Source: Halofilum ochraceum
GTDB lineage: Bacteria > Pseudomonadota > Gammaproteobacteria > XJ16 > Halofilaceae
Assembly: GCF_001614315.2 (NCBI RefSeq)
Contig: NZ_LVEG02000021.1
Coordinates: forward strand, 1 to 64,000
Reading direction: 5' to 3'
Length of the DNA: 64,000 bases
The notes under the pieces are model-generated. The model was not told where the DNA came from, ran no database searches, and saw only the letters and a program-made list of their open reading frames with translations. Position numbers and translations under genes: made by a program. This document shows positions 1 through 64,000 of this stretch, one piece after another (the first letter of the stretch is position 1; each line of letters starts with the position of its first letter).

Positions 1-82
1 GAGGGTGGTCTCGTCCCGAAAAGCGCTCGGCACACAGAGTGACACCCCGGTGTCGGGTTCGCCAACAGCGGGCCCGAGTCGC

Positions 83-110
83 GCCAGCCTCCCGCGCAAG
101 CGCGGCTGGC
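83..110. repeat. GC-rich hairpin downstream of the PAS gene
   Basis: GCCAG (83-87) pairs with CTGGC (106-110), and CCGCG (92-96) pairs with CGCGG (101-105) around the loop CAAG. It lies just 3' of the minus-strand PAS gene and could slow or stop transcription. No T-run follows in that direction, so a terminator role is only a guess. Confidence 0.35.
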
Positions 111-140
111 AGGGAAGGGCGCGCTGGCGGTCCGCGGCGA

Positions 141-533
141 TCAGGACATCTGTGCTTCTCGCTGCACGGCGAGATAGTGGGCCACGCCATCTACTTCGCC
201 CAGGGGCGTCACTTTCCACTCCATCTCGAAGGCCGAGCCGTCCTTGCGATAGTTGGTGGCGCGCCCGTGAAACGTCTCGCCCTGTTTCACTGTCTCGTCC
301 AGCCGTTTCAGGACGGCGGAATCCGTCTGCGGGCCCTGGAGCATGCCGGGGGTGTGACCGATGACCTCTTCGTAGGGGTATCCGGTGAGTTGCGTGAAGG
401 CATCGTTCACATAGACGATCTCGGGGCCGCTCGACTCGCTGGAACGGGTGATCGTAATCGCGTTGAAGGAAAGATCAGCAAGGCCGTGGATCAGATCGGT
501 CAATATCGACTCTGGTACATCGGCTAGGGACAT
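141..533 (-). CDS. Single-domain PAS protein, LOV-like without the photoactive cysteine
   Basis: A 130-residue cytoplasmic protein made almost entirely of one PAS domain, with no attached output domain, so it probably acts through a partner protein. The core reads VNDAFTQLTGYPYEEVIG, then LQGPQTD, and ends in a beta-strand YLAVQREAQ, which resembles the LOV subclass. In LOV photoreceptors the block is GRNCRFLQG. Here it is GHTPGMLQG, so the flavin-adduct Cys and the preceding Asn are absent and classic blue-light photochemistry is not expected. The ATG at 533 is chosen because GGAG lies six bases upstream; the longer frame would start at a TTG. Ligand and partner are unknown. Confidence 0.8.
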   Translation of the reverse strand: MSLADVPESILTDLIHGLADLSFNAITITRSSESSGPEIVYVNDAFTQLTGYPYEEVIGHTPGMLQGPQTDSAVLKRLDETVKQGETFHGRATNYRKDGSAFEMEWKVTPLGEVDGVAHYLAVQREAQMS

Positions 534-545
534 GGGTATCTCCAA

Positions 546-869
546 TGGTCGGCGAGGTTGTAGAGCGCAAGTGCGTTCAGCTGCAAGGTCCGCAGTGAAC
601 TGAACCTGAAGGGGTTCGATGCCCCCGCGCCCCGAGATTCAGCGCGGGCTCTCTGTTCCCTGGGGGAGCCGATTGAATTTCGGGGACAGGAACCTGATTT
701 CGCTTACCCCATGCCGCGATAATCGCCGGTAGCTGCTGGACTATAGGATATTTGGGGTCAGACTAAAGACTCACCGAGGACCGCGCTCGGAGTCGTTACT
801 CTGACCCCGAACTCCCCGCACTTTTACCCCGCGCCGGCGCCGACCCCCCCGACACAATCGAGACTGTCC
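546..869. other. Intergenic stretch without a supported gene
   Basis: No convincing coding frame. It contains a sequence beginning TTTCGGGGACAGGAACC near 679, similar in style to repeats elsewhere in the window, and the long palindrome at 754-808. It separates the PAS gene from two decayed genes. Confidence 0.6.
754..808. repeat. Long imperfect palindrome (GGGGTCAGA...TCTGACCCC)
   Basis: The arm GGGGTCAGACTAAAGACT (754-771) matches the reverse complement of AGTCGTTACTCTGACCCC (791-808) at 16 of 18 positions. CCGAG (774-778) and CTCGG (786-790) extend the pairing around a seven-base loop. A related single arm GGGTCAGACTAACGAC occurs near 8802. The form suggests a REP/BIME-like or miniature mobile element rather than a terminator. 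Confidence 0.7.
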
Positions 870-1110
870 AAGCCACCGTGCGCCGGCGCATCGTGCACGC
901 CTTCCAGCGCCGCGACCGGATCGGCTGCACGGCGCGAAGGCCGTGACCCTGATCGGGATCGCCGTGGGCACAGTCGTGGTGGCGCTGCTGCCGGACAGCG
1001 GGCCGATCGCCCTCGCGGCCTCCGCGGTGTTCGGCGCCGCCTTCATGACGCTCACCGGGCTGCACCTGGTGTCCGCCGTGCGCCCGTTGCCGAACCGCGC
1101 GGCGCGGCCC
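870..1110 (+). pseudogene. Remnant of an MFS transporter (YbfB/YjiJ-like) 3' region
   Basis: The frame from about 943 reads TLIGIAVGTVVVALLPD followed by an alanine-rich helix and MTLTGLHLV. This resembles the eleventh-helix region of the intact MFS carrier encoded at 27130-28323 (IAAAPGLLP, AAAAVFGWAAMHLSG). Upstream, RDRIG and LHGAKAV join only if one base is inserted or deleted near 925, so a frameshift is present. The rest of the transporter is missing. It is a degraded relic and is not expected to be functional. Confidence 0.55.
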
Positions 1111-1249
1111 GCTTACGATATAAGAATACCCAATATCTCTCTTTGTAAATCATGATTGGCATCGCACGCGCACTCTGCAAGACTCCCGCTCAATCGCACG
1201 TTCGAGGTGGGCACTCCGCCGACCGGACCTCGCCGGGAGCCAGATCAAT

Positions 1250-1545
1250 AAGCCATGCAAATATCGTTTACTGCATCAACGGTGACCCTCGCGCGGGCGG
1301 CTCCGGCCGCACCCAGCCCGTATTCAACCCGGCAACGGACGAGGCCACCGGTCACGTGGCGCTCGCTGAGGCGGCCGAGGTCGACGCGGCCGTCCGAGGC
1401 CGCGAGCGCCGCGTTCCCGGCCTTGGCGGACACGCCGCCGCTGCCGCGCCCGGCGCATGAACCGCTTCCTCCAGCTTGTGCGCGAGCACAAGGAGGAATT
1501 GGCGAAGGCGCTGACCACGGAGCACGACAAGGTGTTCCCCGGCGG
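1250..1545 (+). pseudogene. 5' remnant of an mmsA-like (methyl)malonate-semialdehyde dehydrogenase
   Basis: Three reading frames in succession give one recognisable aldehyde dehydrogenase N-terminus: INGDPRAGGSGRTQPVFNPA and GHVALAEAAEVDAAV in one frame, AFPALADTPPLPR in the next, then RFLQLVREHKEELAKAL and TEHDKVF in the third. Methylmalonate-semialdehyde dehydrogenases begin with this succession (ING, SGRT, FNPAT, EVDAAV, FPAWADTPP, EHRDELA, EHGKV). Two frameshifts and loss of everything after about 100 residues, including the catalytic Cys region, make this a dead fragment. Confidence 0.7.
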
Positions 1546-1728
1546 GGCTGCCTTGAGCCGTTTCCCATCCGGTTCCTTCGGAAGCCGAAATGTCAACCGG
1601 GTACGCGCGGTGCACGACGCTAGTAGCCTCGCCGTTTCGCGGAACGGGACAGCCCTGGCGTTACCCACCTGCCTGCCGTCAGGGCGGTGGCCGACCGTGG
1701 TTTTTCACTGTTATCGAGGAGTCTGACG

Positions 1729-2580
1729 ATGAGCCGGAATGAAGACAGGATCCTGACCCTGGAAGAGGCCCTGCAGGCGCCACGCAAGCATCGCGACATG
1801 GAGCTTGCGTTCGAGCCCATGGACAACCACAGCAGCACTCCGGGTGGCCCGAATAACCAGCCGCTGAGCTTCTGGGCATCCTGGCGCCTGGAACAGAGAC
1901 CTCGCCGGATTGCCCTGCTCCTCGACGATTGCCAGGAAGAGTACCGGCCCTATGCGGGCGATATTCTCCCGAATCTGATCCGCCTCGTGGATACGTTCCG
2001 CTCCGCCCGTTCGGAAAGCGATGGAGTCCGGATCGTCTGGAGTGCATGGACCCGGACCTTCGACGACGGTATCAGCAACGCGATGGACCGTTGGTACGGG
2101 CCGAGGGGCTTGCGCCCGGAGGATCCCGAGAACGCCATGTACGTGTTTACCGGGGCACCGGGAATGGAGCCCTTGTCGGAAATCGCGCCGACCGAGGAGG
2201 AGGTTGCCGCCGGCTGGTTCTATCACGGCAAGCACCTGGACATGTTCTGGAACTTCGACGAGCACGGCAACTCGTACCTCGACGAAAAACTGAAGGCCGC
2301 CGGCATCGACACCATCGTGCTTTCGGGGTTGTGGACGGACGAATGCATCCTCGCCACGGCCTACGCGGGCAACTCGCGCGGCTACGACGTCGTGCTGACG
2401 GGTGACGCGATTGCAACGGCGACCGCCAATCACGAGATCGCACTCAAGGTGGCCAACAGTACGGTCGGAAAGGTGGTGTCCACCGATGACGTCGTTCAAT
2501 ACATGGAAAACGATTTCGTCACGGGGGAACGGGGTGCCGTCAAGGGCACGAGCCATCCCGACGGACGAAAGGAAGAGTGA
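1729..2580 (+). CDS. Isochorismatase-like cysteine hydrolase
   Basis: A 283-residue cytoplasmic protein of the isochorismatase-like hydrolase superfamily, whose members hydrolyse amides, ureides or vinyl ethers. The catalytic triad is visible: Asp66 in LLLDDCQ, Lys168 in YHGKHLDMF, and nucleophile Cys206 in GLWTDECILATA. It is longer than the usual 180-220 residues because of an N-terminal extension of about 50 residues and a loop between the Asp and Lys. The ATG at 1729 is preceded by GAGGA at good spacing. No operon partner exists; it follows the mmsA relic. The substrate cannot be assigned. Confidence 0.85.
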   Translation: MSRNEDRILTLEEALQAPRKHRDMELAFEPMDNHSSTPGGPNNQPLSFWASWRLEQRPRRIALLLDDCQEEYRPYAGDILPNLIRLVDTFRSARSESDGVRIVWSAWTRTFDDGISNAMDRWYGPRGLRPEDPENAMYVFTGAPGMEPLSEIAPTEEEVAAGWFYHGKHLDMFWNFDEHGNSYLDEKLKAAGIDTIVLSGLWTDECILATAYAGNSRGYDVVLTGDAIATATANHEIALKVANSTVGKVVSTDDVVQYMENDFVTGERGAVKGTSHPDGRKEE

Positions 2581-2685
2581 CCCACTGCCACTGCATGTGA
2601 TGTGCAGATCGCCGTATTTGGGGTCTACCTTCTGATTTAGCAGGCCCGGCGGAGGTTTCCGGGCTGTTCTAGACTCGGTGAGGCG

Positions 2686-2724
2686 TTCCGGGGACGGTAT
2701 ACGGATCTCCGCGCAAGACGGATA
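2686..2724 (+). repeat. Dispersed repeat copy 1 (TTCCGGGGACGGTATAC)
   Basis: This block matches the copy at 3588-3626 at about 33 of 38 positions and is shared more weakly with 6811-6840. Sequences starting this way are often found near REP-associated tyrosine transposases, and a truncated one lies at 3712. The two strong copies are in direct orientation and bracket the secreted-protein gene between them. Confidence 0.65.
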
Positions 2725-2856
2725 AACGGTGCGCCATGAGCTGTCCCTTGTCTCGGGAATGATTCAGGTTTGTCCCCGAATGTTCTTGCAGCAGCGGCGC
2801 GGGGATCCGCTTGCAGCTCTAGAGAACCTCGCCATACGGTAGGGAGGATGGAGGTG

Positions 2857-3579
2857 ATGCCGCGCATGTGGTCTGTGCTGCTGTTGGCGTTTCTGGCGAC
2901 GGGTGCCAGCGGCGCCTCGTATGCGCAGCAGCCGGGGAAACTCTCATTCCCACCTGTAGCTATCGATAGAACACAAGCATTCGCACTGGGTGAATTCGAT
3001 GGCAGCCTCACGTTGCAGGGCAACGTGACGCCAACGCTGCGGATCCTCGGCAATCGAGTACTTATCGAGCTCGTCTACGTAGAGAAGGGACTGTATGGCA
3101 AGTTGCTGCCGGCCGGCGGATGCCGCGCCGTCTACTCTGAAGGTTCAGGCGCGGAGTTCGAACTGTGTTCCGTCGACCAGTTGCGAGCGGATTTCGACAA
3201 GAACAATGGTCATATCTGGGTGCGGTTCCGGGCCGAGCTGCTCAAGACGGCTGCAGGAGTTCGGGGGGATAAGAGTCACCACGAGGCAACTCTGGAAGTC
3301 CGAACGGAAAGCCTGCCGACCAGCATATCCATGGTGCCGCAATCGCTGGATATCGAGGACGTCCCCGCCGAGGTGGAAAATGGGTTAGTGGAGAAAATTC
3401 AGGCTGCCCATCTGCCTCTTGAGGGATGTCTGGCCCATTCGGGCCTCCGCCTGGAAGATGTCCAGTATGCGCAAGGATCGGAAGAGGCCCGAGCGGTGGG
3501 CTCTGTTCCGCTGGCGCAATCGCAGAATACCTATTGGTGCCTTATGAAGCAGGGATTCGCGTACGGTTCGCGGGAATAG
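2857..3579 (+). CDS. Secreted protein of unknown function
   Basis: The product is about 240 residues and starts with a clear signal peptide (MPRMWSVLLLAFLATGASG, likely cleaved after SYA). The mature part has Cys residues in pairs compatible with periplasmic disulfides (GGCRAVYSE, FELCSVDQ, LEGCLAH, YWCLMKQ). No domain is recognised. The start at 2857 is preferred because AGGGAGG lies nine bases upstream; ATGs at 2848 and 2866 are also in frame. It stands alone between two direct repeats and is less GC-skewed at third positions than its neighbours, which would fit a transferred segment. Confidence 0.6.
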   Translation: MPRMWSVLLLAFLATGASGASYAQQPGKLSFPPVAIDRTQAFALGEFDGSLTLQGNVTPTLRILGNRVLIELVYVEKGLYGKLLPAGGCRAVYSEGSGAEFELCSVDQLRADFDKNNGHIWVRFRAELLKTAAGVRGDKSHHEATLEVRTESLPTSISMVPQSLDIEDVPAEVENGLVEKIQAAHLPLEGCLAHSGLRLEDVQYAQGSEEARAVGSVPLAQSQNTYWCLMKQGFAYGSRE

Positions 3580-3587
3580 GCAATTAA

Positions 3588-3626
3588 TTCCGGGGACGGT
3601 ATACCGCTCTCCGCGTGGGACGGATG
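3588..3626 (+). repeat. Dispersed repeat copy 2 (TTCCGGGGACGGTATAC)
   Basis: Second copy of the element at 2686-2724, beginning right after the stop of the secreted-protein gene and ending about 85 bases before the transposase start. Together the copies frame a segment of about 900 bp. Confidence 0.65.
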
Positions 3627-3711
3627 GATAGCACGCTGATAGACTCGTCGGCACCAGTGGGCATGGAAACAGGACCGTCAGAGCGACGGTCAGAACATGG
3701 AGGTCGCAGGA

Positions 3712-4038
3712 ATGGCCAGGATGGCCCGACTCGTAGTGCCACAGCATCCACATCACGTCACGCAGCGCGGCAACCGGCGCCAGCTGGTTTTCTTCGATGA
3801 TGATGACTACCGCGCCTATCTCGACCTCGTGCGTGACGCCTGCGACATGGCGCATACGCAGGTCCTCGCCTACTTTCTGATGCCCAACCATGTGCACTTT
3901 CTGATGGTGCCGAGTCACGAGGATGGGCTGAGTGCCGCGATCGAGGAAGCGCATCGACGCTACACGCGGCGCGCTACGCGTGGGCGACCGGGGCGTCCGC
4001 GCAATAAGGGTGGCCCGGAATCAGGCAGCATCATGTAG
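3712..4038 (+). pseudogene. Truncated REP-associated tyrosine transposase (RAYT, Y1 HUH family)
   Basis: The N-terminus MARMARLVVPQHPHHVTQRG and the segment YFLMPNHVHFLMVP are hallmarks of RAYT proteins. HVH is the metal-binding HUH motif, and the Tyr in HRRYTRR is the expected nucleophile. Family members are usually about 200-240 residues. Here the frame departs after RRYTRR into an Arg/Gly-rich tail and stops at 108 residues, so the C-terminal half is missing. RAYTs normally act on REP hairpins, and REP-like hairpins are present at 28612-28690. Probably inactive. Confidence 0.8.
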
Positions 4039-4303
4039 CCGCAAAGGGGTGGGTGGCCAATAAACGTGATCTGTTCTTTACTACCATCGAAACCACGATA
4101 CGGTACGGTGCCGTTATGAGGAACGGCGTGGCTCGCTTGAAGTGTTGGGGTGGGGGCACGGGAGCGCTCGGGAAAAGATGACGTGTAAATACGCAACGAC
4201 TTCGCGTTGAGCATCCCGTGAGCGGCCGCAATCGAATGCGTCATGGGGTGGCGTCGCCCCTGTTTACATGTCCGGCGCCCGGTTGATCAGCGAGGCGGAA
4301 ACA

Positions 4304-5047
4304 ATGAGATATTTCATCATGGCACTGGTGGGCGCGGTCTTCGCCGGTAGCGCGCAGGCCGGTGAGAGCGTTGTGTACGAAGCTGGTGGCGAACAGTACG
4401 AAGGCTACTTCGCCGAGGCCTCGGATCCTGAAGGCCTGGTCCTCGTCATTCACGACTGGGATGGCCTGACCGAGTACGAGCGCAAGCGCGCCGATATGCT
4501 GGCCGAACTCGGTTATGACGCCTTTGCCGTCGATCTCTACGGGAAGGGCAATCGCCCCGTCGAGACATCGGCGAAAAAGGCCGAGACCGCAAAACTCTAC
4601 AACGATCGCGAAAAGATGCGTTCACGCATCCTCGCGGGTCTCTCCGAAGGGCGAAAACTCGGCGTGGATGAAGCGGTGGTGATGGGGTACTGCTTCGGGG
4701 GCGCCGCGGTTCTGGAACTGGCCCGGTCCGGGCAGGCTGAGAACGTCGCGGGTTATGCCACCTTCCATGGCGGCCTTTCGACGCCGGAAGGTCAGGACTA
4801 TCCGGCCAATACTGCGCCCATCCTCGTTGCCCATGGAGGCGCCGACTCTTCAATCAGCATGCAGGATGTGGCGTCACTTTCCGGAGAACTCGAAGAGGCG
4901 GGCGTACCCTATGAAATCCAGGTCTATTCGGGGGCGCCCCATGCGTTCACGGTGTTCGGCTCGGACCGCTACCAGGAACGCGCCGACCGGAAGTCATGGG
5001 ATGCGTTCAAATCGTTTCTGGAAAGCAATCTGGCGACCGGAAACTGA
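4304..5047 (+). CDS. Exported dienelactone hydrolase family protein
   Basis: An alpha/beta hydrolase of 247 residues. The dienelactone hydrolase triad is present: Cys130 in GYCFGG, Asp181 in HGGADSSIS, and His213 in GAPHAF. A signal peptide (MRYFIMALVGAVFAGSAQA) predicts periplasmic location, whereas classical clc-pathway enzymes are cytoplasmic. A role in chlorocatechol breakdown is therefore unlikely and the substrate is open. The start at 4304 follows GAGGCGG and places the signal peptide correctly; the longer frame from 4268 would bury it. Monocistronic. Confidence 0.85.
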   Translation: MRYFIMALVGAVFAGSAQAGESVVYEAGGEQYEGYFAEASDPEGLVLVIHDWDGLTEYERKRADMLAELGYDAFAVDLYGKGNRPVETSAKKAETAKLYNDREKMRSRILAGLSEGRKLGVDEAVVMGYCFGGAAVLELARSGQAENVAGYATFHGGLSTPEGQDYPANTAPILVAHGGADSSISMQDVASLSGELEEAGVPYEIQVYSGAPHAFTVFGSDRYQERADRKSWDAFKSFLESNLATGN

Positions 5048-5183
5048 GCGGGCCGCGAATGCAGTCGGATCGGACGTTTGTTCAGGGACTGCTGGCGCTT
5101 CGGCCAGTCGCTGTAGATCCTGATTCTGCTTTTGGCGGTACGGATGATTGCGTGGGGTGTGCAACCTTGGTGCGGTGGCCAGG

Positions 5184-5720
5184 ATGAGCGGCGGTCCTCG
5201 CCGGACAGAAATCCGAAGATCAGGCAGCGCGCTGATCGCGCTCGTGCTGGTCGTAGTGGTCGTGCCCTCCGCGCGGGCGCTCGAGTTCGAACCGCAGGCC
5301 GCGATCGTCACGCGGGTCGTCGACGGCGACAGCCTCGTGCTGCGCTTCCCCGATGCGCCGGAGGACGACCGGATCGAGTACCGCGCCAATCTGATCGGTG
5401 TCGATGCCCCGGGCGAAGGCGAGGCCGAGTGCGCGGCCGGCATGGTGACGGCGATTGCCCGACGGCTTCTGCAGGAGGAACGGATCTGGGTGGAATGGGA
5501 CCGCCACGACCGGAAGACGGCTGACGGCCGGCTCCTGGTCTATGTGCATCACTTCGACGACCGCGACGCGGACCTCAACGCCACCTACATCGAGCAGGGC
5601 TGGGGATGGGTGCCGCGCGCCTACCCGGCCGACCGCAAGCAGGATTACCTGGAACTGGAGCGCGAGGCGCGCGCGGCGAAACGCGGCCTTTGGGGCATGC
5701 CGTGCGCACCGGTGCCGTGA
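5184..5720 (+). CDS. Exported SNase-fold protein with altered active site
   Basis: A 178-residue protein with one N-terminal hydrophobic segment (ALIALVLVVVVVPSARA) followed by a staphylococcal-nuclease (thermonuclease) fold. The calcium-site acidic pair survives (VVDGDS; Asp47 and Asp49), as does Arg116 in DGRLLVYV, equivalent to Arg87 of the Staphylococcus enzyme. However, the segment ANLIGVDAPG aligns with FRLLLVDTPE, so the catalytic Arg35 is Asn69 and Glu43 is Gly77. Two of three catalytic residues therefore appear changed, and it may bind rather than cut nucleic acid. The ATG at 5184 is preceded by a weak GGCCAGG. Confidence 0.8.
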   Translation: MSGGPRRTEIRRSGSALIALVLVVVVVPSARALEFEPQAAIVTRVVDGDSLVLRFPDAPEDDRIEYRANLIGVDAPGEGEAECAAGMVTAIARRLLQEERIWVEWDRHDRKTADGRLLVYVHHFDDRDADLNATYIEQGWGWVPRAYPADRKQDYLELEREARAAKRGLWGMPCAPVP

Positions 5721-6150
5721 CGTCTTCACGCGTATTCTTCGTCGGGCCGGATAACAATGATAACGAGGAACCCTGGATTACCGATGGAACGGAGGCGGGT
5801 ACTCATCGCGTCTCCAATATCGCCTCGGATCGCGACAGCAGCCCCGGGATCTCACCGTGCTCAACCACGCATTGTACTTCCGGGCGTTTACCGTCGAACC
5901 GGGCCTGGTTGGATGTCAGCTTTGGAAGACGGATGGCACTGAAGCGGGACCCGTCGAGTCAGCCGCATCAATACGATGGGCAGTGCGGATCCGAGGAACC
6001 TGGTTGTCTGCGACGATCGCCTGGTGTTCAGCGCGCAGGACGCCGTTACGGGCATCGAGCCGTGGGTGAGCGATGGTACTGATGCCGGGACGAGACGGCT
6101 TGGGGATCTCGGTTCCGGCGGCGACAACTACGGAATTGTGGTCTGTCCCG
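5717..6150 (+). pseudogene. Broken ELW-DGT repeat protein
   Basis: Three copies of the ELWxTDGTxxGT repeat can be read in successive frames: EEPWITDGTEAGTHRV, CQLWKTDGTEAGP, and IEPWVSDGTDAGTRRL, each preceded by a strand such as VFFVG, ALYFRA or RLVFSAQ. Such repeats build beta-propeller-like extracellular proteins. Frameshifts near 5845 and 5950 and the lack of a signal peptide or downstream domains show that only an internal piece survives. The piece overlaps the last codons of the SNase gene, so an insertion or deletion junction probably lies at about 5717. Confidence 0.7.
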
Positions 6151-6171
6151 GGTTGTTCGGGAGGTGTTTTT
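6145..6171 (+). terminator. Weak terminator-like hairpin
   Basis: TCCCG (6146-6150) and CGGGA (6158-6162) form a short stem, followed by GGTG and a run of T at 6166-6171. It follows the ELW-DGT relic and faces the convergent HIT gene. The short stem limits confidence. Confidence 0.4.
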
Positions 6172-6228
6172 CGGGCGTAGAGTCAAAACCAGGACGGGCG
6201 AGCGCCCGCCTGCCAACGCGTGATCCGC

Positions 6229-6657
6229 TCATCGTCCGGGTTCGACGCGCATTCCCAGTCGTTTCGCCAGCGTCGTGCTTCGCGCGTCCACGTCGGAGTC
6301 GTCGTATCGCCGCTCCGTCGCGAGTCGTCCCCAGACCACACCCGGCCAGCACGGGTCGTGTTGGTGTCGGGCCACGACGTGGACGTGCAGTTGCGGCACC
6401 TGGTTGCCGATGGTGGCGATGTTGAGGCGGTCGGGGTGGTGTTCCTCGCGGACGAATTCGCAGAGGCGCTGGATTTCCGTGTTGAGCCGCTCCCGCTGGG
6501 CAGGCAGCAGGTCGATCATTTCGGCGACGTCGACCATCGGCACCAGCAGGTACCACGGTACGCCGGCGTCGCGATGGAGCAGGACCACGCTGAGGTCGAG
6601 CCGGCCCAGCCGGTGCGTGTCAGCGGCCAGTCGTGGATGCAGTTCGAATCCTTTCAT
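6229..6657 (-). CDS. HIT family hydrolase
   Basis: A 142-residue cytoplasmic protein of the histidine-triad superfamily, which hydrolyses or transfers nucleotidyl groups. The triad is seen as QLHVHVVARHQHD near the C-terminal third, preceded by the usual WYLLVPMVDVAEMIDL segment. Length and the NQVPQLHVHV context resemble the short HIT proteins of proteobacteria annotated as Fhit/Hint-like diadenosine tetraphosphate hydrolases. The start at 6657 (MKGFELHPRL) matches the family N-terminus; the longer frame adds 15 unconvincing residues. No operon neighbours. Confidence 0.85.
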   Translation of the reverse strand: MKGFELHPRLAADTHRLGRLDLSVVLLHRDAGVPWYLLVPMVDVAEMIDLLPAQRERLNTEIQRLCEFVREEHHPDRLNIATIGNQVPQLHVHVVARHQHDPCWPGVVWGRLATERRYDDSDVDARSTTLAKRLGMRVEPGR

Positions 6658-6810
6658 GGCACGCACGATACGGAAAACACCTGGCCCGTGGAACGGGTTC
6701 AATGGTTGTGGTTCGGCGTGAGGGCTCCCTGAAGAGAATCAATGCGGTCCACAAAACGGTCCCGGTCGCCGCGACTCCGCTCGGTGATGTACCGCAGAAC
6801 GCCCGGATGC

Positions 6811-6887
6811 CCGGGGACGGTGTACCGTATCCGCAAGTCCGTTATCCTGACCCGGTCAGGGTAACCCGGCTTTCGGATTGCCGGGTT
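6811..6887 (+). repeat. Third dispersed-repeat copy with adjacent hairpins
   Basis: CCGGGGACGGTGTACCG (from 6811) resembles the copies at 2686 and 3588. It is followed by two small stem-loops: CCTGAC/GTCAGG (6846-6851, 6855-6860) and AACCCGGC/GCCGGGTT (6863-6870, 6880-6887). The block fills the space between the divergent HIT and cyclotransferase-like genes and may be an element remnant rather than a promoter. Confidence 0.45.
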
Positions 6888-6951
6888 CGGCTGCACGCCG
6901 TCTGTCGGTTGCAGCGAAAGCGCTCTCAACAACGGGGGGAGAGTGGTCTGG

Positions 6952-7566
6952 ATGCACGATCGGGGCGATCGCTTCTATCCTTCCCGTGACCCGGCGGCCG
7001 GGCTCGAGGAAGACCAGGCCGACTTCCTGGATCGTGGCCGGATCTCCCTGGACCTGCCGAGTCTCTTCTATGCCTCGCTTCGCGATCCGAGGGTTTTCGA
7101 GGTTGTGGTGGGGCGCCCCATGGAAAGGACGTGCCGGGAGCGCGTCACGGTGCCGGGCTATTCGACGTTCGAAGTGGATGCCGGTACAGGGTATCCCGGC
7201 GTTTTTCAGGCGGATGAAAACACCTTCCTTGACGGTCTTCTGATCAGCGATCTCACGCCGTTTGAACGGACCATGGTGGCCTGGTTCGAATGGGATGAGT
7301 ACACGCTCCAGCAGGTACCGCTGCTGGATGGTCGCTCCGCGCAGGTATTTATTCCCGACCTTGATGCAATTCGCAGTGAATACGGTTCTTTCAAAATACG
7401 CCCCTGGTCGTTCGAGCACTGGCGCGCGGGTTCGATCGATGTAAGCGTGGCTACGGCAAGGGACTGGATGAAGCAGCGTCCGCCTGATCAAGCGTTGATC
7501 GACGCCGGCTTCTTCACGGGGAATGACGTACAGCGGCGCCGCCGCGACCGGAGATCATGGGGCTGA
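6952..7566 (+). CDS. Gamma-glutamylcyclotransferase (AIG2-like) family protein
   Basis: A protein of about 204 residues. The segment SLFYASLRDPRVFEVVVGR matches the family signature (YGTLR/YGSLR near the N-terminus, then a helix), with Ala replacing the usual Gly. FEWDEYTLQQVPL carries the acidic residue expected in the active-site strand. Family members cyclise gamma-glutamyl amines or dipeptides and release 5-oxoproline. The extra 50 C-terminal residues (WRAGSIDVSVATARDWM) are not recognised. A GTG at 6943 and the ATG at 6952 are both possible; the purine run GGGGGGAGAG upstream suits either. Confidence 0.7.
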   Translation: MHDRGDRFYPSRDPAAGLEEDQADFLDRGRISLDLPSLFYASLRDPRVFEVVVGRPMERTCRERVTVPGYSTFEVDAGTGYPGVFQADENTFLDGLLISDLTPFERTMVAWFEWDEYTLQQVPLLDGRSAQVFIPDLDAIRSEYGSFKIRPWSFEHWRAGSIDVSVATARDWMKQRPPDQALIDAGFFTGNDVQRRRRDRRSWG

Positions 7567-7787
7567 GAGCAAAAAACCGGCGGGGCGATCGCCAGTCCGG
7601 CGGGTTGGTGACGCTGACTCGGGGCTCGCCGTACGTAGGCGGGTCCACGGGAATCGGTCATCGGCATGGGTCTTGCAAGTGTGGCGCGCATCTTGCCGCA
7701 CGATACCCGGGGCCAGCCATTGAGGGATATTCAGAGTAAGCACTCAACAGACCGGTACGACCAGCCTGAATATTCGGGGGCCGCGTA

Positions 7788-8729
7788 ATGCCTGACTGGC
7801 CTGAATCGTTCGGCAGCGTTTTTTCCATGAATAGTCACGAGCATATGGCCGCTATTCTGGGCGCCTTGCCGGATCCGGCGTTTGTCATCACGCGGAGCGG
7901 GAAATACGTGGCGGTTTTCGGTGGCCGTGATACGCGGTATTACCACGATGGCAGTGGGCTCGTGGGCCAACGCATATCCGACGTGATCAACCCCGTAAAG
8001 GCGGGGTGGTTCCTCGAACAGATCGACAGGGCGCTTAAGGCGGGGACGCTGGTCGTCGAGGAATATGAACTGAGCAATCAGGATGTGAAGGGGTTGCCCG
8101 ATCAGGGTCCGGATGCGCCTATCTGGTTCGAGGCGCGGATTCAGGCCCTCGACTTTCGGGTCGACGACGAGGCGGTGGTGCTGTGGGTCGCGAGTAATAT
8201 TTCAGAACGCCACGATCTGGAGGTCAAGCTGCGGGAGCTGAGTGAAACGGATCAGCTGACGGGGCTGTTCAACCGGAGGAAGCTGGAGCGTGATCTCGCA
8301 CTTCAGTACGAGACGTTCGTGCGCCATGCCGCACCGTCCGCGGTGCTGATGTTCGATCTCGACAACCTGAAGAAGATCAATGATTCCTGCGGGCACCACG
8401 TCGGGGATGAGGTGCTGCAAGCCGTTGCCGATATCTGTCGATCAGAACTCCGGAAGACGGATACGGCATGCCGCTTTGGCGGTGATGAATTCGTGATTGT
8501 CCTCCCCAACACCGAATATCCGCAGGCCGTGCAGTTTGCCGAGCGCCTGCGCGGGCTGTTCAGGGCCGAACTGAGCCGGTTTTCGGTGGAAGATGTCGTC
8601 GCGACGACCAGCATTGGCGTCACGGCCATGATCCCGGCTGATTGCTCGTACGAGGATACGCTCAGGCGGGCCGATTACGCTCTGTACGAGGCGAAGGACC
8701 GGGGCAAGGATCGTGTGGTGGGGGCCTGA
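7788..8729 (+). CDS. PAS-GGDEF diguanylate cyclase
   Basis: A soluble 313-residue protein. An N-terminal PAS domain (LPDPAFVITRSGKYVAVFGG, ending in LWVASNISERHDLE) is linked by a short helix to a GGDEF domain starting at LSETDQLTGLFNRRKL. The active-site loop FGGDEFVI is intact, so it should make c-di-GMP from two GTP. An RxxD inhibitory site (RKTD) lies five residues before GGDEF, implying product feedback. There are no membrane segments. The PAS ligand is unknown. A second c-di-GMP enzyme is encoded at 55087-57576, and the ATPase at 21029-22774 is a potential effector. Confidence 0.9.
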   Translation: MPDWPESFGSVFSMNSHEHMAAILGALPDPAFVITRSGKYVAVFGGRDTRYYHDGSGLVGQRISDVINPVKAGWFLEQIDRALKAGTLVVEEYELSNQDVKGLPDQGPDAPIWFEARIQALDFRVDDEAVVLWVASNISERHDLEVKLRELSETDQLTGLFNRRKLERDLALQYETFVRHAAPSAVLMFDLDNLKKINDSCGHHVGDEVLQAVADICRSELRKTDTACRFGGDEFVIVLPNTEYPQAVQFAERLRGLFRAELSRFSVEDVVATTSIGVTAMIPADCSYEDTLRRADYALYEAKDRGKDRVVGA

Positions 8730-8912
8730 GGCGCGCTCGTAGGTTTTCCGGTGCAGGACAGAACCGCGGGGCTGACAGGGCTGCCGGGAATTCCGGAGTT
8801 CCGGGTCAGACTAACGACGCCCCGGAGCGGACGTCTGTTCTGGTTGGCTGCAACCCCGAGCCCGAATGATCGACGCCGGGGGCGGAGACCGGCACCACCG
8901 TCTCGCACCGTG

Positions 8913-9545
8913 TCAGGCCCGGGCGCTGGGCCGGCTGCTCACCGCCTCGTGCCAGCGCGCTATGTGCTTCTGGCCGGCCTCGGGCTCGATCTTGAGCGCG
9001 CCCCTGGCGAATTCGACGGTCACGAAGGCCGTGATATCGGCTATGGAAAAGGTATCGCCGGCCACGTACTCGCTCTCGCCGAGGCGCTCGTCCAGGTCCT
9101 CGAGAAACGCGCGGTAGCGCTGCGCCCCGCGCCCCGCCAGGGCCTCCACCTGCGGCACCTTATGCCGGCCGGGCACGGCGCGGTCCCTGAATCCCGCTGC
9201 CCCATTGCGGAACCCTTCCGCCACGGCCAGATAACCGTCGAACTCCATGCGGCGATTCCACATGCTCACCAGCCCCCTGGACCTGGCATCCGCGCCCATC
9301 AACGGTGGATCGGGATACAGGGCCTCGAAGTATGTGCAGATGGCGTCGCTTTCGCTGATGCAGGTGCCATCGTCGAGCTCCAGCACGGGTACCGTCGCGT
9401 CCGGATTCCGGCGGAGAAAGGCCTCCGAGAAATGTTCTCCGGAACGCAGGTCGATTTCCTGCATCGGCACCTCGACGCCTTTCTCAGAAATGAACATCCG
9501 GGTCCGACGCGGACTGGGTGCGGTTTTGCAGGTGTACAGCAGCAT
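8913..9545 (-). CDS. Glutathione S-transferase family protein
   Basis: A 210-residue cytoplasmic protein with a thioredoxin-fold N-terminal domain (MLLYTCKTAPSPRRTRMFI; strand VPVLELDDGTCISESDAI) and an all-alpha C-terminal domain ending in FSIADITAFVTVEFARGALK. ESDAI is the conserved glutathione gamma-glutamyl contact, and DITAF is the GST N-capping box region. Such enzymes conjugate glutathione to electrophiles or reduce disulfides; the substrate is unknown. It sits convergent to the diguanylate cyclase and upstream of nothing co-oriented except the distant sulfotransferase. Confidence 0.88.
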   Translation of the reverse strand: MLLYTCKTAPSPRRTRMFISEKGVEVPMQEIDLRSGEHFSEAFLRRNPDATVPVLELDDGTCISESDAICTYFEALYPDPPLMGADARSRGLVSMWNRRMEFDGYLAVAEGFRNGAAGFRDRAVPGRHKVPQVEALAGRGAQRYRAFLEDLDERLGESEYVAGDTFSIADITAFVTVEFARGALKIEPEAGQKHIARWHEAVSSRPSARA

Positions 9546-9744
9546 GGTTCGGGCCCCGCTTGATCCGTGTTTTCACCGTCGCCGGGTAGCACCTGGGCCG
9601 GGTTCAGGCCAAGGTCCTGCACCCCGACACATCGATAGTCGAGATCAGGATACCGGGGGCAGAGCAGAAACGCCGTTTTCATTCGGGTCCGTCGTGCGCC
9701 GTTTTGACGCTGATGCCGGTCCCCGGCGTTTTGTCGAGTGATGG

Positions 9745-10386
9745 TTACGCCGCCGTAGGCTCGCCGCCTAGTTCCTCCCAGAAGTCGGCACGCAGGTTGC
9801 GGTGCGGAAACGGCTCATCGGGCACCGGGACGTCGAGGAAACGGCACAGTGGCCCCCAGCCCTCGGCGACGTCGAATACCAGCAGCCGTTCCGGCGGAAT
9901 CGTCGCCCGGACGTCCTCATTGTGTTTGCGGTAGGCCGCGAGTGCCGTCTCGCGGTCGTCGAGCCGCCCATTGAAGATCTGCTGGCCCGGCAGCTCGTCC
10001 CAGGCGTCGAGGATCGCCCTGGCGTGCGGCGGGATCGACATTCCCCGGTAGACGCGCATCAGGCGCGCGATCGACACGGAGAAGCTGGCCCACCAGCGTT
10101 CCTCCGGCCGCACCGTGTGAATGACCCTGGCCTCGGGGAAGGCGTCCGCGAGTTCGAGCCAGAAATGCGCTCCCGGCCAGTCGACCTGGGACCGATAGCC
10201 GGCGAAAACCGCCTCCCAGTCCGGGGGTTCGTTCCGGGCAATCGCCTGCCATTGCGGCACTTGTTCGGGGTGTTCCAGGATCTCGTGCATATGATGGCAA
10301 GGCCCGAAGCCGAGCCGTTCCACCGCCTCCTTCAGGGATTTTGTGCCGGTTCGCCCGAAGCCGGAGCCGATGATCGAAAGCGCCAT
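9745..10386 (-). CDS. Sulfotransferase family protein (Sulfotransfer_4-like)
   Basis: A 213-residue protein of the P-loop-like sulfotransferase superfamily. The PAPS 5'-phosphosulfate loop reads GSGFGRTGTKSLKEA close to the N-terminus. The segment LGFGPCHHMHEIL and the 3'-phosphate element ARVIHTVRPEERWWASF are typical of the family common in fungi and proteobacteria. The start at 10386 (MALSIIGSGF) puts the P-loop ten residues from the N-terminus, as in relatives. The acceptor substrate cannot be inferred. Some members of this family are of uncertain catalytic activity. Confidence 0.85.
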   Translation of the reverse strand: MALSIIGSGFGRTGTKSLKEAVERLGFGPCHHMHEILEHPEQVPQWQAIARNEPPDWEAVFAGYRSQVDWPGAHFWLELADAFPEARVIHTVRPEERWWASFSVSIARLMRVYRGMSIPPHARAILDAWDELPGQQIFNGRLDDRETALAAYRKHNEDVRATIPPERLLVFDVAEGWGPLCRFLDVPVPDEPFPHRNLRADFWEELGGEPTAA

Positions 10387-10642
10387 GTGCGTTGTCCCCG
10401 CGAGTAGGGGGCAGCCGTCGAGGGCGGTGGCCGCAGACCGCTGTCGTGCCGTTTCCGGGAAGTGTAGGCGCACCATGTGCAAGGCGCCATCAGGTGTACT
10501 CAGCGTCATGGCGCAACCGGGTGCAGTTCCCGGTCATCGCACACGTTTTATGGCCGGACAATCGGGATTCGCGATCACCTTCCACGCCAGCCGCGAAGAA
10601 CGAGGCACGCGCCGGCTGGCTCCCTGCGGTCACGAAGCCGCA

Positions 10643-11944
10643 CTACTGCCAGTAATCCGGATACTCGACGTCGCACTGCGGGCTGCGGTAAATGCGTGCT
10701 CGGATCGTGCGCTCGCGCTGGATCAGTTCGGGCAGGCTGGCGCCCGTGATCCAAAGCTGCAGCAGCATGACGCCGGCGGCGGTGAGATCGCTGTCGCGGA
10801 TCTCGTCGTCCGGGTTCTTCGTATGCCGGATGAGCACCCCCTCGTCGTCCTCGAGATGCTGGACGTAGTCGTAATCCAGGATGTCGGCGACGCGGCCCGT
10901 CTCCTTGCCGGTGATGAGCACGATGAGGGTAAAGGCGTGCGGACTGCCGGCACGCCACTGGTGCCATGGCGTGTCCTCGCTCGGCGTGTCGCCCGCGGCC
11001 AGTAACAGATTGTCGGCGTAGAGCTCGTTGCCGAACGAGTACAGGTAGTTGTAGTGGTACGAGTGGGCCGCCCGGGGGTTGATCTCGGTGAGGGCGATCG
11101 AGTTGTCCGGCATAATCCAGAATTCGAGGTTGAAGAACTGGTTGCGATAACCGAGATCGACGAGATGGCCCATGTATTCCTCGACCCAGGTCTCGATCCG
11201 GTCGGCCATCTCCGTGGATATGGACATGGGAGGGGTGAGGTACCCCAGGGCCTGGTGGTCCGAGAAATAGATCTCCTCGGTCAGGGCGTAATGCACGATG
11301 CGCCCGTCGGCAGTGACGTAGCCCTCGTAGCAGTACTCGACGCACTGGTTGAGGTCGACATAGTGTTCGGCGATGAACGGCGGTGCGAGTGCGGGCACGG
11401 TTTCGCGGTCGACGCCGTCGAGCCACGCGGCCGTCTGGCTCGCGATCAGGTTCTGCAGTTCCCAGTCCTCGCGGTAGGACGCGAGGACGTGGCGCAGCTT
11501 GTCGGCATCGCTGATCTTGAAGATGCCCCGGCCGAGCGACAGCGAGGTGTTCTTGAGCATGAACGGCCATTCGTCGTCGGGGATGCGCGCGAGGATCTCG
11601 TCATCGGATTCGTGCATCGGATCGATCGGCGCGAAGAAGAAGGGCCGTTGCTCGAGCGTGCGCATCAGGTACTTGTTCATGCAGTAAAAGAACGCGATGC
11701 GCGACGGGACTGCATTGCCCAGCTGCTCGTTGATCAGCAGATGGTGGAATGCGTCCTTCTGGGCGAATCCGCCGACCGCACGGATCCCATGGGTCCTGCA
11801 GTCCTCGGCAAGGGCGTCCATCTCGGCCTTGTGCCAACCGATCGGGTGTATCGGGTGGATGGTGAAGCGCTCGTTCAGGCGCTCGATCGCAGGGGCCATG
11901 TAGGGCTGCGGATTGATGAATCCGAACGGCGGTTGATCGGGCAT
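10643..11944 (-). CDS. ATP-grasp domain protein
   Basis: A 433-residue soluble protein with an ATP-grasp fold. Expected nucleotide-binding stretches are seen at WPFMLKNTSLSLGRGIFKI (phosphate-binding loop) and at FNLEFWIMPDNSIALTEINP, whose Glu and Asn residues would hold the two magnesium ions. ATP-grasp ligases join a carboxylate to an amine or thiol through an acyl phosphate. A C-terminal region of about 130 residues after the grasp core is unassigned. The start at 11944 fits the N-terminal FGFINPQPYMAPAIERL. It is divergent from a CocE-type hydrolase across 205 bp, suggesting a shared promoter region. Confidence 0.8.
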   Translation of the reverse strand: MPDQPPFGFINPQPYMAPAIERLNERFTIHPIHPIGWHKAEMDALAEDCRTHGIRAVGGFAQKDAFHHLLINEQLGNAVPSRIAFFYCMNKYLMRTLEQRPFFFAPIDPMHESDDEILARIPDDEWPFMLKNTSLSLGRGIFKISDADKLRHVLASYREDWELQNLIASQTAAWLDGVDRETVPALAPPFIAEHYVDLNQCVEYCYEGYVTADGRIVHYALTEEIYFSDHQALGYLTPPMSISTEMADRIETWVEEYMGHLVDLGYRNQFFNLEFWIMPDNSIALTEINPRAAHSYHYNYLYSFGNELYADNLLLAAGDTPSEDTPWHQWRAGSPHAFTLIVLITGKETGRVADILDYDYVQHLEDDEGVLIRHTKNPDDEIRDSDLTAAGVMLLQLWITGASLPELIQRERTIRARIYRSPQCDVEYPDYWQ

Positions 11945-12149
11945 GGTCGGGACTCCTGCAGGGCCGGGGCGTCGGCGGCGCCCGCGCAGGGTAGCGGGGC
12001 CTCGATGCCGTGAAAACACCCGCTGGCTTCGCGGCGGGCATGGTCGGGGCGGCGGCAGCCGTGTACCGTCGCGGTTTCGCGGAATATCCCCGGTGGGCGC
12101 GCGAGTATCGGATCGCGGCTTGCCCGCGTCAACGCAGCAGAGGTGGTGC

Positions 12150-14189
12150 ATGAAGACGGTAACGGACACGCCGCACGCGGTTCGGATCGAGGAGAATGTC
12201 TGGATCCCGGTGCGTGACGGCACGCATCTGGCCGCGCGTGTCTGGTTGCCGATGGAGCCGCCCGCCGCCGGCGTCCCGGCGATCCTCGAGTCCATCCCGT
12301 ATCGCAAGCGCGACATCAAGCGCATCCGCGACGCGCGCATCCACGGGTACTTCGCCGCGCACGGCTATGCCTCCGTGCGCGTGGACGCGCGCGGCAGCGG
12401 CGACTCGGAGGGGGTGCTCACCGACGAGTACTCGGAACAGGAGCTCTGCGACGGCGAGGATGTGCTGGCGTGGCTCGCGGCCCAGCCGTGGTGTAACGGC
12501 CGCGTGGGCATGATCGGGATCAGCTGGGGTGGTTTCCATGCACTGCAACTGGCTGCCCGACGTCCGCCGGCGCTGCAAGGGGTGGTCACCGTCTGTGCCA
12601 GCGACGATCGCTACCGCGATGATGTGCACTACATGGGCGGCTGCCTGCTGTCGGACAATCTCTCGTGGGCGTCGACCATGTTCGCCTACTCGTCTCTGCC
12701 CCCGGATCCGGCGATCGTGGGCGATCGGTGGCGCGAACTCTGGCATCAGCGCCTGGAAGGCAGCGGGCTTTGGCTGACCGAGTGGATGCGTCACGCCCAC
12801 CGCGACGACTACTGGCGCCACGGCTCGGTGTGCGAGGACTACAGCGCGATCCGCTGCCCCGTGATGGCCGTCAGCGGTTGGGCCGATGGCTATTCCAACG
12901 CCGTGTTCCGCCTGGTGGAAAACCTCGACGTTCCGTGCAAAGGGCTGATCGGACCCTGGAGCCACCTGTATCCCCACCTTGGCCAGCCCGGTCCGGCCAT
13001 CGGTTTCCTCCAGGAGTGCGTGCGCTGGTGGGACGAATGGCTGGGCAGTGGGGGGACCGGGGTGATGGATGAGCCCAGGCTGCGGGTCTGGCTGCAGGAC
13101 GGCGTGGAGCCGCAGGCGACCACCTATCGCTACCGGCCGGGTCGCTGGGTCGCCGAACCCGGATGGCCGTCGCCGAACGTGCGACTCTCCCCCTGGGCGC
13201 TGGACGCCCATCGCCGCCTCGTACCGGCGGAGGAGGTGGATGCACCGCCGGAGGCGGATCCATTGACGCTGCAATCGCCGCTGTCGGTGGGGCTGCTGGC
13301 CGGCAAGTGGTGCTCGTTCGGCTCGGCGCCCGATCATCCCTACGATCAGCGTGAGGAGGATGGCGGCTCACTGGTTTATGACTGCCGCCCCCTGGAAGAG
13401 CGGCTCGAGATTCTCGGTGCCCCCGAACTCGAGCTGGAGATCGCCGTCGACCAGCCTGTCGCCATGCTGGCGGTGCGTCTGTCGGACATCGCATCCGATG
13501 GCAAGGCGACACGGGTAACCTATGGCCTGCTCAACCTTTGCCATCGCGATGGTCACGAGTCGCCAGTGCCGCTCGAGCCGGGTGAGCGCTACCGGATTCG
13601 CGTACCGTTGAATCATGCCGCTCATGGATTCGCGCCCGGTCACCGCTTGCGTGTGTCGCTGTCGACCTCGTACTGGCCGCTTGCCTGGGCGCCCCCGCAG
13701 CCCGCGGCAGTGACCGTGTGGCCGCAGAGTCTGCGTCTGCATCTGCCGGTGCGCGCCGCCGATCCGGCGATCGATGCCCAGCTGGCGGACTTTGACGACG
13801 CCGAGAGTGCCGCCGCGCCGGCCTGGGAGACGCTGCGCCGCGGCGAGTCCAACTGGCTCATCGAGCGCGACCTCGGGCGCGAGTCCACGACCCTGCACGT
13901 GATCAATGACCAGGGCCGCTGGTACATCCCGGAGGTCGATCTGGCCGTGACCGTGAATGGGGAAGAGTGGTACGGCTACCACGGCGACGACTTCGGCTCG
14001 CTGCACAGCGAGGTTCGGGGCCGGCGGGAACTGGAGCGGGGCGATTGGCGGATCCGCACGGAGACCCGCACGCTGATCACCTGCGACGTCGACCACTTCC
14101 ATGTGCATGCAACGCTCGATGCCTGGGAGGGCGACGAGCGTGTCTTCAGTCGCATCTGGAAAGAGTCGGTGCCGCGCCTGCTGCGCTGA
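12150..14189 (+). CDS. CocE/NonD family hydrolase (X-Pro dipeptidyl-peptidase S15 type)
   Basis: A 679-residue cytoplasmic alpha/beta hydrolase. The S15 domain occupies about residues 10-310: IPVRDGTHLAARVWLP at the start, SVRVDARGSGDSEG for the oxyanion region, nucleophile in GMIGISWGGFHAL, Asp in VSGWADGYSN and His in GPWSHLYPH. The X-Pro dipeptidyl-peptidase C-terminal jelly-roll follows (about 330-560), and a further beta-rich tail of about 110 residues makes it longer than classic cocaine esterase. Known members cleave esters, amides or X-Pro dipeptides. No signal peptide. Divergent partner: the ATP-grasp ligase. Confidence 0.88.
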   Translation: MKTVTDTPHAVRIEENVWIPVRDGTHLAARVWLPMEPPAAGVPAILESIPYRKRDIKRIRDARIHGYFAAHGYASVRVDARGSGDSEGVLTDEYSEQELCDGEDVLAWLAAQPWCNGRVGMIGISWGGFHALQLAARRPPALQGVVTVCASDDRYRDDVHYMGGCLLSDNLSWASTMFAYSSLPPDPAIVGDRWRELWHQRLEGSGLWLTEWMRHAHRDDYWRHGSVCEDYSAIRCPVMAVSGWADGYSNAVFRLVENLDVPCKGLIGPWSHLYPHLGQPGPAIGFLQECVRWWDEWLGSGGTGVMDEPRLRVWLQDGVEPQATTYRYRPGRWVAEPGWPSPNVRLSPWALDAHRRLVPAEEVDAPPEADPLTLQSPLSVGLLAGKWCSFGSAPDHPYDQREEDGGSLVYDCRPLEERLEILGAPELELEIAVDQPVAMLAVRLSDIASDGKATRVTYGLLNLCHRDGHESPVPLEPGERYRIRVPLNHAAHGFAPGHRLRVSLSTSYWPLAWAPPQPAAVTVWPQSLRLHLPVRAADPAIDAQLADFDDAESAAAPAWETLRRGESNWLIERDLGRESTTLHVINDQGRWYIPEVDLAVTVNGEEWYGYHGDDFGSLHSEVRGRRELERGDWRIRTETRTLITCDVDHFHVHATLDAWEGDERVFSRIWKESVPRLLR

Positions 14190-14215
14190 CTGCTGACGCC
14201 CCGTCCGCCACGATA

Positions 14216-14242
14216 AGAAACCGGCTACTGGCGCCGGTTTTG
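14216..14242 (+). terminator. Intrinsic terminator after the CocE-type hydrolase
   Basis: AAACCGGC (14218-14225) pairs with GCCGGTTT (14233-14240) around a seven-base loop, ending in TTTT. It lies 26 bases after the hydrolase stop and is A/T-flanked on both sides, so it could also work in reverse. Confidence 0.8.
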
Positions 14243-14376
14243 CCTGTCCGCATGCCTGCCGGTATCGGTCGGTACGCCGTTCCGCAAAAAATCCTGGAAT
14301 GTACTATCAATATCCATTATATGCGGACTCCAGCCTGAACCCTCAGCGCTATGCCGGTACGCAGTCAGGAGACACG

Positions 14377-15060
14377 ATGATCGATACCAAACGTTTGCTG
14401 GAGCAGTTCATGGGAGGCGGCCAGGATCCCCCCGGTGCGAGCAACCGTGGCGATCTGCTCAAGGGCGCGGCGGCAGGTGGGCTGCTCGGCCTGCTGGTGG
14501 GCAACAAAAAGGCCCGCAGGATGGCCGGCGGCCTGGTGGGTTATGGCGGCGCAGCGGCCGCCGGCGCACTGGCTTTCAAGGCATGGCAGAACTGGCAAGA
14601 GGGAAAACGGGTGGAGACCGCGCCGGTTGCCACACAAGAGGATGTAGCGCATGTCGATCCGCGGTTTCTGCCCGACTCGCAGCAGGGTGGTAATGGCCGG
14701 CCATTCGCTTTGACCCTGGTGACGGCAATGATCGCGGCGGCGAAGGCGGATGGGCATATCGATGCCGGTGAACAGACGGCCATCTTTAAACAGGTCGAGG
14801 AGATGGGCCTGGATACGGAAAGCAAGGCGTTCGTTTTTGATGCGCTTAACCGTCCGGTCGATATCAACCAGCTGGTGGCCGGCGTGGATGGCGTTGAACA
14901 GGCCTCTGAAGTCTACCTGGTTTCCCGTCTGGCAATCGATGTGGATCATCCCGCCGAACGTGCCCACCTGGAGGTGCTGGCGAATCGGCTTGGGCTTCCA
15001 ACTGAGCTGGTGGCACATCTCGACCATCAGGTGGATGACGCGCCTGACCAGACCGGGTGA
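14377..15060 (+). CDS. YebE-like DUF533 membrane protein (TerB-fold C-terminus)
   Basis: A 227-residue protein. The N-terminal third has the DUF533 pattern: MIDTKRLLEQFMGGG, then a Gly/Ala-rich membrane segment (AAAGGLLGLLVGNKKARRM, GGLVGYGGAAAAGALAFKAW). The C-terminal domain (VTAMIAAAKADGHIDAGEQ, VYLVSRLAIDVDHPAERAH) is a TerB-like helical fold with the acidic DGHID segment. YebE of E. coli is an inner-membrane protein linked to envelope stress; function is otherwise unknown. The start at 14377 follows CAGGAGA. It is followed at once by a broken dehydrogenase gene. Confidence 0.85.
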   Translation: MIDTKRLLEQFMGGGQDPPGASNRGDLLKGAAAGGLLGLLVGNKKARRMAGGLVGYGGAAAAGALAFKAWQNWQEGKRVETAPVATQEDVAHVDPRFLPDSQQGGNGRPFALTLVTAMIAAAKADGHIDAGEQTAIFKQVEEMGLDTESKAFVFDALNRPVDINQLVAGVDGVEQASEVYLVSRLAIDVDHPAERAHLEVLANRLGLPTELVAHLDHQVDDAPDQTG

Positions 15061-15077
15061 GTACAGGTTCAGCGATA

Positions 15078-15530
15078 CGATACGAACTCAATCATGCCAC
15101 GGCGCCGGGCCAGCACTTCGGCTACCCCTACTGCCACGGCGCCGACATTCGTGACCCCGAGCTGCCGGGCGAGAAGCCCTGTAATGCCTACCGCGCGCCA
15201 GCGCGTGCGCTCGGCCCGCACGTCGCGGCGCTGGGCATGCGCTTTTATACGGGCCAGCAGTTCCCCGACACGTACCGCAACCAGATCTTTATTGCCGAGC
15301 ACGGCTCCTGGAATCGCAGCAAGAAGATCGGCTACCGGATCATGAGCGTGATGCTGGATGACCGGCGCAGACCGGTCGCGTACCAACCGTTCGCGACGGG
15401 CTGGCTCCTGGGACAGGAACAGTGGGGACGGCCTGTCGATGTCCTGGTGATGCCCGACGGGTCACTCCTGGTGTCCGACGATGACGCCGACCTCCTGTAG
15501 CGGATCGTCTACGATCCCTCGGAAAACGCC
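15078..15530 (+). pseudogene. C-terminal remnant of a PQQ-dependent sugar (sorbosone-type) dehydrogenase
   Basis: The translation carries the C-terminal landmarks of this beta-propeller family: LNHATAPGQHFGYPYCHG, GMRFYTGQQFPDTYRNQIFI, AEHGSWNRSKKIGYRI and VLVMPDGSLLVSDD. The N-terminal two thirds, including the catalytic His/Arg region, are absent. Near the 3' end a TAG replaces the Tyr codon of the usual DxxxxYRI segment (DLL, stop, RIVYD), so a nonsense mutation has also occurred. The reading frame overlaps the end of the DUF533 gene. Not expected to be functional. Confidence 0.75.
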
Positions 15531-15881
15531 GGTTGATCCGCGACCTTCGGCGCTCGACCAATGCGGTCTGCGCTGAATCAGCCAGTTCTTCTCCGCCCGC
15601 CCTTCGTTATCCATGCCGGAACCGGGGTGGTCCGGTTCCCGGGGCGGGAAATCGGGGATTTCGCGCAATGGGAGTGAGCAGTCAGATACTTACCGCCCGT
15701 GTAGTTTGACTGCGAGTTGAGAACTTCTACGCTCAAAGGGGAAGGCTGCGGCATCCGGTCAGGCCGCCTGGCTCTTCCGGATGCCGTATGTGCCCGAAAA
15801 CAAGGGCTTCCCGGTGATCGCCGACACGGTTTATCCCCTCCAGGGAAACGTGCCTGCGAGGCTGGGCCGTACATACAGGCA
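15531..15881. other. Intergenic stretch without a supported gene
   Basis: No convincing coding frame between the dehydrogenase relic and the porin. It contains a hairpin GGAACCGG/CCGGTTCC (15618-15625, 15632-15639) without a T-run. The porin promoter presumably lies in its last 150 bases. Confidence 0.5.
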
Positions 15882-15903
15882 ATGCCCGGATCGATCCGGG
15901 CAT
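15882..15903. promoter_or_regulatory. Perfect 22-base palindrome just upstream of the porin start
   Basis: ATGCCCGGATC followed by its exact complement GATCCGGGCAT. It ends only 13 bases before the porin ATG and touches the ribosome-binding site GGGGAGAGG. It could be an operator bound by a dimeric regulator or an mRNA hairpin affecting translation. There is no direct evidence which. Confidence 0.55.
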
Positions 15904-15916
15904 GGGGAGAGGTCCG

Positions 15917-16984
15917 ATGACCAGCAAGATCGAGAAAAACCTGCTCGCGGCCGCCGTAGCGGGCGCGATCGGCTTCGCCGCAGCGCCCGCGCAGGCGGTG
16001 GACGCCGAGGTTTCAGGGTTCGTCAACCGCGCCTTTATGTCGGCTGACGACGGCGAGGACTCCCGCACGACCTTCGTCGATAACACCACCGCCAACTCGC
16101 GCTTTCGCTTCACCGGCAGTCAGGAGATCAGGCCGGATCTCCGCGCGGGCGTGTTCGTGGAGTTCGCGATCCCGTCGAGCAACTCGAGCGCGGTCAGTAT
16201 TCAGAATCCGTCGACGCCCTTCTCGGTCAACGAGCGCCATGTGGACGCCTTTATCGAGGGTGGATTCGGGAAGGTCAGCCTCGGCCAGGGTGACGGTGCC
16301 GGCAATGGCGCCATGGAGGTCGACCAGTCCGGCACCTTCATCGCGGGCTACTCTGCCGCGAATCTGATTGGTGGCGGCGTCGCATTCCGCAACGAAAACA
16401 CCGGGGCCCTCGGCCCGACGATCGGTGCCACCTACAGCAACTTCGACTTCTACAGCCGCCATGACCGTGTGCGGTACGATACGCCTACTATCGGCCCCGG
16501 TCTCATGGTCTCGGTGAGTTACGGGACCGCCAACGGCCAGGAAGACGCGACTGAGCTCGTCGCCCGTCAGAACGTCGACGTGGGCTTTGGGCAGTTGTCC
16601 TGGGCGCTTGGCACCGGCTCGCAGGGCGGCACCGGCACCGACATCAACGGCGGCTCTGGCTCGTTGCTGCTTGATAACGGGATCAACGTAACCCTGGCGG
16701 CAGCCGATGCCGAGAATAACGCCACGGGCAACGATGCCGGCACCCTGTTCTATACCAAGGTCGGATACACGACCGGCCCCCACTCCCTCTCCGGTGACTA
16801 CGGCAATACCGAGGATCGTGCTCAGGATGGCGACGAGTCCGAGGTGTTCGGCGTGCAGTATCTGTACCGGGCAACCGACTGGATGGATCTCTACGTCGCC
16901 GGCAAACAGCACAGCCTTGATCGTGACGGCACGGACTTTGATGATATAAACATCCTGTTCGCCGGTACGCGCGTCAAGTTCTGA
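15917..16984 (+). CDS. Outer-membrane porin
   Basis: A 355-residue protein with a signal peptide (MTSKIEKNLLAAAVAGAIG, cleaved after AQA) and a sequence of alternating beta strands typical of trimeric general porins of the Gram-negative porin family. It opens with VDAEVSGFVNRAFM and TTANSRFRFTGSQE and ends in FAGTRVKF, the terminal Phe recognised by the BAM machinery. GFGKVSLGQG corresponds to the conserved strand before loop 3. The abundance of Asp/Glu and scarcity of Lys fit a halophilic or cation-rich habitat. The start follows GGGGAGAGG. Pore selectivity is not predictable from this. Confidence 0.88.
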   Translation: MTSKIEKNLLAAAVAGAIGFAAAPAQAVDAEVSGFVNRAFMSADDGEDSRTTFVDNTTANSRFRFTGSQEIRPDLRAGVFVEFAIPSSNSSAVSIQNPSTPFSVNERHVDAFIEGGFGKVSLGQGDGAGNGAMEVDQSGTFIAGYSAANLIGGGVAFRNENTGALGPTIGATYSNFDFYSRHDRVRYDTPTIGPGLMVSVSYGTANGQEDATELVARQNVDVGFGQLSWALGTGSQGGTGTDINGGSGSLLLDNGINVTLAAADAENNATGNDAGTLFYTKVGYTTGPHSLSGDYGNTEDRAQDGDESEVFGVQYLYRATDWMDLYVAGKQHSLDRDGTDFDDINILFAGTRVKF

Positions 16985-16996
16985 GAGAGCAAACCG

Positions 16997-17383
16997 TTGC
17001 CAGATAGAGCGTCACGGATCGCGGGTCCGTGTGCGGGCGTCCTGCTCGCACTCGGGCTCGCGTCCTGCGGCACACCCGCCGAGTACCAGCACCCCGGCGA
17101 TATCCCGGAAGGCCCGGGCATGTTGACCGGCGAGGATGGCGTGGCTCGGCTCTCGACCGACGGGAACGGCGCCGAAGAGGCGACCGCGGAGGAAGGGAGT
17201 CCGGAAGAAGCGAGCCCCGAGGTCGCGGAACGGGACGGCTGCGAATGCCCGGATGAATCCCCTGACGCCGAGGAACTCGAGGCCTACCGCGAGTTCCTGC
17301 GCTGGAAGGCCGAGGCGGTCGGCACGCCCGAGTACCGCGAGTTCCAGGACTGGCGGGAGTGGCGTCGACAGCAGTCCGAGTGA
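16997..17383 (+). CDS. Small acidic lipoprotein of unknown function
   Basis: A 128-residue protein with a lipoprotein signal: Arg near the N-terminus, VLLALGLASCGTP, with the lipobox Cys about residue 24. The mature part is very rich in Glu, has CECPDESPDAEE in the middle and ends in a charged helix (REFQDWREWRRQQSE). No family is recognised. The only possible start is TTG at 16997, because the preceding in-frame codon block begins with the porin stop. The 12-base gap to the porin implies co-transcription and perhaps an outer-membrane partnership. Confidence 0.65.
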   Translation: MPDRASRIAGPCAGVLLALGLASCGTPAEYQHPGDIPEGPGMLTGEDGVARLSTDGNGAEEATAEEGSPEEASPEVAERDGCECPDESPDAEELEAYREFLRWKAEAVGTPEYREFQDWREWRRQQSE

Positions 17384-17412
17384 GGGCCTGGCGCATGAGC
17401 GGATCATAGGAT

Positions 17413-17434
17413 CGCCTGCACGCCAGCGCAGGCG
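17413..17434. repeat. Hairpin after the lipoprotein gene
   Basis: CGCCTGC (17413-17419) and GCAGGCG (17428-17434) form a seven-base-pair stem about 30 bases after the stop. No T-run follows, so it is at best a Rho-assisted or processing hairpin. Confidence 0.4.
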
Positions 17435-17500
17435 GGCCGGCGTCCGGTGAGTCGCGGGGGTATTCGGGCTCCCTTGGGCGTGCTCGGGTAGACTGCCGTC

Positions 17501-18247
17501 ATGCGCTGGGTACTCGTGGTGCTGTCGGTGATCGTGCTGCTGGCCGTCGGTCCGCTGGTGATGGCGGTGGATCGAGGGCTGCAGCTGGATGCGCGCTGGT
17601 ATGACGCCGGGCGCGAGTCGGCGGGACTGGCGCCGGATCCGGCCGCGCACGAGGCGGCGCTGGTGCAGGTCTATGCGGCACGGGCGTTTGGCTGGCGCGG
17701 GATCCTCGGCGCGCATACCTGGATCGCCGTGAAGGCGCGCGGTGCCGGAAGTTATCGGTTACTGCAGGTCACTCGTTGGAGCGGCGGGGTGTCGTTCTCG
17801 GATACGAGCCTGCCGGACCGCGCCTGGTTCGGTAACGAGCCGGTCGTACTCGCGCAGCTGCGCGGTGAAGAGGCGGGGGTGGCCATCGCCGCGATCGAGG
17901 AAGCCGCCGGGCATTATCCCTGGCCCAACGAATACCGCATCTGGCCTGGCCCCAACAGCAACACATTCGTCGCCTGGATGCTGCGCCGCGTTCCGACCCT
18001 TGACGCCGAATTACCACCGACGGCTATTGGCAAGGATTATCTCGGCAGTGGCTGGTACGCGAAGACGCCGAGCAATACCGGGTATCAGGTGTCGCTGGGC
18101 GGGCTGCTGGGTGTCACCGTGGCGCGGGACGAAGGCCTGGAGCTGAACCTGCTCGGGGCGGTACTCGGCATCGACCCGGAGGAGCTCGCCATCAAGCTCC
18201 CGGCGGTGGGTCGGGTCGGGTTCGGAGGTACGCAGCCGGCAGGCTGA
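17501..18247 (+). CDS. DUF3750 family protein
   Basis: A 248-residue protein anchored or exported by one N-terminal hydrophobic helix (MRWVLVVLSVIVLLAVGPLV). The body matches the DUF3750 family pattern: VQVYAARAFGWRGILGAHTW, DRAWFGNEPVV, and the strongly conserved YRIWPGPNSNTFVAWMLR. The conserved His, Cys-free WPGPNSN block and fold hints recall papain-like permuted hydrolases, but no catalysis is established. It stands alone and converges on an MFS gene. Confidence 0.8.
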   Translation: MRWVLVVLSVIVLLAVGPLVMAVDRGLQLDARWYDAGRESAGLAPDPAAHEAALVQVYAARAFGWRGILGAHTWIAVKARGAGSYRLLQVTRWSGGVSFSDTSLPDRAWFGNEPVVLAQLRGEEAGVAIAAIEEAAGHYPWPNEYRIWPGPNSNTFVAWMLRRVPTLDAELPPTAIGKDYLGSGWYAKTPSNTGYQVSLGGLLGVTVARDEGLELNLLGAVLGIDPEELAIKLPAVGRVGFGGTQPAG

Positions 18248-18257
18248 CGCACCGGGG

Positions 18258-19499
18258 TCACGCGGCGCTCTGCCGTGGGCTTGCCCGCCGTCGCGGGGCC
18301 GGTGCGAAGGTGGCCAGCACGGCGAAGCCGACAGTGCAGCCCGCCAGCATAAACCCGATTGCAGTGGCCCCGACGCCCAGATCCAGCAGCATGCCGAGCA
18401 CGATCGGTGCGGCTGCCGTCGAGATCACCATCATCGCCTGGGCGAGGGCGCGGATGGCGCCGAGATGCCGGACGCCGTAGCGTTCGGCCCAGAGCGATCC
18501 GCCTACGGTCGCCACGAGACCGGTGGTGATGCCAGTCAGCCCCAGGTAAACGAACGCCACCCAGGCCGGCCCGCCAATGGCCAGCGCGATCAGCCCAAGT
18601 GCCATCGGCAGCGTGGCGAGTGGCAGCGTGCGCTGGGCGCCGATGCGGTCCACCAGCGGCCCGGCCAGCAGCAGCGCGGCCACGTGGCCCAGCGCGTAGC
18701 CGGTGAAGGCCGTAGCGATCAGCTCGACGGACCAGCCACTGGCATCCGCCAACGCCACCTGGTGGAAGAGTACGGCGGTGACGATGAACGGCGTTACCAG
18801 GGCCGCGGGCAGCAGGACGTAGAAGCCCGGATCGCGCAGGGCCTCGCCGCGCGTGAAACTGACGGGCTCATGCATGGTGTGCCCGGTGGTATCCGCTTCC
18901 GATGGCGACGTGACCGGGCGAATCCGTCGGGCCAGCAGGGTCATGACCGGCATCGCGATCAAGACCAGCACGCCGGCGGCGCCCCACCAGGGCATGCGCC
19001 AGCCGCCAAGTCCCAGCAGCGCAATGGCCGACAGGGGGAGAACGGCCTCGGCGATGGGCATGCCGAGCGCGGTGAGGGCGATCGCCTTGCCGCGGTGCCA
19101 ATGGAAATGGCGCCCGGCCGTGGTGATGCCGATATGGGCGATCAGGCCCTGCCCCCCGAAACGCACCAGCAGGAAGCCGACGGCAAGCACGGTTACATGC
19201 GGCGCGAAACCGATGAGGATGCAGCCGAGCGCCAGGATGCCGAGTGCGGTGACGGTGACCCGGGCAAGCGACCACCGGTCGACCCAATGGCCCACCCGCA
19301 GCAACAGCAGCGCCGAAACCAGGGTCGCGGCGCTGTAGACGCCGCCGTAGGACGAATGCGTGAGATCGAAGGCGGCCCGGATGTCGGCGCCCTGCACGGA
19401 GAAGAAGAACGTCTGGCCGAAGCCCGACAGCGCCATGGCCAGCAGGCCGAAAGCGACAATGTGGCGTCCGCCCCAGAGGGACTCGGGAGAATGCGTCAT
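18258..19499 (-). CDS. MFS transporter
   Basis: A 413-residue integral inner-membrane carrier with about twelve hydrophobic helices. The major-facilitator signature between helices 2 and 3 is seen as RVGHWVDRW, and the equivalent second-half motif is AGPLVDRIGAQRTLP. The central loop carries the only strongly polar stretch (RRIRPVTSPSEADTTG). It resembles YfcJ/NNP-like proton-driven exporters of small organic molecules, but the substrate is unknown. An ATG at 19511 is four codons upstream; 19499 is preferred since GAGG lies six bases before it. Confidence 0.85.
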   Translation of the reverse strand: MTHSPESLWGGRHIVAFGLLAMALSGFGQTFFFSVQGADIRAAFDLTHSSYGGVYSAATLVSALLLLRVGHWVDRWSLARVTVTALGILALGCILIGFAPHVTVLAVGFLLVRFGGQGLIAHIGITTAGRHFHWHRGKAIALTALGMPIAEAVLPLSAIALLGLGGWRMPWWGAAGVLVLIAMPVMTLLARRIRPVTSPSEADTTGHTMHEPVSFTRGEALRDPGFYVLLPAALVTPFIVTAVLFHQVALADASGWSVELIATAFTGYALGHVAALLLAGPLVDRIGAQRTLPLATLPMALGLIALAIGGPAWVAFVYLGLTGITTGLVATVGGSLWAERYGVRHLGAIRALAQAMMVISTAAAPIVLGMLLDLGVGATAIGFMLAGCTVGFAVLATFAPAPRRRASPRQSAA

Positions 19500-19511
19500 G
19501 GTCGGCCTCAT

Positions 19512-19970
19512 TCAGACCTGCTGACCGGAGCACGGGCAGCGCGCCGCGGGGCGGCCGCGAGTAAAAGGTCGCGGAGGATAACACGGGGCGCCCGCGCAGC
19601 CTGCGCGCCCCGTGGCTGTAACCCGCATGGCCCACCGGGGTGAGGCTGTGTAAACCCCGCCCGCATTGTTCCATGACCCGGTGCACGGTTTTTATCAGAG
19701 TCTCCCCGGTGGTTCCGAGTTGGGCCGCCCGGGTCCGTCGAGATCGTTCGGGAGGCGCCGCTATGCCCGCGTCGCGTTTTCGGGTGGCAGCTCGAACAGG
19801 TGGTGTCCGTCGACCGGCGCCGGCTGTGCGAGCAGGTGCGGATCGCATGAACGCAACCGGTATTCGACGCCATTGCGGCACGGAGACCGGGGGTTGCGGT
19901 GGCTGGCCGTATCGGGCATACGAGCCGTTCTTCGTGTCGCCTCTAATCAAGCATTGATAAGGAAGGGCTC
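19512..19970. other. Intergenic stretch, possible unrecognised relic
   Basis: No intact gene. On the minus strand around 19760-19870 one frame reads VEYRLRSCDPHLLAQP and HHLFELPPENAT, which looks coding-like but has no start, stops early and is not recognised. The final 60 bases should contain the promoter of the EamA gene. Confidence 0.4.
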
Positions 19971-20858
19971 ATGGCGTTGCTCTGGATCGTAACCCTGGTC
20001 TGGGCGTTCAGCTTCTCGTTGATCGGGGTGTACCTGTCGGGGCAGGTGGACGACTTCGTCTCCGTGTTCCTGCGGGTGGCGGTGGCGTGTGCGGTGTTCG
20101 CGCCTCTTTTGGTGCGGAGCCGCCCGGGTAGGAGGGCGGCGGTGTCGCTGATGGTCATCGGTGCGGTGCAGATAGGGGTTATGTATCTGTTCCTGTTCCA
20201 CGCTTATGGTTACATGAGCGTGCCTGAGCTGTTGCTGTTCACGATCTTCACGCCGCTGTACGTGACGTTGATCGACGAGGTGTTGATCGGCCGACATCAT
20301 TTGCCCGGGCACTTCTGGCTGGGGGCGGGACTCGCCGTGGGTGGGGCGGGGATCATTCGTTTCGGGGCGGTCAGCGCGGACTTCCTGACGGGGTTCTGGT
20401 TGGTGCAGGCAGCCAATCTTTGCTTCGCCGCGGGACAGGTGGCCTACAAGCGCCTGGACCTGGGTAGCACGGTGTCGCAGGTTCAGATGTTCGGCCTGTT
20501 TTTCCTGGGGGCGACGCTTGTCGCCGGCTCGGGTGTGTTGCTGTTTGCGGAGCACGCGCGCTGGCCGTCCACGATGGTTCAGTGGGGCGTTGTCCTTTGG
20601 CTGGGGGTCGGTGCGTCAGGTCTGGGGTACCTGGGCTGGAACCTGGGGGCTAAACGCGTCAATACCGGCCAGCTGGCGGCGATGAACAACATGCTCATCC
20701 CCGCCGGCATAGTGGTGAATTTCGTTTTCTGGAATCGCGACGTTGACTGGTTACGGGGACTTGTCGGCGGTCTGGTGATCGGACTGGCGGTGTGGATCTG
20801 TCGCGGCTCGTCCCGGGCGGTGGCCGATACACTCAGGGCCGATGTTGGTCGCGATTGA
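19971..20858 (+). CDS. EamA-family (DMT) transporter
   Basis: A 295-residue inner-membrane protein with ten predicted helices in two homologous halves, as in the EamA/RhaT branch of drug/metabolite transporters. Helix 1 contains the usual WxxxF (IVTLVWAFSFSLIGVYLS), and the second half repeats the pattern (GVGASGLGYLGWNLGAKRV, AAMNNMLIPAGIVVNFVFW). Members export amino acids or related metabolites. The start at 19971 follows AAGGAAGGG. It is monocistronic and no substrate can be named. Confidence 0.85.
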   Translation: MALLWIVTLVWAFSFSLIGVYLSGQVDDFVSVFLRVAVACAVFAPLLVRSRPGRRAAVSLMVIGAVQIGVMYLFLFHAYGYMSVPELLLFTIFTPLYVTLIDEVLIGRHHLPGHFWLGAGLAVGGAGIIRFGAVSADFLTGFWLVQAANLCFAAGQVAYKRLDLGSTVSQVQMFGLFFLGATLVAGSGVLLFAEHARWPSTMVQWGVVLWLGVGASGLGYLGWNLGAKRVNTGQLAAMNNMLIPAGIVVNFVFWNRDVDWLRGLVGGLVIGLAVWICRGSSRAVADTLRADVGRD

Positions 20859-21028
20859 CCCTGTTGCTTCACAGGGCTGTGGGGGAGGGACCGCGGAATC
20901 ATCGCGGGCGTCTGGAGGGTCCAGGTACCGCCGGTTCCGGGGTTCGGGGTGGCACAGGATTTGCCTTTGGATCGAAGTGCCGTGTGAGTGCACGTGACCT
21001 CCGCAAGCGATCCAACGGAAAAACGCCC

Positions 21029-22774
21029 ATGTCCTCCGAATCGGGGTCGGCGGCGCTCGCCGCCAGAAACCACAACGATCTCGTATCCCTGCTGCACCGG
21101 GCAAGTCCCGTTGCGCCGGCGCACGTAGGGGACCAGCTCGTCACGGATGGCGTCATCACCCGCGAAACGCTGGAGTCGATGCTCCGCGAGCAGAGCCGCG
21201 GGCCGCGGCAGCGTCTTGGCCAGATGCTGATCGAGCGCGGCCTCGCATCCGAAGAGCAGGTCCAGCAGGCGGTTGCCCGGCGGCTCGGCATTCCCTTCGT
21301 GCACCTCGCCGACTTCGCCATCGATCCGCATGCCATCTCGATGGTCGATCCGGATTTCGCGCGTAACCACGCGGCCATTCCGCTGATGCTCGACGGTCAC
21401 AACCTGATCGTGGCGACGGCTGAAGCGGGCGACCGGGAACTGGTCGATCTGCTGCAGTTCATCACGAATCACCACGTGACGCTGGTCGCCGCGACCGGCG
21501 CCGATATCGACTACGCGATCAGCATTACGTACGGGGCGTTCGACGATGACACCCTGGTCGAGGAGGTTGAGCGGATCACTCGGCCCCTGGAACACCATGA
21601 CGGCCACCGCGACGAACCGGCCAACTGGCGCCCGCTGGTGCGCCTGGTACAGAACATTGTCATCGATGCCATTCGACGCCGGGCCTCGGACATTCACATC
21701 CGCCCCTGCGAGCGCGAGGCACAGGTGATCTTCCGCATTGACGGTTCGCTGGTGCCGATCCGGCAGATCAGCAAGTCGGCACTGCCTTCCATCGTCAGCC
21801 GGATAAAGGTGCTCGGTGGTATGGATATCTCGGAGCACCGACTGCCTCAGGATGGCCAGGCACGGATCAGCAACCGCGGCCGGGTCATCGACCTGCGCCT
21901 GTCGGTGATTCCCACCGTCCACGGGGAGAGCGTCGTGATCCGCATCCTCGATGCTTCACACGGCCTCAAGAGCCTGGACGGGATCGGTTTCAACGCCGTC
22001 GACGAGCGTCGGTTCCGTAATCTCCTGTCACAAAACCAGGGCTTGATTCTGGTGACCGGGCCGACCGGATCCGGCAAGTCGACCACGCTGTATGCCGCAC
22101 TGCAGGAAGTGCGGAAACGCGATGTCAATATCGTCACGGTCGAGGACCCGGTGGAGTACCACCTCGATGGCATCAACCAGATCCAGGTCATGTCGCAGAT
22201 TGGCTACACGTTCCCGCGTGCGCTGCGCCACATACTGCGGCACGATCCCGACGCGATCATGGTCGGCGAGGTGCGTGACGCGGAGACGGCGCGCATGGCG
22301 GTCGAGTCGGCGCTCACCGGACACCTCGTGTTGTCGACGCTGCACACGGAAAGCGCCACCAGATCGATTACGCGGTTGCTGGAGATCGGTGTTGATCCCT
22401 ATCTCGCTCGGACCACACTGTCGGGGATCCTCGCGCAGCGCCTGGTCCGTCTGAACTGCCCCTACTGCGTCGTCGCCGAGGACGTCGACGACGAAGTCCG
22501 CGCCGAGCTCGATCTCGGGCCGGATGCCGCATTCCGCCGCGGCAAGGGCTGCGAGCATTGCTACAACACCGGCTTCCGGGGGCGACACGCCGTCTATGAG
22601 CTGCTTACGGTGACGCCCGGGCTGCGCGAGCTCGTTCATGCCGGTGCGGATGCCGCCGAGCTCGAGCGCCAGGCCTGCGCGGACGGGATGGTTCCGCTCA
22701 CGCGTAACGCGCTCGACCTCGCCCGTAGCGGCCAAATACCGGTCGCCGAGGTCTACCGGGTTCGTCTGACCTGA
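21029..22774 (+). CDS. PilB/GspE/MshE-type secretion ATPase, orphan
   Basis: A 581-residue cytoplasmic ATPase of the type II secretion/type IV pilus assembly family. The N-terminal domain (about 25-120) fits the MshEN c-di-GMP-binding fold: VGDQLVTDGVITRETLESML and RLGQMLIERGLASEEQVQQA are two successive motif-like segments. The C-terminal motor has the Asp box (DIHIRP), Walker A GPTGSGKST, His box (HLVLSTLHT), Walker B (AIMVGEVRD) and a tetra-cysteine zinc site (CPYC...CEHCYNTG). No pilin, secretin or PilC/GspF gene is nearby, so the rest of its machine must lie elsewhere. A GTG about 16 codons upstream is an alternative start. Confidence 0.9.
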   Translation: MSSESGSAALAARNHNDLVSLLHRASPVAPAHVGDQLVTDGVITRETLESMLREQSRGPRQRLGQMLIERGLASEEQVQQAVARRLGIPFVHLADFAIDPHAISMVDPDFARNHAAIPLMLDGHNLIVATAEAGDRELVDLLQFITNHHVTLVAATGADIDYAISITYGAFDDDTLVEEVERITRPLEHHDGHRDEPANWRPLVRLVQNIVIDAIRRRASDIHIRPCEREAQVIFRIDGSLVPIRQISKSALPSIVSRIKVLGGMDISEHRLPQDGQARISNRGRVIDLRLSVIPTVHGESVVIRILDASHGLKSLDGIGFNAVDERRFRNLLSQNQGLILVTGPTGSGKSTTLYAALQEVRKRDVNIVTVEDPVEYHLDGINQIQVMSQIGYTFPRALRHILRHDPDAIMVGEVRDAETARMAVESALTGHLVLSTLHTESATRSITRLLEIGVDPYLARTTLSGILAQRLVRLNCPYCVVAEDVDDEVRAELDLGPDAAFRRGKGCEHCYNTGFRGRHAVYELLTVTPGLRELVHAGADAAELERQACADGMVPLTRNALDLARSGQIPVAEVYRVRLT

Positions 22775-22890
22775 GCGCGGGTGGGGCGGTGGCGTGCAGG
22801 GCTCGTGCGAGATGAAATGACTCGGCTTGGGGCTTCCTGGGCGGAGATCGCTATGCAGTAAAAAACAGAACTGCCCGGAAAAGATATCAC
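22775..22890. other. Spacer before the terminator
   Basis: No gene. With the following terminator it makes up most of the roughly 330-base interval between the ATPase and the acetyltransferase; the rest up to 23102 should hold the promoter of the latter. Confidence 0.5.
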
Positions 22891-22924
22891 GGCCCGGCAG
22901 GCCACTCTGCCTGCCGGGCCTTTA
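22891..22924 (+). terminator. Strong GC hairpin terminator
   Basis: GGCCCGGCAGGC (22891-22902) is perfectly complementary to GCCTGCCGGGCC (22909-22920), with loop CACTCT and then TTTA. The 12-base-pair stem is the strongest simple hairpin in this part of the window, although the T-run is short. It insulates the ATPase from the downstream acetyltransferase. Confidence 0.75.
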
Positions 22925-23102
22925 CCGAAAACGACAGCTCGGTCGCAGGCGGTCTCCGGCGTTGTACCCGCTCGCCCTAACCTGTAGAGCGGAAGCGGAT
23001 TACCGGTCTTGAACCGCACGGTAGGCACGGTGGCGTGCAAGCGCCCATACTTCGGATGTCGCCGGAGCGGCGCCGGTCCGATTTTCTCGATGGTGCGTGG
23101 CC

Positions 23103-25781
23103 ATGCGGCAGCACTACCTGCAGCGACTATTCGCCCCCGACGGCGTGGCGGTATTCGGCGCCAACGACGACGAGACCTCGGTCGGCGGGCGCGTGCTGCG
23201 CAACCTGCTTGAGGCCGGCTACTCGGGGGGCCTCTATCCGGTCAACCCGCATCGGGAGAAGGTCCAGGGACTCGCGTGCCATGCCCGCATTCGCGATGTG
23301 GGCGTTCCGATCGACTTGGCGATAGTGGCCACGCCCGCCGATACCGTTCCCGACGTCCTGCGTGACTGCGGTGAGCACGGTGTGGCCGTGGCCGTCGTCA
23401 TGTCGGCCGGCTTCGGCGAGGCCGGCGCGTCGGGCAAGCGCCGTGAGCAGCGGCTGGTCGAGATCGCGCAGCAGTATGAGCTGCGGCTGGTGGGGCCCAA
23501 CTGTCTGGGCCTGATCCGGCCGTCGACGGGCCTCAACGCAACCTTCAGCCTGAGCGCCGCACAGCAGGGCCGGCTCGCCCTGGTGTCGCAATCCGGTGCC
23601 CTGTGCACGGCGATCCTCGACTGGGCCAGTCCGCGCCATCTCGGCTTCTCGGCGGTTGTCTCACTCGGCGATGCGGCTGATGTCCACTTCGGGGACGTAC
23701 TCGACTACCTGGCCCAGGATCGCGACACCAGCAGCATCCTGCTGTACGTCGAGGGCGTCCACTGGCCCCGGCGCTTCCTGAGCGCGCTGCGCAGCGTAAC
23801 TCGGGTCAAGCCGGTGATCGTGATCAAGGCCGGTCGCCGTGTGACGGGCTCACGCGCGGCCATGTCGCACACCGGCGCGCTGGTGGGCGATGACGACGCC
23901 TTTAATGCGGCCCTCAGCCGCGCCGGCGCGGTGCGGGTGCAGACGATCAGTCAGCTGTTCAGCGCGGCGCAGATCCTGGCGGAGTATTCCGGTGATGTGC
24001 GTGAGCGCCTCGGGGTGATTACCAACGCCGGTGGCCCCGGCGTGCTGGCGGCTGACCGTGCGGCCGATCTCGATATCGAACTGCCCGAGCCCGAGGCGGC
24101 CATGCTCGAACGTCTGGACGCGGGCATGCCCGCCGGGTGGTCGCGCGCCAACCCGCTCGACATCCTCGGCGACGCGCCACCCGAACGCTATGGCACGGCG
24201 CTGGAGGCCTGTCTCGCGGCCAGGAACCTGGACGCGGTGCTGGTGATCCTCACGCCGCAAGCGATGTCCGATCCCGAGGGTGCGGCCGAAGTGGTGATCG
24301 CGGCGCGTGAGCGCACGCGCCGTCCCGTGCTCGCATGCTGGATGGGCGGCGAGCGCGTGGAGGCGGCCCGGCGGCGATTCTACGACTCGTGCGTGCCCCA
24401 TTTCCCATCGCCGGAGGCGGCCGTCGAGGCCTTCGCCTGCCTCGTCCAGCGCCGCCGCAACCGCGAGCTCCTCATGCAGGTGGCGGAGCCGCGGGCATAC
24501 CATGGCGAGCCGGACGTGGAGGGCGCCCGCCTGATCATCGAGGGGGCCTTGGCCGAGCACCGGCGTGCACTTTCGGAGATGGAGTCGAAGGCCGTGCTGA
24601 GCGCGTTCGGCATCCCGACGAACGCATCCGTCGGGGCCCAGTCCGCCCGGGAAGCCCTGGTAAGCGCGGAATCGCTAGGCTTCCCGGTGGCGATGAAGAT
24701 CGACTCCCCCGACATCAGCCACAAGTCCGATGTCGGCGGGGTTCGGCTCAACATCCCGAACGCCCAGGCCGTGAGCCGCAGTTACAACGAGCTGGTCGAC
24801 TCGGTGCGCGCGGACTGCCCCGAGGCGCGGATCAATGGTGTCACGATCGAGCGTATGTACCGCGAGCCGCATGCCCGCGAGCTTATGATCGGCGTAGCCC
24901 GTGACCGCGCGTTCGGACCCGTGATCAGCTTCGGCGCAGGTGGCACGGCCGTGGAGATCATGCGCGACCGCTCGGTGGCGCTCCCGCCGCTCAACAGCTT
25001 TATCGCCGGGCGTATGATCGACGACACGCGTGTCTCCCGGATGCTGGGCGAATGGCGCCACATGCCGGCCGTGGACCGCCAGGCGCTCGAGGAGGTCCTG
25101 CTGCGCATCTCGGAGCTTGTCTGCGAGATGCCGCACGTGGTCGAACTCGACATCAACCCGCTAATGGCCACATCCGCCGGTGTGCAGGTTGTCGATGCGC
25201 GCATCGTGGTCGAGGCGCCGAAAGTATGGCTCGAACCGTACGGTCACATGGCCATCCATCCCTTTCCGGCGCACATGCAGCAGAGATTCATGGCGCCGGA
25301 CGGCACGGAGATCACGATCCGGCCGATCCGGCCCGAGGATGCCGACATCGAGCAGGCGTTCGTGCGTGGACTCTCGGAGGCCTCGCGCTACCTGCGGTTT
25401 ATGGCGAGTCTCAAGGAGCTGTCGCGCGAGGCCCTCGTGCGCTTCACCCAGATCGACTATGACCGCGAACTGGCGCTGATAGCCACCACCGAGCGCGGCG
25501 GCACGGAGGTGCAGCTGGGGGTCGCGCGTTACACGATTACGCCCGATGGTGAGGGTTGCGAGTTCGCCATCGTGGTGACCGACGAGATCCAGGGCACTGG
25601 CCTGGGCAGTCGCCTGCTTGGCGTCTTGATGGAGGCCGCGCGCGACCGAGGGCTGCGCGAGATGATCGGCGAAACGCTGTCGACCAACGACCCCATGCGC
25701 TCGCTCGCCGAGCGCCTGGGGTTTTCGGTCCGAACCAGTGAGGACGATCCGACCATACTGCTCATGCATCGCCGCCTCTGA
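23103..25781 (+). CDS. Pat/YfiQ-type protein lysine acetyltransferase (NDP-forming acyl-CoA synthetase-like + GNAT)
   Basis: An 892-residue cytoplasmic protein. Residues 1-460 are the CoA-binding and ligase domains of ADP-forming acyl-CoA synthetases (VAVFGANDDETSVGG, LVGPNCLGLIRP, ALVSQSGALC, His256 in MSHTGALVGD). Residues about 490-705 form an ATP-grasp domain (VAMKIDSPDISHKSDVGGV, ELDINPLM). The last 165 are a GNAT domain with the acetyl-CoA loop (EIQGTGLGSRLL). The layout matches YfiQ/Pat, which acetylates acetyl-CoA synthetase and other enzymes. The adjacent HDAC-family gene suggests a write/erase pair. The ATG at 23103 is chosen over GTG at 23097. Confidence 0.9.
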   Translation: MRQHYLQRLFAPDGVAVFGANDDETSVGGRVLRNLLEAGYSGGLYPVNPHREKVQGLACHARIRDVGVPIDLAIVATPADTVPDVLRDCGEHGVAVAVVMSAGFGEAGASGKRREQRLVEIAQQYELRLVGPNCLGLIRPSTGLNATFSLSAAQQGRLALVSQSGALCTAILDWASPRHLGFSAVVSLGDAADVHFGDVLDYLAQDRDTSSILLYVEGVHWPRRFLSALRSVTRVKPVIVIKAGRRVTGSRAAMSHTGALVGDDDAFNAALSRAGAVRVQTISQLFSAAQILAEYSGDVRERLGVITNAGGPGVLAADRAADLDIELPEPEAAMLERLDAGMPAGWSRANPLDILGDAPPERYGTALEACLAARNLDAVLVILTPQAMSDPEGAAEVVIAARERTRRPVLACWMGGERVEAARRRFYDSCVPHFPSPEAAVEAFACLVQRRRNRELLMQVAEPRAYHGEPDVEGARLIIEGALAEHRRALSEMESKAVLSAFGIPTNASVGAQSAREALVSAESLGFPVAMKIDSPDISHKSDVGGVRLNIPNAQAVSRSYNELVDSVRADCPEARINGVTIERMYREPHARELMIGVARDRAFGPVISFGAGGTAVEIMRDRSVALPPLNSFIAGRMIDDTRVSRMLGEWRHMPAVDRQALEEVLLRISELVCEMPHVVELDINPLMATSAGVQVVDARIVVEAPKVWLEPYGHMAIHPFPAHMQQRFMAPDGTEITIRPIRPEDADIEQAFVRGLSEASRYLRFMASLKELSREALVRFTQIDYDRELALIATTERGGTEVQLGVARYTITPDGEGCEFAIVVTDEIQGTGLGSRLLGVLMEAARDRGLREMIGETLSTNDPMRSLAERLGFSVRTSEDDPTILLMHRRL

Positions 25782-25957
25782 AGGACGTGTGGGTTGCACC
25801 GCCTGGATGGTCCTGCAATGGATATCCAGTGACCGCCGGCGCTGCCGGGAAGGAGGCGCGTAGAAGGCGTATGCTGGGGTTTATCAGAGATGCCTGCCGG
25901 CTGCAGGCACTCGCACCGTTCTCGCGCTTGGGCCCCGACTGAACTGGAATCGTCCCG

Positions 25958-26893
25958 ATGAAGGTAGGCCTGTTCACGCACCCCAGCTGTCGTTTGCACG
26001 AGATCGACCCCGATCATCCCGAGCAACCGGCGCGCATGGCCGCCGTGACCGATGCGCTGGTCCGGGCCGGCATCGACGAGTGGCTGCTCCATCGCCAGGC
26101 GCCGGCAGCGGAGCGCGATCAACTGGTTCGCGCGCACGCGGGTGCTTATGTCGACACGCTATTCAGCCATGCGCCCGCGAGCGGGCGTATATCGATCGAC
26201 GCCGATACCTCGATGAACCCGCATACGCTCGACGCCGCCCTGTGCGCGGCGGGTGCCGGAACGGCCGCGGTCGACGCGGTTATTGCCGGGGAACTGGACG
26301 CCGCGTTCTGTTGCGTGCGCCCGCCGGGTCACCATGCCGAGCGGCGTATGGCGATGGGGTTCTGCTTCTTCGACAACGTCGCCGTCGCCGCATTGCAGGC
26401 GCTGGAAGCGAACAATCTCGACCGCGTCGCCATCTGTGATTTCGACGTCCACCAGGGCAACGGCACCGAGGACATCTTCGACGGGGATCCGCGCGTGCTC
26501 TTCTGCTCGACCTTCCAGCATCCGCTGTTCCCGGGTGCGTTCCGCGAAAACGTTCCGGGGCAGCGCGTCAATTGCCCGCTCGAAGCGGGCACGGCCGGCG
26601 ACGTCTTCCGGCGGACGGTAAGCGAGTATTGGCTGCCGGAACTCGAGGCATTCGCGCCCGAACTGGTACTCGTTTCCGCGGGCTTTGACGCCCATCTGCA
26701 AGACCCTATCGGCGGGCTTAAGCTGGTCGACAGCGACTTCCACTGGGTTACTGAGCGCCTGGTCGATGTCGCCAACCGCTACGCCAGCGGCCGCATCGTA
26801 TCCATCCTGGAGGGCGGCTATGACCTCGACGCCCTGGGCCGCAGTGCGGTTGCGCATGTACGCGCGCTGATGGGGCACCCGGAGACGCACTGA
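25958..26893 (+). CDS. Histone deacetylase (HDAC/AcuC/Aph) family deacetylase
   Basis: A 311-residue zinc hydrolase that removes acetyl groups from lysine or polyamines. All key residues are visible: the His pair His125/His126 in RPPGHHAERR, zinc ligands Asp163 and His165 in DFDVHQGNGT and Asp244 in SAGFDAHLQDP, and the transition-state Tyr288 in LEGGYDL. It lies 176 bases downstream of the Pat-like acetyltransferase on the same strand. This recalls acuA/acuC in Bacillus, where the two enzymes control acetyl-CoA synthetase. The substrate could equally be an acetylpolyamine. Confidence 0.9.
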   Translation: MKVGLFTHPSCRLHEIDPDHPEQPARMAAVTDALVRAGIDEWLLHRQAPAAERDQLVRAHAGAYVDTLFSHAPASGRISIDADTSMNPHTLDAALCAAGAGTAAVDAVIAGELDAAFCCVRPPGHHAERRMAMGFCFFDNVAVAALQALEANNLDRVAICDFDVHQGNGTEDIFDGDPRVLFCSTFQHPLFPGAFRENVPGQRVNCPLEAGTAGDVFRRTVSEYWLPELEAFAPELVLVSAGFDAHLQDPIGGLKLVDSDFHWVTERLVDVANRYASGRIVSILEGGYDLDALGRSAVAHVRALMGHPETH

Positions 26894-27129
26894 TAACGCT
26901 GGAATCGCCGGGGAGCCGCACGCTCGGGCTAACCGGCATATTACGTCGGAGTGCCTCCCGGGGCACGGCGTGAATGCGAGTGTCATCGGCGTCACCCGAC
27001 CCGCGATGGCGTTCGACCCGAGACGCGCCGTATCAGGCGATCGATCAACCACGCCAGTCGTTTGATCAGTTGGACCAGGCCGATGGCGATACGTGCGAAC
27101 ACGACGTCGGTCAGCAGGATCGGGGTTAC

Positions 27130-28323
27130 TCAGGCGCTCGCGGGCGAATCCGCTTCCCGAGGCCCCATGATCACGCGTGCGGGGAGCGGGTAGAGCTGCG
27201 AGCAGCCGGCCGCGAGCACGGCCAGCACCGCGAACGCGAAGAACGCCTCGGCGTAGCCGTACCCCTCGATCGCCCAGCCGGCCACGGGCGAGCCCACGGC
27301 CTGACCGATGGTGATCGACACGAAGGGCAGGACGGGACCGAGCGCCGGTCGTCTGGGCAGCAGGCGTACACCGGTCACGAGCAGTTGGCCGCTGAGGTGC
27401 ATCGCCGCCCAGCCGAACACCGCCGCGGCCGCGAGCGATACCGGCAGTAGCCCGGGTGCGGCGGCGATCCCCCCGACCGAAGCGGCGGTCGCGAGCAGGG
27501 CGGTGGCGAGCGTCTTCGGGGCGCCGAAGCGGTCGCGCAGGTCGGTTGCGCCGGCCCCCAGCAGCCCCGCAAGGCCAAGGCCCAGCCAGAGGAGGCCGGT
27601 TGTGCCCGGGGCCAGACCGCCGACCTGTACGACCAGATCGGGCGCGAAGATCCAGAATACCGCCCCGACAAAGCCGACGGCGAAGCCGAACAGCGTCAGC
27701 CGCACGAGGGCACCCAGCTGCGCGCGCGAGAGCGGCGGCAGGCCGTCGGTGGCCCGCGGCGCGCGTGAAGCCGCGGGCAGCAGCCACCATGCCGCGACCA
27801 GTCCGATGCCCGCCAGCGCGGCGAAGCCGCCATAGGCCAGGCGCCATGCGCCGGCGAGAAACAGCACCGTGGGTACGCAGAATACGAGTCCGATACTGGT
27901 GCCGGCGTTCATGACCGCGTTGACCCGGCCCTGCAGCGCCGGCCGCACCGTTGCCTGCACGCCGGCGGCGAGTGCGGGCATCATCAGCCCGGTCGAGACG
28001 CCGCAGGCGAACACGCCCGCGCCGAGGGTGATCGCGCCGCTCGCCTGGCTGATCAGCGCGAGGCCACCAAAGCCGATGCCGCTCGCGACCATGGCGGCCC
28101 TGCGTGCGCCGAGGCGAGCCGCCACCGCGGGTGCGATCGCACTGGTGCATACGAAGCTGACGAAAGCGAGTGAACTGACAACGCCGATCACATCCGAGCC
28201 GAGGCCGAGTTCGGTCCGGATGGATGGCACGAACAGGCCGAACGCGTACCGGGCCAGGCCGAAGGCTACGGCCGTTAACCCGGCGCCGAGCACGGCGTAA
28301 CCGGTCGCACCAATCGTTCTCAC
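27130..28323 (-). CDS. MFS transporter (YbfB/YjiJ-like)
   Basis: A 397-residue inner-membrane carrier with about twelve helices. The N-terminus (GAGLTAVAFGLARYAFGLFVP) and the segment AVAARLGARRAAM carry features of the YbfB/YjiJ group of major facilitators. A relic at 870-1110 resembles its helix-11 region. The substrate is unknown. It converges on the HDAC gene, with about 236 bases between the stops, and its 5' end faces a region of REP-like hairpins. Confidence 0.85.
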   Translation of the reverse strand: MRTIGATGYAVLGAGLTAVAFGLARYAFGLFVPSIRTELGLGSDVIGVVSSLAFVSFVCTSAIAPAVAARLGARRAAMVASGIGFGGLALISQASGAITLGAGVFACGVSTGLMMPALAAGVQATVRPALQGRVNAVMNAGTSIGLVFCVPTVLFLAGAWRLAYGGFAALAGIGLVAAWWLLPAASRAPRATDGLPPLSRAQLGALVRLTLFGFAVGFVGAVFWIFAPDLVVQVGGLAPGTTGLLWLGLGLAGLLGAGATDLRDRFGAPKTLATALLATAASVGGIAAAPGLLPVSLAAAAVFGWAAMHLSGQLLVTGVRLLPRRPALGPVLPFVSITIGQAVGSPVAGWAIEGYGYAEAFFAFAVLAVLAAGCSQLYPLPARVIMGPREADSPASA

Positions 28324-28611
28324 GACATCACCCCTGGCGGAGCGGCGCGTACCGGGATGGTTACTGCGCGGAGGTCGGGTGTAACGGCCAGCCGGGCGAG
28401 TGCCGGGGCCGATGCGCCGACGTCCCCCGCGGTGCGGATGGTGTGTCCGGCGCGCCCGCTTGCGACGGCCTGAGCGTCGGGGCGGGTGGACTCAGAACAG
28501 CGTTCGATTGCGGGTACTGCTCGCACTACGGCCTTCGATTACGTTTACTGCGGATACCGCGTGTACGGAAACCCTGATTACAATCAGGCACTGCGTTGGG
28601 TAACGGTGTAG
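28324..28611. other. Intergenic stretch upstream of the MFS gene
   Basis: No gene supported. It should contain the promoter of the minus-strand MFS gene. Together with the hairpin block it spans about 400 bases. Confidence 0.5.
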
Positions 28612-28690
28612 GTCGGGCTTACAGCCCGACACTCGTAAGCCCCTGATCTGTCGGGCTGGAAGCCCGGTCTGCACGGGCTGGAAATCCGAC
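28612..28690. repeat. Cluster of REP-like hairpins
   Basis: Three related units: GTCGGGCT-TAC-AGCCCGAC (28612-28630), CGGGCT-GGA-AGCCCG (28652-28666), and a decayed third, CGGGCTGGAAATCCGAC (28674-28690). GTAGGTCGGGCT with its mirror GCCCGAC is the typical form of gammaproteobacterial REP elements mobilised by RAYT transposases. They lie between the 5' end of an MFS gene and the 3' end of the GcvT-like gene. Confidence 0.75.
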
Positions 28691-28723
28691 CTGCGGGACG
28701 CCCGAGAATCAGACGTCCCGCAG
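28691..28723 (-). terminator. Hairpin after the GcvT-like gene
   Basis: CTGCGGGACG (28691-28700) is complementary to CGTCCCGCAG (28714-28723), a ten-base-pair stem starting eight bases from the minus-strand stop. There is no T-run, so it may act as an mRNA 3' stabiliser as much as a terminator. Confidence 0.55.
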
Positions 28724-28730
28724 CGTGTAT

Positions 28731-29936
28731 TCAGGCTTCGGTCGGTATCTCGGGCAGCTCCGTGGTGCGCCCGCGCGGTATGTCGCCACCCTGATCGTAG
28801 AACGGCAGGCTGCACAGTTCGCCGATGTGCGTCTGGCCGTCCATGCAGGCGACATTCAGCTCGGTGCCTGGACCATGATCGGGATCGTCCACGCGCACGA
28901 AGGCCACACCGCACTGCAGGGTCGGGGACCACGCACTGCTGGTGACGCGCCCGACGTTGTTGCCGTCGATATACACGGCGTTGCCGTGGCACGCGGTGCC
29001 GCCGTCGACCTTCAGGCCCCAGGTCCGGTTGCGCCGGTCCGCGGCCTCCAGTGCCGAACGGCCCACGAAGTCGCCCTTGTTGAAGTCGACCAGTGACCCG
29101 AAGCCGGCGTCGAATGGCGTAGTGTTCTCGTCAAAATCCGTACCCGCGAACAGCAGCCCGCCCTCGATGCGGCGTGCGTTGGTGACCTCGGCGGGCGTGG
29201 TGTGGATGCCCCACTCTTCGCCGGCGAACATGATGCGGTCGCCGATCGCGGTGGCGTCGGCATCGGGCTCCAGGTAGAACTCCCAGCCGAGTTCGCTGGT
29301 GAAGCCGGTCCGGGTGATGATCAGGGGTTGGCCGTCGATGCGGATCTCCGCCATATCGAAGTAGCGGAACCGCTCCGGCAGCCCGTCGTCGGCGACCTCT
29401 TCAAGCACGTCCATCGAGCGTGGCCCCTGGACCTGGCTGACCCAAACGTGCGGGTTGAAGATCTCGACGTCGAGTCCGACCGCCTGCGCGCGCAGCCAGC
29501 TGTAGAACTCACCGTCGCCCTGCACGTACCAGAAGCGGTTGGTGTCGAGCCGCATGAGCACGCCATCCATGACCGTGCCCCCATCCGGGTAGCAGGCGAT
29601 CTGGTAACTGCAGCGCCCGACGCGCACCTTGGCGACGCTCCGCGTGAACACGCGCTCCAGCAGCGCTTCCGCGTCGGCCCCGCGAATCTCGATCGGCAAC
29701 TCGCCGGTGTGCGAAACCATCACCTGACGGCGCAGGCGCCAGTACAGATCGCGCGTGTCGGTATTGGCGTAGGCGAGCGAGCGCAGGCGCCGGTTGTAGA
29801 CACCGAACTTCGGATCGTAGGGCAACTCCTGGTAGATCAGCGGATGCGGCGCCATGCTCTGCTGGAACTCGGTCGCACCGCCGCCGAACGGTACCGCCTT
29901 CACCACGAACTCAATGCCGGTCGTTGCCTCGGACAC
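28731..29936 (-). CDS. GcvT-like folate-dependent aminomethyl/methyltransferase
   Basis: A 401-residue cytoplasmic protein of the GcvT family, which transfers one-carbon groups to tetrahydrofolate. Family elements include VSHTGELPIEIRGADAEALL, the RTGFTSELGWEFYLE signature, and the C-terminal beta-barrel (GRVTSSAWSPTLQCGVAFVRV). It differs from the glycine-cleavage T protein in its long N-terminus (FQQSMAPHPLIYQELPYD), and no gcvH or gcvP is nearby. This suggests a DMSP-demethylase or methylamine/O-demethylase type role, unproven. The GTG start at 29936 is supported by GGTGGAGAAG at ideal spacing. Divergent from a LysR regulator. Confidence 0.8.
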   Translation of the reverse strand: MSEATTGIEFVVKAVPFGGGATEFQQSMAPHPLIYQELPYDPKFGVYNRRLRSLAYANTDTRDLYWRLRRQVMVSHTGELPIEIRGADAEALLERVFTRSVAKVRVGRCSYQIACYPDGGTVMDGVLMRLDTNRFWYVQGDGEFYSWLRAQAVGLDVEIFNPHVWVSQVQGPRSMDVLEEVADDGLPERFRYFDMAEIRIDGQPLIITRTGFTSELGWEFYLEPDADATAIGDRIMFAGEEWGIHTTPAEVTNARRIEGGLLFAGTDFDENTTPFDAGFGSLVDFNKGDFVGRSALEAADRRNRTWGLKVDGGTACHGNAVYIDGNNVGRVTSSAWSPTLQCGVAFVRVDDPDHGPGTELNVACMDGQTHIGELCSLPFYDQGGDIPRGRTTELPEIPTEA

Positions 29937-29978
29937 GTCTTCTCCACCCGGAATCTGAAGGGCCAATAATGGAATTGG

Positions 29979-30036
29979 GAGAATAGCTCGGTTCCGGGTA
30001 TGACACCAATGACAAATATTCTCCAGCGTAGAGAAT
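29979..30036. promoter_or_regulatory. Probable LysR-type operator between divergent genes
   Basis: ATTCTC-N7-GAGAAT (30018-30036) is a dyad containing the T-N11-A core of LysR-family sites, and a further half-site GAGAAT lies at 29979-29984. The 106-base intergenic region serves the GcvT-like gene on one side and the LysR gene on the other. This is the usual arrangement for a regulator that controls its neighbour and itself. Confidence 0.6.
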
Positions 30037-30042
30037 TCTGTC

Positions 30043-30912
30043 ATGATCGCGCGCATGAGACTGGATACGGAATCGTTGCGTGCGCTCAAGCTGGTGGCCG
30101 AGGTCGGCGGTGTCACCGAAGCGGCTGCGCGCCTGTCCCTGACACAGTCGGCGGTCAGCTGGAAACTGCGCCGTCTGGAGGAGCGTGTCGGACGGACTCT
30201 GTTGCGCCGCGACGGGCGCCTGCTGAAACCGACCCGGCAAGGCCAGGAATTGATCGAATTCGCGGACCGCATCCTGTCCGCGCATGACGCCGCGGTGCAG
30301 CGCTTCCGGGGTTCGGCGCTCAGCGGCTCCATCCGCCTCGGGGCAACGGACGACGTCGCCGTGAATCGGGTCGCGGGCATCGCGGGCCGGTTCCGCTGGG
30401 CGCACCCGGCCATCCGCCTGCAGATCCGGGTGGAGTCGTCGCTCAAGGTCGCCGAGTGGGTCGATGCCAGTGAAGTTGACCTCGCGGTGATGCCGGTCGA
30501 GCACCACGAAGTGCGTGTTGGCGATTTCGTGCTGTGGCAGGACGAACTGCGATTCGTCCAGGCCACGGATGCCGAGTTCTCCGCCGATGACCCCCTGCCG
30601 CTCGTGACCTTCGGTTCGCAATGCTTTTACGGGCGCGTCGCGGGCGGGCTTCTCGATGCGGCCGGGGTGGCCTGGGAGGAAGTGCTGCAGAGCGCGAGCA
30701 TCGCCGGCGTCCGGGCGGCGGTCAGCGCCGGCTTCGGGGTCGCGCTCATGAACCGCGGCTTCATGACCGAGGACCAGTGCACATGGCCGGGGGCGACGGC
30801 GATCGCCACACCGCCGGATATCAACTACGTCCTGCGCGCCGCGGAAGGGCCCCTGACGGACGCGCAGAAGACGCTCGTCGGGGAGCTCCGTGGGTCGGTG
30901 CCGCCGGAGTAG
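30043..30912 (+). CDS. LysR-family transcriptional regulator
   Basis: A 289-residue DNA-binding protein. The N-terminal winged helix (SLRALKLVAEVGGVTEAAAR, QSAVSWKLRRLEERVG) is the LysR HTH, followed by a linker helix and a periplasmic-binding-protein-like effector domain from about residue 95 (GSIRLGATDDVAVNRVAG). It most likely regulates the divergent GcvT-like gene in response to a one-carbon substrate. ATGs at 30043 and 30055 are both possible. The effector is unknown. Confidence 0.88.
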   Translation: MIARMRLDTESLRALKLVAEVGGVTEAAARLSLTQSAVSWKLRRLEERVGRTLLRRDGRLLKPTRQGQELIEFADRILSAHDAAVQRFRGSALSGSIRLGATDDVAVNRVAGIAGRFRWAHPAIRLQIRVESSLKVAEWVDASEVDLAVMPVEHHEVRVGDFVLWQDELRFVQATDAEFSADDPLPLVTFGSQCFYGRVAGGLLDAAGVAWEEVLQSASIAGVRAAVSAGFGVALMNRGFMTEDQCTWPGATAIATPPDINYVLRAAEGPLTDAQKTLVGELRGSVPPE

Positions 30913-31691
30913 GATCGCGGCCGGAATCGAGATCGCCCGTCCCCGATGCCCATTCTCAGGGCGCCGGTCGTCCAGTACCGCTCGCCAGCGTTTTTCTCGT
31001 GCGCCTGGATTCTCCTCGATGACCTCGTAACGAATTCCTGAACCGTGCGTTCCCGGAACGCCTCTGCAGCGTCTCCGTTCCAGACGATCCGGGACATGGT
31101 TTCGCGCGACGTTCGGGTTCGATCAGGCGCTCCAGGAGCCTGTCCGAGAACCCCGAAACCTACCGCGCATGTGCCACGGCTCAATCTTTCTCCGATCGCT
31201 CGACTCACATGACAACGACCATGCTCCTATCACGATCGGAAAAATCTGCTCGCTGCACCACACGCTCGCTACGGTTCAGGTGTCCCGTACAGCCTCCTAG
31301 TGTTCTGGTCCGCTTCGTCGATCCCGCCTTTCGTGAATCTTTTGCACCGGCCCAGGAGAATTTTGCGGACGGTGGATGATCCGCGGTGTCCGAACGAAAC
31401 GCCACCGAACGCTCGTAAGCAGGATCGGTTCGTCGGAATCCATCTCCCAACACATGCATTATTACTGGTTACTGGTCGCGCTCTCCGTCCCTGGTCTATC
31501 TCATAGCGGCCTCGTTTCCATTACCCACCTGCCGGCTTGTTCGATCCCGCTCACAAAATCGTCCTGGTTCGATGCAAATGAATCCATGCACGCAATGACG
31601 CGTGTTGCTAATTCATTCCCTGAAGGGTTGTCCTTCACGAAAGCCGGCATTGGCCGGGATGATGATGATGATGCGCGAGGAGAAAGATCTG
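30913..31691. other. Long non-coding or relic region upstream of the Tad operon
   Basis: About 780 bases with no supported gene and visibly lower GC in the right half. Open frames exist on both strands but show no recognisable motif or ribosome-binding site. A (GAT)5 microsatellite lies about 31659-31673. The promoter of the pilus operon must be in here; I see no unambiguous -35/-10 pair. Confidence 0.5.
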
Positions 31692-31889
31692 ATGAGCAAA
31701 TGGATTCGGGTTGAAATGATTCGCCTGTTCCGTGGCGAAGAGGGTACGGAGGTCGTCGAATGGACGCTGGTCGCCGGCCTGATCGTGGCGATCGCCGCGG
31801 CGACGTTCCTTGCCATCGGTCAGGACGTCGATGCCGTTTTCACGGCGATCGAAGCGAACACGCAGCAAGCGGCGGACAACGTCCAGTAA
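31692..31889 (+). CDS. flp: Flp-type prepilin (major Tad pilin)
   Basis: A 65-residue prepilin. The leader MSKWIRVEMIRLFRGEEG should be cut after the final Gly by the TadV peptidase, leaving about 47 residues that begin TEVVEW and continue into a hydrophobic helix (TLVAGLIVAIAAATFLAIG). The Flp consensus is G/xxxxEY; here Tyr is replaced by Trp. The ATG at 31692 has AGGAGA upstream at good spacing. It is the first gene of the Tad operon and is followed by a strong hairpin that may raise its mRNA level over the assembly genes. Confidence 0.88.
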   Translation: MSKWIRVEMIRLFRGEEGTEVVEWTLVAGLIVAIAAATFLAIGQDVDAVFTAIEANTQQAADNVQ

Positions 31890-31903
31890 CCGATGGGAAA
31901 GGC

Positions 31904-31931
31904 GGGACACCGGCGAATGTGCCGGTGTCCC
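31904..31931 (+). terminator. Strong hairpin between flp and tadV (leaky terminator or mRNA stabiliser)
   Basis: GGGACACCGGC (31904-31914) and GCCGGTGTCCC (31921-31931) form a perfect 11-base-pair stem with loop GAATGT, 14 bases after the flp stop. Only weak T content follows, so partial read-through into tadV is expected. Such an element would give high pilin and low machinery expression. Confidence 0.75.
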
Positions 31932-31951
31932 GGTTCTGAGAAAACCATGAG

Positions 31952-32515
31952 ATGACAATCATGATTGCTACGATGCCCGCGTATCTTCTGATGTTGCTTT
32001 GGATCGCGGCGGCGGCCGACGTCCGCGGGCGCCGTGTACCGAACTGGCTGACGCTGGGCGGTGCCGTCGTCGGCGTGATACTGCAGATGGCATACGCGGG
32101 GATCGGTGGGCTCACCACTGCGGCGGCCGGATTCCTGGTCGGCGCGTTGATTCTGATGCCGGGGTTCCTGCTCCGGGCGACCGGGCCCGCCGATGTCAAA
32201 CTGCTGGCGGCCGCGGGTACCGTACTGGGGCCGTACCACGTCCTCATTGCGGGATTCTCAAGCATTCTTGTCGGCGCGGTAATCGCCATCGGCATCGCGA
32301 CCGCCACGCTGGCCATGCGCGCTGCCCGGTCTCCTTGGCATCGATATGCGGTCATGCTCCGCACGCTTTCCGTAACCGGACGCCCGGTCTATATCCCGCC
32401 GGCGGCCGATGAAGTCATGGCGACGCGCTTCCCCTTCGCGGTCGCGATCGCCCTGGGTGCAACACTGACGGCGGCCTGGGCGGGTCTGCTCGGCGGCATT
32501 GGAGTCCAGCCATGA
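31952..32515 (+). CDS. tadV: Flp prepilin peptidase (TadV/CpaA)
   Basis: A 187-residue inner-membrane aspartic protease of the A24 family. The two catalytic Asp residues lie in AAADVRGRRVPNWL and in TGPADVKLLAA, matching the short CpaA/TadV form that lacks the N-methylase domain. It processes the Flp prepilin and probably the TadE pseudopilin. ATGs at 31952 and 31961 are both possible. Its stop overlaps the ATPase start by four bases (ATGA), showing translational coupling. Confidence 0.88.
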   Translation: MTIMIATMPAYLLMLLWIAAAADVRGRRVPNWLTLGGAVVGVILQMAYAGIGGLTTAAAGFLVGALILMPGFLLRATGPADVKLLAAAGTVLGPYHVLIAGFSSILVGAVIAIGIATATLAMRAARSPWHRYAVMLRTLSVTGRPVYIPPAADEVMATRFPFAVAIALGATLTAAWAGLLGGIGVQP

Positions 32516-33843
32516 GCACCGGCCACTCCGTGCCCGCTGTCGAACGCGCCACTGGCGCCTATGACGGGTTCGAGGACGATCGCGACTTTATGGCGCGTCC
32601 GCTCACGACCGATGACACCGGTCTGGGAGAAGGCTATCTCGCCGACCTGGTGGTCAAACACCTCTATGGCGCCGGCGTCCTCGACCTTGGCGAACTCGCC
32701 GCGCGGATGGCGCTCTCGGGCGCACTGCTCGAGGAGGTGCTGGGATTCCTGCGCACGGAGGGGCAGGTCGAGGTGCGCGGTGCCGTCAATCACAGCGGCC
32801 TGCTCCGTTACTGCGTGACCGACCGCGGCCGTGCGTCCGCGCTTGAAGCGCTCGCACGCGATGGCTACGTGGGCCCGGCCCCGATAACACTCGCCGACTA
32901 CCAGCTCATGGTGAAGCGCCAGAGCGCAAAGGCGGACAGCGTGACGCGCGCCGCGGTCCACCGGGTGTTCGCCGATACGGTCATACGGCCTGAACTGCTG
33001 GACCGGCTTGGACCGGCGCTTCATTCCGAACGGGCGATGTTCCTTTACGGCGCACCCGGTACCGGCAAGAGCTTCATCGCCCGTCGACTGTCGCGTCTGT
33101 TGTCCGGATCGATTTTCGTCCCGCATGCCGTGATGGTCGCGGACAAGGCCGTACGTTGTTTCGATCCCGGGCTGCACCGTGTCGCGCCGGACGAGGCATC
33201 CGGATCCCCGGTGGCGCTGAAAGAGGGTTTCGATCGGCGTTACGTCCGCTGTCAGCGTCCGATCGTGACCACTGGCGGCGAACTGACGCTCGACATGCTC
33301 GACCTGCAATACGACGAGGCGACACGGGTTCATCACGCACCGCCGCAGCTCAAGGCCAACGGCGGGCTGCTGGTGATCGATGACCTCGGCCGCCAGCGCG
33401 TCGATCCGATCGATCTGTTCAACCGCTGGATCGTACCGCTTGAGGAAGGCCGCGACTTCCTTGCGTTGCGCAACGGTCAGCACTTCGAGGTGCCGTTCGA
33501 TCTGACGCTCGTGTTCTCCACCAACAGGGATCCGCTGGAACTGGCCGATGAGGCGTTCCTGCGACGGATCGGCTACAAGATCCGCTTTGATGCGATGACG
33601 GCGGATGCATATACCGCGATATGGCGGCAGGAATGCGAACGCCGTGGACTCGAATTCGATCCGGCGATCGTGGAGTACGTCATCGCGGATCTGCATGGAC
33701 ACGACCAGGTCCCACTCCTGCCGTGCCATCCGCGCGACCTGATCGACTTGGCCGTGAACCGAAGCCGTTACACCGGCGAAGAAACGCTGACTCCCGAGGC
33801 CATGGACTGGGCCTGGGGCACCTATTTTGTACGACTGGATTGA
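32512..33843 (+). CDS. Tad-locus AAA ATPase with winged-helix-like N-terminus
   Basis: A 443-residue soluble protein. Residues about 40-115 look like a winged helix (GVLDLGELAARMALS, VLGFLRTEGQVEVRG, RYCVTDRGRASALEAL). After the linker YVGPAPITLADYQLMVKRQS comes an AAA domain with Walker A GAPGTGKS (180-187), Walker B LLVIDDLG (Asp290-Asp291), sensor-1 VFSTNRDP and an arginine-rich segment EAFLRRIGYKIRF. It is not one of the canonical Tad proteins: TadA and TadZ are separate genes here. Its position, overlapping tadV and 15 bases before rcpC, implies a role in pilus assembly or its control. Confidence 0.8.
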   Translation: MSTGHSVPAVERATGAYDGFEDDRDFMARPLTTDDTGLGEGYLADLVVKHLYGAGVLDLGELAARMALSGALLEEVLGFLRTEGQVEVRGAVNHSGLLRYCVTDRGRASALEALARDGYVGPAPITLADYQLMVKRQSAKADSVTRAAVHRVFADTVIRPELLDRLGPALHSERAMFLYGAPGTGKSFIARRLSRLLSGSIFVPHAVMVADKAVRCFDPGLHRVAPDEASGSPVALKEGFDRRYVRCQRPIVTTGGELTLDMLDLQYDEATRVHHAPPQLKANGGLLVIDDLGRQRVDPIDLFNRWIVPLEEGRDFLALRNGQHFEVPFDLTLVFSTNRDPLELADEAFLRRIGYKIRFDAMTADAYTAIWRQECERRGLEFDPAIVEYVIADLHGHDQVPLLPCHPRDLIDLAVNRSRYTGEETLTPEAMDWAWGTYFVRLD

Positions 33844-33858
33844 TTGGGGATGCATGTC

Positions 33859-34647
33859 ATGAAAAAGAGCACGCGGTTGGTTTCGATGCTGGGGGTTTCG
33901 CTGGTCATGGCCCTGGGGGCCGCGCTGCTCGCCAAGCACTGGCTGCAGGACAGGCTCAACGTACAGGCCGCCCCGGCGGCGGATACCCGATCGGTCGTGG
34001 CCGCGACGCGGGACATCCCCTTCGCCCAGACGATCGAGTCGACGGATCTGCAGGTGATCGAACTGCCGCACCACGCGATACCGAAAGGCAGCTTCGTATC
34101 GATCGATGATGTGGCCGGCGCGGTTGCTACCCAGACGATCTACGGCGGTGAGGTCGTGGTCGGAAAACGGATCGGCAAGAACCTCGGTGGCAGTGCGCTC
34201 GCGGTGGTCGTCGACAAGGGCAAGCGGGCGATCAGCGTGCGCGTGAACGATGTCGTGGGGGTGGCGGGTTTCCTGCTGCCGGGCAATCGCGTGGACGTGC
34301 TGGCATCGAAGGGCGCGGCACGACGTGACGTCAGCTCCGAGACCATCCTCACCGATATCAAGGTCCTCGCCGTCGACCAGATCGTTTCGCCGGAGAAGGA
34401 CGAACCGGTGATCGTCCGCGCCGTGACGCTGGAGGTGACACCGACACAGGCGGAAAAGATCGTCAAGGCGACCCGCGAGGGCGAAGTGCAGCTCACGCTG
34501 CGCAATCCGCTCGATCAGGAACCGGATGTAAAACCGGAACCCGAGCCGCAAAAGGTCGTCAAGCGGACGGTGTACAGAGGACCGAAACATGTGCATGTGC
34601 AGGTGATCCGTGGCACGGACGTAAGTTCAGAACGGGTCAAGGAATGA
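33859..34647 (+). CDS. rcpC: Tad pilus assembly protein RcpC/CpaB
   Basis: A 262-residue envelope protein with one N-terminal membrane segment (LVSMLGVSLVMALGAALLAK). A SAF-domain region follows (SVVAATRDIPFAQTIESTDL, then YGGEVVVGKRI), and then the RcpC/CpaB core (RAISVRVNDVVGVAGFLLPG, ADVLASKG-like NRVDVLASKG). It is thought to connect or modulate the secretin in the periplasm. The ATG at 33859 is chosen because GGGGA lies seven bases upstream. The final residues overlap an ATGA that could start the next gene. Confidence 0.87.
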   Translation: MKKSTRLVSMLGVSLVMALGAALLAKHWLQDRLNVQAAPAADTRSVVAATRDIPFAQTIESTDLQVIELPHHAIPKGSFVSIDDVAGAVATQTIYGGEVVVGKRIGKNLGGSALAVVVDKGKRAISVRVNDVVGVAGFLLPGNRVDVLASKGAARRDVSSETILTDIKVLAVDQIVSPEKDEPVIVRAVTLEVTPTQAEKIVKATREGEVQLTLRNPLDQEPDVKPEPEPQKVVKRTVYRGPKHVHVQVIRGTDVSSERVKE

Positions 34648-34712
34648 ACAGGTCATTCTTGACGGCGCCGCCAAACCGGCCGGCAAAACAATGGAGTGTG
34701 GGGAGAGAAACA

Positions 34713-36395
34713 ATGAGGATGAGGGGCAAACTGAACGGGTTGAGCGCCGCGATCGCCGCCGCCGTATTGGGCAGTGTGGCGACAGGCGACCTTTATGCGC
34801 AATCGTCGGTCGTAACTGCGCCGCTTGACCGTGACGAGCGGTCGTGGCGGACGCTGGCGCAGAACGATCAGGGCAACTCGATGGAGGAGCGCATCCGACG
34901 ACGGATGCAGGCGACTACACCGATGACGGTCATGCCCTACGAGGGTGCGACGGTGCCGGTCAAGGTGGCGATCAACAAGTCGCACGTGCTCGAGTTCCCG
35001 GAAGGAGTTCAGCGTGTATCGATCGGCAACTCCGACATCGCGGATATCCTTGTTGTCCGCTCACGCCAGCTGTACGTGGTCGGCAAATCGATCGGGAGCA
35101 CGAATGTCGTGGTCTGGGACGCCAATGACCGCGTGCAGGGGGTACTGAATGTCGAGGTCACGCAGGACCTCGCCGTGCTCAAGGCGAATCTCCATCAGTT
35201 GTTGCCGGGTGAGCCCGTGGAGGTGAGGTCGTCTTACGGCACGATCGTGCTCAGTGGACAGGTTTCGAGCGCGCCGCGCATGGAGGCGGCGTTGCGTCTC
35301 GCGAACAGTTTCCAGAGCGCGCAGCGAAGTGAGAAAGCGCCCGAAGTACTCAACATGATGCAGGTCGGCGGAGCCCAGCAGGTGATGCTGGACGTCAAGG
35401 TCGCCGAGGTCTCCAGAACCCTGATCAAGCGCTTGAACATCCAGTTCAGCGCCTTCGGTGCGGACGGCTCCTGGAAGCTCGGCGCGGTCAACGGTGGCGC
35501 CGCTTTCCCGGACGCGGTCTTCGACAGTCTGAGCGGGGACGCGCGCATTCCGATTTTCACGGATCCCACTCCGATCGGACCGGCCGTCGAGGAGTTTGCC
35601 CCGAACACGCCCTCCATCGAAAACGCGGGGATCTTTGCCAGCCGCCTGACCGGCAACTCCGTGTTCAACATGGTCATCGATGCGGCCAAGAATGAGGGGC
35701 TTGCCCGCATTCTGGCCGAACCCAACCTGACGACGTTGACGGGGCAGAACGCCGAGTTCCTCGCAGGCGGCGAATTTCCGATTCCGGTACCGAGCGGCGA
35801 CGGCGATGTGGGGATCGAATTCAAGGAGTTCGGTGTCGAACTCGATTTCCGGCCGGTGGTGCTCGACTCCGGCGTTATCAATCTCGACGTCGATGTCTCG
35901 GTGTCCGATCTGGTCACGAGCAATGCCATCGCCGTGGGCTTCCAGACCGATGTATCGCAACAGTTCTTTATCCCGTCGCTGGTCAAGCGCAGCGCGAGTT
36001 CGACAGTCGAACTCGAAAGCGGCAAGACCATCGCGATCGCGGGAATGATCGACGAGAGCCTGCGCGAGAACGTGAACAAATTCCCGGGGCTGGGCGAGTT
36101 GCCGATCATCGGGATGCTGTTCCGCAGCCAGGAATACATCAAGGATCAGACCGAACTCGTCATATTCGTGACTCCGCGGCTCGCGAAACCGATCGCGGTG
36201 GAACGTATGCGGTTGCCGACCGATGACTTCGTCGAACCGACGGGCCTCGAGTACTACCTGCTGGGACGGCACTCGATGCGGCGGCAGGACTCGGGTGAGG
36301 AACGCGATGCCGACCGTCCCGCCAGCCTCGAGTCGCGCCTGACGGCGATGGGCGGCGGATCCGAAGGCCGGTTCGGCCACGATCTCGGGCGTTGA
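34713..36395 (+). CDS. rcpA: Tad outer-membrane secretin RcpA/CpaC
   Basis: A 560-residue secretin. The signal peptide spans about residues 1-30 (AAAVLGSVATGDLYA). The N-terminal domain has the pilus-formation strand set (VAINKSHVLEFPEGVQRVSI, RQLYVVGKSIGSTNVVVWD), a BON-like segment follows, and the secretin core is clear (ILAEPNLTTLTGQNAEFLAG, GGEFPIPVPSG, FGVELDFRPVV, LPIIGMLFRSQ). It forms the outer-membrane channel for the pilus. GGGGAGAG supports ATG 34713; an ATG at 34644 overlapping the rcpC stop would bury the signal peptide. Confidence 0.9.
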   Translation: MRMRGKLNGLSAAIAAAVLGSVATGDLYAQSSVVTAPLDRDERSWRTLAQNDQGNSMEERIRRRMQATTPMTVMPYEGATVPVKVAINKSHVLEFPEGVQRVSIGNSDIADILVVRSRQLYVVGKSIGSTNVVVWDANDRVQGVLNVEVTQDLAVLKANLHQLLPGEPVEVRSSYGTIVLSGQVSSAPRMEAALRLANSFQSAQRSEKAPEVLNMMQVGGAQQVMLDVKVAEVSRTLIKRLNIQFSAFGADGSWKLGAVNGGAAFPDAVFDSLSGDARIPIFTDPTPIGPAVEEFAPNTPSIENAGIFASRLTGNSVFNMVIDAAKNEGLARILAEPNLTTLTGQNAEFLAGGEFPIPVPSGDGDVGIEFKEFGVELDFRPVVLDSGVINLDVDVSVSDLVTSNAIAVGFQTDVSQQFFIPSLVKRSASSTVELESGKTIAIAGMIDESLRENVNKFPGLGELPIIGMLFRSQEYIKDQTELVIFVTPRLAKPIAVERMRLPTDDFVEPTGLEYYLLGRHSMRRQDSGEERDADRPASLESRLTAMGGGSEGRFGHDLGR

Positions 36396-36413
36396 GAACA
36401 AGGGGAGAAACTG

Positions 36414-36668
36414 ATGAAACGGACCTACTGGTGGTTGCCGCTTGTCCTTGGCGGGTTGCTCGGCGGATGCGCGACATCCTCGTCCAGCTTCGAGGATGGT
36501 TTCGGTGATTCCGTCCGCGCGGCGATGAACGAGCAGACCTGGAGCGAGGGCGAGGACGCGCCACCGCTGCGCGGCACCAAGGCGGAAGAGGCGATTTATC
36601 GGTACCACGTCGGTGACGAATCCGGGCAGACGGATGGCGCGACGATGGGACTGAGTCATGGTGAATGA
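36414..36668 (+). CDS. Small Tad-locus lipoprotein
   Basis: An 84-residue protein with a lipoprotein signal (WWLPLVLGGLLGGCATSS, lipobox LGGC). The mature part is about 65 residues, acidic and without a recognised domain. It lies between the secretin and tadZ, a position often taken by a lipoprotein (RcpB or CpaD) that helps place the secretin, though those proteins are usually about 200 residues. It may be a short pilotin-like factor; this is inferred from position only. ATG preceded by AGGGGAGA. Confidence 0.75.
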   Translation: MKRTYWWLPLVLGGLLGGCATSSSSFEDGFGDSVRAAMNEQTWSEGEDAPPLRGTKAEEAIYRYHVGDESGQTDGATMGLSHGE

Positions 36669-36707
36669 ACAGGCAGGCGGCAACCGCTCTGCGGAGGATT
36701 GTCAGAC

Positions 36708-37895
36708 ATGCACTACCGATTGAACGTGCTCGTCGCGGGCAGCTCCGCAAGCGATATCGAGCAGCTTGAGCAGAAACTTCGGCACAACGACAACGTGGCC
36801 GTCCGGCGCAAGCACATCGTCAATGGCCATGCCGATCCATTGCATGACTGTGACGAACTACCGGACGCACTGGTGCTTTCGGTGTCCGGCGGGGGGCATG
36901 CGCAACTGGCGGCGTTGACCGAGCGTGGCGCCGCCCAGCGCCCGCCGCTGCTGGTGGTCGGGCCGCCTGGCAACGTCGACCTCATCCGGACATCCATGCG
37001 TGCCGGGGCGCGTGACTTCCTCGAGGCGCCTGTGTCCGCAACCGATCTGGATCGGTTTATCGATCAGGTGGTGAATGATCGTCGTGCGGAACGGGCGAAA
37101 CGCCGCGCGCGGTTGACCGCGGTGATCAATGCCAAGGGCGGGGCGGGTGGCAGCATGGTGGCGGCCAATCTCGCCCGCAATTCAGCCGCGCGGCCGCACG
37201 GACGTACGCTGCTCATGGACCTGGATGTGCAGTTCGGGACGCTGCCGCTCTACTTCAACCTGGTGCCGCGCAACGGCCTGGTTCGGGCATTGGAACTGGT
37301 CGAGAGTATCGATGCCGTCGCGCTCGAAGGGTACGTGATGTGCCACGAAAGTGGCCTTGACCTGATCGCTTCGGCGCCGGATGACCTCGTGCTTCCCGCT
37401 GAAATTCCCGAGGAACGTATCGATCAGTTGCTCGACGTGGTCGGCTCCGCCTACGACGATATCTTCGTGGATCTGCCGCGCTGGATCGCGGGATCCACGG
37501 CGGTGGTACTCGACCGTGCGGACCGGATACTGATCGTGCTCCAGCAGAGTGTCGCCCACCTGCGCGATACCAAGCGGATGACGCGGATTCTGCAACACGA
37601 CATGGGGGTTGCCGCTTCGCGCCTGGCGCTGGTGGTGAACCGCTTCGACAAGCGCAACGCGGTGACGGAACGCGATATCCGGGAAGCGTTGCCGGCGCTT
37701 GAGCTCTTCACGTTGCCGAATGACTACCGGCTGGTGACGGAGAGTATCAATATGGGCAGCCCGCTCCGTGATCTTTCAAGACGGGCGGCCGTGACCCGAG
37801 ACCTCGAAACGCTCACGGCGAGCATCGGTCGCAGCGAGGGGATAAGCCCGACGGCTCATACCCGGCGATCGCTTTTTTCATGGCTGAGGGCCTGA
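36708..37895 (+). CDS. tadZ: Tad polar localisation ATPase TadZ/CpaE
   Basis: A 395-residue cytoplasmic protein. The N-terminal 125 residues form a degenerate receiver-like domain (RLNVLVAGSSASDIEQLEQK, MRAGARDFLEAPVS). The rest is a MinD/ParA-type ATPase: INAKGGAGGSMVAANLA is the deviant Walker A with its signature Lys143, LLMDLDVQFGTLPLYF is switch I, and DDIFVDLPRW is Walker B. TadZ proteins direct the pilus apparatus to one pole. The ATG at 36708 is favoured by GGAGGA upstream. Confidence 0.9.
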   Translation: MHYRLNVLVAGSSASDIEQLEQKLRHNDNVAVRRKHIVNGHADPLHDCDELPDALVLSVSGGGHAQLAALTERGAAQRPPLLVVGPPGNVDLIRTSMRAGARDFLEAPVSATDLDRFIDQVVNDRRAERAKRRARLTAVINAKGGAGGSMVAANLARNSAARPHGRTLLMDLDVQFGTLPLYFNLVPRNGLVRALELVESIDAVALEGYVMCHESGLDLIASAPDDLVLPAEIPEERIDQLLDVVGSAYDDIFVDLPRWIAGSTAVVLDRADRILIVLQQSVAHLRDTKRMTRILQHDMGVAASRLALVVNRFDKRNAVTERDIREALPALELFTLPNDYRLVTESINMGSPLRDLSRRAAVTRDLETLTASIGRSEGISPTAHTRRSLFSWLRA

Positions 37896-37899
37896 CGTG

Positions 37900-39273
37900 A
37901 TGGAAACCGATTTCGGGATGAACCGGAACGAAAACGCCGATCGGACTTCGAATCGGACCTCATGGCAACGCCGCTTCGAGCGTACCGGTGCGCTTCGCCT
38001 GTCCGGCGAGGAATACGAAGCCAAGCGGCGGATCTTTCAGCGCCTGGTGAAGGTGTTGGACCTCTCCCTGATCGCGAGTCTGTCCGACGAAGAGGCCCGC
38101 TCACAGATCCAGCAGAACGCCGAAACGATCATGGGCGACGAGGCGTTGCCGTTCAACGCCGAACTCAGGCGGCGGATCATCAACGAGCTGCAGGACGAGA
38201 TACTGGGCCTCGGCCCGCTCGAGCCGCTGCTCGCAGACCGCTCCGTTTCCGATATCCTGGTCAACGGTGACAAGACGGTCTACGTCGAGCGCAACGGCCG
38301 GCTTGAGCGCACTGCGGTACGGTTCGACAGCGAACAGCATCTGCGCACGATCATCGACCGGATCGTATCGAGCGTCGGCCGCCGCATCGACGAGTCTTCG
38401 CCCATGGTGGACGCCCGCCTCAAGGATGGCTCGCGCGTGAACGCGATCATACCGCCATTGGCGATCGATGGGCCGCTGCTGTCGATCCGGCGGTTTTCGG
38501 TCGAGCAGTTGACCATGGAGAGCCTGATCGCACTCGGTTCACTCACGGGGCCGGTCGCGCGGCTGCTCGAGTCGATCGTCAAGGCGCGCCTGAACGTGCT
38601 TGTCTCCGGTGGCACGGGCGCCGGGAAGACGACCCTCCTCAATGTGCTGTCGGGATTCATACCGGCCAGCGAACGCATCGTGACGATCGAGGATTCGGCC
38701 GAACTGCAGCTACAGCAGCCGCACGTCGTCCGCCTTGAAACGCGGCCGGAGAACGTCGAGGGCAAGGGCGCGGTGACCCAGCGCGACCTCCTGCGCAACA
38801 GTCTTCGCATGCGCCCCGATCGGATCATTGTCGGTGAGGTGCGTGGTGCTGAAGCGCTGGACATGCTCCAGGCCATGAATACGGGTCACGACGGTTCATT
38901 GACGACGGTCCATGCCAACACGCCACGCGACGCGTTGACGCGTATCGAGAGCATGGTGGCCATGAGCGGGGTGGAATTGCCCCAGGGCCCCCTGCGCTCG
39001 CAGATCGCCTCGGCGCTGGACGTGGTTCTGCAGATCGAGCGCAATGAGGATGGGACGCGACGCCTGCACAGCGTCCAGGAAATCCAGGGACTGGAAGGCG
39101 AAGTCATCACCATGTCCGAGATCTTCCGCTTCGAGCGACGGGGCATCGGCGACGATGGACGGGTACAGGGTCGGTTCACCGCGACCGGCATCGTCCCCCG
39201 CTTCCAGGAGCACCTGCGCAGCCACGGCGTCGATCCGGGCCTCGAAATCTACCGCCCCGGCGAGGAGACCTGA
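37900..39273 (+). CDS. tadA: Tad pilus assembly/retraction ATPase TadA/CpaF
   Basis: A 457-residue hexameric secretion ATPase. Walker [10 protein letters not shown] lies at about 237-245, the Asp box at [17 protein letters not shown], the His box at [14 protein letters not shown] and Walker B at [13 protein letters not shown]. The N-terminal helical region ([20 protein letters not shown]) matches the CpaF/VirB11-like family. It powers pilus polymerisation through TadB and TadC. It begins five bases after the tadZ stop with GAGGG at good spacing, so it is tightly coupled. Confidence 0.93.
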
Positions 39274-39276
39274 GAG

Positions 39277-40260
39277 ATGGAATGGGGAATCTCGGACCAG
39301 CTGATCGTCATCAGCATGATCTTCGTTGCCGTGTTTCTGCTCGTGCAGTCGTTCATGGTCCCCGCGTTCGGAGAAAACCGCCAGGCGCGGAATCGCCTCC
39401 GCCAGCGTCTGCGCAGCATGGCCGATGACGACAGGGCGGGTGCGTCCATTTCACTGGTCCGCAGCGAGTATCTGGGCAAGCTGTCGCCATTTGAACAGAC
39501 GCTCCAGCGTCTCCCCGGGATGCGGCGGCTCGATCGCATGCTCGAGCAGGCAGGGCGGCGAACGCCGGCCTACCGGGTGGTCCTGCTGTCGCTGCTTCTG
39601 GGGAGTGGTGTCACGCTGCTTGTGGTGCAGCTGATCGGCAGTGCGTTGATCGGGATCGCGGCCGGTATTGCCGCGGCATCATGGCCGGTCTTCCGGTTGA
39701 AGATCGAAAAGGCCCGGCGGCTGGCCCGGTTCGAGGAACAGTTCCCCGACGCGCTGACCGTCATGGCACGTGCGCTCAGGGCCGGGCACCCGTTCACGGG
39801 GGCGCTGCAGCTCGTCGGCGAAGAGTTGCAGGCCCCGGTCGGGACCGAATTCGCGAACACCTTCACCGAGATCAACTACGGGGGCGAGGTGCGCGTGGCG
39901 CTGGTGGGAATGCTCGACCGCGTGCCGAGCGTCACGGTCATGGCGTTCGTGAGTTCCGTGCTGGTACAGCGCGACACGGGGGGAAATCTCGCGGAACTCC
40001 TGGAGCAGCTCGCGGCCGTCGTCCGGGGGCGGTTCCGGTTCCACCGCAAGCTTCGTACGCTCTCGGCGGAAGGCCGCATGGCGGCTTGGATACTGGTCCT
40101 GATGCCGTTCGCGCTGGCCGGTGTCCTGTCCTGGGCGAATCCCGAGTTCCTGCCGATGCTGACGACCGATTCGACCGGGCGCCAGCTCGTTATGGTGGCG
40201 TTCGCCCTGATGATCGTCGGGATTCTGTGGCTCCGGCGCATCATCCGGATCGATGTGTAG
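39277..40260 (+). CDS. tadB: Tad inner-membrane platform protein TadB
   Basis: A 327-residue inner-membrane protein of the GspF/PilC-like superfamily, Tad branch. Hydrophobic helices lie at about 8-28, 105-150 and 275-325. The F-domain is RLARFEEQFPDALTVMARAL, ALRAGHPFTGALQLVGEEL and SVLVQRDTGGNLAELLEQL. It forms the platform with TadC on which TadA acts. It starts four bases after the tadA stop. Confidence 0.92.
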   Translation: MEWGISDQLIVISMIFVAVFLLVQSFMVPAFGENRQARNRLRQRLRSMADDDRAGASISLVRSEYLGKLSPFEQTLQRLPGMRRLDRMLEQAGRRTPAYRVVLLSLLLGSGVTLLVVQLIGSALIGIAAGIAAASWPVFRLKIEKARRLARFEEQFPDALTVMARALRAGHPFTGALQLVGEELQAPVGTEFANTFTEINYGGEVRVALVGMLDRVPSVTVMAFVSSVLVQRDTGGNLAELLEQLAAVVRGRFRFHRKLRTLSAEGRMAAWILVLMPFALAGVLSWANPEFLPMLTTDSTGRQLVMVAFALMIVGILWLRRIIRIDV

Positions 40261-40272
40261 AGGAGAATAACA

Positions 40273-41250
40273 ATGGATCAATTGCTGAGCGCATTCTTCG
40301 GTCTCCTCCACGGCTTGACCACGCAGCCCGAGATGGCCCAGCTCGGTTTCGCCGCCATGCTCGGGGTCGCGGTCTTTGTACTTATGGTCGCCGTACTGCT
40401 GCTGGCGACCAGCATCCTCCAGCCGATCCGGTCCCGGCTGCGTCGGCTGGATGCCGAGGATGAAGAGCCCGCTGCCGCGAATGCGCCATTGATCGAACGG
40501 CTGGTTGAACCCATCGGTAATCTGATGCTTCCACGCGCGGAGGAGAGCCGTATACGGGCGAATCAGCGCCTGCGCCACGCCGGGATTCTGTCTTCCGGCG
40601 CGCTCAGCACCTATTTCGGCGTGAAGTTCCTGCTCGCGGTGTTGCTGCCGGCGATCGCGGTGACGCTGTTGCTTGGTTTTACGCGGATGCCGGGGGCACC
40701 GGTGTTGCTGTTCGGCGTGGCGGCCGCGATTGCCGGTTATCTGGCGCCCAACGTCTGGCTCGAATTCGCGGTTCGCGAGCGCACGCGCAGGATACGCCAC
40801 GGCCTCCCCGACGCCCTTGATCTGCTCGTGGCCTGCAGCGAGGCCGGACTCGGCCTCGTCGCGGCCATCCAGCGTGTCGCGGCCGACCTCGAGATCAGCC
40901 ACCCCGAACTGGCCGCCGAACTGCGCCTGTTCGGGATGCAGACCCGTGCGGGCATGAGCAACCGCGATGCGCTGCGCGATCTTGAACACCGCACCGGCGT
41001 GGAGGACGTGCGGGGTCTTGTAACCACGCTGCTGCAGAGTATGCGCTTCGGTACGAGTATCGCTTCGACCCTGCGCATCTATTCCGAAGAAATTCGCGAC
41101 AAGCGTATCCAGCGCGCCGAGGAGCATGCCGCCAAGGTGGGTACCAAGATGCTTTTCCCGCTGGTGCTGTGCATTTTCCCGAGTTTCTTCGTGGTGACGC
41201 TGGGACCGCCCATCCTTGGAGCGGTTCGCGCGTTGAGTGGTTCCGGCTGA
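40273..41250 (+). CDS. tadC: Tad inner-membrane platform protein TadC
   Basis: A 325-residue partner of TadB with the same fold. Helices lie around 20-52, 110-165 and 290-320. The conserved cytoplasmic core reads RIRHGLPDALDLLVACSEAG, GLVAAIQRVAADL, LMQSMRFG-like LLQSMRFGTSIASTLRIYSE and KVGTKMLFPLVLCIFPSFFV. A ribosome-binding site GAGGAG precedes the start by several bases. Together with TadB it probably anchors the ATPase and gathers pilin subunits. Confidence 0.92.
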   Translation: MDQLLSAFFGLLHGLTTQPEMAQLGFAAMLGVAVFVLMVAVLLLATSILQPIRSRLRRLDAEDEEPAAANAPLIERLVEPIGNLMLPRAEESRIRANQRLRHAGILSSGALSTYFGVKFLLAVLLPAIAVTLLLGFTRMPGAPVLLFGVAAAIAGYLAPNVWLEFAVRERTRRIRHGLPDALDLLVACSEAGLGLVAAIQRVAADLEISHPELAAELRLFGMQTRAGMSNRDALRDLEHRTGVEDVRGLVTTLLQSMRFGTSIASTLRIYSEEIRDKRIQRAEEHAAKVGTKMLFPLVLCIFPSFFVVTLGPPILGAVRALSGSG

Positions 41251-41281
41251 ACATGGACCCGGCAAGGGGGAGGTGGGATCA

Positions 41282-42235
41282 GTGAGTGCTTCATGCAGAA
41301 CAAAAACAACCAGGACCGTGGCCATGGCCGCGGCTGCGCTTGTGCTCGCCGGCTGCGCGACGCGATCGCCGTCCGAACGCAGTGACGATGTCTTCTCGAT
41401 TCTGTACGAGGGGAAATCGACCGCGCAGTTCGCCACGTCGTTACCGGTCGGATCGCCCGCGGAGGCCGAGGCACGGGGCGATGCCGCCGCGCGCGACGGC
41501 GAGCTGGACGAGGCGATCTTCGAGTACGTGCGCGGGTTGCGCATCGCCGAGAAAGGATCGCCCGGTATGCTCTACAAGATCGGGATGATTCATGAGCGGC
41601 AGAGCAACACCGAGCTCGCCGCGATTGCCTATCGCTGGGCACTTCGCGCGGATCCCGGACACAGGCCCTCGACGACCCGCCTGGGTCTCATGCTGCTGCG
41701 TCATCGCCAATACGAGGCCGCCGAGCATCGTCTGCGACCCATCGTGGAATCCGGGGCACCGTTCTGGCTCGCGCACAACGGCATGGGCGTGTTGTGTGAT
41801 CTGCGTGGTGATCACCACCAGGCCGCGAACCATTATCGCGACGCCCTCCGGTTCAATCCCGACTCGGCGCTGGTCATGAACAATCTCGGCTACTCGCTGT
41901 ACATGGCGGGAGACTGGGCTGGCGCCGAGAAGATGTTACGGGCGGCCCTGGAGCGTGAAGAGAATTACGACCTGGCCTGGCGCAACCTCGCATTGGTGTG
42001 GGCGCGCAGCGGGGAATACCAGGAGGCCATCGCCGCGCTCCAGCGAACCTCGTCGACCGAGGCTGCCTACAACGACCTGGGCTACGTCGAGATGATGGAT
42101 GGCAATTATCCGGTAGCAACGCGTTTGTTCCACCAGGCCATGGATATATCGCCCCGCTACTATGAGATGGCGGTGGAAAATGAGCGTCGTGCGCAGCGGC
42201 TTATGACCAGAGAGCGTGATCTGGCAAGGCAGTGA
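41282..42235 (+). CDS. tadD: Tad TPR lipoprotein TadD
   Basis: A 317-residue protein starting at GTG with GGGGGAGG upstream. The signal ends in the lipobox LAGC (VAMAAAALVLAGCATRSP), so it is an outer-membrane lipoprotein. Tetratricopeptide repeats follow from about residue 65 (YKIGMIHERQSNTELAAIAY, LVMNNLGYSLYMAGDWAGAE, AWRNLALVWARSGEYQEAIA). In Tad systems TadD acts as a pilotin-like or scaffolding factor for the secretin. It sits 31 bases after tadC. Confidence 0.9.
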   Translation: MSASCRTKTTRTVAMAAAALVLAGCATRSPSERSDDVFSILYEGKSTAQFATSLPVGSPAEAEARGDAAARDGELDEAIFEYVRGLRIAEKGSPGMLYKIGMIHERQSNTELAAIAYRWALRADPGHRPSTTRLGLMLLRHRQYEAAEHRLRPIVESGAPFWLAHNGMGVLCDLRGDHHQAANHYRDALRFNPDSALVMNNLGYSLYMAGDWAGAEKMLRAALEREENYDLAWRNLALVWARSGEYQEAIAALQRTSSTEAAYNDLGYVEMMDGNYPVATRLFHQAMDISPRYYEMAVENERRAQRLMTRERDLARQ

Positions 42236-42283
42236 TGCTCGTCGGGTCCGGACGTACGGGCGAAATCGGGGTGGGTCCTGAAA

Positions 42284-42745
42284 ATGAATAGGAAATGCAG
42301 GCGCTGGCAAAAGGGCACGGAACTTGTCGAGTTCGCGTTCACCTCGATATTCCTGTTTATGCTCCTGTTTGGAATTATCGAGTTCAGCATCGTGCTGTAC
42401 GACAAGGCGACGATCACCAACGCCAGCCGCGAAGGGGCGCGGACCGGCATCCTGTTTCGCCAGGGGACGCGGACCATCGGTGGCCTCACGAGTGAAGATG
42501 ATGCCATCGAGGCGGCGGTACGGGACTATGCGGACGCTTACCTTATATCCCTTGGGGGGCCGGCAACGCTGGACGTACAGATTCAGCGTACTGATCGTAA
42601 TGGAGATGGCGCCTTCAACGCCGGTGATGAACTTACGGTGAGCGCAATTTACCCGTACGATTTCCTGCTCCTGCCGGCCTTCGCGAATTCGATGATCGGC
42701 GGCGTTCGGAACATCGCCGCTACTTCGGTGATGCGTGCGGAGTAG
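42284..42745 (+). CDS. tadE: Tad minor pseudopilin TadE
   Basis: A 153-residue protein with a short charged leader and a type IV-like cleavage site: KG, then TELVEF, then a hydrophobic helix (AFTSIFLFMLLFGIIEFSIV). The Glu at position +5 of the mature form is retained, so it should be processed by TadV. The remaining domain (ATITNASREGARTGILFRQG and beta strands) is the TadE-like fold. It is probably a minor subunit at the pilus base or tip. Confidence 0.88.
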   Translation: MNRKCRRWQKGTELVEFAFTSIFLFMLLFGIIEFSIVLYDKATITNASREGARTGILFRQGTRTIGGLTSEDDAIEAAVRDYADAYLISLGGPATLDVQIQRTDRNGDGAFNAGDELTVSAIYPYDFLLLPAFANSMIGGVRNIAATSVMRAE

Positions 42746-42778
42746 ATGGTGCATTGTTCAACCAGAGGAGATTTCGCA

Positions 42779-44017
42779 ATGCGACCCCATGATCCGTCCC
42801 GCATTGGTCCGGGCCGACAGCGAGGCGTATCCCTTGTGCTGCTCGCGGTTTCCATCGTGGCGTTGATTGGCTTTTCGGCGCTCGCGATCGACACGAGCAA
42901 CCTGTACGTGGCGCGGAACGAGTTACAGAACGGCGCGGACGCGGGGGCTCTCGCCGGTGCGCGTGTGCTGTATCTCAACGATGGGTCGGCAGTCAATCCT
43001 GGCGCCAATCAGGTCGCATCCGATACCGCGATATCAAACGACAGCCAGGGGACGCCGGTCGAGGTTGCGAGCGTGCGTCGCGGACACTGGAGCTTCGCGA
43101 CGCGAACATTCACGCCCAACCCTTCTCTCGATGTGGTGGATCTTTTCGGGAAAAGCACGGCGGAACTCGATGCGGACCCCAACTTCATCAATGCCGTCGA
43201 GGTGATCACCGAACGCGCGGCGACGCCGATTGCGGCGTTCTTCGGCTTTATTTTCGGATTTTCCGACTATTCAAGCCAGGCCCGCGCCGTTGGCTACATC
43301 GGCTTCGCCGGGAAACTCCGTCCCGAGGACGTGGATCAACCGATCGCGCTCTGTGAGAGCGCGCTGCGCAATCCCGATGGGGAGTACTCGTGTAACCTCG
43401 GGCGTTTCATCCCGGAAGGCGATCAGACCGGTGGGTGGACCAACTTCGAGCATGACCAAAGCGGTGCGACCAACGCCAATGAACTGCGCGACCTGGTGGA
43501 GGGTGATGGCAATCCGAACGAGATGAACTACGGTGAGAACATCGCTACCAACAATGGCCAGGTACAGTCGGCGTTCAAGGCATTTTATGACCGCTGGGTG
43601 GACGAGACGGATCGCGAACGGCCCTGGAACATGACGCTGCCGGTCATCGACTGCGACGACGGTATCGCACCGAATAATCCGCTGGTGGGCGCGGTCACGG
43701 TCAACGTCATGTGGGTAATCAATAATAACCAGAACCTGAGCCAGATCGACACGCATGCCCCGCAGGTCATGGGCGGTGGCGCGGATCTGGAGGATCCCGA
43801 ATGGCCGGGTGACTGGGCGAACGCCAGTCCGAGCGGGAACGAGCGCTGGGACAGTTTCACGGATCATTTCGCGCTACAGGATTCGGCGGGACAGCCGGCG
43901 GACTGGCGGAATATGAGTATCTACTTCCTGCCCAGCTGCAGCGCGCATCAACCGTCGGGGTCTACGGGGGGGGAGAACTTCGGTGTACTGGCACGGATAC
44001 CCGTCCTCGTTGACTGA
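42779..44017 (+). CDS. tadG: Tad pilus assembly protein TadG
   Basis: A 412-residue protein anchored by one N-terminal helix (GVSLVLLAVSIVALIGFSAL) with the TadG signature directly after it (AIDTSNLYVARNELQNGADA, GALAGARVL). The long periplasmic part carries four or more Cys residues (ALCESALRN, SCNLGRF, VIDCDDG, LPSCSAH), suggesting disulfides, but no metal-dependent adhesion motif is obvious. It is the last gene of the operon. The ATG at 42779 has AGAGGAG upstream. No separate tadF is seen. Confidence 0.87.
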   Translation: MRPHDPSRIGPGRQRGVSLVLLAVSIVALIGFSALAIDTSNLYVARNELQNGADAGALAGARVLYLNDGSAVNPGANQVASDTAISNDSQGTPVEVASVRRGHWSFATRTFTPNPSLDVVDLFGKSTAELDADPNFINAVEVITERAATPIAAFFGFIFGFSDYSSQARAVGYIGFAGKLRPEDVDQPIALCESALRNPDGEYSCNLGRFIPEGDQTGGWTNFEHDQSGATNANELRDLVEGDGNPNEMNYGENIATNNGQVQSAFKAFYDRWVDETDRERPWNMTLPVIDCDDGIAPNNPLVGAVTVNVMWVINNNQNLSQIDTHAPQVMGGGADLEDPEWPGDWANASPSGNERWDSFTDHFALQDSAGQPADWRNMSIYFLPSCSAHQPSGSTGGENFGVLARIPVLVD

Positions 44018-44036
44018 GTCTGTCGTGGACGTGTGC

Positions 44037-44948
44037 CTACGGCGGGAACGGCCGCAGCGTCTGCGTCGCCGGCACCGTGAGCAGGTTTTCGGGAGGTGGC
44101 GGTGTGTCGCCGAGGGCCTCCCTGTCCTCCTGCGCCGCCTTCCGGGCCGTGAGGCGGTATGCGGACGGTGTGCTGCCGACGTATCGATGGAACGTGCGCG
44201 TGAAGTAAGACGGGTCCCTGAACCCGACGTTGTAGCACACGTCCGAGATGGAAACGCCTGGATGGTGGAGCAGACGCATGGCCTCGTTGATCCGGCGCCG
44301 CAGCACGTACTCCTGAAATGTCATCTCGAAGTGTCGCTTGAACGACCGGCTGAACTGGAATGGACTGAGTCCGCTGATCGCGGCGACTTCCCGCTGCAGG
44401 ATTTTGTTGTGCAGGTTACGGTCGATATGGGCGAGGACGGCATCCAGTGCGGGCAAGGGGTCCGGAACGCCGGCATGGGGCCGCATTCGCGTTTCGCGTG
44501 GAAAGCCCTGCGGCGCATCGACGATCCGACGCTTTTCCGGGCCGCGCGAGGTGTCATGGCCGGCCTTGGACAACATGAGCTCCGCGAGTGCGTGCAGCAC
44601 CGCCTGGAAACGGTCGTGATCGATCGGGTGGACGAAGTAATCCCAGACGCGGGAGCGGAATGCCCAGACCGCGATCGCCTCCGAATGTCCGGAGGTGAGC
44701 ATCAGGATGGGCATCGAGGGCAATTCGCGCCGCGTGCGCTGGAGGTCCGCCAGACCGGGCAGGTCGGGGTAGTCGTAATCGAAGCAGACCACGAAGCAGT
44801 CGGACGCACGAATCCGCGGAACCGGATCGACGCCTTGCGGTACCGTCATGACGTGATATCCCAGGTGTTCAATCAGCCTGGCAGCAGGGCGATCCGAGAT
44901 CGGCCCCGCACCCCGCAAGGCAAGCAATACCGTGCCTGTGTTTCCCAT
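44037..44948 (-). CDS. AraC-family regulator with degenerate receiver domain
   Basis: A 303-residue protein. Residues 1-125 resemble a response-regulator receiver (VLLALRGAGPISDRPAARLI, CFVVCFDYDYPDLPGL, MPILMLTSGHSEA), but the usual acidic pair is missing and the conserved Lys-Pro is His-Pro (DYFVHPI). Phosphorylation-independent signalling is therefore likely. The C-terminal 105 residues are a double AraC HTH (EVAAISGLSPFQFSRSFKRH, ISDVCYNVGFRDPSYFTRTF). The start at 44948 follows GGGGGGAG. It converges on tadG, 19 bases away, and could regulate the pilus, though this is inferred from position alone. Confidence 0.85.
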   Translation of the reverse strand: MGNTGTVLLALRGAGPISDRPAARLIEHLGYHVMTVPQGVDPVPRIRASDCFVVCFDYDYPDLPGLADLQRTRRELPSMPILMLTSGHSEAIAVWAFRSRVWDYFVHPIDHDRFQAVLHALAELMLSKAGHDTSRGPEKRRIVDAPQGFPRETRMRPHAGVPDPLPALDAVLAHIDRNLHNKILQREVAAISGLSPFQFSRSFKRHFEMTFQEYVLRRRINEAMRLLHHPGVSISDVCYNVGFRDPSYFTRTFHRYVGSTPSAYRLTARKAAQEDREALGDTPPPPENLLTVPATQTLRPFPP

Positions 44949-45343
44949 GGGCGGCTCCCCCCGGTGCCGGTTGGCCCCCACCACACGCCGTCGCGACCGA
45001 TCCTGGCGATGCCGCAGTCACCGCCGTCACGAACGATATGAGTGTGGGAGGGCAAATTGTTGGTATGCGCGTTATATAGCACAGCCTGGGCGGGGCCGCC
45101 TGAAAACGTGCCCGTGCGGCACCGGTACCGGCCGGTTCTGGTGCGGGCATCGCCGGCGTCCGGCCCGCGGGTCAGCGCCGGAGTAATACCGTGTCCAGAA
45201 TCAGGATCACTCCGGCCGCCGGCGCTTGTGTGTCGTCGCGACGATGCCCGTGGACGGTCTGCCGGAGTCGAAGACTCCGGAGCACCCTTTTCCGGATCCG
45301 GCGAAGCGCAGTCCGATGTTTCGGGGCAAGTTACCGGAGCGGC
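44949..45343. other. Intergenic stretch without a supported gene
   Basis: Roughly 395 bases between the AraC-type gene and the 3' end of the DUF2182 gene, both on the minus strand. TATATAAC (about 45069-45077 on the minus strand) could be a -10 element for the AraC gene. The part near 45240-45310 is rich in CCGGA repeats. No protein is recognised. Confidence 0.45.
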
Positions 45344-46099
45344 TCAGGCCGTGACTGCCATCGCGATGCCAGCGAGGATCAAACCGACCGCCCCGAAACG
45401 GGTCAGATGACGGCCAGCGGGGGCCGCTTTCTCCACGAGTACGAACGCGGTGATCGCCGCGATCCACAGCAGATCCATGATGCCTGCGACGAACAGGATG
45501 GCCATCAACAGCCAGCAGCACCCGACGCAGTAAGCCCCGTGCTCGATGCCCATGCTCATGGCGCCGGTCGTCCGCTGGCGCCAGCGCCGCGCAAGGAAGT
45601 CGATGGGGGAGCGGCAGTGCGCGAGACAGGCATGCTTCCATGACGTGAACTGGTACAGGCCGGCGGCGACCAGCACCGTGGCCCCGAATGCGGGACTGGT
45701 GGCGGTCATGGCGGGTGACAGCAGTGCCAGTTCAGCGAGAACCCACTGCAACGCCGTGGCACCCGCGCTGAAGATCGTCCAGACCACAAGGTAGCCGCAC
45801 AGAAAGGCCCCGGTGTGAGCGACGCGGCCAAGACGCCGACGGCAGACCCGCGCATGAAGCAGCATCACCGGCGTCGCGCTGGGCAGCATCATGCCGACCA
45901 TCATGATGGCCCACATGATGAACATCATGAAGGCATACCCGGGCGTCCACGGCCGCATTTCCATGGCCGCACCGGCATCCATGCCGGCTGCCCAGGCCAC
46001 AAGATATGCCCAGGCCACCAGTGTCAGTGCGGCCAGGGTGCCCAATACCCATAGCCGGTCACGACGGAGGATATCCTCGAGTCCGGCCATGGTCGTCAT
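45344..46099 (-). CDS. DUF2182 integral membrane protein (predicted metal-binding)
   Basis: A 251-residue inner-membrane protein with about six helices. It has the two signatures of the DUF2182 family: a Met-rich helix (FMMFIMWAIMMVGMMLPSA) and a His/Cys cluster (GIEHGAYCVGCCWLLMA). A further SWKHACLAHCRSP motif adds Cys and His on a loop. The family is described only as predicted metal-binding, and copper would suit the Met/Cys ligands, but this is inference. The start overlaps the stop of the DUF1326 gene (ATGA), so the two are translationally coupled. Confidence 0.85.
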   Translation of the reverse strand: MTTMAGLEDILRRDRLWVLGTLAALTLVAWAYLVAWAAGMDAGAAMEMRPWTPGYAFMMFIMWAIMMVGMMLPSATPVMLLHARVCRRRLGRVAHTGAFLCGYLVVWTIFSAGATALQWVLAELALLSPAMTATSPAFGATVLVAAGLYQFTSWKHACLAHCRSPIDFLARRWRQRTTGAMSMGIEHGAYCVGCCWLLMAILFVAGIMDLLWIAAITAFVLVEKAAPAGRHLTRFGAVGLILAGIAMAVTA

Positions 46100-46761
46100 G
46101 ACGCAGCTCCGTAGCGGGGATAACAATATTCCTCGATCACGCCGTAAGGCCCGTAACCGGCGCAGGTCAGGAAACCATAGACCTGGGCGTGCCGGCCGCC
46201 GATCTCCTTCTCGCTGTGGAAGGTGCTGCTGACCATTTCCGCCTCGCGGAACTCGAAGCCGTGCGGCAGTTTGATTGTTGCGTGGTGCTCGGCCCCGGTT
46301 ACCGGATCGCGGATCGGTTCGAGGCGGGATTCCAGTATGCCGGGCACGCGCAGGCGGCCCGTGCGCGCTCCGAGGTCCGAGTCGAATTCGATTCGGGCGA
46401 ATATCGGATCGTACTCGTGCTCGAGCGTGGACCCATAGATATTGAACAGGGTGGTCGGCTCCTGTTCCTCGCCGGATAGGATCTGCAGCAGCGCGTCCCG
46501 CTGCGCCTCGTTCGCCCGCTCATCCACGATCGGGATGTAGGAACCGTCGCCTTCGTGCACCGCGCCGGGCCAATGGAATATGCCCGCGAAGCGCAGACCG
46601 TCGAGACGCGTCTCGCCAAAGTGGCCCTGCACGATCTCGAAGCCCTCGACACCCTCGCAGGGCGTACGGCTCGGCCGAGCGTTGAACTCGCACGGGCAGC
46701 CGTAATCGCAGCTGCAGCTCACGAGCCTTTTGACGATAATCTGCCAGTCGACATATGACAT
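46096..46761 (-). CDS. DUF1326 family protein
   Basis: A 221-residue soluble protein with the DUF1326 hallmark LVSCSCDYGCPCEFNARP near the N-terminus, four Cys in a CxC-x4-CxC arrangement suited to metal or redox chemistry. The remaining sequence is mostly beta (FAGIFHWPGAVHEGDGSY, YDPIFARIEFDSDLGARTG). GGGAGG precedes ATG 46761 at ideal spacing. DUF1326 and DUF2182 genes are often neighbours in other genomes. The biochemical role is unknown. It is divergent from a GlxA-type regulator over 168 bases. Confidence 0.85.
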   Translation of the reverse strand: MSYVDWQIIVKRLVSCSCDYGCPCEFNARPSRTPCEGVEGFEIVQGHFGETRLDGLRFAGIFHWPGAVHEGDGSYIPIVDERANEAQRDALLQILSGEEQEPTTLFNIYGSTLEHEYDPIFARIEFDSDLGARTGRLRVPGILESRLEPIRDPVTGAEHHATIKLPHGFEFREAEMVSSTFHSEKEIGGRHAQVYGFLTCAGYGPYGVIEEYCYPRYGAAS

Positions 46762-46929
46762 GATGACCTCCCGCGCCGTTTCGTCGCATAGCGATGCTTC
46801 TGGGCCCGGTGGCACCGAACGTTGGGGGCATGGCGGTGCCTGATCGGTCGTGCGCCCCGTCCGGTGTTACCCGTCACGTTCACGCTAGCCCACCTTATGG
46901 GGCTCTGCTAAAGTCAAAACGGTCAATGC

Positions 46930-48021
46930 ATGGCCGTTTCTGCCATGGGGCAACAGACCGCGAAGCGCACGGTGGCTTTTCTCACGGTGCCCGAGTCCAC
47001 GGGGTCGACCCTGTACGGCATGTACGATCTGTTCGCTTCAGTGGACCGTGACTGGGGGCTGGTCACCCGCGGGGAAACCTTCGAGTCGCCGTTTCGGCCC
47101 GTGACCGTCGCGGCCGAGCCCGGCAGCTTCCGGATGGCAAACGGCGTCCATGTCCTGCCGGATACGACGTTCTCTGGGATCGGTGTCCCGGATATCGTCT
47201 GCGTCCCTGAACTCCTCGTCCCACCCGACACGGATATCAGCGGGCGTTACCCGCGGGAAGTGGCCTGGCTCAAGGCCTGTTACGCGCGGGGCAGCTACCT
47301 CGGAACCGCCTGTTCCGGCGCCCTGATGCTGGCCGAGGCCGGACTGCTCGATGGATGTGAGGCCACGACGCACTGGGCCTATTGCGATGCGATGGCCCGC
47401 CGCTACCCCGCCGTTCGGGTCGAGCCGCAGCGGGCACTGGTCACGGCAGGCGAGGGCCAGCGCATCGTTATGGTCGGGGGCGGCTCGTCCTGGCAGGATC
47501 TGGCGCTGTTCCTGATCGCCCGTATCGTCGGGCTGGAACGGGCCCTCGAGGTCGCCAAGGTCTATCTCATCGACTGGCATCACGTCGGCCAGCAGCCCTA
47601 TGCCGTATTGTCCTGCCATGCCCAGGTCGAGGACTCGGTGATCGCGCGCTGTCAGCAGTGGCTGGCTGAACACTACGACCATCATCACCCGGTCCGGGCA
47701 ATGACCCGACTGAGCGGACTGCCAGAGCGTTCATTCAAGCGCCGTTTCCGTCGCGCCACGGGTATCAATCCGAGCGAGTACGTCCAGACGCTGCGGCTGG
47801 AAGAGGCCAAGCAATGGCTGGAGATGGATGATGCGCCGGTGGAGAACGTGGCCGCAGCTGTCGGTTACGAAGACGTGAGTTTTTTCAACCGGCTCTTCCG
47901 CAGGAAAGTGGGGCTGACCCCCGCGCAGTACCGCAAGCGTTTCGGCGCGTTGAAACGCACGCTGGCCGAGCAACACCGCGAAAACGCGGATCAGACTTCC
48001 ATTCAAGCCGCGCGGTATTAA
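46930..48021 (+). CDS. GlxA-type AraC regulator with DJ-1/PfpI domain
   Basis: A 363-residue transcription factor. Residues 15-205 form a DJ-1/PfpI (class I amidotransferase-like) sensor domain: TVAFLTVPESTGSTLYGMYD, then the nucleophile-elbow Cys in YLGTACSGALMLAEAGLL, then TTHWAYCD. The C-terminal region is an AraC double HTH (MTRLSGLPERSFKRRFRRAT, AAAVGYEDVSFFNRLFRRKV). Such proteins sense small molecules and act on nearby operons, here plausibly the divergent DUF1326-DUF2182 pair. An in-frame ATG at 46945 is an alternative start. Its stop overlaps the convergent tex stop. Confidence 0.9.
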   Translation: MAVSAMGQQTAKRTVAFLTVPESTGSTLYGMYDLFASVDRDWGLVTRGETFESPFRPVTVAAEPGSFRMANGVHVLPDTTFSGIGVPDIVCVPELLVPPDTDISGRYPREVAWLKACYARGSYLGTACSGALMLAEAGLLDGCEATTHWAYCDAMARRYPAVRVEPQRALVTAGEGQRIVMVGGGSSWQDLALFLIARIVGLERALEVAKVYLIDWHHVGQQPYAVLSCHAQVEDSVIARCQQWLAEHYDHHHPVRAMTRLSGLPERSFKRRFRRATGINPSEYVQTLRLEEAKQWLEMDDAPVENVAAAVGYEDVSFFNRLFRRKVGLTPAQYRKRFGALKRTLAEQHRENADQTSIQAARY

Positions 48022-50348
48022 GGCTTTTTATTCTTCATTCCGGCCAGTGCGTCGGCGAATGGGTTGTTGGCCACTTCAGGCTGGCGCGATTTCGAGCCGC
48101 GCTTGTCGCCAGTGCCTTTCGAGGCCCTGGCGTCTTCCTTCGCCTCGTCCGTGTCGTCACTGCGCATGGTCAGGGCGATGCGTTTGCGCTTGAGATCGAT
48201 GTCGAGCACCCGGACCGAGACGACATCCCCGGTTTTCACTTCGTGGTGCGGGTCCTTTACGAAACGATCGGCGATCTGCGAGATATGGACCAGACCATCC
48301 TGGTGGACGCCGATATCGACGAACGCTCCGAAGTTGGCGACGTTGGTGACCACACCCTGCAGGCGCATGCCTTCGCGTAGATCTTTCATCTCGTTGACGT
48401 CTGCCCGGAATTCGGCGGTGCGGAATTCGGGGCGCGGGTCGCGGCCGGGTTTTTCGAGTTCCGCGAGGATGTCCCGTACGGTCGGCTCGCCGAATCGTTC
48501 ATCGGTGAAGTCGTTCGCGGCGAGCCCACGCAGGAACGTCGCGTCACCGACGAGCTGGCGGATGTCCCGCTCGGTGGACTCGAGGATACGTTCGACTACG
48601 GGATACGCTTCCGGGTGCACGGCCGATGAATCGAGCGGGTTGTCGCCGTTCATGATCCGCAGGAAGCCGGCGCATTGCTCGAAGGCCTTTTCACCCAGAC
48701 GCATCACCTTGCGCAGGTCGCGGCGGTTTCTGAACGCGCCGTGTTCCTCGCGGTAGCGTACGACGTTGTCCGCGAGCCCTGCACCGAGGCCCGATACGCG
48801 TGACAGCAACGGGGCCGAGGCCGTGTTGACGTCGACGCCCACGCCATTCACGCAGTCTTCGACCACGGCGTCGAGCATGCGTGCGAGCTTTACCTGCGAC
48901 ACGTCGTGCTGGTACTGGCCGACGCCAATGGATTTCGGCTCGATCTTCACCAGTTCCGCCAACGGATCCTGGAGGCGGCGTGCGATGGACACGGCGCCAC
49001 GCAGAGAGACGTCCACGTCCGGGAATTCCCGCGAGGCGATCTCGGAAGCCGAATAGACGGACGCGCCCGCCTCGGAGATCACGATTTTGTGTGCGCCGAT
49101 CGCCGGGTGGCGCTTGAGCAGGTCGCCCGCGAGCTGGTCGGTCTCACGCGAGCCGGTGCCGTTGCCGATCGCGATGAGTTCCACACCGTGCTTTTCACAC
49201 AGGGTCGCCAGCGTCGCGATACTGCCGTCCCAGTCCTTTTTCGGCTGCAGCGGGTGGATGGTGGCGGTATCCACCAGTTTGCCGGTGGCATCGACAACAG
49301 CGACCTTCACGCCGGTGCGGATGCCCGGATCGAGACCGATGGTCGGGCGTGGGCCGGCCGGTGCGGCGAGCACCAGGTCCTTCAGATTGGTCGCGAAGAC
49401 CTGGATGGCCTCCTGCTCGGCGCCCTCGCGCAGCTGTTTCTTGATCTCCATCTCGATGTGCCACTGGAGCTTGACACGCCAGGCCCAACGCACCGTTTCC
49501 AGCAGCCAGCGGTCACCAGCGCGTCCGCGATCGGTGATGCCGAACTGTTCGGCGGTCATGACTTCGCCGGTGGAGCGCTCAGCCTTGAGGTTGCCGTTTT
49601 CGTCGAGTTCGTCGATGACGAGACCGAGAGACAGGACTTCTTCGGTCTGTCCGCGGAACATAGCCAGCGCACGATGCGAGGGGATCTTGCGCACGGCTTC
49701 GATGGCGTCGTGGTAGTCCGAGAATTTCTCGGCGAGCTCTTCCTTGTCCTTGTCCAGCCGGGTGCGCAGTTTCGACTGCAGCCGGCCGTGCGACCAGGCG
49801 TACTCGCGCAGCCGCCCGTTCAGTTCCGGCTCCTCCGCGAATGTCTCCATGAGGATCTGGCGCGCACCATCGAGTGCCGCTGCGGCGTCGGCCACGTCGT
49901 TGTCTGCGTCGACGAATCGCGTCGCCTCCGCCTGCGGGTCCAGCGACGGATCGGCGAACAGCGATTGCGCCAGCGGTTCGAGCCCGGCCTCGCGCGCGAT
50001 CTGTGCCTTGGTGCGGCGTTTCTTCACGTACGGGCGATACAGATCTTCCAGCCGCGTTTTCGTGTCCGCGGCCTCGATGCTTTTGCGCAGCTCATCGGTC
50101 AGCTTGCCCTGTTCTTCGATGGCGGCGATGACCGTCGCGCGCCGGCTCTCCAGTTCGCGGTGATAGCGCAGACGCTCCTCGAGCTGACGCAGCTGCATGT
50201 CGTCCAGCCCGCCAGTGGCCTCTTTGCGGTAGCGTGCGATGAACGGGACCGTGGCGCCGCTGTCCAGCAGTTCAATCGCCGGGGCGATCTGTCGGGTCCG
50301 GGCGCCGATTTCATCGGCAAGGCGCGGGAGGATGCGTTCGAGCGTCAT
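48018..50348 (-). CDS. tex: RNA-binding transcriptional accessory protein Tex
   Basis: A 776-residue protein of normal Tex length. Domains in order are the N-terminal helical Tex_N (LLDSGATVPFIARYRKEATG, a hallmark), a YqgF/RNase H-like domain (IGLDPGIRTGVKVAVVDATG), helix-hairpin-helix repeats (VNTASAPLLSRVSGLGAGLA), and a C-terminal S1 domain (LQGVVTNVANFGAFVDIGVH, DGLVHISQIADRFV). It binds structured RNA and interacts with the transcription machinery. The tail is Lys/Arg-rich. It ends four bases into the GlxA-type gene. Confidence 0.95.
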   Translation of the reverse strand: MTLERILPRLADEIGARTRQIAPAIELLDSGATVPFIARYRKEATGGLDDMQLRQLEERLRYHRELESRRATVIAAIEEQGKLTDELRKSIEAADTKTRLEDLYRPYVKKRRTKAQIAREAGLEPLAQSLFADPSLDPQAEATRFVDADNDVADAAAALDGARQILMETFAEEPELNGRLREYAWSHGRLQSKLRTRLDKDKEELAEKFSDYHDAIEAVRKIPSHRALAMFRGQTEEVLSLGLVIDELDENGNLKAERSTGEVMTAEQFGITDRGRAGDRWLLETVRWAWRVKLQWHIEMEIKKQLREGAEQEAIQVFATNLKDLVLAAPAGPRPTIGLDPGIRTGVKVAVVDATGKLVDTATIHPLQPKKDWDGSIATLATLCEKHGVELIAIGNGTGSRETDQLAGDLLKRHPAIGAHKIVISEAGASVYSASEIASREFPDVDVSLRGAVSIARRLQDPLAELVKIEPKSIGVGQYQHDVSQVKLARMLDAVVEDCVNGVGVDVNTASAPLLSRVSGLGAGLADNVVRYREEHGAFRNRRDLRKVMRLGEKAFEQCAGFLRIMNGDNPLDSSAVHPEAYPVVERILESTERDIRQLVGDATFLRGLAANDFTDERFGEPTVRDILAELEKPGRDPRPEFRTAEFRADVNEMKDLREGMRLQGVVTNVANFGAFVDIGVHQDGLVHISQIADRFVKDPHHEVKTGDVVSVRVLDIDLKRKRIALTMRSDDTDEAKEDARASKGTGDKRGSKSRQPEVANNPFADALAGMKNKKP

Positions 50349-50462
50349 ACGATCTGCACCGGTTGCGTAACCAATATGATGGCGCCGCTGACAGGGCGCC
50401 GGAATCTATCAGGGGGCGCAGTATACGGATTTGTCGTGAGGGAAAAATCGCTCAGCCAACGC

Positions 50463-50512
50463 GACCGGCGGACATCGGTCAGCAAAAGTGACCGGCGGGC
50501 ATCAGTCAGCAA
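50463..50512 (+). repeat. Two-copy tandem repeat (GACCGGCGGACATCGGTCAGC)
   Basis: Units at 50463-50485 and 50490-50512 differ at only a few positions (GACCGGCGGGCATCAGTCAGC in the second). They lie between the tex start and the pqiC stop. A simple duplication with no obvious function. Confidence 0.6.
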
Positions 50513-50517
50513 GCCCG

Positions 50518-51150
50518 TCACCGACCCCACGCACCGCCAAGTCCGTCGGCGATGTCAGCGACCACGCTCGTCCACGCATCTTTCAGGCTTTCCACCAGAG
50601 CGGGATAACCATCCTGCGTCAACGCCTGCTCGCGCTGGAAACGCTCGCCGGCCTGGATTTCGCCCTCGCTGTCCAGAAGCCGCCATTTGCCGCCGACAAC
50701 GGCGTAGCCGTCGAATCGACCCTGGAAACGGTCGACCGTCACGGTCAGTTGCATGATCTCCCGTTCGGGGGCGCGCAGCTGCTGATCCGGATCCAGTACC
50801 CGGACACCTTCGAGCTGGTTCGACAGACGCTGAGCCAGATCGCGGTGGAGCTGGGCGGCGAGGTCTTCCGCCCAGAGGTGGTTTCGGGCAGAGCGGACCG
50901 CGACGTCGCTGGTCTGCATCACGATCCCCTCGACATCCAGATAACGCGCCAGCTCGATGCGTTGCACGCGCAATAACCCCTCGCCGCCCGTGGCCGTGGC
51001 CTCTGATCCCGTTGGTTGGTCGGTCAGCAGATAATGCGTTGCGCCTTCAGCCGACGACCGCGCGCTGCACCCGGCGATCAATGCGGCTGACACCAGGGCG
51101 CTCACCAGTAGCCATCTCTGCAGCGGAACCCCGGGAACGTGCCGCCTCAT
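50518..51150 (-). CDS. pqiC: PqiC outer-membrane lipoprotein (ABC-type transport auxiliary)
   Basis: A 210-residue lipoprotein (signal WLLVSALVSAALIAGCSAR, lipobox IAGC) of the PqiC/ABC_trans_aux family. Family landmarks are THYLLTDQP near the mature N-terminus, RIELARYLDVEGIVMQTSD, and the NHLWAEDLAAQLHRDLAQRL segment. PqiC forms an octameric outer-membrane cap for the PqiB tunnel, which is thought to move lipids across the periplasm. It overlaps the pqiB stop by four bases (ATGA), completing a pqiABC operon. Confidence 0.9.
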   Translation of the reverse strand: MRRHVPGVPLQRWLLVSALVSAALIAGCSARSSAEGATHYLLTDQPTGSEATATGGEGLLRVQRIELARYLDVEGIVMQTSDVAVRSARNHLWAEDLAAQLHRDLAQRLSNQLEGVRVLDPDQQLRAPEREIMQLTVTVDRFQGRFDGYAVVGGKWRLLDSEGEIQAGERFQREQALTQDGYPALVESLKDAWTSVVADIADGLGGAWGR

Positions 51151-52787
51151 TGCGGCGGGGCCCTGGGCTCGGGATCGTCGACCTCCTCCCGGTCGAAGAT
51201 CAGCGCATTGGGTTGTTCGCGGAGGGTGCGCACCAGGGGCCGGAGATCCTGCATGACCGCTTCCATCTGGCCGAGGACGCCGTTGAGTTGCTGGTACAGC
51301 TCGGAATCCTGGTCGAAGCCCTCGAGCGTACTGCGGAGTTCGCCCAATACCTCGTCCATCTGGCGAGGCAGCTCGCGCGTCGCCGAGTCGTCGAGCAGGG
51401 CCTGTATGGACGCCGCCGTACGCTGGACACTGCGGAAGGTCGCCTGGGAACTCTCGGCAGTGCCCTCCAGGCGGGTCAGTACCGACTGAATTTCAAGCGT
51501 GTTGAGTTTCTCGAGCAGCTGGCCCATCTGGTCCTGGAGTCGACCCATTCCACCGGTGGTCGCCGGGATCACCGGGTGCTCGCGCCAGGACATGCGGGCG
51601 ACGGAACCGGGGTCCGCGCTCATATCGAGCGCAACGTAGCTGGTGCCGGTGATCAGGCTTTCGCTCTTCACCGACGCCCGGAGGCCCTCATCAATGAGGT
51701 CGCTGATACGCTTGCGCCATGCCTCGAGGTCGGTTTCTCGCTCCTGGCCCGTCAATCGCTGGGGCTCGAGACGCACGAGCACCGGCACCGCGAGACTGTC
51801 ATCGGCGCCGGGCCGGGGGCCGTCGAAGTGCCAGGCGACGGTGTCCACGGTGCCGATGCGCACACCCCTATACCGGACAGCCGAACCCTCGCTGACCCCT
51901 TCGACGCTGTCCTCCAGCAGGACCACATATTCCAGGTACTGATCCATCGCCGCATCGCGCACGGCCGCCTGGTTGCGATATACCCGGAACCGGTGACCCG
52001 GCTTGACGGTCGCCCCCGCTCCGGTGTCGGGGACGCCGAGACTGATCCCACCACCGAGCAACGTCTCCAGCGACTGGACATCGACGCTGAAACCGTCGGC
52101 CGAATAATTCACGCTCAATCCCGCCGAGCTCCAGAAACGGGTCTGCGCCGTGACGAGTTCCGTGTACGGCGACTCGATAAAGACCTGGTGCTCGATTTCC
52201 CGGGTGCTTGCGTCGAGCTGTACTGAGGTCACGCGGCCCACCGTCATGCCGTGGTAGGTAACGGGGGCGCCTTCCGTGAGCCCCATTTCCGGCCCACTCA
52301 GCAGCGTGATCTGCAGACCGCCTTCCCCGAGTCCGGTGACGGGCGGGTTCTCCAGGACCTCGAAATGACGCCTGGGCGCGCCCGCGTCGCCCGGCTGCAG
52401 CGCGATGTAGGCGCCGGACAGGGCGGTGTCCAGACCACTGATACCCTGGCTGCCGATACGCGGTTTGACGACCCAGAACTGCGTGTTCTCGTTGAGCATC
52501 CGCTCGGCGTCCGCACGCAGTTGGGCTTCCACCACCGTGTGCCCGAGGTCCTCGGAGAGCCGAACATCCTGGACCCGACCGACCTCGACATTGCGCGTCT
52601 TGACCAGGGTTTTCCCGGCCTCGATACCCTCCGCGTCGGGCATTCTGAGGGTCACTGTCGGCCCGCGGGCCGCGAACCGCTCGTAGGCCATCCAGCCGCC
52701 GATCACCAGAGCCACCAGGGGCAGGAGCCAAAGCGGCGAGATGCGGAGCTGGCGGCGCCGGATTGCTCGTTCCCCGGTGTCAGTCAT
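51147..52787 (-). CDS. pqiB: PqiB MCE-domain periplasmic tunnel protein
   Basis: A 546-residue inner-membrane-anchored protein with one N-terminal helix (ISPLWLLPLVALVIGGWMAY) followed by three MCE (MlaD) domains: around 40-130 (PTVTLRMPDAEGIEAGKTLV), 155-250 (ITLLSGPEMGLTEGAPVTYH) and 280-390 (EYVVLLEDSVEGVSEGSAVR). A long C-terminal coiled coil follows (LLEKLNTLEIQSVLTRLEGT, LYQQLNGVLGQMEAVMQDL), which in E. coli makes the needle across the periplasm. ATG 52787 overlaps the end of pqiA by eight bases. Confidence 0.93.
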   Translation of the reverse strand: MTDTGERAIRRRQLRISPLWLLPLVALVIGGWMAYERFAARGPTVTLRMPDAEGIEAGKTLVKTRNVEVGRVQDVRLSEDLGHTVVEAQLRADAERMLNENTQFWVVKPRIGSQGISGLDTALSGAYIALQPGDAGAPRRHFEVLENPPVTGLGEGGLQITLLSGPEMGLTEGAPVTYHGMTVGRVTSVQLDASTREIEHQVFIESPYTELVTAQTRFWSSAGLSVNYSADGFSVDVQSLETLLGGGISLGVPDTGAGATVKPGHRFRVYRNQAAVRDAAMDQYLEYVVLLEDSVEGVSEGSAVRYRGVRIGTVDTVAWHFDGPRPGADDSLAVPVLVRLEPQRLTGQERETDLEAWRKRISDLIDEGLRASVKSESLITGTSYVALDMSADPGSVARMSWREHPVIPATTGGMGRLQDQMGQLLEKLNTLEIQSVLTRLEGTAESSQATFRSVQRTAASIQALLDDSATRELPRQMDEVLGELRSTLEGFDQDSELYQQLNGVLGQMEAVMQDLRPLVRTLREQPNALIFDREEVDDPEPRAPPQ

Positions 52788-54117
52788 GACCACTCCGCTG
52801 GGCGGGGGAGGGCGTCTCCCACAGGAGCCTGGGATCGAAACGCATGGCTGCGATCATACTGGTGATGACCATTGCCGCGAAGGCCAGCGCCGCCGGTCCC
52901 GGGACGATCGACATCAGTGACTCGGCGCGGACCAGCGCCACCAGGATGGCGACCACGAAGACATCGACCATGGACCAGCGCCCGATGAAGTCGACGAGGC
53001 GATACATGCGGGCGCCCGCCAGCGGATCGCGCAGATCCGGCCGCCGCGCCCACAAGCACAGCCATGCCAACGCCAGCATCTTGCCGATCGGTACCAGAAC
53101 GCTGGCCGCGAAGATCACGATCGCGATCGGTATGTCGCCCGCCTGAACGAAGCCGACGACACCGCCGATGATGGTGGATCCCTGCTCGCCACCGAAACGC
53201 GTGGTGTGCGTGATGGGCAGGGTGTTCGCCGGGATGTAGAGCAGTATCGCCAGCAGGAGCAGCGCCAGCGTGTTCTGGAGACTGCGGGGCGCACGGGTGT
53301 GGACGCGATCCCCACAGCGGGCGCAATGTCCCCGTCCCGAAGCGTCGACAGGATTGATCAGGCCACACACGTGGCAGCCGGTCATGTCCTGCTCGCGGGC
53401 ATTCGTACCGGGGCGTATGCCCGGTGGTGCCGGCGGTTCGCCGGCAAGGCGGAACCAGAGCCAGTCGGTATCCAGGGCCAGCTGCGCCTTCACCATGACC
53501 AGCACGAACGCGCAGTAGGCCCAGAAGGCCGGCCCGATATCCAGCGTGGCCATACCGGAGATCTTGGTCAGGCTCACAAGCAGCGCGACCAGGAAGACAT
53601 CGGCCATGATCCAGGGACCGATATGACTGAGCGCGCGGGCAAGAAACTCGTCCGGGGGCCCGACGGCGGCGCGCAGGATCCGCGTATGGAGAATGATGAA
53701 CCCGGCAATCCAGGCGAGTGGCAGTATCACGATACCGAGCAGAACCGCCGCCGCGACCAGGGGCTCGCCGTAGCGGGCCAGGGCCGAACCGGTCTCGGTC
53801 AGAGTGATCGTATTGCCGATTCCCCGTACATCAAAGCCGATAAACGGAAACAAAACCGCCATTGCCAGGAAGATGAGGGCAGTCACTGCATAGGCCAGCC
53901 CGCGTTGGACCGGCAGTCTGTGACGACGTACCAGGACATGACCGCAGCGCGGGCAGTCCGCTCGCTCGTGTGGTCGCAGGGGCGGCAGGGCGACCACGAG
54001 ATCGCAATCGGGGCAGGCCCGCAGGCGCCGGCGCCGGGACCATCCGGCCGCTCTGCCGGTAGCGTTACGGGGCAACGGACTGTTGCCAGCGGCGGCGTCG
54101 TGACTTTGATTGGTCAT
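52780..54117 (-). CDS. pqiA: PqiA inner-membrane protein
   Basis: A 445-residue protein with two homologous PqiA halves, each beginning with a zinc-ribbon-like pair of CxxC motifs (RACPDCDLVV with CPRCGHVL, then CHVCGLIN with CARCGDRV), followed by four hydrophobic helices. TDWLWFRLAGEPPA connects the halves. PqiA works with PqiB and PqiC in envelope lipid homeostasis and is induced by membrane stress in E. coli. Starts at 54129 and 54117 are possible; 54117 (MTNQSHD) is chosen without a strong ribosome-binding site for either. Confidence 0.92.
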   Translation of the reverse strand: MTNQSHDAAAGNSPLPRNATGRAAGWSRRRRLRACPDCDLVVALPPLRPHERADCPRCGHVLVRRHRLPVQRGLAYAVTALIFLAMAVLFPFIGFDVRGIGNTITLTETGSALARYGEPLVAAAVLLGIVILPLAWIAGFIILHTRILRAAVGPPDEFLARALSHIGPWIMADVFLVALLVSLTKISGMATLDIGPAFWAYCAFVLVMVKAQLALDTDWLWFRLAGEPPAPPGIRPGTNAREQDMTGCHVCGLINPVDASGRGHCARCGDRVHTRAPRSLQNTLALLLLAILLYIPANTLPITHTTRFGGEQGSTIIGGVVGFVQAGDIPIAIVIFAASVLVPIGKMLALAWLCLWARRPDLRDPLAGARMYRLVDFIGRWSMVDVFVVAILVALVRAESLMSIVPGPAALAFAAMVITSMIAAMRFDPRLLWETPSPAQRSGHD

Positions 54118-54317
54118 CGCCTCAAGCATACTAGCTGCAATCGCGCTGCGTCGCCGGTGCGCTTCCGGTCCATCCGCCCGATATTGTCCTGGCGGCTATA
54201 TCCGTGGGCATGCCGCTGCAACGGCCGCGCCTCCCGATCCATTCCGGGACGGACTGCGGTGGCGCGCAATGGAACACCCGGATGATCCCTTCTTCGCGGT
54301 GCCGCGAGTCGGGCTTT

Positions 54318-55094
54318 TTATCGTTGCGGGATGTACTGCCTGGTCAGCGCATCGAAGCGCCCGGCCTCTGCGAGTTTCCGGAACGCATGGTCGAAACGTT
54401 GCAGCAGCCGACGGGAATTCGGGTATGAATTGGAAACCATCAGCCACGACGCCACCACCTCATAGGGGCGTTCAAGGGTGGCGAAATTCCGGTGTTCTTC
54501 GGGAAAAGTGCTGTGGATGGCGTGCCAGCCGACCAGTTCGGAAAGAAGGAGTACATCCGTTCTGCCGAGCCGCAGCATTCTGAGGGCCGTTTCCACGTCG
54601 GTCGCGTATGCGACCGTCAGGCCCGCCCGCTCAAGGTCGCGCTCATACCAGTAGCCGCGGATACCACCGATTGTATGGGGTCGCAGATCGCTGAGTTGGT
54701 GCCACTCGAGCCCATCCGGGAAGCGGTCGACGCGGTAGAAGAACACGATGCGGTTCTCGAACAGGGGGTAGCGGGAGAACTGGTATCTGCGCTCGCGGTC
54801 GGGGGTTTTTACATACGGAAATGTGGCCCATACGCGCCCCGCGAGAACCTCCGCCTGGCCGCGTCTCCACGGCTGGAAAGCGAGTTCCGACTCCAGCCCC
54901 ATGTCTCGCAGTGTCCGGGTGACGATTTCGCTGAGCAGGCCGTGTCCCTTGATATGCCGGGACACCAGCGGTGCGTACTCATCGCTGGTTAATCGAACCG
55001 GTTCCGCGATGGCCGTCCCCGGCAGCAGCAGCCCGAGCAATAACAGCAGCGCTGCTCGGAAGTTTGAAGCGCAATGGCGGTGGTGGTCAGGCAT
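54318..55094 (-). CDS. Periplasmic solute-binding protein (SBP_bac_3-like)
   Basis: A 258-residue exported protein (signal FRAALLLLLGLLLPGTAIA). The mature part begins VRLTSDEYAPLVSRHIKGHG and continues with family-3 solute-binding features (SEIVTRTLRDMGLESELAFQ, WATFPYVKTPDRERRYQFS, VETALRMLRLGRTDVLLLSE). No transporter genes are adjacent. Instead its ATG lies inside the last codons of the GGDEF-EAL gene (eight-base overlap), so it probably serves as a periplasmic ligand sensor for that protein rather than for import. Confidence 0.85.
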   Translation of the reverse strand: MPDHHRHCASNFRAALLLLLGLLLPGTAIAEPVRLTSDEYAPLVSRHIKGHGLLSEIVTRTLRDMGLESELAFQPWRRGQAEVLAGRVWATFPYVKTPDRERRYQFSRYPLFENRIVFFYRVDRFPDGLEWHQLSDLRPHTIGGIRGYWYERDLERAGLTVAYATDVETALRMLRLGRTDVLLLSELVGWHAIHSTFPEEHRNFATLERPYEVVASWLMVSNSYPNSRRLLQRFDHAFRKLAEAGRFDALTRQYIPQR

Positions 55095-57576
55095 GGTGAT
55101 TGGGTCCGGCATCCCGCCGCAGAAAGTCACGCAGGGCCGCGATCGGCATCGGGCGCGCGAAGTAGTAGCCCTGGCATGAACCCGTGCCGCGGGCACGAAA
55201 TGCCGCCAGGTGCTCTTCGGTTTCGATGCCTTCGGCGATGACCTTCAGGCCGAAGTGGTCGGCCACCGCGAGGATGGTGTCCACGATGGCAGAGGCATCC
55301 GCGTTCACCCCGAGGTCCTGCACGAAGGAGCGATCGATCTTGAGCGTACTCAGGGGCAGGGACTTGAGGTAGCGCAGGGATGAGTAACCGGTGCCGAAGT
55401 CGTCCACGGCGAAACTCGGACCGAGCGCTCGCACGGCGTGCATGTTGGCAATCGCGACATCGGTCTCTTGGATGATACTGCCCTCGGTGATCTCGAACTG
55501 CAGAAGTTCGGCGGGGATACCCGAATCGTCGATGATCCGCTGCACGCGCTCCGGGAGTTCCGGGTCGACGAGTTCCGGCGGACTCAGGTTCACAGACAGC
55601 CCGTGATCGAGCCCCGCGGCGGGGTCGCTCAGGAGTGGGGCGAGGTCGGCACAGGCGCGGGCAAGGCATTGCTGCCCGATGGTACGGATGATGCCGGTGT
55701 CCTCGGCGATCGGGATGAACACATCGGGCGGGATGGGACCGTATTCGGGGTGCGTCCAGCGCGCCAACGCCTCGACGCCGATGACGCGGCCATCGTCCGA
55801 AGCGACGATCGGCTGGTATACCAGTTCGATCGCATCATTCGCGGCGGCATCCCGCAGACCCTTCTCAAGGCTCAGCCGGCGCAGCGCCGCCTCGCCCATC
55901 TCCTCGCGGTAGAACGTCAGTCCACCACGCCCCTCCGACTTGGTCCGGTAGAGCGCGGTGTCGGCGTTCTGCAGGACCACCTCGGCCGACTCCCGTCCGT
56001 AGAAGACGGTGACGCCGATACTGGCGCTCAGGCGCAGATCATGCCCTTCTATGGTCACCGGGATGGCGACGGCGTCCATCAGTTTCTGCCCGACCCTCGA
56101 GCAGATCGCGGCTGCAGAATCACGTTCGGGGTGCAGTTCGGAGAGCAGGATAACGAACTCATCACCGCCGAAGCGGCTGACGAAATCGCAGTCGCGGACG
56201 GTCTCGTGCAGGCGCTCCGCAACCGTGGTCAGGACCGCGTCGCCGGTGCGGTGTCCCTTCGAGTCGTTGATGGTCTTGAAATTGTCGAGATCGAGGAACA
56301 GGAGTGCGCCGAAATGATCACTGCGCCGTGAGCGTGCGAGCGCCTCGTCGAGGCGGTCCTGCAGAAAGGCCCGATTCGGCAGTCGCGTAAGGGTGTCAAA
56401 ATAGGCCAGTTCGTTTGCGCGGGCCTCGGCGCGTTTGCGCTGATCGATGTCGGTGACCATCGCGAGGGTGCCGAGGCGGTCGCCCCCGTCGGAGACGATG
56501 GGCGACGCAGCCACCAATACCCAGCGATGACTCTCGCCGACACAGCGCAGGGCGATTTCCAGTTGTTCGACCGTCCCGGATCGTGTCCGTTCGAGATAAG
56601 CCAGTGCCGTCTCGTGCTGGTCTGCATCGATAAAATCGAGAAACGGGCGACCGGCCAGCTCCGCCCGAGTGTGGCCCAGCATGCGCGCTAGCCTCGGGTT
56701 CGCGATCCGGGTGTTGTTGTGTTCATCGAGCAGCCAGACACCTTCCTCGGCCGTCTCGATCAACTGGCGATAGCGTTGCTCGCTCGCGCGCAGTTCCGAG
56801 TAGCTGCGCTCGATGCCTTCGAGCATCTCGCGCACGGCACTGTTCATGTCGTCGATCTCGTCGGGCCGGGACGGAGCCGCGAGGGGCAGGGGCGTGCGGC
56901 TGTCGTCATCGACCTGCCAGGATCTGCAAAAGGCGCTCAGTGCACCGAGGCGGCGTATCACCAGCAGGTGGATCAATGCCAGTACGACGCCGGCGACGAT
57001 GAAGGTTTTCGCGGCATTGCCCATCAGTGTGGTGCCGAGCCGCTCGAACAGGCGCTCTCGGGCCGGTGCGAGGGATGCCACCACCCGCAGCGTGCCGATC
57101 GAAACCGTCTGATGGCCGGTGTCGTAGTGAAGCGGGAACCGGCGCTCAAGGGTGTGGGCCGTCACGGCCTGGCCCGCCGCCTCGACAAACCCGTCGGCAC
57201 TCGAAACCTCCAGAAACTCGATCTCGGGCAGCTTCGCGAGCCCGTTGAGCGTCTCGCGAAGGATCTCGTCATTCAGTTCCCAGAGCTGGTCGGTGATGGC
57301 CGCGGTCTGCGTCAGATCGATCTCCTGCAGGCGCTTTTCGACGGCGCCGACATCCTTCCGGTATTCGCGATAGAGCTGGTCTGCCGTGAGCAGGAGCGTG
57401 ATAAGCGAGCTGGTGGCGACGATGCAGGCCAGCAGCCGGCGCCCGAGCCGCGAATGGAGGCCCGCCCGGAGCCGTGAGTGTGGTTTGCGAGCCCCGACAA
57501 GCGGACTGGCGAGGGCGACCGGCTCTTCGGGATAACCCGGCGGCGGCTTCACCCCGTCACACCTCGGGGTGGCCAC
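55087..57576 (-). CDS. Membrane PAS-GGDEF-EAL c-di-GMP enzyme
   Basis: An 829-residue protein starting at GTG. TM1 (LLACIVATSSLITLLLTADQ) and TM2 (TFIVAGVVLALIHLLVI) flank a periplasmic sensor of about 120 residues. After a HAMP-like helix come a PAS domain (TRIANPRLARMLGHTRAELA), a GGDEF domain with intact FGGDEF and RxxD (RDCD), and an EAL domain with all expected residues (VEALARW, EITEG, DDFGTGYSSL, LKIDRSFV, AEGIETEEH, QGYYFARP). Both synthesis and breakdown of c-di-GMP are possible. It is coupled to the downstream binding protein. Confidence 0.92.
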   Translation of the reverse strand: MATPRCDGVKPPPGYPEEPVALASPLVGARKPHSRLRAGLHSRLGRRLLACIVATSSLITLLLTADQLYREYRKDVGAVEKRLQEIDLTQTAAITDQLWELNDEILRETLNGLAKLPEIEFLEVSSADGFVEAAGQAVTAHTLERRFPLHYDTGHQTVSIGTLRVVASLAPARERLFERLGTTLMGNAAKTFIVAGVVLALIHLLVIRRLGALSAFCRSWQVDDDSRTPLPLAAPSRPDEIDDMNSAVREMLEGIERSYSELRASEQRYRQLIETAEEGVWLLDEHNNTRIANPRLARMLGHTRAELAGRPFLDFIDADQHETALAYLERTRSGTVEQLEIALRCVGESHRWVLVAASPIVSDGGDRLGTLAMVTDIDQRKRAEARANELAYFDTLTRLPNRAFLQDRLDEALARSRRSDHFGALLFLDLDNFKTINDSKGHRTGDAVLTTVAERLHETVRDCDFVSRFGGDEFVILLSELHPERDSAAAICSRVGQKLMDAVAIPVTIEGHDLRLSASIGVTVFYGRESAEVVLQNADTALYRTKSEGRGGLTFYREEMGEAALRRLSLEKGLRDAAANDAIELVYQPIVASDDGRVIGVEALARWTHPEYGPIPPDVFIPIAEDTGIIRTIGQQCLARACADLAPLLSDPAAGLDHGLSVNLSPPELVDPELPERVQRIIDDSGIPAELLQFEITEGSIIQETDVAIANMHAVRALGPSFAVDDFGTGYSSLRYLKSLPLSTLKIDRSFVQDLGVNADASAIVDTILAVADHFGLKVIAEGIETEEHLAAFRARGTGSCQGYYFARPMPIAALRDFLRRDAGPNHHA

Positions 57577-58093
57577 TGAAGGGGGCGCACGACGACTGCG
57601 CGGGATCTGCTGCCGACGAGCATACGCATGCGGGCTTGGCTCGGGTATTCACAAGTACATCATACAGCTCGGCGGGCACGGGCGTTCCACGAAGTGGCAG
57701 GACTCGATACCGCGGCACGTTTCGGGCCACGTTCAGCCCCTCCACGTACAGGGACCCGCGGGCATGGCAGGCACCTCTTTGCGCGTATTCCCGGGTTCGA
57801 CGGGGATGTGAGGCTCGGTTCGGGAGCGGGAGGCACCGCCGGTCACTCAACGTTGGAACGTCACGGAACGCGCCCGCGGGTGGGTCGGGTACGCAGCGCG
57901 GGGCGGTCGCTCAGCTCGCCGCCCACATACGCGTCAGGTTGGCCTCGCTTTTGGATACGGCGTCGAATTCCTCGGTCTTGCCGAGCTGATCGAAGAGACG
58001 GCGACGGGCCGTACCGAGATCGGACGGGATCTCGCGCCGGGCCGGTCGCGGATCCGGCTCTGGGCCCGGCCGACCCGGCCGGGAGGGCGGATC
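57577..58093. other. Intergenic stretch with coding-like remnant after lysC
   Basis: About 517 bases with no intact gene. Directly after the lysC stop, and in the same frame, about 57 codons stay open down to 57917 and read REIPSDLGTARRRLFDQLG and TEEFDAVSKSEANLTRMW. This looks like the C-terminus of a protein but has no start codon. Its identity is unknown. Other open frames here overlap and lack support. Confidence 0.45.
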
Positions 58094-59542
58094 TCAGTTC
58101 AGCTTGTCGCTCAACTCCCGCCAGGCGGGACCGAAGATGGCCTCCGGCTGCGGCTGGGCCAAGAGCCAGTCGTGCAACGGATTCATCAGGTAATCGACAT
58201 CCTCCGGCTCGAGCACGAAGCTCAGCGCGTCGTCGGGGCCGGCGTCGCTGACCATGTGGATGCGCTGGGCTTCCAGCGGCTTCAGGGCCGGTGACAGGCG
58301 ATTGATGACCGAGGCGATGTTGGAGCCCACCAGGCTGACCGAGCCCACTTCGTAGCTGACGTTGGCGGTCCCGATCGACTCCAGATTGGCCACGAGGTGG
58401 GTGACATCCTGCTGGGTCAACGGACTGGCGGCGGGATCGATCGTCAGGCTGATGCTCGAGGCCGAGTTGGCGATCAGGTCGATGGCAATGCCGTGCTGCG
58501 CGAATACGCCGGTGACGTCGGCCAGTGTGCCCGCCAGGTGCCAGTGCCCGGGACACTCGATCCGGATCAGGTACAGGTGCGGACGGCTCACGACCGCCTT
58601 GACGCCGGGCTCGGTGGCCGCGGCGTCGCGCGAGACCACGGTCCCCTCCATGTCCGGTGCCTGGGTGCAGCGCATGTGCAGCGGGATGTCGTTGTCGCGC
58701 ACGGGCGGAATGCAGCGCGGGTGAAGTACACGCGCGCCCATGGCGGCGAGTACCTGGGCCTCATCGAAGGTGACCGCGCGCAACAGGCGCGCATCCGCTC
58801 GATCTCTTGGGTTGGCCGTGAACAGTCCCGGCACGTCGGTCCAGATCTCCAGCCGCTCCGCGTTCAGCTTGCCTGCCAGGTAGGCCGCGGAGGTGTCGGA
58901 ACCCCCGCGCCCGAGCAGGACCGTGTTGCCGTGGCTGTCGGCCGCGATGAAGCCCTGCGTGAGCACCGCGTTCTCGGTGAGTTCGGAGAGCTCGGTGATC
59001 AGCCGGTCGTCGGGCGCGTAGTGACAGGTCGCGGACAGGTAGTGGTGACTGCTGCTGGCGTTGGTCGAGGCGGGTTCGGCCTGCAGCAGCGAACGGGCGT
59101 CACGCCAGGCAACGGACGTGCCCCGTTTTCGAAGCCACCCGGCGCCCAGGCGCGTGGACATCAGTTCGCCCATGGCCATCAGGCGCGCGCGCACCTCGTC
59201 GGGCACCGCACCGATGAGCCGAGCGCCCTCGACCACCCGCTCGAGCTCGGCCAGCTCCTCTCCTATCTGCTCATCGGCGTCCAGGCCCATGGCCTCGGCC
59301 AGTCGCTCGTGCTTTCCACGGATCTCGGCGAGGGTGGCCTCCGTGTCGGTCTGGCCATCGATCGCATCGATGAGTTTCTGGAGCAGGTTGGAGATGCCGG
59401 ACAGTGCCGAGCAGACCACGAGCACCCGCGTGCCCGCAGTGGTGTGGCGTTCGATGGCGTCCGCGATCGTCTGCCACCGGTCGACACTCGCCACGCTGGT
59501 GCCGCCGAATTTGAGCACAACCCAGTCTGTGCGGGCAGGCAT
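58094..59542 (-). CDS. lysC: Aspartate kinase
   Basis: A 482-residue enzyme catalysing phosphorylation of L-aspartate, the first step to Lys, Thr, Met and diaminopimelate. The kinase domain starts with VVLKFGGTSVASVDRW (Lys11 in KFGGTS) and contains GRGGSDTSAAYLA and EIWTDVPGLFTANPRD. Two ACT domains follow from about residue 310 (YLIRIECPGHWHLAGTLADV, VSLVGSNIASVINRL). The C-terminus (LHDWLLAQ, FGPAWRELSDKLN) resembles the linker of bifunctional aspartokinase/diaminopimelate decarboxylases, but no decarboxylase domain follows. GGGAGG precedes the start by five bases. Confidence 0.92.
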   Translation of the reverse strand: MPARTDWVVLKFGGTSVASVDRWQTIADAIERHTTAGTRVLVVCSALSGISNLLQKLIDAIDGQTDTEATLAEIRGKHERLAEAMGLDADEQIGEELAELERVVEGARLIGAVPDEVRARLMAMGELMSTRLGAGWLRKRGTSVAWRDARSLLQAEPASTNASSSHHYLSATCHYAPDDRLITELSELTENAVLTQGFIAADSHGNTVLLGRGGSDTSAAYLAGKLNAERLEIWTDVPGLFTANPRDRADARLLRAVTFDEAQVLAAMGARVLHPRCIPPVRDNDIPLHMRCTQAPDMEGTVVSRDAAATEPGVKAVVSRPHLYLIRIECPGHWHLAGTLADVTGVFAQHGIAIDLIANSASSISLTIDPAASPLTQQDVTHLVANLESIGTANVSYEVGSVSLVGSNIASVINRLSPALKPLEAQRIHMVSDAGPDDALSFVLEPEDVDYLMNPLHDWLLAQPQPEAIFGPAWRELSDKLN

Positions 59543-59705
59543 GTTTCCTCCCGGGCGTTCAAGCAGGGATTCTGCAGGTGTGGAGGGCCGTCAACGGCCC
59601 GCGCCGCCCATCAGGCGACCGCGGAGACAGTAGCATGAATCCGGTGCGCGCGATTTGACGCAGCGCTCTGCTCAGGGGCTGACCCGCCTCGATCGGTCGG
59701 CTGGC

Positions 59706-60695
59706 TTACAGGCTGGCGCCCAGTTCGCGCATGCGCTGGCGGGTATGTTCGTCCGGCAATCGCCCGGTCCCTGCGCCCATGTTGTCGGCAACGTGTTTCG
59801 GGTTGCTCGTGGCCGGGATGACGCAGGTGACCGCCGGATGCGCCAGGATGTATTTGAGGGAGAACTGGGCCCAGCTTTCGCAGTCGAAATCCGCCGCCCA
59901 TTCCGGTAGTTGGCGATCGCGTACGGCCCGGAACAGGGCGCCGTTCTCGAACGGCCGGTTCACCATCACGGCCATGCCCCGTTCGGCGGCGAGCGGCAGC
60001 AGACGCGCCTCGGCCTCGGGCTCCGTGAACGAATAGTTGAACTGCACGAAGTCGAGCGGCTCCGAGCGCATCACCTTTTCGAGTTCCTCGAACGCCGACG
60101 TCCGTGAGTGGGTGACGCCGATGTAGCGTACCCGGCCTTCCTCTTTCCATTGGCGCAGATTGCGGAGCTGGGTCCGCCAGTCCACCAGGCTGTGAACCTG
60201 CATCAGGTCCAGCGGGCGCTTGCCGAGCAGTTCCTGCGAGCGCTCCATCTGTTCCAGACCGGCCTCGCGACCCGAGGTGCGCACCTTGGTGGCGACGAAC
60301 AGGTCGTCGGTCAGCTCGAGATCCGCCAGCAGACCGCCGATCACCGACTCGGCGTTGCCGTAGATCGGTGCGGTATCGACCAGTGTTCCACCGAGTTCGT
60401 GAAATCGGTGCAGGACCATACGCAGGGCATCGAGGTCCGCTTCGTTCGGCACCTCGAACTCGTCGGATGTCCCCAGCCCGACCACGGGCAGCGTTTCCTG
60501 CGTCCCCGGGATTCGGCGGTGCATCATCCCGCCGTCGGCCGCGACCGACAGGTTCACATGGGGGATCAGCAGGGAGCCTGCCAACAGCTTGCAGAATGAT
60601 CGGCGCCCGGCATCGACACCGGCATGTCTCGAAGCGGCATCGGATCGGTTACCGAAGTGCGCGTTTTCGTCACCATCCGCAGCTGGATCATTCAT
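59706..60695 (-). CDS. Tat-exported aldo/keto reductase
   Basis: A 329-residue protein with a twin-arginine signal (GRRSFCKLLAGSLLIP; Arg31-Arg32), unusual for an NAD(P)H-dependent enzyme and typical of pre-folded, cofactor-loaded exports. The catalytic tetrad is intact: Asp107 and Tyr112 in LVDTAPIYGNAE, Lys137 in FVATKVRTS, His168 in LMQVHSLVDW. The cofactor-binding C-terminus (CVIPATSNPKHVADNM) is also present. GAGGAGG lies seven bases before the ATG. It is downstream of the fusion gene on the same strand, 105 bases apart. The substrate is unknown. Confidence 0.9.
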   Translation of the reverse strand: MNDPAADGDENAHFGNRSDAASRHAGVDAGRRSFCKLLAGSLLIPHVNLSVAADGGMMHRRIPGTQETLPVVGLGTSDEFEVPNEADLDALRMVLHRFHELGGTLVDTAPIYGNAESVIGGLLADLELTDDLFVATKVRTSGREAGLEQMERSQELLGKRPLDLMQVHSLVDWRTQLRNLRQWKEEGRVRYIGVTHSRTSAFEELEKVMRSEPLDFVQFNYSFTEPEAEARLLPLAAERGMAVMVNRPFENGALFRAVRDRQLPEWAADFDCESWAQFSLKYILAHPAVTCVIPATSNPKHVADNMGAGTGRLPDEHTRQRMRELGASL

Positions 60696-60799
60696 GTGGT
60701 TTCCTCCTCGGTCCGATCCGGTCTGTAGTTACGGAGTCCGGATAACACATTCTGGATCCATCAAATCCACGCCATCCGCAGGCGTTTCCCGTCACACAC

Positions 60800-63646
60800 T
60801 CATAGGTTGCGGATCAGGGCCGCGCCAGTATCGGCGAGGTCGGGCTCGCCGCAGTGCGCGGCGATGAAGGTGCGTGTCTGCTGGCGCAGGGCCAGCGCAT
60901 CACTCCACTCGCGGCCCGACGGGTGGATCGGGTCGCCGGTGAAGATGTCGACGGAGCCCCGTGTCGGTAGCCAAGCGCTGGCGCGCAGCAAGCGGCGTGT
61001 CCCGCGCAGGGCCACCGGAATGATGGGCAGTCCCGTGCGGGCGGCGACCACGAACGGGCCCATGCGGAAGTCGCGCAGTCCCGCACCGTCGGCGAGCATG
61101 CCTTCGGCGAACGCGGCCACGGTTTCCCCGCGTCGGGCGCGGGTCTCGATGCGCCCGAGGTCATCCAGGCCGCGTTGGAGATCGACGCGTTCCACGAATT
61201 CCGCGCCGATGCGCCCGAGGAACCAGCGGATGGGGGCGTGGCGGGCGAGTTCCCGCTTGGCGACGAACACGAGCGGGCCCTGCACGACGGCACGCAGGAA
61301 GAGCCCGTCGGTAAAGCTCGCGTGGTTGGCGACGATCACGCCCGGCGCTGAACTGGGTACGCCGCCGTGCACGCGCAGACGCACGCCGGCCAGTGCGATC
61401 AGTGCGCGCGCCAGTGCGCGCGCGACCACGCTGCGGGCCTGTTTCCCAGGGGTGACCATCGTAACGATCGCTGCCGGCAGCCCGAAGACAATGGCGGCGA
61501 TCCAGCACCAGATGCCGTACGCCGCTCGCAGGGCGGCGCCGGGCGCGCGCCCGATCGCCGCACCGGTCGTGGCGAGCAGCAGCCGTGCGATCTGGCGTGT
61601 CGTACCGACGCCGCGCCCCGCGGTTCCCTGCTCGTAGTGTGCGCGGCAGTCGCCGCGACGGATTTTGCCGCTGGAGGTCTTGGGGATCGTTTGCGGGCCG
61701 ACCAGGACGATCTCGTCGACGCCGCCCTCGATCACGTCTGCGGCGGCCTGCGCGCAGGCATGAGCGAGCCGGTCGCGCGCCGCGGTGTCGGTCACGCGGG
61801 TCTCCGCCATGACGACGACGCGCTCCGGCGCATCCGGTGACGCGCCAGCGCCCTCGCGTGCGGCCGTGGTCGCGAACGCGGCGACATTGTTCTTGCGGAT
61901 ACCTTCCACGGCCGCGACCGCGGCCTCGATGTCCTGCGGATACAGGTTGCGGCCGGCGCGGATGATGATGTCCTTGATGCGCCCGGTGAGATGGATTTCG
62001 CCGTCGGCGAGGTAACCGCGGTCGCCGGCCTCCAGCCAGCCGTCCGCGCTGAACAGTTCGGCCGTGGCCTCGGGGTTGGCATGGTAACCGGCCGTGCATG
62101 AGGGGCCGCGAAACTGTACGCGACCCTCCTGGCGCTCGGGGATCGGATTGCCCGCGGTGTCGACGATCCGGAGTTCGTGACCCTCAAGCGCCCGCCCGCA
62201 GGCCACGAAGCGGAGCACAGCGCTGGCATCCGCGGCGGCCGGAACAGCCTGGCCGTCGCGCTCCAGGGTCGTGCGGTCGACCGTATCGATGCGCGGGCCG
62301 CGCCCCGGTGGCGGGAAGGCGAGCCCGACCGATGACTCTGCGAGACCGTAGACCGGCATCATCGTTTCGGCCCGGAAGCCGAACGGTGCGAAGCGCGCCG
62401 TGAAGCGTTCCAGCGTGTCGGCGCTTACCGGTTCCGCGCCGTTGAACGCCAGCCGCCAGTTCGACAGATCGAGTCCTTCCAGGGCCTCGTCGTGAACCCG
62501 CCCGGCGCACAGGTCGTAGGCGAAATTCGGTCCCGCCGAGATCGTGCCGCCGAAGTCGTGGATGGCCCAGAGCCAGCGCTCGGGGCGCGCCATGAACTGC
62601 AGCGGCGACATCAGGATCACTTCGATGCCGTAGTAGAGCGTCGCCAGACACGCACCGATCAGGCCCATGTCGTGGTAGAGCGGCAGCCAGCTGACGAAGC
62701 GGTCGCTGGAATCGGCGCTGACCGACGGGCCCATCGCGCGGATGTTCGCCAGCAGGTTGGCGTGGCTGAGCATCACGCCCTTCGGTGCCCCGGTGGTCCC
62801 CGACGTGTACTGCAGGAACGCCAGATCGGTGCCGGCTCTGCGCACCGTTTGCGGTGGTTCCTGACTGCTGCGCAGGCGGTCGACGGTTTCCACCGTCTGC
62901 AGTGCGGGGACCAGACCCTGCAGAATGTGGCCGGCGGGGCGGGTCTGCGTGCTGGCGATGAACAGGCGGGCCTGCGCGTTGTCGAGGATCGCCGCAAGGC
63001 GGCGCGCGTGGCTCTCGATCTCCTCCGCCCGTACGGGCGGGTACAGCGGGATCGGCACACCGCCGGCTCGCAGTACGCCATGGAACGCCAGAAAGAAATC
63101 GATCCCCGTGGGCAGCATCAGGGCCACGGTGTCGCCGGGCTCGATGCCGTGGGCGCGCAGACCGGCCGCGACGGCGAGCGCGCCGGCGTGGAGATCGCCA
63201 TAGGTGAGTCGATCCACCTCCGCTTCGTCGCCCAACAGGCGTACGTGCACGGCATCCGGTGTGGCGTGCGCACGTTGATCGAGGACGTCCATCAGGGTCT
63301 CGGCGGATGCCGGCTCCGCGCCCTCCGCGACCGGACCGGTCGGACTATGGGGCGCGGGGCGGGGCGAGGTCGTACCGCTATCGGGTGCCGATGCGATCGC
63401 GTTGAGCAGATCCCGGGGCGTGGCGGCGCTGATCGCGTCCTCGTCCCCCAGACGCGCGCCGAACCGGTGCTGGATACGCAGCATGAGTTCGATTCGCCCG
63501 AGACTGTCGAGCCCCGCATCGCGGGAGAGATCGCTGTCCAGCCCGAGCGCCGGCAACGCGCGATTGGGGTGAAGTTCCGCGGCCACCTCTTCGATCAACG
63601 CGAGCAGTTCAGCGCCGGTGTCCCGCGTGTCGGATTGGTCATCCAT
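60800..63646 (-). CDS. ACP - acyl-AMP ligase - PlsC acyltransferase fusion
   Basis: A 948-residue three-part enzyme. Residues 1-90 are an acyl-carrier domain with the phosphopantetheine Ser48 (DAGLDSLGRIEL). Residues about 115-655 are an FAAL-like ligase: YTSGTTGAPKG (280-290), WLPLYHDMGLIG (320-331), AEPVSADTLERF, and the catalytic Lys region PKTSSGKIRRGD. A hydrophobic linker (about 705-730) leads to a PlsC domain with NHASFTD (774-780) and FAEGMLADG (846-854). It could activate a fatty acid, load it on its own carrier and esterify it to a lysolipid. No other lipid genes are adjacent. Confidence 0.9.
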   Translation of the reverse strand: MDDQSDTRDTGAELLALIEEVAAELHPNRALPALGLDSDLSRDAGLDSLGRIELMLRIQHRFGARLGDEDAISAATPRDLLNAIASAPDSGTTSPRPAPHSPTGPVAEGAEPASAETLMDVLDQRAHATPDAVHVRLLGDEAEVDRLTYGDLHAGALAVAAGLRAHGIEPGDTVALMLPTGIDFFLAFHGVLRAGGVPIPLYPPVRAEEIESHARRLAAILDNAQARLFIASTQTRPAGHILQGLVPALQTVETVDRLRSSQEPPQTVRRAGTDLAFLQYTSGTTGAPKGVMLSHANLLANIRAMGPSVSADSSDRFVSWLPLYHDMGLIGACLATLYYGIEVILMSPLQFMARPERWLWAIHDFGGTISAGPNFAYDLCAGRVHDEALEGLDLSNWRLAFNGAEPVSADTLERFTARFAPFGFRAETMMPVYGLAESSVGLAFPPPGRGPRIDTVDRTTLERDGQAVPAAADASAVLRFVACGRALEGHELRIVDTAGNPIPERQEGRVQFRGPSCTAGYHANPEATAELFSADGWLEAGDRGYLADGEIHLTGRIKDIIIRAGRNLYPQDIEAAVAAVEGIRKNNVAAFATTAAREGAGASPDAPERVVVMAETRVTDTAARDRLAHACAQAAADVIEGGVDEIVLVGPQTIPKTSSGKIRRGDCRAHYEQGTAGRGVGTTRQIARLLLATTGAAIGRAPGAALRAAYGIWCWIAAIVFGLPAAIVTMVTPGKQARSVVARALARALIALAGVRLRVHGGVPSSAPGVIVANHASFTDGLFLRAVVQGPLVFVAKRELARHAPIRWFLGRIGAEFVERVDLQRGLDDLGRIETRARRGETVAAFAEGMLADGAGLRDFRMGPFVVAARTGLPIIPVALRGTRRLLRASAWLPTRGSVDIFTGDPIHPSGREWSDALALRQQTRTFIAAHCGEPDLADTGAALIRNL

Positions 63647-63838
63647 CTCCGCTTCCCGGAATCCTGCCTGATATAACTGTGCACCCTGGCCGCCCGATTC
63701 TGCACCCGGTCCGGCAGTCGAGAAACAGGAGACGGATCAAAGGGGTCGACTGACTGCCTTGTCCGTCAGGCACCGCCTCGCGCCGGGTATCGTCCGAGTA
63801 TAGAGGGCCATCCCCGACCCGGACGCGTTGCGGGCGTG

Positions 63839-64000
63839 TCAGGGGTCGGTTTCTGCGCTCAGGCCGGCACCGAACCGCCCGAAGACCTCGTGCTGGACGT
63901 CTACGTCACGGGCGAGGCGGTGCATGGCTTCGGCCGCCGGGCTGAGGCGCAGCTCACGCAGGCAGGCGATGCCCATAGACAGGGGCTGGGCATCCTGCTC
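63839..64000 (-). CDS. Partial regulator C-terminus, probably LysR type (runs off the window)
   Basis: The last 53 codons of a minus-strand gene cut by the window edge. It reads MGIACLRELRLSPAAEAMHR and ends FGAGLSAETDP. The LSPAAEAM pattern near the end is common at the C-terminus of LysR-family effector domains (LSPAAxAF). The identification rests on this short match, so it is tentative. Confidence 0.45.
   Translation of the reverse strand, partial: EQDAQPLSMGIACLRELRLSPAAEAMHRLARDVDVQHEVFGRFGAGLSAETDP

Follow-up and report, generated by a model that had tools for sequence, protein, structure and literature searches.

Structural and cell-biological studies of the Tad pilus have been built on Caulobacter, Pseudomonas aeruginosa and Aggregatibacter, and a related machine, that of type II secretion, has an AAA+ accessory in ExeA/GspA that can serve as a precedent. 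Two ATPases, TadA and TadZ, are given for the Tad machine in the accessible text of a type IV filament census (PMC6668835) and of a review (PMC10191384), from both of which a third ATPase is absent, and CpaF has been treated as a single bifunctional motor (PMC12019362). A further 'ATPase' appears in a genome survey (PMC7716237), the accessible text of which lists 'ATPases (PSF113_4189 and tadA)' for the Flp/Tad type B cluster of Pseudomonas fluorescens F113, places PSF113_4189 next to tadV and uses it as a type B marker, and gives it neither a family nor a domain, nor any wider distribution or function. When we searched the literature for a third Tad ATPase that had been named or tested, only this paper came up. 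At archaeal type IV pilus loci, MoxR/GvpN-type ATPases accompanied by vWA proteins have been predicted to modulate the pilus (PMC4858521).

Here, we analysed a 64,000-nt stretch of DNA (the window) that carries a Tad locus with an additional AAA+ gene at 32512-33843 (+), which we label AAAx. In our judgement, it is about evenly balanced whether AAAx is the dedicated cytosolic AAA+ protein of one Tad lineage, remodelling or activating the motor and platform and docking its client through a winged helix.

The Tad locus in the window

The Tad locus of the window is complete and has the order flp-tadV-AAAx-rcpC-rcpA-tadZ-tadA-tadB-tadC-tadD-tadE-tadG. AAAx lies within this operon, on the same strand as the other genes and with short gaps or overlaps between them.

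31692-31889, + strand, Flp pilin (custom Flp HMM, E 4e-27; no Pfam match)
31952-32515, + strand, tadV prepilin peptidase (Peptidase_A24, E 3e-16)
32512-33843, + strand, AAAx, AAA+ gene (443 aa)
33844-34647, + strand, rcpC (RcpC domain)
34644-36395, + strand, rcpA secretin (Secretin)
36699-37895, + strand, tadZ (AAA_31/CbiA, E 3e-8; TadZ_N, E 0.024, below cut-off)
37897-39273, + strand, tadA motor ATPase (T2SSE, E 1e-66)
39277-40260, + strand, tadB platform protein (T2SSF)
40273-41250, + strand, tadC platform protein (T2SSF)
41237-42235, + strand, TadD-like TPR protein (TPR)
42284-42745, + strand, tadE (TadE)
42746-44017, + strand, tadG (Tad, Tad_C)

The AAAx reading frame runs from an ATG to a TGA with no internal stops, and a chance ORF is excluded because homologues with 35-64% identity keep the frame across hundreds of genomes. 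A reading of this DNA made earlier from the sequence alone (hereafter the sequence-only reading) had described a four-base overlap with tadV, which is exact (tadV ends at 32515 and the ATGA is common to both genes), and had placed AAAx before rcpC, as is the case: it is followed by rcpC/cpaB (RcpC domain, E 2e-28), the real start of which is probably one of the ATGs shortly 3' of 33844. Both usual Tad ATPases that it named, tadA (T2SSE) and tadZ (AAA_31/CbiA), are present in the window. AAAx is, as it claimed, a third and non-canonical AAA+ ATPase inside the operon: assignment to the PilT/VirB11 motors, to which TadA/CpaF belongs, was rejected for want of a T2SSE match, and assignment to the TadZ/CpaE or MinD-like ATPases for want of a ParA, CbiA or AAA_31 match.

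Several neighbouring features were recorded. On the opposite strand, at the 3' end of the locus, an AraC-type gene with a receiver-like domain (44037-44984, -) is a candidate regulator of the tad operon. A promoter scan returned no hits above the chance level. A second T2SSE ATPase, of the PilB/GspE type and with a true MshEN domain, is encoded apart from the Tad locus at 20792-22774 (+). A gene of about 100 aa between rcpA and tadG (3764-4069 in locus L015, and relatives) is conserved in most AAAx loci, although none was detected in the window; in rhizobia, a hypothetical lipoprotein with a similar placement has been described (PMC10934763). Rhizobial Tad loci also carry an L,D-transpeptidase gene between tadZ and tadA (L015 8025-8588; L083).

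Architecture and relatives of the AAAx protein

An AlphaFold2 model of AAAx built with an alignment of 60 family sequences has a mean pLDDT of 92.2. Following a low-confidence start (the first ~20 residues), the model comprises a winged helix, the linker YVGPAPITLADY, an AAA+ module and a C-terminal helical lid. The features of the protein are given below, with invariance read from the same 60 sequences.

32629-32862, + strand, winged-helix domain, residues 40-117 (pLDDT >90 over most of it; MarR/AspA profile matches)
32866-32901, + strand, signature linker YVGPAPITLADY, residues 119-130 (Y119, G121 and P124 invariant)
33049-33072, + strand, Walker A GAPGTGKS, residues 180-187 (pattern G180-x2-GTGKS; G180, G183, G185 and K186 invariant)
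33367-33384, + strand, Walker B LLVIDD, residues 286-291 (D290 and D291 invariant)
33508-33525, + strand, sensor 1, residues 333-338 (N338 invariant)
33562-33567, + strand, R351-R352 of the FLRRI motif, candidate arginine finger (both invariant)

Walker B closes with DD and not DE, the second acidic residue being an aspartate, and the stretches around GGE (255-257) and GRQ (293-295) are likewise invariant, so that the family can be recognized by the signature YxGPAPVxLxxY plus IDDxGRQ. Membership of the AAA+ superfamily follows from Walker A, Walker B, sensor 1 and the arginine finger on an AAA+ fold; R351-R352 is a candidate for the last by analogy with its position in other AAA+ proteins. 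Judged from sequence, the conserved Walker A and B motifs, sensor 1 and Arg-Arg pair imply that AAAx would be an active, oligomeric ATPase. All three parts named in the sequence-only reading were thereby recovered, i.e., the winged-helix-like N-terminus by the model and the MarR/AspA profile matches, the linker as the family signature YVGPAPITLADY in 60 sequences, and the full AAA core by the invariant Walker A/B, N338 and R351/R352.

The winged helix (H40-54, H59-66, H70-82, E86-89, E99-102, H104-116 in the model) raises the main rival to a remodelling role, i.e., that AAAx is an ATP-dependent transcription regulator whose winged helix sits on flp/tad promoter DNA while the AAA+ ring controls oligomerisation, the operon thus regulating itself. 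MarR-like winged helices are usually DNA binders, which counts against a protein-docking reading, and the AAAx N-domain profile matches MarR, AspA and AdcR structures (E 7.5e-5 to 2e-4), with weak PadR or MarR_2 matches for single family members. Moreover, a regulator devoted to the operon would likewise be inherited along with it and need not be encoded beside it. Against this, the net character of the recognition helix across the 60 members is neutral to acidic and its outward positions are hydrophobic, a make-up that mildly favours protein binding over DNA binding. The slot between tadV and rcpC in gamma- and betaproteobacterial loci is also odd for a regulator, and a likely one exists already in the AraC HTH and receiver-domain gene at 44037-44984 (-). 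The GAFTGA loop is absent from the window protein and from all 60 aligned members, and AAAx is hence no sigma-54 enhancer-binding protein. Taken together, we regard the regulator as possible but rather doubtful; sequence matches and gene neighbourhood cannot themselves tell remodelling from regulation.

No curated family in Pfam, NCBIfam, PHROGs or PADLOC describes AAAx. In Pfam, AAA_5 alone passes its curated cut-off, over 25 residues of the P-loop (24.1 vs 22 bits); PADLOC gave nothing beyond P-loop-level matches, and PDB sequence searches gave generic AAA+ P-loops only. The closest solved fold is that of Pyrococcus furiosus Q8U0N8 (PDB 8p49; Foldseek E 4e-13, TM by target 0.54-0.63), which VIA-align superposes on model residues 50-440, part of the winged helix included (Z 17.9, rmsd 6.0, 291 residues), and the high rmsd suggests that the domains of the modelled protein may be placed differently. 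Q8U0N8 differs from AAAx in being archaeal, only 15% identical and itself uncharacterised, and the literature search found no paper on 8p49. The next solved folds, i.e., Lon, ComM, MCM, CbbQ, PspF and NorQ, have Z scores of 14-16, within which they cannot be ranked. That no relative with a solved structure has a tested function counts against the remodelling role, and no tested AAAx function was found in the literature search, beyond the reach of which lie most subscription journals.

Of the described groups, the MoxR-type proteins resemble AAAx in their AAA+ core (NorQ and CbbQ, Z about 14) and, together with bpMoxR and archaeal GvpN-like proteins, in being predicted activators or modulators, the role that we propose for AAAx. 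However, they differ from it in that AAAx has an N-terminal winged helix and its locus lacks a vWA partner. Of the models for these proteins, AAA_5 matches over the P-loop only (see above) and bpMoxR scores 23.3 bits against a cut-off of 27. Assignment as a MoxR protein with a paired vWA protein was rejected in view of TadG, a MIDAS motif being present in just 3 of 75 TadG ORFs; ORFs with vWA-like motifs were found in 5 of 88 AAAx loci. From ExeA/GspA, AAAx differs in that no peptidoglycan-binding domain was found and in that AAA_22 stays below its cut-off (19.1 vs 27).

Distribution and co-inheritance with the Tad genes

In order to place AAAx across genomes, we used a phylum sample of 398 genomes and a class sample of 369, with RcpC as the Tad marker. 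Full-length AAAx relatives were present in 52 genomes of the phylum sample and RcpC in 166. Of the 52, 50 also encode this marker (odds ratio 50 and p 4e-19 by Fisher test, the 398 genomes not being independent). In the class sample, all six genomes with full-length AAAx fall among the 53 with RcpC. AAAx is not a universal core gene of Tad loci: 116 of the 166 RcpC genomes are without it, and a family-profile search confirmed its absence in 29 of the AAAx-less genomes. Partial matches were set aside after reading of the sequences, i.e., an N-domain match to an ordinary MarR-like regulator (G671/G599) and AAA matches in five genomes (G121, G225, G239, G241, G260) to unrelated sequences that include a sigma-54 activator of a two-component system and further AAA+ or P-loop ATPases outside the family. 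Both AAAx and RcpC are absent from two genomes of the window's own genus (G001, G002), which shows that the Tad locus as a whole varies between members of that genus.

A scan of 84,980 species genomes returned at least 574 stretches encoding AAAx relatives, and the best 80 matches include Pseudomonadota, Myxococcota, Thermodesulfobacteriota, Acidobacteriota, Gemmatimonadota, Chloroflexota and Planctomycetota. AAAx is also carried by plasmids of Rhizobium, Sinorhizobium, Burkholderia, Paraburkholderia, Photobacterium and a few others, and those annotated copies that were examined lie in Tad loci. Three scans of 2.9 million viral contigs found no relatives, and a phage or mobile-element origin was rejected on these grounds.

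Amongst 122 family ORFs, 88 are accompanied within 16 kb by two or more core tad genes of the same strand; for three more, the contig end cuts the locus beside rcpC. On the family tree, the Tad-linked label changes five times, compared with 27.7 times in shuffles. The sequence-only reading had proposed a survey of Tad operons, with rarity and random placement as the outcome that would count against it; the survey gave the opposite on both points. The association with Tad loci is therefore upheld, but not as a feature common to all of them, since AAAx belongs mainly to one TadA lineage (see below). Also upheld is the statement that the gene has no assigned role, none having been found, although it had not gone wholly unnoticed, being listed as an unnamed ATPase in the accessible text of PMC7716237. 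In related Pseudomonas loci (L099-L108), AAAx occupies the same slot as PSF113_4189, which by its position is probably an orthologue.

Gamma- and betaproteobacteria have the order flp-tadV-AAAx-rcpC; AAAx follows tadC or stands at the 3' end of the operon in Rhodobacter-like and rhizobial alphaproteobacteria and in Acidobacteriota and Gemmatimonadota. These two positions suggest that the gene was integrated or rearranged more than once. They also bear on the proposal that AAAx works at the inner membrane as a chaperone or extractor, handling pilins or pseudopilins or aiding TadV processing. The ATGA overlap, the tadV neighbour in gamma- and betaproteobacterial loci and a positive AAAx/TadV partial correlation (0.23) are in keeping with such a role, but in the other groups the gene lies away from tadV, and we consider the proposal unlikely.

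Pairwise divergence of AAAx across 64 loci correlates with that of TadA (0.90), TadZ (0.91), TadB (0.91) and RcpC (0.83), figures that shared ancestry inflates throughout; correlations between Tad core proteins are 0.86-0.94 and the shuffled maximum is about 0.17. In a further 49 loci, partial correlations are highest with TadB, TadZ, TadV and TadA, which are also favoured over RcpA, about nil with TadC and negative with the periplasmic RcpC, and point weakly to the cytoplasmic side.

TadA trees were labelled with four classes of loci, and the figures given here are from the mixture-model tree; as the loci were not sampled at random, they are statements about lineages and not frequencies. The 65 loci that carry AAAx within the operon all fall inside one set of 87 rows (support 85), which also holds 17 loci from genomes with orphan copies and only five from AAAx-less genomes. 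A nested set of 75 rows (support 95) holds 55, 17 and three loci of these classes, respectively, and the last three indicate that AAAx can be lost. Two Tad loci of the AAAx-rich lineage, L174 (G581) and L176 (G605), lie in genomes without AAAx by profile and represent natural losses. P. aeruginosa-like and cpa-like alphaproteobacterial loci fall outside the set, and those sampled are without AAAx. The four second Tad loci of AAAx genomes are without AAAx and also fall outside the set, and thus AAAx follows the type of Tad locus and not the genome. AAAx is probably a real accessory of a Tad subtype and an overlooked working part of the machine.

AAAx is not confined to Tad operons, and the minority of family members away from tad genes counts against the remodelling role. 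Thirty-one of the 122 family ORFs lack tad linkage, a few of them being contig-limited or next to a Tad operon that runs the other way (L150, L163, L164). In 28 genomes with orphan copies that were examined, a close TadA was found in 23 and RcpC elsewhere in 22. In five genomes (G381, G562 and those of L144, L151 and L162, three MAGs), AAAx is present and neither RcpC nor a close TadA was detected, which means that some members must have a different task or work for a different machine. The neighbours of orphan copies showed no common partner. Tandem duplicates lie outside Tad operons at L065 8812-11857, adjoining a GAF-HD gene with an adenylate/guanylate cyclase not far off, at L067 8670-11662, and at L143 9782-12742, near a GGDEF gene. 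In a Fimbriiglobus genome, one copy seemed orphan (L156), and a further AAAx stands at the end of a Tad operon (L217, G756, about 10.8 kb).

Orphan copies with unrelated neighbours would fit a general housekeeping or defence AAA+ protein hitchhiking in Tad operons, as would a weak similarity to the anti-phage ATPase IetA/IteA. The latter assignment was rejected (22.4 bits vs a cut-off of 510), PADLOC families match at the P-loop level only, and the strong co-occurrence and co-divergence with Tad, the lineage specificity and the lack of viral relatives all oppose hitchhiking, which we hold to be very improbable.

A clade of 13 members (support 98) contains orphans from Nitrosomonadaceae, Desulfuromonadales and others, nearly all of which have an additional N-terminal segment. 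By hhalign, this segment aligns over 53 aa and at 34% identity (probability 94.8) with the MshEN part of the pilus/secretion ATPase encoded in the window, a resemblance of sequence and not membership, single members not reaching Pfam MshEN. An AlphaFold2 model of an MshEN-bearing orphan, made with no alignment, had a pLDDT of 35, and the MshEN reading therefore stands on sequence only. The N-terminus of the window AAAx, the first ~20 residues of which are of low confidence in the model, lacks an MshEN half-domain.

Proposed role of AAAx

In the remodelling role, AAAx would be a cytosolic ATPase, probably hexameric, with no membrane segment apparent. Its winged helix would serve as an adaptor that docks a protein client, presumably among TadA, TadB and TadZ, and not DNA. 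ATP would be spent on remodelling or activating the TadA-TadB assembly, with TadZ, e.g., in order to load, reset or gate TadA as a bifunctional motor. Such a role would be similar to the activation of targets by MoxR-type AAA+ proteins, and the predicted modulation of archaeal type IV pili by MoxR/GvpN-type ATPases (PMC4858521) is a precedent for it. In a bolder version, which we consider improbable, AAAx would be a clutch, the missing switch that flips TadA between extension and retraction under second-messenger tuning. The MshEN-like segment fused to the orphan clade might then sense c-di-GMP directly, and operon-borne AAAx might receive such input via another protein.

Present models of how Tad pili are assembled lack a component if a third ATPase is used by a large Tad lineage that covers gamma- and betaproteobacteria and extends to other phyla. 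AAAx also opens to test the question of how one motor, CpaF/TadA, performs both extension and retraction (PMC12019362). Finally, a previously unnamed family gains a context, a signature (the linker and IDDxGRQ motifs given above) and tractable hosts.
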